Source: Opitutaceae bacterium (GTDB lineage: Bacteria > Verrucomicrobiota > Verrucomicrobiia > Opitutales > Opitutaceae). Taken from it: a stretch of 12,320 bases of DNA. The position numbers were made by a program, and so were the translations under genes. Below the pieces are notes generated by a model that was given only the letters and a program-made list of their open reading frames with translations, was not told where the DNA came from and ran no database searches. This document shows positions 1 through 12,320 of the stretch, piece by piece. How positions within the stretch are numbered: position 1 is the stretch's first letter; every line of letters starts with the position of its first letter. The DNA is taken from contig JAIRTK010000013.1 in the NCBI GenBank assembly GCA_031254955.1, forward strand, positions 1 through 12,320. The letters are read 5' to 3'.

Positions 1-984
1 GAGGCGGAGCTGGGCGAGGCGTATTTCGAGCGGGCCATCCGGCGCGCGGCGGCGTTGCGGCGCGATGTGTTCAAGCTCGACGCGGACACCGACGCCTACC
101 GGCTGATCGGCTCCGACGGCGACGGGCTTAGCGGGCTGACCATCGACCGTTACGGCGACACGTTGTTGTGCGAGGTTTACAGCCTCGGCATGGCGCAGCG
201 CCTGTCCGGCTGGCTGCCGTTGTTGCACGAGCTGGCGGGCACAAAATTTGCTCGCGTGCAGGTCGATCACGATCTCGGCAGCCTGGAGGGCATCAAGCCG
301 TCCGTCTTCAAGGAAACCAACGCCGCCGCGCCCCGGCTGGTGAAAATCCGCGAGCACGGCGTGCGCTACGAGGTCGATTTTGCCGGGGGGCACAAAACCG
401 GGTTTTTCTGCGACCAGCGCGAGAACCGCCGCGCGGTGGCGCGTTTCACGCGGGGGGCGCGCGTGCTCGACTTGTGCTGTTACACGGGCGGGTTTTCGCT
501 TTGCGCAAAAGTGCTCGGCGGCGCGGACGAGGTGACGGGCGTGGACCTCGACGAGGCCGTCATCGCGCAGGCGAGACGCAACGCCAACCTGAACCAGGCG
601 CGCTTGAAATTCGTGCATGCCGACGCGTTTGCCTACGCGCGGCAAATGCAGGCCAACGGCGGGCAATGGGACGTGGTGGTGCTCGATCCGCCGAAATTCA
701 TCTTCACGCGCGAGGCGCCGGGCAACCATGAGGGGCGGAAGAAATACGAGGACCTCAACCAGCTTGCCATCAGCCTCGTGAAACCGGGCGGCGTGTTCGT
801 GACCTGTTCGTGCTCGGGTTTGCTGAGTTTGGAGGATTTCGAGCAGCACGTCATCAAGGCGGCCCATCGCCAGCAGCGCCGCCTGCAATTTTTCGACCGC
901 ACCGGCCCCGGCGCGGATCATCCGGTTTATTCGAACTGCCTTGAGAGCCGCTACCTGAAGGTGCTTTGGGCGCGGGTGATATAG
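1..984 (+). CDS. rlmI: RlmI-like class I SAM-dependent 23S rRNA cytosine-C5 methyltransferase (5' end cut by window edge)
   Basis: This protein transfers a methyl group from SAM to a cytosine in 23S rRNA (m5C1962 in the E. coli RlmI family). Frame 1 is open from base 1 with no stop. The codons before the TTG at 55 read as sensible family sequence (FERAIRRAAALRRDVF), so the gene begins outside the window and TTG 55 is not its start. About 60-70 N-terminal residues, the PUA RNA-binding domain, should be missing. Visible in order: the conserved block DAYRLIGSDGDGLSGL (about 94-141), KTGFFCDQRENR (about 394-429), SAM-binding motif I VLDLCCYTGGF (463-495), motif IV DPPKF (685-699), and the late Cys motif TCSCSGLL (about 802-825). 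It ends in TAG at 982-984 and converges on dxr 99 bp away. The family assignment is firm; the exact target base is inferred from the family. Confidence 0.9.
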   Translation, partial: EAELGEAYFERAIRRAAALRRDVFKLDADTDAYRLIGSDGDGLSGLTIDRYGDTLLCEVYSLGMAQRLSGWLPLLHELAGTKFARVQVDHDLGSLEGIKPSVFKETNAAAPRLVKIREHGVRYEVDFAGGHKTGFFCDQRENRRAVARFTRGARVLDLCCYTGGFSLCAKVLGGADEVTGVDLDEAVIAQARRNANLNQARLKFVHADAFAYARQMQANGGQWDVVVLDPPKFIFTREAPGNHEGRKKYEDLNQLAISLVKPGGVFVTCSCSGLLSLEDFEQHVIKAAHRQQRRLQFFDRTGPGADHPVYSNCLESRYLKVLWARVI

Positions 985-1001
985 GCAGAGGGCAAATCCA
1001 G

Positions 1002-1065
1002 AAATCCCGGAAGGTCGTGCCCTGCCGCGCGAATCGGCGATCGCATTCGGAGTCTTTCGGGGATT
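1002..1065. other. Nested inverted repeat between convergent rlmI-like and dxr genes; weak candidate bidirectional terminator
   Basis: The 99-bp gap between two convergent genes holds nested dyads. The outer arms AAATCCCGGAA (1002-1012) and TTCGGGGATT (1056-1065) are imperfect complements. The inner arms CGAAT (1030-1034) and ATTCG (1045-1049) flank the perfect 8-bp palindrome GCGATCGC (1037-1044). The location fits a shared terminator. However, no T-run directly follows the outer stem on the + strand (a TTTTT occurs only at 1081-1085) and there is none on the - strand. A Rho-independent terminator is therefore not proven. Confidence 0.3.
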
Positions 1066-1083
1066 CGGGATAAAGCGGAATTT

Positions 1084-2274
1084 TTATGGAAGCGCGTCCG
1101 CCGCCACGCGGCGGGCGGCGGCGTCGGTGGCGAGGACTTCGTCCAGAGTTTCCGGGACGGTCGCGGGGAGGGTTTGCAGGGTTTTCTCGACGACGGACGG
1201 AATGGCTGTGAACGGAAGCTTTTCGGCCAAAAACGCGGCGACGGCGACTTCGTTGGCGGCGTTGTAGATGGCGGGGGCCGCGCCGCCGGCGCTCATGGCC
1301 TGCCGGGCGAGCGCCAGCATGGGGTAACGGGTTTCGTCAACGGGGCGAAATTCGAGGGAGAGGAGTTTTTCGAGGTCGAGCGCGGATTCGGGGCCGGGGG
1401 CGCGAAGCGGGTGGAGGAGGGCGTGCTGGATGGGAAAGGTCATGGAGGGCGGGCAGAGTTGCGCGAGCATGGCGCCGTCGGTGAACTCGACGAGGGCGTG
1501 CACGATGCTTTGCGGATGAAGCACGGCGCGGCACTGGCCGGGGCTTAGGCCGAAGAGGATCCGGGCTTCGATAAGCTCAAGTCCTTTGTTCGCGAGCGTG
1601 GCGGAATCGACGGTGATTTTCGGCCCCATCGTCCAATTCGGATGGCGGAGCGCGTCGGCGGGCGTGGCGCGGGCGAGCGCGTCGGCGGGCCAGTCGCGAA
1701 ACGCGCCGCCGCTGGCGGTGAGGATGACGCGGGCGACCTCGGTGGCGGGGCGGCCTTCGAGGCATTGGAAAACGGCGTTGTGCTCGCTGTCCACGGGGAG
1801 CAGACGCGCGCCGTGGCGGCGGGCGGCGTCCATCACGAAGGCGCCGGCGAGGACGAGAATTTCCTTGCTGGCGAGGGCGAGGGTTTTGCCCGACTCGATG
1901 GCGGCGAGCGCGGGGCGCAGGCCGGCGGTGCCGGTGATGGCGACGAGGACGGTGCCGGCTTCGGGCGCGCGCGCGAGTTCGACGAGGCCGCCGGGACCGG
2001 GGAGGAGTTCGGTGCCGGGCGGAAAGGCGTCCGAGGCGCGGGCGGACTCGAAGGCGGTTTCGTCGTGGATGGCCACGCGGGGCACGCGAAACTCGGCGGC
2101 GATGGCGGCGAGTTTTTCCCAGTTGGAGTGCGCGGCGATGGAAACGAGTTCGAGTTTGTCCGGGTGCGCGGCGATGACGCGCAGCGTGCTCCGTCCGATG
2201 GAGCCGGTGGCGCCGAGGAGGGCGACGCGGCGGCGCGGGGAAAATGCGGATTGCGGATTGCGGATTGCGGGCAT
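1084..2274 (-). CDS. dxr: 1-deoxy-D-xylulose 5-phosphate reductoisomerase
   Basis: Dxr (IspC) converts 1-deoxy-D-xylulose 5-phosphate to 2-C-methyl-D-erythritol 4-phosphate with NADPH and a divalent metal, the committed step of the MEP isoprenoid pathway in the cytosol. Length is 396 aa against about 398 in E. coli. Seen in order: nucleotide-binding LLGATGSIGRSTL (19-31), ALASKEILV (133-141, where many Dxr have ANKE), metal-binding PVDSEHN (160-166; D162, E164), the substrate loop TASGGAFR (186-193), HPNWTMGPKITVDSATLANKG (start 211, end 231) with E233, HPQSIVHALV, and NAANEVAVAAFL near the C-terminus. ATG 2274 is the only usual start before the GATGSIG motif, but no clear Shine-Dalgarno precedes it. 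The first residues after it, PAIRNPQSAF, are encoded by a 7-bp tandem repeat. It is the last gene of the uppS-cdsA-dxr cluster and supplies precursors for UppS. Confidence 0.96.
   Translation of the reverse strand: MPAIRNPQSAFSPRRRVALLGATGSIGRSTLRVIAAHPDKLELVSIAAHSNWEKLAAIAAEFRVPRVAIHDETAFESARASDAFPPGTELLPGPGGLVELARAPEAGTVLVAITGTAGLRPALAAIESGKTLALASKEILVLAGAFVMDAARRHGARLLPVDSEHNAVFQCLEGRPATEVARVILTASGGAFRDWPADALARATPADALRHPNWTMGPKITVDSATLANKGLELIEARILFGLSPGQCRAVLHPQSIVHALVEFTDGAMLAQLCPPSMTFPIQHALLHPLRAPGPESALDLEKLLSLEFRPVDETRYPMLALARQAMSAGGAAPAIYNAANEVAVAAFLAEKLPFTAIPSVVEKTLQTLPATVPETLDEVLATDAAARRVAADALP
2245..2270. repeat. Tandem 7-bp repeat (TGCGGAT, 3.7 copies) at the dxr start
   Basis: The 26 bp are three full and one partial copy of TGCGGAT. 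They lie 4 bp inside the ATG of dxr and encode the non-conserved leader residues AIRNPQSA. The unit length is not a multiple of three, so a gain or loss of one unit would shift the dxr reading frame relative to this ATG. Confidence 0.85.
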
Positions 2275-2300
2275 CGGAATGGGGTTGGTTGCCGCCTTTT

Positions 2301-2392
2301 ATCGTTCTCGTTCTCTTACTCGTTCTCGTTCTCTTTTGGTTTTCGTCATGTTTCGAGAACGAGTAAGAGTAAGAGAATGAGAACGATTTTTT
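2301..2392. repeat. GAGAAC-type hexamer-repeat hairpin element, copy 1 (dxr-cdsA gap)
   Basis: Left arm 2301-2333 is built of GTTCTC-type units and right arm 2355-2387 of GAGAAC/GAGTAA units. The 33-nt arms are complementary at 30 positions, one of the remaining three being a possible G-U pair. The loop is 2334-2354. On the + strand the stem runs straight into six T (2387-2392). It fills most of the 136-bp gap between cdsA and dxr, both transcribed from the - strand, so the T-run lies on the antisense side. The loop matches the loop of the copy at 4276-4416 in inverted orientation. Confidence 0.85.
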
Positions 2393-2410
2393 GAGGCAGC
2401 GCGCGCGGGG

Positions 2411-3268
2411 TCATATCAGCTTTAGCAGCCAATACGCAGCCGGGGCGGTGAGGATGAGGCTGTCGGTGACATCGAACATGCCGCCGATGCCGGGGATGGT
2501 GGCGCCGGAGTCTTTGATGTTGGCGCGGCGTTTGATGATGGATTCCACGAGGTCGGCCACGATGCCGAGGGCGGCGATGGGGAGCGCGCTGAGCGCGGCA
2601 AAGAGCGGGGTAAAGCCGGCGGGCAGCCACGCGCGGAAGAGCGCGGCAAAGGCCGCGCTGATGAGCGCGGAGGTGAGCAGGCCGCCGCAGGCGCCCTCCC
2701 AGGTTTTTTTCGGGCTGATGACGGGCGTCATCTTGTGTTTCCCGAGGGCCATGCCGGTGAGGAGCGCGCCGGTGTCGCAGAGTTTCGAGGCGATGATGAT
2801 CCAGAGGAAAAAGAGGACGCCGGTGTGGGAATGCGGCGCGCCGGTGTGCGCGGCGATGACGCGCACGAAGAATTGGAACATGAGCGGCACATAGGCGAGG
2901 CCGAAGAGGGTCGCGGCGAGCGTCTCGACGCGGTTGGTGGAGTCGCGTTCGGCGAGGATGCGAATGGAGGCGACGATGATCCCGAGCGCCAGGAGGTCGG
3001 CGGTGTCGAGAGCGGCGGCGGCGGTGCCGGCGGCGAGGCGCGGCAGATACCAGGGGACGAGAATGATCGCCGCGCCCAGGAGGATGTTGAGTTTGCCGAA
3101 GGGCCGGCAGCCGCTGCCGCGCATGAGGGCGTCGAACTCATGGAGCGTGAGCGCGGTCATGAGGGCGACGAGCCAGACCGCGCCGGTGGCGCCGAGATAA
3201 TAAAGCAGGGTAAACACAATCGTCCAGAGGACGAGCGTGCTGAGGGTGCGTTTGAGGAGGACGGGCAC
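2411..3268 (-). CDS. cdsA: Phosphatidate cytidylyltransferase (CDP-diglyceride synthase)
   Basis: CdsA makes CDP-diacylglycerol from phosphatidic acid and CTP in the inner membrane, the precursor of all phospholipids. The 285-aa product matches E. coli CdsA in length and is strongly hydrophobic, with several predicted membrane segments (for example about 8-40, 61-80, 90-105, 118-138, 150-172, 192-212, 222-240). The family signature lies at 243-269: S-x-x-K-R, then KDSG (252-255), IPG and GG, then D266 and D269. Two usually invariant positions differ: the His before GG is I261 and the Arg after the first Asp is V267 (HGG-x-x-DR became IGGMFDV). Start GTG 3268 was taken because no other start precedes the first membrane segment; no Shine-Dalgarno is visible. 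It lies between uppS and dxr on the same strand. Confidence 0.92.
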   Translation of the reverse strand: MPVLLKRTLSTLVLWTIVFTLLYYLGATGAVWLVALMTALTLHEFDALMRGSGCRPFGKLNILLGAAIILVPWYLPRLAAGTAAAALDTADLLALGIIVASIRILAERDSTNRVETLAATLFGLAYVPLMFQFFVRVIAAHTGAPHSHTGVLFFLWIIIASKLCDTGALLTGMALGKHKMTPVISPKKTWEGACGGLLTSALISAAFAALFRAWLPAGFTPLFAALSALPIAALGIVADLVESIIKRRANIKDSGATIPGIGGMFDVTDSLILTAPAAYWLLKLI

Positions 3269-3271
3269 GGG

Positions 3272-3413
3272 GAAAAATTAGGAATTAGAAATTGGAATTT
3301 AGGATTTGGAAAATGAGAGCGGGGTGGCGGCGTGAAATGCGGATGGGAATGAGGCGGCTTGGGCGTTTTTAATGCTTAAATTCTAAATCCTAATTTCTAA
3401 TTTCTAATTTTTC
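3272..3413. repeat. AT-rich inverted repeat pair spanning the cdsA-uppS gap
   Basis: The arms at 3272-3311 (made of AATTAG/GAATTAG units) and 3374-3413 (ATTCTAAATCC, AATTTCTAATTT) are imperfect reverse complements of about 40 nt. They enclose about 62 bp of GC-rich, unrecognised sequence. The AT content contrasts sharply with the surrounding genes. The right arm enters uppS and encodes its last residues (KLEIRN) and its TAG stop; the left arm ends 4 bp before the cdsA GTG. In RNA the arms could form a long hairpin between the two genes. Confidence 0.8.
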
Positions 3414-4184
3414 TTTCATCTGTTCGCTGGTGAGGCCGAAGCGGCGTTCGCGCCGGGCGTAGGTTTCGAGGGCGGCGGCCAAGTTTTCCTTGGTGAAGTC
3501 GGGCCAGAGGACGGGGGTGAAAATGAATTCGGCGTAGGCGCTTTGCATGAGGAGGAAATTGCTCACGCGCGACTCGCCGGAGGTGCGGATGACGAGGTCG
3601 GGGTCGGGGATGGCGGCGGTGTGCAGGTAGCGCGCGAAGGTTTCCCAGGTGCAGCCGCCTGGGGGTTCGCGTCCGGCGGCGACGGCGGCGGCGTAGGCGT
3701 TGGCGGCGTCGGCGATTTCGTCGCGGGAGCCGTAGTTGAGCGCGAGGACGAGCGTGCCGCGCGTGTGCGCGGCGGTGGCGGCGATGGTCGCGGCGAGTTG
3801 CCTGCGCACCGGGGCGGGGAGCGCGTCGGAGCGTCCGATGGTGAGGAGGCGGATTTGGTTTTTGCGGAGCGTGGCAAGTTCGCGTCTGAGGAAAATTTCG
3901 AGCAGGCGCATGAGGCCGCCGACTTCGTCCCGCGGGCGGTTCCAGTTTTCGGCGGAGAAGGCGTAGAGCGTCAGGTAGCGCACGCCGAGTTCGAATGCCG
4001 CCGTGGTGATCGCGCGCACGGTGCGCGAGCCGCGCCGGTGGCCTTCGAGGCGCGGCAGGCCGCGTTGCTGCGCCCAGCGGCCGTTGCCGTCCATGATGAT
4101 GGCGACGTGCGCGGGCACGGCGGCGGGCGTGGCGGCGGGCACGGCGGCGGCGTTTCGGGGGGGCGCGTTTCGGTGGGCGGACAT
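3390..4184 (-). CDS. uppS: Isoprenyl transferase / (di-trans,poly-cis)-undecaprenyl-diphosphate synthase
   Basis: UppS condenses isopentenyl diphosphate units onto farnesyl diphosphate to give the C55 carrier lipid for peptidoglycan and polysaccharide export. Length is 264 aa (E. coli 253). Seen: IIMDGNGRWAQQRGLPRLEGH (start 29; catalytic D32), GVRYLTLYAFSAENWNRPRDEV (67-88), LNYGSRDEI (149-157), and DLVIRTSGESRVSNFLLMQ (196-214), followed by YAEF and WPDF. LLMQ replaces the common LLWQ, and GSRDE replaces GGRxE. The first 25 residues are an Ala/Pro-rich extension. ATG 4184 has no clear Shine-Dalgarno, and GTG at codon 24 (4115) is a possible later start. The C-terminus KEKLEIRN and the stop are encoded by an AT-rich repeat. 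It is the first gene of the uppS-cdsA-dxr cluster. Confidence 0.95.
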   Translation of the reverse strand: MSAHRNAPPRNAAAVPAATPAAVPAHVAIIMDGNGRWAQQRGLPRLEGHRRGSRTVRAITTAAFELGVRYLTLYAFSAENWNRPRDEVGGLMRLLEIFLRRELATLRKNQIRLLTIGRSDALPAPVRRQLAATIAATAAHTRGTLVLALNYGSRDEIADAANAYAAAVAAGREPPGGCTWETFARYLHTAAIPDPDLVIRTSGESRVSNFLLMQSAYAEFIFTPVLWPDFTKENLAAALETYARRERRFGLTSEQMKEKLEIRN

Positions 4185-4275
4185 GCGGTGGTGAGTCGGC
4201 GGATGTGCGGGAAACAGCGATTTAGGCGGCGGGCGGCGGGACAGGCAAGGGGAGAGTATTCCTCCCCCTCACACA

Positions 4276-4416
4276 ATCGTTCTCGTTCTCATTCTCGTTC
4301 TCTTTCTCGTTCTCGAAGCATGACGAAAACAAAAACGAAAACCAAAAAGAGAACGAAAACAAAAAAGAGAATAAAAAAGAGAACGAGAACGAGAACGAGA
4401 AAGAGAACGATTTTTT
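4276..4416. repeat. GAGAAC-type hexamer-repeat hairpin element, copy 2 (uppS-ygiQ divergent gap)
   Basis: Left arm 4276-4314 and right arm 4373-4411 are complementary at 33 of 39 positions. Both are built of GAGAAC-like hexamers. The middle (4315-4372) contains GAAGCATGACGAAAAC followed by A-rich GAAAAC/AAAGAG units. The + strand again shows six T directly after the stem (4411-4416). Compared with copy 1, the middle segment is inverted and longer. The element occupies about half of the 298-bp divergent intergenic region. The rest (4185-4275 and 4417-4482) is GC-rich; I see no convincing promoter there, only a short GGGGAG...CTCCCC dyad at 4249-4267. Confidence 0.85.
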
Positions 4417-4482
4417 GGGGGCGGGAGGGGCGGTGTTTTTCGTGTTTCACATCCGCTTTCGCGGCGGGCAGGATGGCCGGCC

Positions 4483-6426
4483 ATGTCCGCGTCCGCCCGC
4501 ACCGCACGCTTGCCAGCGCCCGCCGATCCGCGCGCGTTTTTGCCCACGTCGAAAAAGGAACTCGACGCGCGCGGCTGGGAGCGCGCGGACATCATTTTGT
4601 TCACGGGCGACGCTTACGTGGACCACCCGTCGTTTGGCGCGGCGGTGATCGGTCGCGTGCTGGAGGCGCGCGGCTGGCGCGTCGCGATCGTGCCGCAGCC
4701 CAACTGGCGCGACGACTTGCGCGACTTCCGCAAGCTCGGCGCGCCGCGGCTCTTCTTCGGCGTTTCCGCCGGCTGCATGGACAGCATGGTGAATCACTAC
4801 ACCGCCAACCGCCGCCTGCGCAGCGACGACGCCTACACGGCGGACGCGCGCGCCGGGGCGCGGCCCGACTACGCGGTCACGGTTTACACGCGGATACTCA
4901 AGCGGCTTTTCCCAGGCGCGCCCGTTGTCCTCGGGGGCATCGAGGCGTCGCTGCGGCGACTCACGCATTACGATTACTGGTCCGACACGCTGAAGCCCGG
5001 CATCCTGGTCGAGAGCGGCGCCGATTTGCTCGTTTACGGGGCGGGCGAAAAGCCGGTTTGCGAAATCGCCGCGCGCCTCGCCGCCGGCGAACCGGCGGGA
5101 GCGCTCGCCGACATCAGGCAAACCGCCTTCCTCGCGCCGCGCGATGCAGGGGCCTCGCTTGCGAAGCCCGTCGGCGGAGCGGTTGCAAAAAATGAAAACA
5201 CCACGCCGGCGGCAGAGCGGGCGGGAAACACGCTCGATGTCCAAAATCGCACGCGAACGGGCTTCGCAAGCGAAGCCCCTGCAGCCGCGCCGTCCTCCGC
5301 GGTCCTGCTGCATGCCTACGAGGACTGCCTCGCCGACCGGCGCAAGTTCGCCGCCAATTTCCGCCGCATCGAGGAAGAGTCCAACCGCGCCGCCGCCGCC
5401 ACGCTGGTTGAGCCGGTCGGCGACCGCGCCATCGTGGTCAATCCGCCGCATCCCTGCCTCACGCCCGCCGAGACCGACGCGTCCTTCGACCTCCCCTACA
5501 CGCGCCTTCCGCATCCGCGCTACAAAGGCCGCCGCATTCCGGCCTACGAGATGATCCGCCACTCGATCACGATGCATCGCGGCTGTTTTGGCGGATGCAG
5601 TTTCTGCACCATCTCCGCGCACCAAGGGAAATTCATCTCATCGCGCACGGAGGCCTCGATCCTGCGCGAAGTCGATCGCGTCGCGGCCATGCCGGATTTC
5701 AAGGGCAACATTAGCGACCTCGGCGGCCCCTCGGCCAACATGTATGGCTTGCGCGGACGCGACGAAACCGTCTGCGCGCGCTGCCGCCGCCCGTCGTGCC
5801 TGCACCCGCGCGTGTGCCGCAACCTCGACACCGACCTCACCCGGCTCACCGCGCTTTACCGGAAAGTCCTCGCGCATCCGAAGGTGAAACGCGCCTTCGT
5901 CGGCAGCGGCATCCGCTACGACATTTTTCTCGATGACAAGACCGGCGATTTCCGCTCGCCCGACGGGCGGACGTATTTCGAGCAACTCGTGCGCCACCAC
6001 GTTTCCGGGCGGTTGAAAGTCGCGCCCGAGCACAGCGCGCCGCACATCCTGGCGCACATCCGCAAGCCGGGCTTCGCGATGTTCGAGGCGTTCAAGGCCG
6101 CCTTTGACGACATCAACGAAAAAGAGGACCTGCGCCAGCAACTCGTCCCCTATTTTATTTCCAGCCTGCCGTATTGCCGCGAGGAGGACATGCGGGCGCT
6201 TTCGACCGACCTGAAGCGTCTCGGCTACAAGCTTGAGCAAGTGCAGGATTTCACGCCCACGCCGATGACGCTCGACTCCGCGATTTACCACAGCGGCATC
6301 GATCCCTACACGGGCAGGGAGGTATACGTCGCGCGCGCCCCCGGCGAAAAACTCCGACAGCGCGGATATTTTTTTGAATATCAAAAACACCTGCCGCGCA
6401 AGCGTGCGCACGGGCCGGGGAAATAG
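4483..6426 (+). CDS. ygiQ: YgiQ/UPF0313 family radical SAM protein with an in-frame REP-pair insertion
   Basis: This is a radical SAM enzyme of the YgiQ family, whose substrate is not established. In the 647-aa protein the N-terminal block FLPTSKKELDARGW (19-32) and DAYVDHPSFG (43-52) are typical. Next come GGIEASLRRLTHYDYWSD (151-168), the 4Fe-4S triad C368-x3-C372-x2-C375 in HRGCFGGCSFC, then a second Cys group C431, C434, C439, C445 typical of this family, and KVAPEHS (512-518). ATG 4483 is preceded by AGGA about 11 nt upstream. Residues 222-267 (5146-5282) do not resemble the family and are encoded by a palindromic repeat pair. The tail after about residue 620 looks shorter than in many homologues. 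It is divergent from uppS and converges on the restriction gene 63 bp away; that gap is purine-rich with no hairpin. Confidence 0.93.
   Translation: MSASARTARLPAPADPRAFLPTSKKELDARGWERADIILFTGDAYVDHPSFGAAVIGRVLEARGWRVAIVPQPNWRDDLRDFRKLGAPRLFFGVSAGCMDSMVNHYTANRRLRSDDAYTADARAGARPDYAVTVYTRILKRLFPGAPVVLGGIEASLRRLTHYDYWSDTLKPGILVESGADLLVYGAGEKPVCEIAARLAAGEPAGALADIRQTAFLAPRDAGASLAKPVGGAVAKNENTTPAAERAGNTLDVQNRTRTGFASEAPAAAPSSAVLLHAYEDCLADRRKFAANFRRIEEESNRAAAATLVEPVGDRAIVVNPPHPCLTPAETDASFDLPYTRLPHPRYKGRRIPAYEMIRHSITMHRGCFGGCSFCTISAHQGKFISSRTEASILREVDRVAAMPDFKGNISDLGGPSANMYGLRGRDETVCARCRRPSCLHPRVCRNLDTDLTRLTALYRKVLAHPKVKRAFVGSGIRYDIFLDDKTGDFRSPDGRTYFEQLVRHHVSGRLKVAPEHSAPHILAHIRKPGFAMFEAFKAAFDDINEKEDLRQQLVPYFISSLPYCREEDMRALSTDLKRLGYKLEQVQDFTPTPMTLDSAIYHSGIDPYTGREVYVARAPGEKLRQRGYFFEYQKHLPRKRAHGPGK
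5146..5282. repeat. BIME-like REP pair inside the ygiQ coding sequence
   Basis: Arms 5146-5170 and 5258-5282 are reverse complements at 24 of 25 positions. Each arm is itself a palindrome: GGGCTTCGC-AA-GCGAAGCCC at 5259-5278 (perfect, 9-2-9) and 5150-5169 (one mismatch). On the 5' side of each palindrome stands GCAG (5146-5149 on +, 5282-5279 on -), in the position where REPs carry GTAG or GTGG. The 87-bp spacer is unrelated GC-rich sequence. The whole unit is translated as residues 222-267 of YgiQ. Confidence 0.8.
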
Positions 6427-6489
6427 TTTTGGGAAAGGAGGAAAGAAAAACGAAAAATAGGAGGGAAAAGGACGACCGCGCCCCGATTC

Positions 6490-9400
6490 TCATCCCTGGC
6501 CGTTCAAATACTCCACCTCCGTCCGCAGCGTGTCCGGGTTTTTGCAGACGTGAAACGCCCAGCGACCCAGGCGCCCCCAGTTGTTCACGGCGCTCACCCA
6601 ACGCTTCGCGGCTTGGTGTTTCGCCTTCTCCTCCTCGCCCTCGTAACCCTTCACCTCCAGCAACAGGTTCACGCCGCTTGCCAGCCGCGCCACGAAGTCC
6701 GGCAAAAATTTGTGCGACACGCCGAGAAACTCATACGGCACCTCCAACCCGAGATGATCGTTGCGCGCGTAAAACATCACCGCGTCGCTCGCCTCCAACT
6801 GAAACGCCACCGAGCGCTCCCACGTGTCGGTGTCGAGCACCACGGCGTCGATGTGGCTTTTCAGCGTCGGGTGGCACGGGCGTTTCGTCGTGAAACTCAC
6901 GTCCGCCGTTGTGCCGCTTGGGTGGAAGCGGTTGATGACCGGCAGCAGCGGCGGCTCGCCGCCCGACTCGTCCGGCTCGATGGCGTCCGCCAGCAGGCCC
7001 ACGAGTTTTTGCGTGTAGGTTTCCAGCGCCAGTTCGCGCCGGTCGCAGCCATTCCAGCGCACGCGCCGCTCCGCGTAATTTTCCACAATCGCCAGCACCT
7101 GCGGAAACAACTGGTGCCGCGCGTGGTTTTTGAGTTTCGCCTCCGCGCCGCCCTGCGAGTCCGTCAGCCGCGAGACCAGCCGCCGCGTGATTTCAAACAG
7201 CACCGTTTGAAAATGCTGCTGCCGGTAAAATTCCTCGCGCGTCTGGCGCACCGTCTCGAACGCGCCGCTCATCAACGCGCCCTCCTTGATGCCGACCTGC
7301 GGCTGCACAAACACCTGCGTCGGCACGGTGGTCGGCTTGATTTCCAGCGCCTCCACTTTCGCGACATCGCAGCGGATTTTGTGCTGGCGCAGTTCGAGCA
7401 CATAGCCGTCCACGTTCGGGAAACGCAGTTCAAACGCCGCCCGCTCCGGCAGCGCGGAAATGCGCGTGACGGGCGTATCGTCTGGCGGCGCCGCCTTCGT
7501 TTCGCGCCCCTTGAAGGGGATCAGCGAGAACGGAATCCCGTAAACGTCCACATATTCCGGGCGCAAACGCTCTTCGCCAGCGGCGTTTTGCTCGACGTCA
7601 TAACTGATGCGCCGCAGCCCGCGCCCGACGACTTGCTCGCACAGCAACTGGCTGCCGAACGCCCGCAGCCCGAGGATTTGCGTGACGTTGCTGGCGTCCC
7701 AGCCCTCGGTGAGCATTTGCACGGAGACGACGCAGCGCACGTGCTCGCCGGCGGTGCCGGGCTTGCCGACGCTGGCGATGAGTTCGCGCAACCGCTCCGC
7801 CTCCTTCAACCTGCCGCCTCCCGCCCCGCCCGCGTCCGCCTCGGCGAGCAGTTTGCTGTCAATGCGCAGCGTCACCGTTTTCTCCGGCGAGTTCGCCAGT
7901 TCGCGGAAGGGCACTCCCGCCGCGCTGAAACGCCGCTCCTTGCGCGTCGTGGTTTTGCCGTCGTCGTCGGTCCCCTCGATTTCCTCGACGCGCTCTCCGG
8001 AGATGTGCTCGAAAACCACCTGCGCCAAATCCGTGTTGTCGCAGACGACGATGAGCACCGGCGGGATGAAGTTCTGCCCCGGCCTCGCCGCGCCGTGCTG
8101 CTCGAAACGCTGCTTCCACTGCGAGGCGAGCGTGTTGAACGCCGCCTGCGCCTCGCGCCACGCCGGCTCCGGCTTCGGCTTGCCGCGGTCAAAATTCGCG
8201 TCGCCGAGCGCCTTCAGCCGCCGGCGGATGTCCTCCCAGAGTTTGAAAAACTGCGGGTCTGGCCGCCCGGTGGTGTCGGCCACGGGGATGCGCGGAATTT
8301 TCGTGATGCCGCTCTCAATCGCGTCCACCAGCCCGAAGTCGCTCACGAGCCACGGAAACGGCGAACCCTCCACGTGCCCGCTGCCCGCGAGGTAGAACGG
8401 CGTCGCCGACAAGTCCACGCAGCACCTCACGCCGACGGACGCCTTGAGTTTGTCCAGCCCCTCGACCCACACCGTCGCCTCCGCGTTGTCCTCCTCGCTC
8501 GCCTCGCCGAACGCGGCCTCCGCGCCCTTCTTTTTCTTCAACGCCCGCACCGCCTTTTCCGGCGGCGCGGGACGGTAGGCGTGGTGCGCCTCGTCGTTCA
8601 GCACGAGCAATTCGCCGCGCCCGTAAAGTTCGCGCAGCACGCGCCGCGCGAAGGCGTCCGGCCCCTCCGCGCCCTTGTTGATGACCGCGTAATTTTTCCC
8701 GCCCTCCGCGTGCTCGCTCTCCGGCGCGAAGGCGTGCCAGTTCGTGACGAGCACGCGCCCCGCCTGCAAGTGCCCGCGCAGCGCCGGCGGCACGATGTCG
8801 AATTGCGCGAAATAACTTTTCTCCGGGTCGCCGTCCGTCCGCAGCACTTGCAGCCGCTCCTTCACGGTCAGGTTCGGGCAGCACACCAGCGCCGCCGAGG
8901 GAAACCGCGTGTCGCCCGGCACCGCGCCGCGATTGCAAAACGCCCACGCGAGCAGCATCGCCATCACGACCGTTTTTCCGCTGCCGGTCGCCATCTTGCA
9001 GCCGAGGCGCGTCAAGTCGCCGTCGCGCAGCATCGGGAAAAACGCGTCGCTCATGCCCGCCGCCAGCGGCGGCTTGTCACCGGCGATGAGCGCGGCGAAA
9101 TCCTCCGCCGACACCTCCGGCTTCCAGCGCGTCCGCCGCCCCGACGCCAGGATTTCGTTGAGATAAACCACCGTCTCCACCGCCTCCAACTGGCAGAAGA
9201 AAAACCGCCGCGCCCCGCGCTCCTTTCGCGCGTCGTCGCGCCAGTGCTCGAACAGCCGTCGCGTTGTTTTTGTCGCGTTCTCATAACCGCTCTCGCGCCA
9301 GCGTTTCACGTCCTTGCGCAGCGCGTTCACGAGCGCCAGCGGCTCGCTGCCGTAATCGCTTGCGATGCCTTCCAGCGACTCCTGCCCGGTCGTCACGCGC

Positions 9401-9582
9401 TGCGTCGTCCAGAAATACGCGGCGCCGCGCCGCCCGTCCATTTTGTTGGCGTGCCCGGTCTTGTCGTAGGCCCAAAACTGTTTCGGCTCCTCGAACGGGC
9501 TGTTGATGATCGGCTCCTCCACCGGCGCCTGAATCGGCAACTCGGCCTCGGGGGAAATGGATGTGGTGCGTGCGCGGGCCAT
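6490..9582 (-). CDS. Type III-like restriction endonuclease subunit (DEAD/DEAH helicase plus PD-(D/E)XK nuclease)
   Basis: This is the restriction subunit of an R-M system: an ATP-driven translocase that cuts unmodified DNA. Start ATG 9582 gives 1030 aa; it lies one base after the toxin stop (TAACATG) with GAGAAAG upstream. An in-frame TTG at 9600 would add six residues. Numbering from that TTG: Walker A ATGSGKT (204-210), DEAH (336-339), SAT (398-400), TEGWDASNV (631-639) and QVVGRGLRR (656-664) make a complete SF2 helicase set. Near the C-terminus L966-PDF (967-969) and LLLEVKG (E982, K984) form a PD-(D/E)XK-type nuclease site. The opening INSPFEEPKQFW resembles, from memory, the BPTD_3080-type restriction family. 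It is the last gene of the operon with the methyltransferase and antitoxin-toxin pair. It could be a close relative of Res rather than classical type III; sequence specificity cannot be read. Confidence 0.88.
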   Translation of the reverse strand: MARARTTSISPEAELPIQAPVEEPIINSPFEEPKQFWAYDKTGHANKMDGRRGAAYFWTTQRVTTGQESLEGIASDYGSEPLALVNALRKDVKRWRESGYENATKTTRRLFEHWRDDARKERGARRFFFCQLEAVETVVYLNEILASGRRTRWKPEVSAEDFAALIAGDKPPLAAGMSDAFFPMLRDGDLTRLGCKMATGSGKTVVMAMLLAWAFCNRGAVPGDTRFPSAALVCCPNLTVKERLQVLRTDGDPEKSYFAQFDIVPPALRGHLQAGRVLVTNWHAFAPESEHAEGGKNYAVINKGAEGPDAFARRVLRELYGRGELLVLNDEAHHAYRPAPPEKAVRALKKKKGAEAAFGEASEEDNAEATVWVEGLDKLKASVGVRCCVDLSATPFYLAGSGHVEGSPFPWLVSDFGLVDAIESGITKIPRIPVADTTGRPDPQFFKLWEDIRRRLKALGDANFDRGKPKPEPAWREAQAAFNTLASQWKQRFEQHGAARPGQNFIPPVLIVVCDNTDLAQVVFEHISGERVEEIEGTDDDGKTTTRKERRFSAAGVPFRELANSPEKTVTLRIDSKLLAEADAGGAGGGRLKEAERLRELIASVGKPGTAGEHVRCVVSVQMLTEGWDASNVTQILGLRAFGSQLLCEQVVGRGLRRISYDVEQNAAGEERLRPEYVDVYGIPFSLIPFKGRETKAAPPDDTPVTRISALPERAAFELRFPNVDGYVLELRQHKIRCDVAKVEALEIKPTTVPTQVFVQPQVGIKEGALMSGAFETVRQTREEFYRQQHFQTVLFEITRRLVSRLTDSQGGAEAKLKNHARHQLFPQVLAIVENYAERRVRWNGCDRRELALETYTQKLVGLLADAIEPDESGGEPPLLPVINRFHPSGTTADVSFTTKRPCHPTLKSHIDAVVLDTDTWERSVAFQLEASDAVMFYARNDHLGLEVPYEFLGVSHKFLPDFVARLASGVNLLLEVKGYEGEEEKAKHQAAKRWVSAVNNWGRLGRWAFHVCKNPDTLRTEVEYLNGQG

Positions 9583-9583
9583 G

Positions 9584-10018
9584 TTAGTTTGCTTTCTCAA
9601 AAATTTCCCGGAATGTCTCCGGCGTCAGGATGGGGCAGTCCTTGAAACCGGAAACCGCGAGCAGGTCGGCGTCGCCCGTCACCAGATAATCCGCCTTCCC
9701 CGCCCGCGCCAGCGCGAGGAACTTCACGTCGTCCGCGTCGCGACACTCGGGCAGTTTCGCCATTTTTTTCGGCACGTCGGTCGTTTCGGCATGGGGCAAA
9801 TAGGCGCCGAGAACCGCCTGTCGCTCCCACTCGTCCAAGCCAAATTTCGGATACGCCAGCACGCGCAGCAACTCCGTCACGCTCTCCCGCGATGCCAGCG
9901 GCGCGAGCCGCCCGTTTTGCCACGCCCCGACCAGCCAACTCACGCGCCCCGAGCGAAACAGCAGCGCGGACAGCACGACGTTCGTGTCAAGCACGACGCG
10001 CGGCGGCGTTTTTTTCAT
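9584..10018 (-). CDS. PIN-domain toxin of a type II toxin-antitoxin system (PIN family ribonuclease)
   Basis: This is a PIN-fold metal-dependent ribonuclease, probably cleaving RNA when free of its antitoxin. The 144-aa product (from ATG 10018) starts RVVLDTNVVLSALL with D11. It then shows E49, the acidic cluster RDADDVKFLALA (D94, D96, D97) and TGDADLL (D116, D118), the expected PIN acidic residues, in the layout of the 'putative toxin component, PIN family' group. ATG 10018 overlaps the antitoxin stop as ATGA, a usual toxin-antitoxin coupling. An earlier in-frame ATG at 10039 would add seven residues and overlap the antitoxin by 25 nt; I consider it less likely. Its TAA is one base from the restriction gene ATG. 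Toxicity and target are inferred from family and context. Confidence 0.88.
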   Translation of the reverse strand: MKKTPPRVVLDTNVVLSALLFRSGRVSWLVGAWQNGRLAPLASRESVTELLRVLAYPKFGLDEWERQAVLGAYLPHAETTDVPKKMAKLPECRDADDVKFLALARAGKADYLVTGDADLLAVSGFKDCPILTPETFREIFEKAN

Positions 10019-10242
10019 GCCTGCTTTTTTCGCGCCCATGACACGGCCTCCTTCACGTCGTCCTCGGTGATGCCGAGCGCCTCCAGTTTCCCGCGCACCG
10101 CGCCAAGCGGCACAGGGTTGAGTGGCTCCAGGATAATCCGTCCGTTTTCCTCCCCGACATTGAAAAGCCGGACGCCCGCGAAACGTCCCGCGATGGCCTT
10201 GGGAAGCGTGAGTTGGTTTTTGCTGGTGAGTGTTGCGATCAT
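10015..10242 (-). CDS. AbrB/MazE-like antitoxin (SpoVT-AbrB domain)
   Basis: This is a small DNA-binding antitoxin, expected to bind the PIN toxin through its C-terminus and to repress its own promoter through the swapped-hairpin AbrB domain. The 75 aa contain the domain at the N-terminus: MIATLTSKNQLTLPKAI (1-17), then RLFNVGEENGRIILEPL (about 25-41). The remainder is charged and predicted helical (KLEALGITEDDVKEAVSWARKKQ), suited to toxin binding. A good Shine-Dalgarno, AAAGGA, stands 6 nt before ATG 10242. The stop overlaps the toxin start (ATGA). It follows the methyltransferase gene by 52 bp of purine-rich (sense strand) sequence, so it may be co-transcribed with it or have its own promoter there; no promoter is clear. 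Confidence 0.88.
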   Translation of the reverse strand: MIATLTSKNQLTLPKAIAGRFAGVRLFNVGEENGRIILEPLNPVPLGAVRGKLEALGITEDDVKEAVSWARKKQA

Positions 10243-10294
10243 AATGATTCCTTTCTTCCTTACTTCATTACTTTCTTTCGACGCGTCTGTTTTG

Positions 10295-12320
10295 TCAATT
10301 CTCCTCTCCTTTCGAGTAATCCGTGTCGAGCGAATGCACGCGCATCACCTCGTTGCCGCGCGGGTCAATCACCTTCACCGCCACGCGCCCGCGCGGGCCG
10401 GGCTTGAACGGCAGGCTCTCCGTCCCCGACAGCGCCGCGAACGCCCCCGGCTCCAGCCCCGTCTTCAACGCCCGCGCGATTTTGTCCCACGCCGTCTTGT
10501 CCGGGAAAAACGCCTGGCACACGCAGAACACTTTCCCGTCGTAATCGGTGTCCACGAACCACGCCGCCACCCTGTCCGCGCCCGTCGCGTCCAGCGCGTT
10601 CGTCACGGGGTTGTAGAGGTCAACGCCTTCCATGCGGACGATGTATTCCGGTAGGGCGGTTTCGCCGAAACCGCCGCCCCCGTCCGTGGCGTTTTGCGGA
10701 CGGCTCGGCGAGCCGTCCCCACCTTGGGCAACCTGCCGCACGCTGGTGCGCGGCTGGCCGAACACCGTGAAGATTTGCTCCACCTTGTTCGTCTTCTTGA
10801 GCAAGTCCTCCATGCCCACGTCGGGGCGGATTTGCGCCATGTGGATGCGCATCTTCGCGCCCTTGCGCTCGTTTTCCGCCGCGATGGTTTCCTGCGCCTG
10901 CGCGTCGAAGGAAAACCCGGCGAAGATCAAATCGTCGTAGCCGCGACGGAAGGCGTCGCGCAGCGCGTTTTCCACCTGATAACTCGTCACGCTCCCGAAC
11001 TCCGGCCCGATGACCACCGCCGCGCGGCGCGGTTCGCCTCCGTCCGCCGCAATCTCCCCCTCGCCGTGCAGAAAACAGCCGTCCACCGCGTCGAGCCGCG
11101 CGAATGCCGCGTGCTTGTTGCCCAGAAACGTCACGCCGTCGTGACGCAGCCAGCCGAGCATCCGCTCGATGTGCGAGGCCGCGTTGGCCGAATCGCGCTC
11201 CGGCGTCTCGGTCGCCTCAAAGGTCTCCGGCAACTGGTCCGGCGCACCGTCAATCGGTGTTTCCTCATTGTCGCCCGCGCCGCCTTTCAGCGACGTTTCC
11301 GGCGGCCTCATGCTTTCCACCGTGAACGGCCCGCTTACGCGCGCGACGCCACGCAACGCCTCCGGCTGGTCAACCAGTTCCTCTTGCTCGGCGTTGGCGG
11401 CGATGGCGGCGTTCACCTCGTCCATCTTCGCCCGCCACGCGGCGCGGTAGGCGGCAAGCGCGTCGCGCAACTCCGCCGGCCAGTCCGGGTCGCTGTCAAA
11501 CGGCGCCTGCCACGGCTGCCATTCTTTTTCACGCGAAGCCGCGAAAGCGCGGAGTTCGGCGACTTGTTTGGCCGAGAGCGTTTTCGCCGTTGCCGCTGCT
11601 TGGAACAAGTTGCCGTCCGTCCCCGGCAGAATCCACCGCCGCTTGTCCGCCTCGGTGACGGACGACCATTTTTCGGCGGCAACTTTCGCGAGGAGTTTGG
11701 CAACGAGTTTTGCAGGTAGGGCGGTCTCGCCGAGACCGCCGTTCCCGTGATTGCCACCATTGCCCTCTCGCGGCGGTTTCGGCGAAACCGCCCTACCAAG
11801 CGCCGCGTTCAACGCCGCCAGTTTTTCCGCGAGGATTGGCTCGTGTTTGGCGAAGATGGCATCGAGCGCCTTGTTTTGGGCGATGCTTTTCAGGGTGATG
11901 TGCGGCACCGTCTTGTAATAAAAACCGAACGCCGGATTTTGCGGTGCGTTCGGGTCGGCGCCGGCGGACGGGTCGCGGGTCTTGTAGGTGTCGAAGCACG
12001 CCGTCAGCAGCCGCTGCCGCGCAATCGCGATGGCGACGCGGGAAGTATCAATCGTAATCCACCGCCGCCCCCATTGCTCCGCAACATAGGCGGTGGTGCC
12101 GCTCCCGCACGTCGGGTCCAAAACAAGGTCGCCGGGCGAGGTCGTCATTAACAGGCAACGTTGGATGACTTTCGGAACAGTTTGGACAACATACATCCTG
12201 AAGTCACCACCTCCTGTAGCCGCATCTGTCCATGTGCTCGTAAGTTCCATGAATGGGTAATCAGAAAAACGTCGCAAAAATGAAATCGAATTTCCTCCAG
12301 CAATGATTCGATTCGCCTGA
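10295..12320 (-). CDS. Site-specific DNA methyltransferase (Mod-like, beta class; 5' end cut by window edge) with two in-frame REP pairs
   Basis: This is the modification partner of the downstream restriction gene, an amino-methyltransferase (N6-adenine or N4-cytosine) using SAM. The frame is open to the window edge. The codons before the TTG at 12277 read RIIAGGNSISF, family-like, so the start and the DPPY catalytic motif lie beyond base 12320. Numbering from that TTG: YVVQTVPKVIQRCLL (29-43), the SAM motif LDPTCGSGTTAYVAEQW (53-69) and WITIDTSRVAIA (73-84) close the catalytic domain. Circular order (DPPY first, FGG-like motif later) fits the beta class. The long C-terminal part has GPFTVESMRPPET and an FLGNKHAAFARLD region typical of R-M-linked methyltransferases. 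Residues 161-188 and 519-543 are encoded by palindromic REP pairs and should not align to homologues. Stop TGA at 10295. Confidence 0.88.
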   Translation of the reverse strand, partial: QANRIIAGGNSISFLRRFSDYPFMELTSTWTDAATGGGDFRMYVVQTVPKVIQRCLLMTTSPGDLVLDPTCGSGTTAYVAEQWGRRWITIDTSRVAIAIARQRLLTACFDTYKTRDPSAGADPNAPQNPAFGFYYKTVPHITLKSIAQNKALDAIFAKHEPILAEKLAALNAALGRAVSPKPPREGNGGNHGNGGLGETALPAKLVAKLLAKVAAEKWSSVTEADKRRWILPGTDGNLFQAAATAKTLSAKQVAELRAFAASREKEWQPWQAPFDSDPDWPAELRDALAAYRAAWRAKMDEVNAAIAANAEQEELVDQPEALRGVARVSGPFTVESMRPPETSLKGGAGDNEETPIDGAPDQLPETFEATETPERDSANAASHIERMLGWLRHDGVTFLGNKHAAFARLDAVDGCFLHGEGEIAADGGEPRRAAVVIGPEFGSVTSYQVENALRDAFRRGYDDLIFAGFSFDAQAQETIAAENERKGAKMRIHMAQIRPDVGMEDLLKKTNKVEQIFTVFGQPRTSVRQVAQGGDGSPSRPQNATDGGGGFGETALPEYIVRMEGVDLYNPVTNALDATGADRVAAWFVDTDYDGKVFCVCQAFFPDKTAWDKIARALKTGLEPGAFAALSGTESLPFKPGPRGRVAVKVIDPRGNEVMRVHSLDTDYSKGEEN
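10650..10723. repeat. BIME-like REP pair 1 inside the methyltransferase gene
   Basis: Two 21-nt palindromes, each 10-1-10, face each other. The first is GGCGGTTTCG-C-CGAAACCGCC at 10655-10675, directly preceded by GTAG (10651-10654). The second, at 10698-10718, has stem GGACGGCTCG and on the - strand is directly preceded by GTGG (10722-10719). The spacer is 22 bp. From tetranucleotide to tetranucleotide the unit is 72 bp, a multiple of three. It is translated on the - strand as a Gly-rich stretch ending GFGETALP (residues 519-543). Confidence 0.85.
11715..11797. repeat. BIME-like REP pair 2 inside the methyltransferase gene
   Basis: Palindrome GGCGGTCTCG-C-CGAGACCGCC at 11720-11740 is preceded by GTAG (11716-11719). 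Palindrome GGCGGTTTCG-G-CGAAACCGCC at 11772-11792 is preceded by GTAG on the - strand (11796-11793). The outer 7 bp, GGTAGGG and CCCTACC, are perfect inverted ends; the spacer is 31 bp. The unit from GTAG to CTAC is 81 bp, a multiple of three. It is translated on the - strand from GRAVSPKPP to GLGETALP (residues 161-188). Confidence 0.87.

Follow-up and report, generated by a model that had tools for sequence, protein, structure and literature searches.

REPINs read in frame within ygiQ and a DNA methylase gene on one contig of an Opitutaceae bacterium

Genes of the window and anatomy of its REPINs

We have analysed a stretch of 12,320 bp (the window), which is the entire contig C448 of an Opitutaceae bacterium. 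The host MAG has 3.58 Mb on 574 contigs and is 68.7% complete; the assembly is fragmentary as well as incomplete, and contig ends may coincide with repeats. In order, the window carries the end of a methyltransferase gene, genes that we take from their translations to be dxr-, cdsA- and uppS-like, ygiQ, a restriction endonuclease gene, a PIN toxin gene and a DNA methylase gene. The ygiQ gene (4483..6426, + strand) encodes a YgiQ family radical SAM protein (TIGR03904 SAM_YgiQ, 762 bits, cut-off 462), and the restriction endonuclease gene (6490..9600, - strand) is of the BPTD_3080 family (NF046055 restr_BPTD_3080, 935 bits, cut-off 800). Between the restriction and methylase genes, at 9584-10243, lie the PIN toxin gene (TIGR00305, 64 bits, cut-off 29) and a short ORF that looks AbrB-like by eye. 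The adenine DNA methylase gene (10295..12319, - strand) loses its 5' end at the contig end. Its homologues carry PF01555, no NCBIfam model scored above its cut-off in the NCBIfam scan, and the neighbouring gene suggests that the methylase is type III-like.

The window also holds other repeats. At 2301-2390 and 4276-4412 there are long hairpins in which degenerate GTTCTC/GAGAAC hexamer repeats flank a TTTTCGTCATGYTTCGAG loop, with a T run at the end. Their 14-mer GAGAACGAGAACGA is the most frequent repeated 14-mer in the 120-contig sample described below, with 101 copies. An intergenic AT-rich inverted repeat occupies 3272-3307 and 3378-3413, its arms being 89% complementary at a spacing of 70 nt.

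When ten REP consensuses were compared with the window at up to four mismatches, matches were found at 5149-5279, 10652-10721 and 11717-11795 and nowhere else, so that the restriction endonuclease gene, the neighbour of the methylase gene, had none. These matches are six palindromic units in three head-out inverted doublets. All six units lie within reading frames, one doublet being carried in frame by ygiQ and two by the methylase gene, and the intergenic gaps hold none. The unit begins with a GTAG-like head (GTAG in families B, C, D, E and F; GTAG or GCAG in family A) and continues as an imperfect palindrome. This is the anatomy of GTAG REPs arranged as REPINs.

REPIN 1 (5146..5282, 137 nt; no strand is assigned to any of the three) is a family A doublet, GCAGGGGCCTCGCTTGCGAAGCCC ... 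GGGCTTCGCAAGCGAAGCCCCTGC. Its ends are almost perfect and its spacer (5170-5258) is only weakly like other family A spacers, a point against its being a typical copy, the five best lying 2.1 to 3.6 sd above shuffles and the sixth 0.9. REPIN 2 (10650..10723, 74 nt) is a mixed doublet of GGTAGGGCGGTTTCGCCGAAACCGCC, family B, and, on the - strand, GGTGGGGACGGCTCGCCGAGCCGTCC, family C, the latter with the head GTGG (10698-10723). REPIN 3 (11715..11797, 83 nt) is a family B2/B doublet of GGTAGGGCGGTCTCGCCGAGACCGCC and, on the - strand, GGTAGGGCGGTTTCGCCGAAACCGCC. As single-stranded DNA, REPIN 1 and REPIN 3 fold much better than shuffles (z -6.9 and -8.7). The fold of REPIN 2 is not clearly beyond shuffles (z -1.6), 15 of 200 being equally good.

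Read directly on the gene strand, the forward unit gives GGT AGG GCG GTT TCG CCG AAA CCG and the reverse unit GGC GGT TTC GGC GAA ACC GCC CTA CC. The ORF translations show no stop codon in the frames used by all three doublets. The GTAG head closes a single frame (GG TAG), which none of the three doublets uses; as about 3 in 10 is the chance expectation for this, the avoidance is uninformative.

Insert-free relatives of ygiQ and the methylase

We compared the genes with relatives. The ygiQ product of G002, a genome of the same genus, is 93% identical to the window protein over residues 1-222 and 97% over residues 267-643, and the intervening stretch is absent in G002. Where G002 reads LAPR-A-AAPSS, the window reads LAPR-(47 residues)-AAPSS, a net gain of 46 codons or 138 nt, adjoining the 137-nt doublet. 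At the same site G001 has an unrelated alanine-rich linker, and G004, G012 and G013 have short linkers that differ. Accordingly, the place of the YgiQ insert tolerates change. A YgiQ search of genome contigs gave at least 80 loci, none titled Opitutaceae among the matches listed, and the empty-site comparison was made without it.

The methylase was aligned with 119 homologues (P0002-P0120); the alignment was made twice with slightly differing columns, and one version is quoted here. P0004, P0024 and P0025 are Opitutaceae by source name among the 120 methylase homologues listed. At 10650-10723, all 119 homologues have 3-5 residues against 26 in the window. At 11715-11797, 116 of the 119 have 8-15 residues against 28 in the window, and the remaining three have 39, 43 or 60. 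REPIN 3 is 83 nt long, but by eye the window methylase is just about 16 residues longer here than P0038 or P0004; it is thus not a clean insertion, and the neighbouring linker is also altered. At the place of REPIN 3, the P0039 methylase has a different insert (CGSPLP...RGLP), perhaps another repeat family. P0038 was considered as a paralogue from the same genome, and this was rejected, P0038 being absent from this assembly.

Judged from these alignments, the doublets of the window are insertions, and the reading of the earlier note that the copies persist as in-frame peptides holds: they are true insertions, absent from G002 ygiQ and, at 10650-10723, from the 119 homologues. In this lineage, REPINs have supplied proteins with insertions of about 25 to 46 residues. 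The added value of the window lies in these examples of REPINs within proteins with insert-free relatives, namely G002 for YgiQ and the 119 homologues for one methylase insert.

Placement of REP units in the genome and their reading frames

We mapped the units with the ten consensuses at up to three mismatches in a random sample of 120 of the other 573 contigs (741,486 bp, about one fifth of the assembly, GC 60%). Genes were called with a home-made hexamer model, which gave 423 genes and 72% coding in the sample; it misses short genes and was judged on the window and the 72% coding fraction alone. Of 286 units, 281 are intergenic, 3 lie inside genes and 2 on edges. With its setting unchanged, this caller puts every one of the six window units within a gene, and hence genic copies are not simply missed by it. 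The reversed consensuses had no match in the sample against 286 for the true ones, so the REP units are not due to chance. One might still ask whether the palindromes arose by coincidence in GC-rich coding sequence, in view of the GC content of the sample and the many inverted repeats in the window; given this control and the absence of the inserts from relatives, we regard that explanation as next to impossible.

Of the three genic units of the sample, one (E2) is near the 3' end of a GH106-type gene, another (A2) lies in a kinase-WD40 gene, and the third (D) falls between the Wzy_C and TPR parts of its gene. Outside the sample, three more units lie in a GH106-type gene on C323, a contig chosen for B or C type cores. 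Of the six exact B cores in G004, five lie outside called genes and one within; the gene that holds the latter is hsdM-like (156 bits, cut-off 243) and has this single B unit, reading ...TGRAVSPKPPSPK....

Family B seemed more genic than B2 (5/11 vs 0/39) in a set made of 20 contigs chosen for such matches and 15 short loci. Nothing is claimed from this, the set being biased, with some contigs double-counted, and the G004 B cores being genic in 1/6; the five genic B units are one window unit, the three C323 units and one unheaded match. The flank test that gave these B and B2 counts omitted, at its threshold, the window units at 5149-5279 and 11717-11795, and the counts quoted here are those of the 120-contig sample.

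The earlier note was right that, within the window, every palindromic unit is inside a gene. It took this for the reverse of the E. coli or Pseudomonas REP pattern. With 281/286 sampled units intergenic, the reversal holds for this contig alone, and most copies being extragenic is the main part of what that note had itself named as speaking against its proposal. Three genic REPINs on one contig are far above the genome-wide rate, a point against reading them as ordinary survivors, and the contig was noticed because of them. We regard what looked like an inversion of the REP rule as a survivor effect on one contig.

That proposal was a frame-preserving, protein-coding system resembling the Rickettsia palindromic elements, in which the repeat is selected to be stop-free and so able to live in genes. 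The three window copies, all read in frame, fit it. On the one hand, single REP consensuses leave 5 or 6 of six frames open, at or slightly above shuffles in 9/9 cases (F equal), although TAG is present in one frame of the GTAG head on direct reading. On the other hand, whole doublets in the sample behave nearly as expected from composition: they have 3.55 open frames of six against 3.21 in dinucleotide shuffles, with family A above (4.48 vs 3.68), F and E slightly above and family D below (2.21 vs 2.48). Doublet length is divisible by three in 38, 32 or 31 of 101 doublets, which is near chance; the end points had omitted part of the head, and the count was repeated with all three offsets. At one end setting 12/16 family F doublets are divisible by three, yet all 39 sampled F units are intergenic.

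The placement of the doublets bears on the same proposal. About 73 of the 101 doublets would be genic under random insertion, and 16, 11 or 12 of them, by offset, would be so with an open frame; the number observed inside called genes in the sample was zero. Stop-free frames do not, then, let doublets inhabit genes in any number. Since copies within a REP family are near-identical and not independent events, only the counts are quoted and no binomial figure is given. Considering that 98% of the sampled units are intergenic and that genic doublets fall below what frame alone allows, we hold a system selected for life inside proteins to be extremely unlikely. The lack of stops in the window copies is real, but its selection, as suggested earlier, is not borne out.

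The shortfall of 0/101 against 11-16 may mean either that such peptides are also purged by selection or that genes are avoided at insertion. The latter reading, a target choice that places the elements preferentially outside genes, would agree with a depletion beyond the prediction from frame and stops. However, in-frame inserts of 25-46 residues should mostly harm proteins, in which case selection accounts for the same depletion, and the three window insertions show that genes can be hit. We consider target choice rather unlikely. Rare genic insertions of REPINs that survive at tolerant places, the rest presumably being removed by selection, are very probably what the window displays. Copies that hit genes would be absent in nearly all cases, and the exceptions would be those that keep the frame open by length and phase and sit where change is tolerated, for instance in a variable linker. 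Three such survivors would be present in the window, one in the variable linker of YgiQ and two in the DNA methylase, and the inserts probably occupy loops or linkers of the folded proteins.

REP-associated transposases and relation to described systems

REPINs are non-autonomous, and the three doublets were presumably copied by the REP-associated tyrosine transposases (RAYTs) of this genome. Y1_Tnp occurs six times in the assembly, and five of the proteins were scanned, that of C242 being left out. Against NF047646 REP_Tyr_transpos (cut-off 80), the C398 protein scored above the cut-off with 95.5 bits, and those of C87 (78.6) and C529 (68.9) below it; two further proteins are of the IS200 family, above its cut-off. 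The C529 transposase gene is flanked by exact family A doublets, one on either side and about 250 nt or less from the matched domain, and just upstream of the C398 gene lies a family F doublet. No REP doublet was found near the C87 gene in the 1.6 kb read. Doublets thus adjoin two of the three NF047646-matching genes, which agrees, together with the GTAG anatomy, with the earlier view that the ends are RAYT-type REPs. At locus L268 (G000 C529:8000-9700), the transposase gene and both flanking family A REPINs share one stop-to-stop frame.

In the sample, 202 of the 286 units pair as head-out doublets, and the preferred spacings are family-specific: mostly 25, 42, 59 or 88 nt in family A, mostly 51-54 in family D, 13-15 in 15/16 doublets of family F, and mostly 25-29 or 64-65 in family E. 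The TAGGG-palindrome pattern is present in 10 of 23 genomes searched, the source genome included, with 296 matches in that genome, 89 in G001 and 20 in G002, and no match for the controls, which were the patterns read backwards. The copies are accordingly numerous as well as mostly extragenic.

Opitutus terrae belongs to the same family as the source organism. Rickettsia palindromic elements are mainly genic and lie in frame within ORFs. Unlike them, the copies described here are almost all intergenic, and membership of that group was rejected, with 3/286 sampled units inside called genes. The 2013 BMC Genomics paper on GTAG REPs is reportedly by Di Nocera and others, and the 2011 PLoS Genet paper on REPINs is said to be by Bertels and Rainey.

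As far as the cited passages of the BMC Genomics paper go (PMC3733652), GTAG REPs are divided into 24 families, and in-frame GTAG REPs are described outside Rickettsia, most of them in O. terrae, which is placed there in Verrucomicrobia, but also in other species. The same passages already compare intragenic GTAG REPs with the Rickettsia elements, which like the window copies are palindromic elements read as in-frame peptides, and they class RPE-4 and RPE-6 of R. conorii as CGTC, not GTAG, repeats. The combination of REP ends with in-frame peptides outside Rickettsia, raised earlier for the window, was therefore published in 2013, and the window is a fresh example of an event already described in a related bacterium, not a new system.

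The likeness to O. terrae, as portrayed in those parts of PMC3733652, extends to several families side by side, a GTGG variant (most O. terrae GTAG-20 elements have the GTGG head), dimers, a majority of REPs in intergenic positions, and REPs inside ORFs, twice in some genes, with dimers encoding 20-30 residues. The comparison is one of general features, not of single families such as GTAG-17, -19 or -20. Unlike that case, the organism is another one and the genes hit are ygiQ and a DNA methylase gene. A literature search by organism name gave no paper on REPs as far as titles show, and papers writing only 'O. terrae' would escape it.

On the effect of the peptides, the cited passages of PMC3733652 point both ways: flexible linkers or loops may make REP insertions neutral, and fortuitous hits in replication and repair genes are called hard to believe, with functional effects speculated upon. 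The inserted peptides here are probably neutral, although the latter view counts against this. Some in-frame REPINs of this bacterial family might be kept for protein function, for example in DNA methylases, and methylase-type genes with REPs include both the window methylase with two REPINs and the G004 hsdM-like gene with its single B unit; we nevertheless think this very unlikely beside the rare survival of insertions at tolerant places.

REPINs were defined in PMC3116915, in the relevant parts of which they are, as here, inverted REP doublets with a preferred spacing, present in hundreds of copies and mainly extragenic. In P. fluorescens SBW25, according to the same parts, only 14 of the 16-mers overlap genes, the most abundant 16-mers having 1,067 occurrences. 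This rate of gene overlap is near the rate found here, although the organism is a Pseudomonas and the sequences differ.
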